Under the pieces are notes generated by a model. It did not search any database. It had not been told where the DNA came from and saw only the letters and a program-made list of their open reading frames with translations. A stretch of DNA of 8,115 nt from the NCBI GenBank assembly GCA_030622125.1, contig JAUXGM010000098.1, positions 1 through 8,115 of the forward strand, in the 5' to 3' direction. This document shows, piece by piece, positions 1 to 8,115 of this stretch. A program made the position numbers and the translations under genes. Within the stretch, counting starts at the first letter, position 1, and every line of letters begins with the position of its first letter. Origin of the DNA: a bacterium. GTDB taxonomy: Bacteria; AUK180.

Positions 1-68
1 TGTCGATACTGTTTTCGGGTAATTTATCGTTATCTAATGTAGAGTCCGGGACACATCTCAACTTTCTT

Positions 69-99
69 GGGACGCACCTGAACATCCGAGGTACGTCCC
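69..99. repeat. Strong imperfect hairpin (GGGACG.ACCT / AGGT.CGTCCC)
   Basis: Bases 69-74 plus 76-79 pair with 94-99 plus 89-92, giving ten base pairs with one C/A mismatch and a nine-base loop. It is strikingly GC-rich in an AT-rich spacer. Neither strand has a T-run directly after the stem, so it is a poor intrinsic terminator. Related 11-mers at 48-58 (same orientation) and 171-181 (opposite orientation) suggest a REP-like palindromic repeat rather than a one-off structure. Membership of a dispersed family is inference. Confidence 0.65.
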
Positions 100-250
100 G
101 CCTGTTTTCTGAATTTAATATTTTTTTACTTTACTATTCACTATTCACTATTAACTATTCACTTGTCTTTCGGTATGTCCCTCTTTTGTGGCTTTTCGGA
201 GATTAATATTGTTTTACTTATTCCCTTATTCTCTTATTTTCTTATTCTCT
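90..250. repeat. Diverged tandem duplication of about 80 bp
   Basis: Two units align in order. GGTACGTCCC at 90-99 matches GGTATGTCCC at 172-181. A stretch from TTTTC through TTAATATT to TTTTACTT at 105-131 matches 193-219 with about five mismatches. The offset is 82 bases at the start and 88 after a six-base length difference. Each unit then runs into its own short tandem repeat: ACTATTC after the first, CTTATTCT after the second. This points to an old duplication whose tails have evolved separately by slippage. Confidence 0.55.
133..160. repeat. Heptamer tandem repeat, ACTATTC x4
   Basis: Four consecutive seven-base units: ACTATTC, ACTATTC, ACTATTA, ACTATTC, followed by a partial ACTT. It forms the tail of the first unit of the 80-bp duplication. 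A period of seven would shift a reading frame, which fits non-coding DNA. It probably arose by replication slippage. Confidence 0.85.
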
Positions 251-293
251 GGCATTCTTCACTAACCTCTGTTTTTCCTTATTGTCTTATTAC
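217..293. repeat. Octamer tandem repeat, CTTATTCT-like
   Basis: Four consecutive eight-base units at 217-248 read CTTATTCC, CTTATTCT, CTTATTTT, CTTATTCT. Two more units, CTTATTGT and CTTATTAC, follow at 278-293 after a 29-base interruption and out of phase with the first block. It forms the tail of the second unit of the 80-bp duplication. Confidence 0.7.
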
Positions 294-483
294 CTTTAAA
301 GAAAATATTTTATTAAGTTTTAAGATGAACAATTGAAAAATCTGTGAAATTATGTATTATCGAAAACGGGAAAAATAATTGTCGTTGATCATCCTGGAAA
401 AAATTGGTTGATAGATTGAGTATCACAAGAAAAGGTTGGTTGTAAATTCCAGTATGTGTGTGAAGTTTTGCAGTAATTTTCAT

Positions 484-1149
484 TTACTTTTTGAATGTAA
501 AGATTGGTGAAATGATAAGAAGAATAATCCCAATTATATAATAAAAAATAGGAAATTTCTGCGGAATGTAACCCGATGAGATTTTTACGGCATTTTCATA
601 GGTTAGATTTTTCAAAAAATCATTTGAAAGTAAAAATTTAGCAAAATCAACTGTAAATGATATGTAAATAAATAAACATCCAAGAAGAAATACCAAAAGA
701 AATTCAAGATTTAGATCATTGGATTTATTAATTAATAGATATCCCATAGAAATAAAAATTATGCTTACTAAAATGGGAGCCCATACGGGTCCAATCCAGT
801 TTACTGGAATTAAAAATAGTAAATCCCAATCAGCAAAACTTTGAGGCCAATTTAAAAAAATCTTTAAAAATAGATAATAAAATATATCCCATATACCAAA
901 TAACATAAAAAAATATGCAAACCATTCCTTTCTATTTTTTGCTATTAAATATGATGAAGAAAACAATAGTAACATAGTTGCAAATTCTCGGCAATACTCT
1001 ACCTTAAATATTGAATAAGGGATAAAAGAATTTAGAGGAAAAGAAAACCCATGAGAATAAAAATTATATCGGATATAAATAACAACCGCTGCTTCAATAA
1101 AAGCAAATGAAATACCCAGAAACCATATCATTACATTTTTTTTCATCAT
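484..1149 (-). CDS. Conserved six-helix membrane protein of unknown function
   Basis: A 221-residue integral membrane protein and the last gene of the operon. Hydrophobic segments lie near residues 7-26, 52-70, 76-98, 112-140, 148-168 and 199-217. Charged residues sit in or beside the helices: E19, E51, R54, D88 and D108. The most distinctive stretch is FGIWDIFYY (84-92), followed by NWP and WDLLFLIPVNWIGPVWAP (108-125). I associate this pattern with uncharacterised bacterial membrane proteins that have no assigned role. AAAGAGAT at 1154-1161 lies a few bases upstream; the first or second of two adjacent Met codons could be the start. The gene begins 18 bases after the acyltransferase stop, so it is almost certainly co-transcribed. 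A supporting role in lipid handling is possible from context only. Confidence 0.85.
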   Translation of the reverse strand: MMKKNVMIWFLGISFAFIEAAVVIYIRYNFYSHGFSFPLNSFIPYSIFKVEYCREFATMLLLFSSSYLIAKNRKEWFAYFFMLFGIWDIFYYLFLKIFLNWPQSFADWDLLFLIPVNWIGPVWAPILVSIIFISMGYLLINKSNDLNLEFLLVFLLGCLFIYISFTVDFAKFLLSNDFLKNLTYENAVKISSGYIPQKFPIFYYIIGIILLIISPIFTFKK

Positions 1150-1167
1150 AAATATCTCTTTACATTT

Positions 1168-1839
1168 TCAAAAAAGTGCTTTTGCTTCCGTTGAAAGATC
1201 ATAAATCTTTTCCATTACCATGTTTGCAAGCTCTTGATAATCGTCCATTGATAATTCTTTTTCATAATATTCATTAAGATATATAGGTTCTCCGATAACA
1301 CAACCATAATTTGCGCGAAATTTCGGACTATGCACATAATCCGTTTTTTTTAATTTTTTATAGTATATTTTTCTGATTATAATATCTTCATCATCTAACC
1401 AGACAGCCATTGGGATTATCGGCACCTTCTTTCCCAGAGCAAGCCGAATTACACCCTTTTTAGCCCTTGCTTTTCCTTGTTCGGCTATTTTTTTACCTTC
1501 GGGTGCAATGAGAACTGCTTCTTTTTTATCAAGAATTTTAAGGCATTCAGTTATTGTTTTATGTGAATCCGCACCTCTGATTATCTTTATTTGTCGTGTC
1601 AAACTGAATATTATATTGGGAATAAGGAGTGTCCATATCTCCTCATTTATCATTGTGTGAACAAAATCCGGTGCTACGATCAATGCGGGAAATGCATCGT
1701 ATTCGGTCGGATGATTTACGGCATATATCTTTGGACCTTTTGGAATTTTTGCCTTAAATTTGTATTTAAAATTCAGATAGAAAAAGAAAAGAATCCTTAA
1801 TGTTAAGTTTCCAATCTTATAAAAAATCTTGTTTATCAT
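1168..1839 (-). CDS. PlsC-type 1-acyl-glycerol-phosphate acyltransferase family protein
   Basis: A 223-residue member of the PlsC/LPLAT family, which transfers a fatty acyl chain to lysophosphatidate or a related acceptor at the cytoplasmic face of the inner membrane. The catalytic H-x4-D motif is NHPTEYD, with H43 and D48. A block II-like IIRGADSHKT follows at about 87-95. Block III is APEGKK (112-117), with Lys where PlsC proteins usually have Thr after PEG. Block IV is VPIIPMAVW (139-147). A hydrophobic N-terminus at about 12-22 may anchor it. The ribosome site GAGAGAAG (1847-1854) touches the stop codon of the barrel gene, 14 bases upstream. The true acceptor is unknown. Because it sits in a transporter operon it may modify transported cargo rather than serve housekeeping phospholipid synthesis. 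Its TGA stop supports the standard code. Confidence 0.9.
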   Translation of the reverse strand: MINKIFYKIGNLTLRILFFFYLNFKYKFKAKIPKGPKIYAVNHPTEYDAFPALIVAPDFVHTMINEEIWTLLIPNIIFSLTRQIKIIRGADSHKTITECLKILDKKEAVLIAPEGKKIAEQGKARAKKGVIRLALGKKVPIIPMAVWLDDEDIIIRKIYYKKLKKTDYVHSPKFRANYGCVIGEPIYLNEYYEKELSMDDYQELANMVMEKIYDLSTEAKALF

Positions 1840-1853
1840 TTTTTTTCTTCTCT

Positions 1854-3176
1854 CTAAAAGCTATATTTAAACTTAATATATATCTCATCATTCTTTTTTA
1901 CCTTACCGAAATTCGTATTGTCTTCTCCGTTAATAAAATACGCCCCTAAATTTATTTCACCATTATCCATTGGTATATAGGAAATTTCAGGCAAGATCAT
2001 TATTGCCGAATTATCTTTTATTTTATTAAAATCTTTAATCTCCGATCCGAGTCCGATTTTGATCTTTAAATCATCGTCAAAAAACTTCTTTTCCATACCC
2101 AATATAATATAATCTTCTAAATTATCTTCTTCCCTTTCATGAATAAATCCGTGGAGATATTGCCCGTTAATATATAAACCGTTTTTAAATGTATAATCCA
2201 TACCGACAACATACTTATAGTATGGTTTACTGTCAAGAGCAACCGTGGTCTCGGTATAAGTATTCATTGTAGTTATCATAATTACTTTTTCCGGAATAAA
2301 ACAGGCTGCCTCACCCCAGACACCGATCTTACCGATCTCACCGGACATATCAGCACCAATTACCTGCATTTTCGGGTAGATCATTTCAACATTGACATCT
2401 ATTGCCGTAGGGGAAACGGAAGTTATTATCACATTATTTATTAAGGGTATATCATCTCTGCCGTTGAAATAACTCAGAGAAAGATCATAATTAAACAGAT
2501 TTCCCGAAAATTTTACGGCAAACATTGAGCTTTCTTCAAATGACCTTTTAGGTAAAATAACGGTATCCGAATAGGATTGTAGTATCAAACCTTCGGGAAC
2601 GGGTAATGATGAAAAAAAGGCAGAAGCCCATTCATCCGAAGGAAGCACAGCGGGTTTAAAAATAGGGATAACAACACCGACTAATGAATAATCTCCCAGG
2701 TAATAGGTTAATTTAACAGAATTAGAACCCAATTTTCTTCCAAAATCCATAATATCTTCCAAATCATCGGGATTGAGATTGTCGGTGGGATTTAACTTAT
2801 CCGCAGTTCCCCATGCAATTCTTTGCTTTCCAACCCTTATATCAAGATTTTTTAAAACAAACTTGTAAAAATCTATATAGGTTTCTCTGATATTGATCAT
2901 AAGGGGATTGATACTTTCGGTATCTTGCAGATCCGTAGAATTTAATATATTGGGAAACCCAATACTTTTAAATTCTGTTTCACTGTAAATATGTCCGTTC
3001 CCGATGTCTAAATTCAATTTTGATATTAATTGAATTTCATTCCACGAAAATGTATTATCTTCCAATCTGAATCTGTTATCCGTAAAAATATTTCCGCTTA
3101 AATTTATCTCGGAATACGAAAAAGTAAAAAATAACAGTATAAAGACAATTACCGCACAAATTTTATCTTTTCTCAT
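1854..3176 (-). CDS. Outer-membrane beta-barrel protein, DUF1302-like
   Basis: A 440-residue exported protein starting at the ATG at 3176, chosen because AGGAG (3186-3190) lies nine bases upstream and the product then begins with a classic signal peptide (MRKDK, a hydrophobic core, and likely cleavage after FSYS at about residue 22). A frame extending to 3230 would overlap the previous gene and spoil the signal. The mature part shows alternating-residue strands typical of a barrel and ends KFKYSF, with the terminal Phe recognised by the BAM assembly machinery. The best family clue is GKQRIAWGTADKLNPTD (116-132), followed by NLNPDD (133-138), which resembles DUF1302 barrels encoded beside RND/MMPL transporters. 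A later ADMSGEIGKIGVWGEAA stretch (275-291) also fits. Transported compound unknown; other porin-like families remain possible. Confidence 0.85.
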   Translation of the reverse strand: MRKDKICAVIVFILLFFTFSYSEINLSGNIFTDNRFRLEDNTFSWNEIQLISKLNLDIGNGHIYSETEFKSIGFPNILNSTDLQDTESINPLMINIRETYIDFYKFVLKNLDIRVGKQRIAWGTADKLNPTDNLNPDDLEDIMDFGRKLGSNSVKLTYYLGDYSLVGVVIPIFKPAVLPSDEWASAFFSSLPVPEGLILQSYSDTVILPKRSFEESSMFAVKFSGNLFNYDLSLSYFNGRDDIPLINNVIITSVSPTAIDVNVEMIYPKMQVIGADMSGEIGKIGVWGEAACFIPEKVIMITTMNTYTETTVALDSKPYYKYVVGMDYTFKNGLYINGQYLHGFIHEREEDNLEDYIILGMEKKFFDDDLKIKIGLGSEIKDFNKIKDNSAIMILPEISYIPMDNGEINLGAYFINGEDNTNFGKVKKNDEIYIKFKYSF

Positions 3177-3185
3177 AATAATCTG

Positions 3186-3190
3186 CTCCT
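3186..3190 (-). promoter_or_regulatory. Ribosome binding site fixing the barrel-gene start
   Basis: AGGAG on the minus strand lies nine bases before the ATG at 3176 and overlaps the TAA stop (3192-3190) of the LolA-like gene, giving TAAGGAG. It selects the start that yields a proper signal peptide and suggests translation is handed from one gene to the next. Confidence 0.8.
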
Positions 3191-3966
3191 TATCTTCTTT
3201 TAAGGTAACGTTTTGAAAATAATTCGTCACCCAAATTTTGATCGAACTTAATTTCGAGGATTATCATTTTTGTTTTATGCTCTTTATCCAAATCATGCAT
3301 CAGTGCTTGTTTTGCGATCCAATATTTTCCTTCTTTTTCAATCTTACTGTTTTCCATAACCTTTACGAGTTTACCCTCTTTTGAATAGAATTCAATTTTT
3401 ACAGGATAGAAATTATCTTTTCTTACAGCCATTATCAGTTTTGAATATTCTTTTTTTATACCTTCTTTTGGTGCCAATTCCAACTCATATAACTGCTCTT
3501 TACTTTGATCATTTGATTTCAATAATTTGGCATCATAAATTTCGGAATAATTTGTTGAGGCAATATCATCATAAGTAAAATCAGTGCCTGCAAAATTGGT
3601 ATTTTTCACATGTGATGCAATTCTTCTTATTTTCCTGAAAGCAGGTAAATAGAGATACATCATATCGTTCGGCAGGTTTAAAAAAGCAAGTCCTTTTACA
3701 TCCGCGGGAGAGAGAAATTTAACCATTCTTTTATCACTTCCTTTCTGCCATATCTTTACTTTACGAACTTTTTCATCTCCCTTTTTGTCAATTAAGATCA
3801 TCTCTACAGTGATCTCCTGATCTTTCGGAGCATTAATAACCTCATCAACATTTTTTAAAATCTGTTGTGCCGTGAACTCTTGAGATTGGGAATTATTTCC
3901 ATCTGCAAAAGCAAAACCCGAAATCAGCAAAACGAACATTAGGAATAAAATTTTAATTCTTTCCAT
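3190..3966 (-). CDS. Periplasmic LolA-like outer membrane lipoprotein-sorting protein
   Basis: A 258-residue exported protein starting at the ATG at 3966, preceded by a near-ideal GGAGGT site. The signal peptide is MERIK plus a hydrophobic core with likely cleavage after AFA at residue 21. There is no lipobox Cys, so the mature protein should be soluble in the periplasm. The hallmark of the family annotated 'outer membrane lipoprotein-sorting protein' (LolA/LppX-like fold) is seen in YLYLPAFRKIRRIA (104-117) and NFAGTDFTYDDI (124-135), and the C-terminus FSKRYLKRR also fits. Such proteins are expected to bind lipid in a half-barrel groove. Its start overlaps the end of the transporter gene by 14 bases and it ends 13 bases before the barrel gene, matching a periplasmic shuttle between the two. 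It is not classical LolA, and the cargo may not be lipoprotein. Confidence 0.9.
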   Translation of the reverse strand: MERIKILFLMFVLLISGFAFADGNNSQSQEFTAQQILKNVDEVINAPKDQEITVEMILIDKKGDEKVRKVKIWQKGSDKRMVKFLSPADVKGLAFLNLPNDMMYLYLPAFRKIRRIASHVKNTNFAGTDFTYDDIASTNYSEIYDAKLLKSNDQSKEQLYELELAPKEGIKKEYSKLIMAVRKDNFYPVKIEFYSKEGKLVKVMENSKIEKEGKYWIAKQALMHDLDKEHKTKMIILEIKFDQNLGDELFSKRYLKRR

Positions 3967-6907
3967 TTTTTCTACCTCCATTTTTAATTTTTTTACCAAC
4001 TTTATTTGCCATATTTCTGGCAAATCTCTTAAAATTCCCTACAAAACTTGCATGAGTAACAATGATAATGGCGGGAACTACCGTAATTGCACCAAGGGCA
4101 CTTGTAATCATTGTTAGAGCCATCAACCAACCGAATTGCCTTATGGGAACAATACTTCCGAAAAGCAAGACCAAAAATCCCATGGAAACCGACAGGGCAT
4201 TGATTAGAATTGCCACACCGGTGGTTTCCAATGTCTTTTTAAGTGCATTATGAACAGAATTATTCTGTTTGAATTCAACTTTAAAACGGGATATGAAATG
4301 GATCGTATAATCAATCCCAATTCCAATGGCAACACTTCCTATTAAAACGGTAATAATATCCAGAGCAATCCCGAAAAGGGACATAACCCCGAAATTTATC
4401 AAAATGGTAAGTACAATCGGAGTTATACCGGTTAAGCCCCCGGCAAAGGATCTCAATTGTATGGTCAGAAGAATAAAGATCAAAAAAAGTGATATGACCA
4501 AACTTTTAATTTGACTTTTAATGATCTGTCTGTCAAGTTTTTTATAGATTATAGGAAGTCCTGTTTGTTTTACCAAAAAGACTTTAAAGGATCTATTTTG
4601 ATCATTATTTCTGAATACGGTTCTGTATTCATCAGGAGAAAGAGCAATATTATTCTCATTTATTCTCCATAAAATATCATTTATTTCTTTATTGAATTTT
4701 TTGTTATTTTTGATCTCTTTCGGGAATAGATTTTCAATTTCATTAAAAATTATTTCTACTTTTTCTTTTTTTAAGGTATCATCAATAATCGATTCGATTG
4801 CTTCGGCAGCAAGTTCTATCCCCTCGGTATCTTCGGTGATATCTTTGCTTAAATTATTATTTAAAATTTTTATTATATCATTTTTGGAAAAAGCATCTTT
4901 TTGTAATCTTTCCCCAATCTTTAAAACAATGCCGGCTATTTTTTCGGAAGAATTTATTTCAATATCTGCTTCGTCCCCGGAAAAATATTTTTTTATTTCT
5001 TCCTGTATAAGAGAAATAACGGAGGAATCGGACAGTGAATTACTCTCTCTATTTTCCGATATAATACCCCTGCATTTTTCCGTATCAAATTTATAGTCGG
5101 GCAATCTGATCGAAATATTCGTTTTGACAGCGTTTACCGTATTTGAAATTTTCTTATCTTCCAAAATATTTCTTTGACTTTCTTTAAGATCATTTAAATT
5201 TACTTCAATAAATCTGCTTTTAACATTATTTTTTATATAATTATTTATTTTATCGACAAGATGAACTATTTTTGTTGTATCAATTGTTCCCAAATTTGCC
5301 TGGATCATTGCAACCGTTTTATCCCCATTTACCATTTGATCTAAAATATCCTGCCCTTCCAAAAAGAACCATAGATTTGAAACACCTTCTTTTGTATCGG
5401 GGATTATATATCTTCCGTTCATTACATCATTCATTTCAGAGATCAGATCTGCAATAGAATTCGGATTATGTATGTCGGGTAAGCTTTTTAGGTAGTTTTC
5501 GATCTTCATCATTTCTTTTAGAACATAAGGATCTTTAATATCTCCTTTTACCTGTATCTGTATTGGAATTGAACCTCCGAATTTTTTTTGCATCATTCTT
5601 TCCGTAATTCTGATCTCACTGCTTTTATCAAAATATTCCATCATATTAACTTCGCTGTGGATATGAAACAGACCGATTATACACAGTAATACGATAAGTA
5701 TTGTTAAAAAAATAATAGTTTTTTCATTTTTTAATACAAAATCAGACAAATGATCCATAAATTTAGTAATTGATTTATTTTCAATGTTCTTATCTTTATT
5801 TTTTCTTTCTTTTACTTTAAGAAATGAAAGCACAGCAGGAATAAATGTCAAAGAAATAATTAGGGCAAAAAGAATACCCAACGACATAAAGATACCGAAA
5901 CTCTTTATGACGGTAATATAAGCGGTAAGAAAAGAAAGAAAACCGATCGCAGTGGTTACCCCTGCCAATACAATGGGTATACCGACCTCTTTTAATGCAA
6001 GGGCAATTTTTTCCTTTTTGGTTCTTTCGTCCCTAATGTCCTCATAATACTTGGTCATTATATGAATACCGTAAGCGCTTCCTACGGCAATAAGAAGTAC
6101 GGGAATTGCATTGGATACGAGGTCCATTGCATTACCCGTAATAATCATAAAACCAAATACCCAAACGGTACTTAAAAATCCGGCTGACAGCGGCAAAATT
6201 ACGCCCCTAAAATTTTTAAAACCGATAAAAAGCACTATAACGATCAAAATAATTACCAGTGGAACCAATTTTTTTACCTGAGAAATAATAATACTTTGAA
6301 TTAAAACCATTTGAAACGGAACACCCGCATAGTATGTTTTTTCAGGTCCGGGATATTTTCCCACAATATTTTTCAGCCTTTTTGCAACGGCTACCTTATT
6401 TACATCATCTTTAACCCGACAGATTATTATCGTTACTTCACCGTTTGACGAAATGAGATTTCCGACATACATATCTTTGGAAAGGGTGTATTTTCTTAAT
6501 ATTTCAAGGATTTCTTTATTTTTAGGAATATTGTCCGAATCAATAAGATCATTTATCTCGAGACCACCCTCCACTTTTTTTATATCAATAATATTGGTTA
6601 AACTTATCACCCTGGAGATTCCTTTATCCTTTTCAAATTCATCAGTTAAATTTTTTATTTTTGTCAATGTTTTATAATTAAAAATATTATTATCTTCTAT
6701 AGCAATTATCGCAAGAGAATTACCTCCAAACATTTGCCCTGTTTGATTAAAAAGTTTGACTGCCTCATCACTCTTTGGCAAATAGCTTAATATATCACTG
6801 TTTATTTGAATATTCTTCAGTTGAAAGCCCAAAAACAGGGTAATCCCGATGGTTAATATAATTATCAATAAACGAAATTTAATAACAAATTCTGAAAACT
6901 TTTTCAT
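3953..6907 (-). CDS. RND/MMPL-family transporter with enlarged second periplasmic loop
   Basis: A 984-residue inner-membrane RND-superfamily transporter of the MMPL/HAE3 type. The twelve-helix plan is visible: TM1 at 11-29, a periplasmic loop (30-213), TM2-6 between 214 and 361, TM7 at 396-414, a second loop (415-800), and TM8-12 between 801 and 950. The halves share sequence around TM4 (VGSAYGIH, 275-282) and TM10 (IGIDYTIH, 863-870). TM10 has the Asp-Tyr pair (D866, Y867) used for proton coupling in this family; TM4 has Ala at the matching Asp position. The second loop is about 200 residues longer than the first, because of a charged, helical-looking insert near 570-770. The C-terminus is a short Lys-rich tail. 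The start is an ATGA overlap with the TetR stop, with only a weak ribosome site, implying translational coupling. Likely cargo is a lipid or hydrophobic compound, inferred from the neighbours. Confidence 0.93.
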   Translation of the reverse strand: MKKFSEFVIKFRLLIIILTIGITLFLGFQLKNIQINSDILSYLPKSDEAVKLFNQTGQMFGGNSLAIIAIEDNNIFNYKTLTKIKNLTDEFEKDKGISRVISLTNIIDIKKVEGGLEINDLIDSDNIPKNKEILEILRKYTLSKDMYVGNLISSNGEVTIIICRVKDDVNKVAVAKRLKNIVGKYPGPEKTYYAGVPFQMVLIQSIIISQVKKLVPLVIILIVIVLFIGFKNFRGVILPLSAGFLSTVWVFGFMIITGNAMDLVSNAIPVLLIAVGSAYGIHIMTKYYEDIRDERTKKEKIALALKEVGIPIVLAGVTTAIGFLSFLTAYITVIKSFGIFMSLGILFALIISLTFIPAVLSFLKVKERKNKDKNIENKSITKFMDHLSDFVLKNEKTIIFLTILIVLLCIIGLFHIHSEVNMMEYFDKSSEIRITERMMQKKFGGSIPIQIQVKGDIKDPYVLKEMMKIENYLKSLPDIHNPNSIADLISEMNDVMNGRYIIPDTKEGVSNLWFFLEGQDILDQMVNGDKTVAMIQANLGTIDTTKIVHLVDKINNYIKNNVKSRFIEVNLNDLKESQRNILEDKKISNTVNAVKTNISIRLPDYKFDTEKCRGIISENRESNSLSDSSVISLIQEEIKKYFSGDEADIEINSSEKIAGIVLKIGERLQKDAFSKNDIIKILNNNLSKDITEDTEGIELAAEAIESIIDDTLKKEKVEIIFNEIENLFPKEIKNNKKFNKEINDILWRINENNIALSPDEYRTVFRNNDQNRSFKVFLVKQTGLPIIYKKLDRQIIKSQIKSLVISLFLIFILLTIQLRSFAGGLTGITPIVLTILINFGVMSLFGIALDIITVLIGSVAIGIGIDYTIHFISRFKVEFKQNNSVHNALKKTLETTGVAILINALSVSMGFLVLLFGSIVPIRQFGWLMALTMITSALGAITVVPAIIIVTHASFVGNFKRFARNMANKVGKKIKNGGRKNGKN
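3974..3979 (-). promoter_or_regulatory. Ribosome binding site fixing the LolA-like gene start
   Basis: GGAGGT on the minus strand lies seven bases before the ATG at 3966. It lies inside the last codons of the transporter gene. It decides the start in favour of MERIK, the residue from which a clean signal peptide begins, over in-frame Met codons 15 and 57 bases further upstream. Confidence 0.85.
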
Positions 6908-7479
6908 CTTTTTACTATCCCGTTAAAAAGAATATCTAATAATTTATCAATATTCTCTTGTATCTTCGGCAAAGATATTTCTGTTGACCAGGGATACTCT
7001 AACCCTTTCAAAGCAGAGATAATGGCAAATGATGTCAATTCGATATCTTCAATTGAAAATAGGTTTTTATTATTACCATCTATTAAGATGGTCCGAATTG
7101 TTTTTATCTCCTGCTGGAAATTCTTTTCCCGTATCCTTTCTATAAAGGCATAGTGATCAAGATATTCTTCCGTTAATGCGCTATGAATATTTGCAAGTTC
7201 ATTCAGATATTTCATTCTTGTCGTTATGTATGCTTTGAGTTTTTCTTTCGGTGTATCTTCCTTATCTATCGCTTCATTGATTTTTTGTGCCAAAAATCGG
7301 TTTTCTTTTTCAACAACCTCTCTATAGATATCTTCCTTACTTTTAAAATAATGATAAAGGGTAGCCTTTCCCATTCTCGCTGCTTTTGCAATTTCATCAA
7401 CGGTTGTTTTAATCAGCCCGTACCTTGAAAATATCTTTTGTGATATGTTCGTAATAATTGTTTTTTTGTTTTCATTCAC
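6904..7479 (-). CDS. TetR-family transcriptional regulator
   Basis: A 191-residue TetR/AcrR-type repressor and the first gene of the operon. The N-terminal DNA-binding domain is clear: ISQKIFSRYGLIKTTVDEIA (12-31), then AKAARMGKATLYHYFKSKED (31-50), the usual helix-turn-helix with the LYHYFKSKE signature. The remaining 140 or so residues form the variable ligand-binding and dimer domain, in which I see no diagnostic motif. The start is GTG (7479-7477), supported by AGGAGT six bases upstream; no in-frame ATG lies near. It stops with TGA overlapping the transporter ATG. The family usually represses its own operon and neighbouring transporter genes until a small ligand binds. Here the consensus promoter and a possible operator just upstream fit autoregulation. 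The ligand may be the transported compound or a lipid precursor, which is inference. Confidence 0.95.
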   Translation of the reverse strand: MNENKKTIITNISQKIFSRYGLIKTTVDEIAKAARMGKATLYHYFKSKEDIYREVVEKENRFLAQKINEAIDKEDTPKEKLKAYITTRMKYLNELANIHSALTEEYLDHYAFIERIREKNFQQEIKTIRTILIDGNNKNLFSIEDIELTSFAIISALKGLEYPWSTEISLPKIQENIDKLLDILFNGIVKR

Positions 7480-7485
7480 AAAAAC

Positions 7486-7491
7486 ACTCCT
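7486..7491 (-). promoter_or_regulatory. Ribosome binding site supporting the GTG start of tetR
   Basis: AGGAGT on the minus strand lies six bases before GTG at 7479. It supports a non-ATG start that keeps the whole N-terminal helix of the TetR DNA-binding domain. Confidence 0.8.
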
Positions 7492-7503
7492 ATAAAATTC
7501 TCG

Positions 7504-7521
7504 ACCAAAATCGTTTTTCGT
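7504..7521. promoter_or_regulatory. Possible TetR operator (imperfect palindrome over the start site)
   Basis: ACCAAAA, four central bases, then TTTTCGT: six of seven positions pair. It begins three bases downstream of the -10 box and covers the expected transcription start, where a repressor would block initiation. The arms are mostly A and T, so chance is a real alternative. Confidence 0.3.
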
Positions 7522-7524
7522 TCC

Positions 7525-7553
7525 ATTATAGTATTTTTATTCTTCCGTGTCAA
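7525..7553 (-). promoter_or_regulatory. Perfect-consensus sigma70 promoter of the tetR-transporter operon
   Basis: On the minus strand TTGACA (7553-7548) and TATAAT (7530-7525) are separated by exactly 17 bases (7547-7531). Both boxes match the consensus at every base. Transcription should start near 7518, leaving a leader of about 39 bases before the GTG of tetR. There is no extended -10 TG. An unregulated promoter this strong would be costly ahead of a membrane transporter, so repression by the adjacent TetR is likely. Confidence 0.85.
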
Positions 7554-7579
7554 ATTTTTTTACATATTCGTAATTATTT

Positions 7580-8115
7580 TTATTTACATTTTGAATTTAA
7601 ATATTTTTCTTTCCAGATCGGTTCCGATAATTTCTTAAGATCATCATCAAATTTTACCATTCTTTCATAGTATTCATTATCTTTTAATGATTGGTCTGCA
7701 AATTCATCAATCGGCTTAATATTGTCTTTTTCAATCAGTATGTTTCTTCTAAAATTATCATAATGATCACGAATTGAACAGGGAGCAAGCCAATTTTTAA
7801 TATTTCCATCCTTTTTTCCATAGCCATAATCTTTTTGCCATTTTCTACCTCTTACAAAATAATCGGTGTTTAAAGCATCCGCTATGCTTTTACCGTTTTT
7901 ATATAGATCATATAAATTATCTTTTGCATAAGGAATAAAAACACAAGGAGAAATATTACCATTCCAATCAACATAGAAATAACCACCCTTTTTTGCATAA
8001 GCGATACAACCTTCTGATGCCCCTGCTGAATTCCAAAAATCCCCAATAAAATAATGCTTTTCAAAAAGTAATTTTTCCCATTTCTTGTATAAGTTAATCC
8101 TATCCTCTGCCGAAA
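7580..8115 (-). CDS. Radical SAM/SPASM-like protein, C-terminal part (5' end outside window)
   Basis: The frame is open from the right edge to a TAA at 7582-7580, giving 177 C-terminal residues (numbered here from the edge). The section with EGCIAYAKKGG (35-44), YVDWNGNISPCVFIPYAKDN (47-66) and the later WLAPCS (108-113) matches the C-terminal cysteine region of radical SAM enzymes with a SPASM or twitch domain, which binds an auxiliary iron-sulfur cluster; C36, C57 and C112 are likely ligands. The radical SAM core with its CxxxCxxC motif would lie beyond the edge, so it is not seen. The substrate cannot be named. The gene reads in the same direction as the operon, but the strong promoter in the 100-base gap suggests separate control. 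No clear terminator follows it, so some read-through is possible. Confidence 0.75.
   Translation of the reverse strand, partial: SAEDRINLYKKWEKLLFEKHYFIGDFWNSAGASEGCIAYAKKGGYFYVDWNGNISPCVFIPYAKDNLYDLYKNGKSIADALNTDYFVRGRKWQKDYGYGKKDGNIKNWLAPCSIRDHYDNFRRNILIEKDNIKPIDEFADQSLKDNEYYERMVKFDDDLKKLSEPIWKEKYLNSKCK

Follow-up and report, generated by a model that had tools for sequence, protein, structure and literature searches.

The window, by which we mean the whole stretch of DNA analysed, is an entire 8,115-bp contig of a draft genome (G000; 2.08 Mb, 96% complete). Six genes occupy its minus strand between 484 and 7479, in the order TetR, RND/MMPL transporter, LolA-like protein, DUF1302-like barrel, PlsC and membrane protein. 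Listed in the direction of transcription, the features are:

7580..8115, minus strand: partial radical-SAM/SPASM gene, truncated by the contig end (family match)
7525..7553, minus strand: predicted sigma-70-type promoter TTGACA-17-TATAAT, 5' of the operon (consensus match)
6904..7479, minus strand: TetR-family regulator, first gene of the operon, GTG start (PF00440, TetR_N, 50.7 bits)
3953..6907, minus strand: RND/MMPL (HAE3-like) inner-membrane transporter, 984 aa (MMPL, 171.8 bits versus a cut-off of 20.5)
4577..5197, minus strand: helical insert in the second periplasmic domain of the RND protein, residues ~571-777, 207 aa
3190..3966, minus strand: LolA-like periplasmic carrier, 258 aa, with a predicted signal peptide (PF17131, 192.6 bits versus 30)
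1854..3176, minus strand: predicted DUF1302-like outer-membrane beta-barrel, 440 aa, with a signal peptide (DUF1302, 27.7 versus 23.2, a weak match)
1168..1839, minus strand: PlsC-type acyltransferase, 223 aa, with the HX4D motif NHPTEYD (PF01553, 61.7 bits)
484..1149, minus strand: membrane protein, 221 aa, about five predicted TM segments, no family

Adjacent genes overlap by 4 and 14 bp or are separated by gaps of 13, 14 and 18 bp. Five of the six proteins match a Pfam family above the curated cut-off (DUF1302 barely), while the membrane protein has no family. ORF coordinates and Pfam matches thus confirm what an earlier sequence-only reading had described as six tightly packed genes with overlaps or gaps of at most 18 bases. 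The promoter is the sole 12/12 sigma-70 consensus in the window and lies between the partial radical-SAM gene, which ends at 7580, and TetR. Its position just upstream of TetR makes it plausible that all six genes are transcribed together, with the radical-SAM gene probably belonging to a separate transcript. A search for a TetR operator in 7440-7620 returned imperfect inverted repeats at most, none of them assignable; the intrinsic terminators predicted in the window are no more numerous than expected (4 versus 4.5), and none is confident. The partial radical-SAM gene is 63% and 38% identical to the radical-SAM genes of related cassettes in genomes G005 and G007, respectively, the former belonging to the same class as G000.

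The best NCBIfam resemblance of the regulator is to the fatty-acid regulator FadR (48.5 versus a cut-off of 200). The transporter belongs to the MMPL/RND superfamily both by its MMPL profile and by its structure model (pLDDT 86.5), which has 12 TM segments and two periplasmic domains; the Sterol-sensing and Patched profiles also exceed their cut-offs. Its top NCBIfam family is HAE3 (TIGR00921), although the score of 295.5 bits is below the curated 351.9. Foldseek placed MmpL5/MmpL4 nearest to the model, followed by HpnN and NPC1L1. In the ranking of a second structural aligner, NCR1 leads and multidrug RNDs follow closely at similar Z; hence, the RND fold by itself is no proof of a lipid cargo. 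The insert in the second periplasmic domain is missing from shorter homologues of 755-785 aa in a sequence comparison. The model shows it as a helical domain that includes a single long helix (694-727) and no clear long coiled-coil hairpin. The long form is found in 46 of the 66 RND homologues on our tree, where it has changed at least five times. Mycobacterial MmpL3/4/5/10, which work with LppX or MmpS and have lipid cargo, share the RND fold (MmpL4/5 being closest) and a helical extension of the second periplasmic domain, but the window is of the diderm type, with a LolA-type carrier and a barrel, and its insert is a helical domain. In MmpL10, a coiled-coil extension drives trimerisation (PMC12183618). 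The insert of the window's transporter may likewise promote oligomerisation, or it may extend toward the carrier.

The carrier gene starts at an ATG that follows GGAGG (the mechanical ORF begins at 4023), and the barrel gene at an ATG after AAGGAGC (the mechanical ORF reaches 3230). Judged from the residues, the N-termini of both proteins look like signal peptides, and the barrel C-terminus ...YIKFKYSF resembles that of an outer-membrane protein. By profile and by model, the carrier belongs to PF17131 (LolA_like) and has the LolA/LolB fold. Its structure model (pLDDT 90.6, 50 sequences) is closest to Porphyromonas gingivalis LolA3 (PGN0947, 9tp6; Z 29.4, 29% identity), 4z48 (29.3), 3bk5 (29.1) and 3buu (25.1), versus a Z of 16 and below for LolB/LolA structures and 13-15 for LolA. 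The two carriers share a fold and are distant in sequence: the window's protein scores 26.5 bits with the NCBIfam LolA3 profile (NF053579), under the curated 83, although the LolA3 fold is the closest. No match to the canonical LolA family was found among Pfam and NCBIfam profiles at E up to 0.1. LolA3 is reported to have a hydrophobic groove and to bind LolB scarcely at all; the arginine of LolA and the leucine of LolB are both missing from it (PMC13103446). The LolA-like character ascribed to the protein earlier therefore stands as far as its modelled fold is concerned, and a hydrophobic groove has been described in its nearest solved relative.

For the last two genes, the closest comparison comes from another genome of the same family (G001, locus L195), in which a PlsC 71% identical to the window's follows immediately after the barrel. 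The membrane protein has invariant residues E19, R27, E51, R54, E55, W87, D88 and D109. We considered it as a species-specific bystander with its closest orthologues elsewhere and dropped this idea, as it lies near the core in other phyla. Copies of both genes are found in further settings. G000 has a second PlsC (C80:10711-11379, L102), 90% identical to the window's at the protein level and a recent duplication, which adjoins a nitronate-monooxygenase/FabK-like gene. A paralogue of the membrane protein (53%; L103, on C27 of G000) lies one gene from a YghO-like N-acyltransferase. At L236, PlsC and the membrane protein are adjacent as in the window and are followed by an LpxL-like acyltransferase.

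No relative emerged from a scan that used the RND sequence alone, whereas an alignment of the carrier, run against 84,980 species genomes, retrieved 286; we analysed the best 80 of these. These loci were picked by carrier similarity, and the core counts are conditional on that choice: by tblastn, the barrel is present in 73, the RND protein in 72 and TetR in 52 of the 80 loci, and ORF clustering (window counted) gives 79 for the carrier, 74 for the barrel, 67 for the RND protein and 53 for TetR. The TetR-RND-LolA-like-barrel order is also seen among the near relatives of the window. The 80 loci span at least 20 named groups, mostly candidate phyla, and include Cloacimonadota, Zixiibacteriota, WOR-3, KSB1, Aminicenantes, Calditrichota, Ignavibacteriota, Spirochaetota and Bacteroidota, among others. 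Core genes are thus very often adjacent in other genomes, as the sequence-only reading would require, and because tens of genomes share this gene order of the core, the operon is no chance array. The same reading had taken all six genes for one complete set. Here only the four-gene core proved conserved; PlsC and the membrane protein are recurrent but optional.

On the RND tree, the window's transporter groups with that of a WOR-3 locus (L161; SH-aLRT 100) and not with those of L195, from the same family, or L202, from the same class. Such a grouping could mean that the core was exchanged horizontally or that the copies are old paralogues. L161 is without PlsC, unlike L195. Within one family, two distinct core lineages are thus each found with the same type of PlsC, suggesting that PlsC belongs to the cassette functionally. 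At L161, a FabH-like gene sits between TetR and RND (L161:384-1403). A second, divergent RND-LolA-like-barrel set is present in G000 itself (C181:205-4889, L112).

To describe what accompanies the core, we clustered the ORFs of the 80 loci without bias and named the families from profile matches. The families recurring near the core are patatin (30 loci), radical SAM (17/80), phasin (13), PlsC (12) and the membrane protein (11, the window being counted for these last two), FabH (11), glycosyltransferase (11), UbiB (10), YghO-like GNAT (10), DUF3108 (8) and the serine-palmitoyltransferase-like protein SPT (6). Nearly all lie on the strand of the cassette, and they are largely lipid-linked. The presence of FabH in 11 loci suggests a specialised acyl chain. 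One KSB1 cassette (L034) has a lipid kinase and a methyltransferase like phthiotriol dimycocerosate/fatty-acid O-methyltransferases.

Background rates were obtained from whole-genome searches of the source genomes. With in-locus counts read by eye from match lists, and with draft genomes counted as independent though they are not, 8 of 21 copies of the membrane protein lie in a cassette locus (0.10 expected), as do 12 of 75 copies of GNAT (0.40 expected) and 5 of 45 copies of SPT (0.24 expected). For PlsC, among the matches listed in 50 genomes there are about 110 copies, about 10 of them in cassette loci (again read by eye). Labels change on the RND tree at least 4 times for SPT, 9 for GNAT and 8 each for the membrane protein and PlsC, indicating that these associations were gained or lost several times.

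The sequence-only reading had seen none of the synthesis genes for sterols, hopanoids or aryl polyenes near the operon. For the window itself the absence of synthesis genes stands, but the cassettes of its relatives carry lipid-synthesis genes. SPT comes directly after the barrel in three Aminicenantes loci (L182, L186, L187), adjoins the carrier, barrel or pump in L168, L192, L172 and L219, and lies inside the cluster of L194. Moreover, an epimerase-SPT-YghO-like GNAT operon lies on contig 37 of G000, apart from the window's contig, and suggests a specific candidate for the cargo. The GNAT of this operon shares 33% identity with YghO of E. coli BL21 over the full length (34% for the GNAT within the G005 cassette), its SPT-like protein shares 40% with E. 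coli spt (585.6 bits, below the NCBIfam cut-off of 640), and its epimerase shares 21% with the E. coli epimerase. The three may correspond to the Spt, YghO/CerS-type N-acyltransferase and CerR-type epimerase of the bacterial ceramide pathway. The yghO gene is a homologue of Caulobacter CC_1154, which is needed for dihydroceramide synthesis (PMC9386255). In an Elusimicrobia genome (G076, C12:51432-54599), the membrane protein, GNAT and SPT are adjacent to one another away from the cassette locus, an arrangement that supports a shared pathway for the three.

The link is not a general rule. Most cassettes have no SPT or GNAT nearby. A close SPT is found in 39 of 50 cassette genomes and lacking in about 11 (counted by eye), and searches with SPT, GNAT and the membrane protein found none of them in the genome of the nearest relative L161 (G060, WOR-3). 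An SPT lipid, therefore, does not qualify as the cargo of every cassette. According to two 2024 papers, no transporter is known that brings bacterial sphingolipids from the inner membrane to the outer one (PMC11324152, PMC11087976), and our literature search found no paper tying such pumps or cassettes to sphingolipids, which is not proof of absence. Genes for sphingolipid synthesis do have transport genes as neighbours in E. coli BL21 and Caulobacter, where a second LptF/LptG set lies beside spt (PMC11324152); in E. coli BL21 the spt cluster adjoins the extra lptF/lptG genes. That set is of the ABC/Lpt type, a machine unrelated to the RND-carrier-barrel cassette.

From the observed gene order, families, folds and conservation, and from the enrichment of certain lipid genes near the cassette, we infer, with rather better than even confidence, that the operon encodes a lipid-trafficking cassette that is powered by its RND protein, regulated by TetR and equipped with lipid-tailoring enzymes of its own. 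A trans-envelope route for hydrophobes or lipids through the RND protein, the LolA-like protein and the barrel had been suggested from the sequence, and fold matches and conserved adjacency make it the best reading. The RND protein would take up the lipid and hand it to the carrier, which would shield its acyl chains across the periplasm, and once at the outer membrane the lipid would be received by the DUF1302-like barrel. Making or remodelling the cargo may be the role of PlsC, and perhaps of the membrane protein too. This cargo is most probably an acylated membrane lipid that the cell itself produces. Among specific candidates, we tentatively put first an SPT/N-acyltransferase-derived (sphingolipid-type) lipid.

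The architecture itself is already known from AmeABCD, a Pseudomonas putida set and a P. gingivalis operon, and these systems also supply the main alternatives. AmeABCD of Castellaniella defragrans resembles the window in uniting an RND protein (HAE3-type there, HAE3-like here), a LolA-superfamily periplasmic protein and a DUF1302 outer-membrane protein in one cassette, and its deletion reduces monoterpene tolerance (PMC6394551). In P. gingivalis, TetR, MMPL and LolA-like genes form an operon whose members are induced together and rank with the most strongly induced genes when hemin or iron is low (PMC10470040, PMC10434189); its partners differ from those of the window, and its carrier may be PGN0947. 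Hence, one could expect detoxifying efflux, a role proposed for AmeABCD, of hydrophobes that come from outside or from metabolism (fatty acids, terpenes, solvents, drugs), with TetR as the sensor and with PlsC and the membrane protein adapting the membrane. The window does have the AmeABCD-type combination, a DUF1302 barrel and a LolA-superfamily protein beside an HAE3-like RND protein. However, its carrier is of the PF17131 type, it has TetR, PlsC and the membrane protein and is without monoterpene genes, and no AmeC-like second periplasmic protein (COG4447) is encoded within 484-7479. Lipid-synthesis and lipid-remodelling genes recur in the cassettes, and the groups that carry them appear not to be known for such substrates. 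We therefore regard efflux as unlikely, though it is the strongest of the alternatives.

Transport could also run inward, with extracellular or outer-membrane lipids or fatty acids being taken up and then recycled by the patatin lipase and PlsC, both of which recur near the core. To our knowledge, export is the direction of RND pumps with known substrates, and co-location with SPT and FabH fits lipid making. On the other hand, the P. putida set PP_0765/PP_0766/PP_2018/PP_2019 likewise comprises a DUF1302 barrel, a DUF1329 LolA-like protein and an RND protein, which are predicted to interact, and PP_0765 (DUF1302) and PP_0766 (DUF1329) are required for growth on Tween 20 (PMC10866462). That set differs from the window in being split over two loci and in having an extra periplasmic protein, besides its tie to Tween 20 growth. 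Overall, a retrograde route seems improbable to us.

The LolA fold and the Pfam family name might suggest a lipoprotein carrier, and thus an operon that sorts a special class of lipoproteins; lipoproteins were among the cargoes that the sequence-only reading had allowed. Yet the window proteins have no canonical LolA or LolC/D/E family match in Pfam and NCBIfam, the closest solved relative is LolA3 with its scant LolB binding, and loss of lolA3 in Flavobacterium johnsoniae gives no gliding or secretion phenotype (PMC11885536). We thus disfavour this cargo and consider it very unlikely. Least credible of all, and rejected here, is a hopanoid, sterol or aryl-polyene exporter: the RND protein resembles the HpnN and BstA profiles weakly (116.2 versus a cut-off of 1100 and 47.2 versus 1400, respectively), none of the synthesis genes for these compounds lies near the operon, and a search of the 96% complete draft G000 for the squalene/hopene-cyclase domain PF13243 gave no match, which further weakens hopanoids and sterols.

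Returning to the lipid-trafficking cassette, three features are new compared with the known systems: this subfamily of carriers is widely distributed and has lipid-synthesis genes as neighbours, PlsC and the membrane protein occur as optional partners, and the RND protein has a long form. We propose, as a possibility held slightly more loosely than the choice of cargo, that the cassette performs inner-to-outer transport of sphingolipid-type lipids in the FCB group and other candidate phyla by a machine unlike the Lpt-type one that has been proposed for Caulobacter, and that the membrane protein is a new enzyme or transporter of this pathway. With its invariant acidic and basic residues, the membrane protein is likely a new component of a lipid pathway. 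The cassette also gives context to LolA3/PF17131 proteins, whose structures have been solved and whose cargo is not assigned. Finally, the repeated combination of RND protein, carrier and barrel with SPT/ceramide-synthase-like neighbours provides a concrete, deletable candidate for a sphingolipid transporter outside Proteobacteria.
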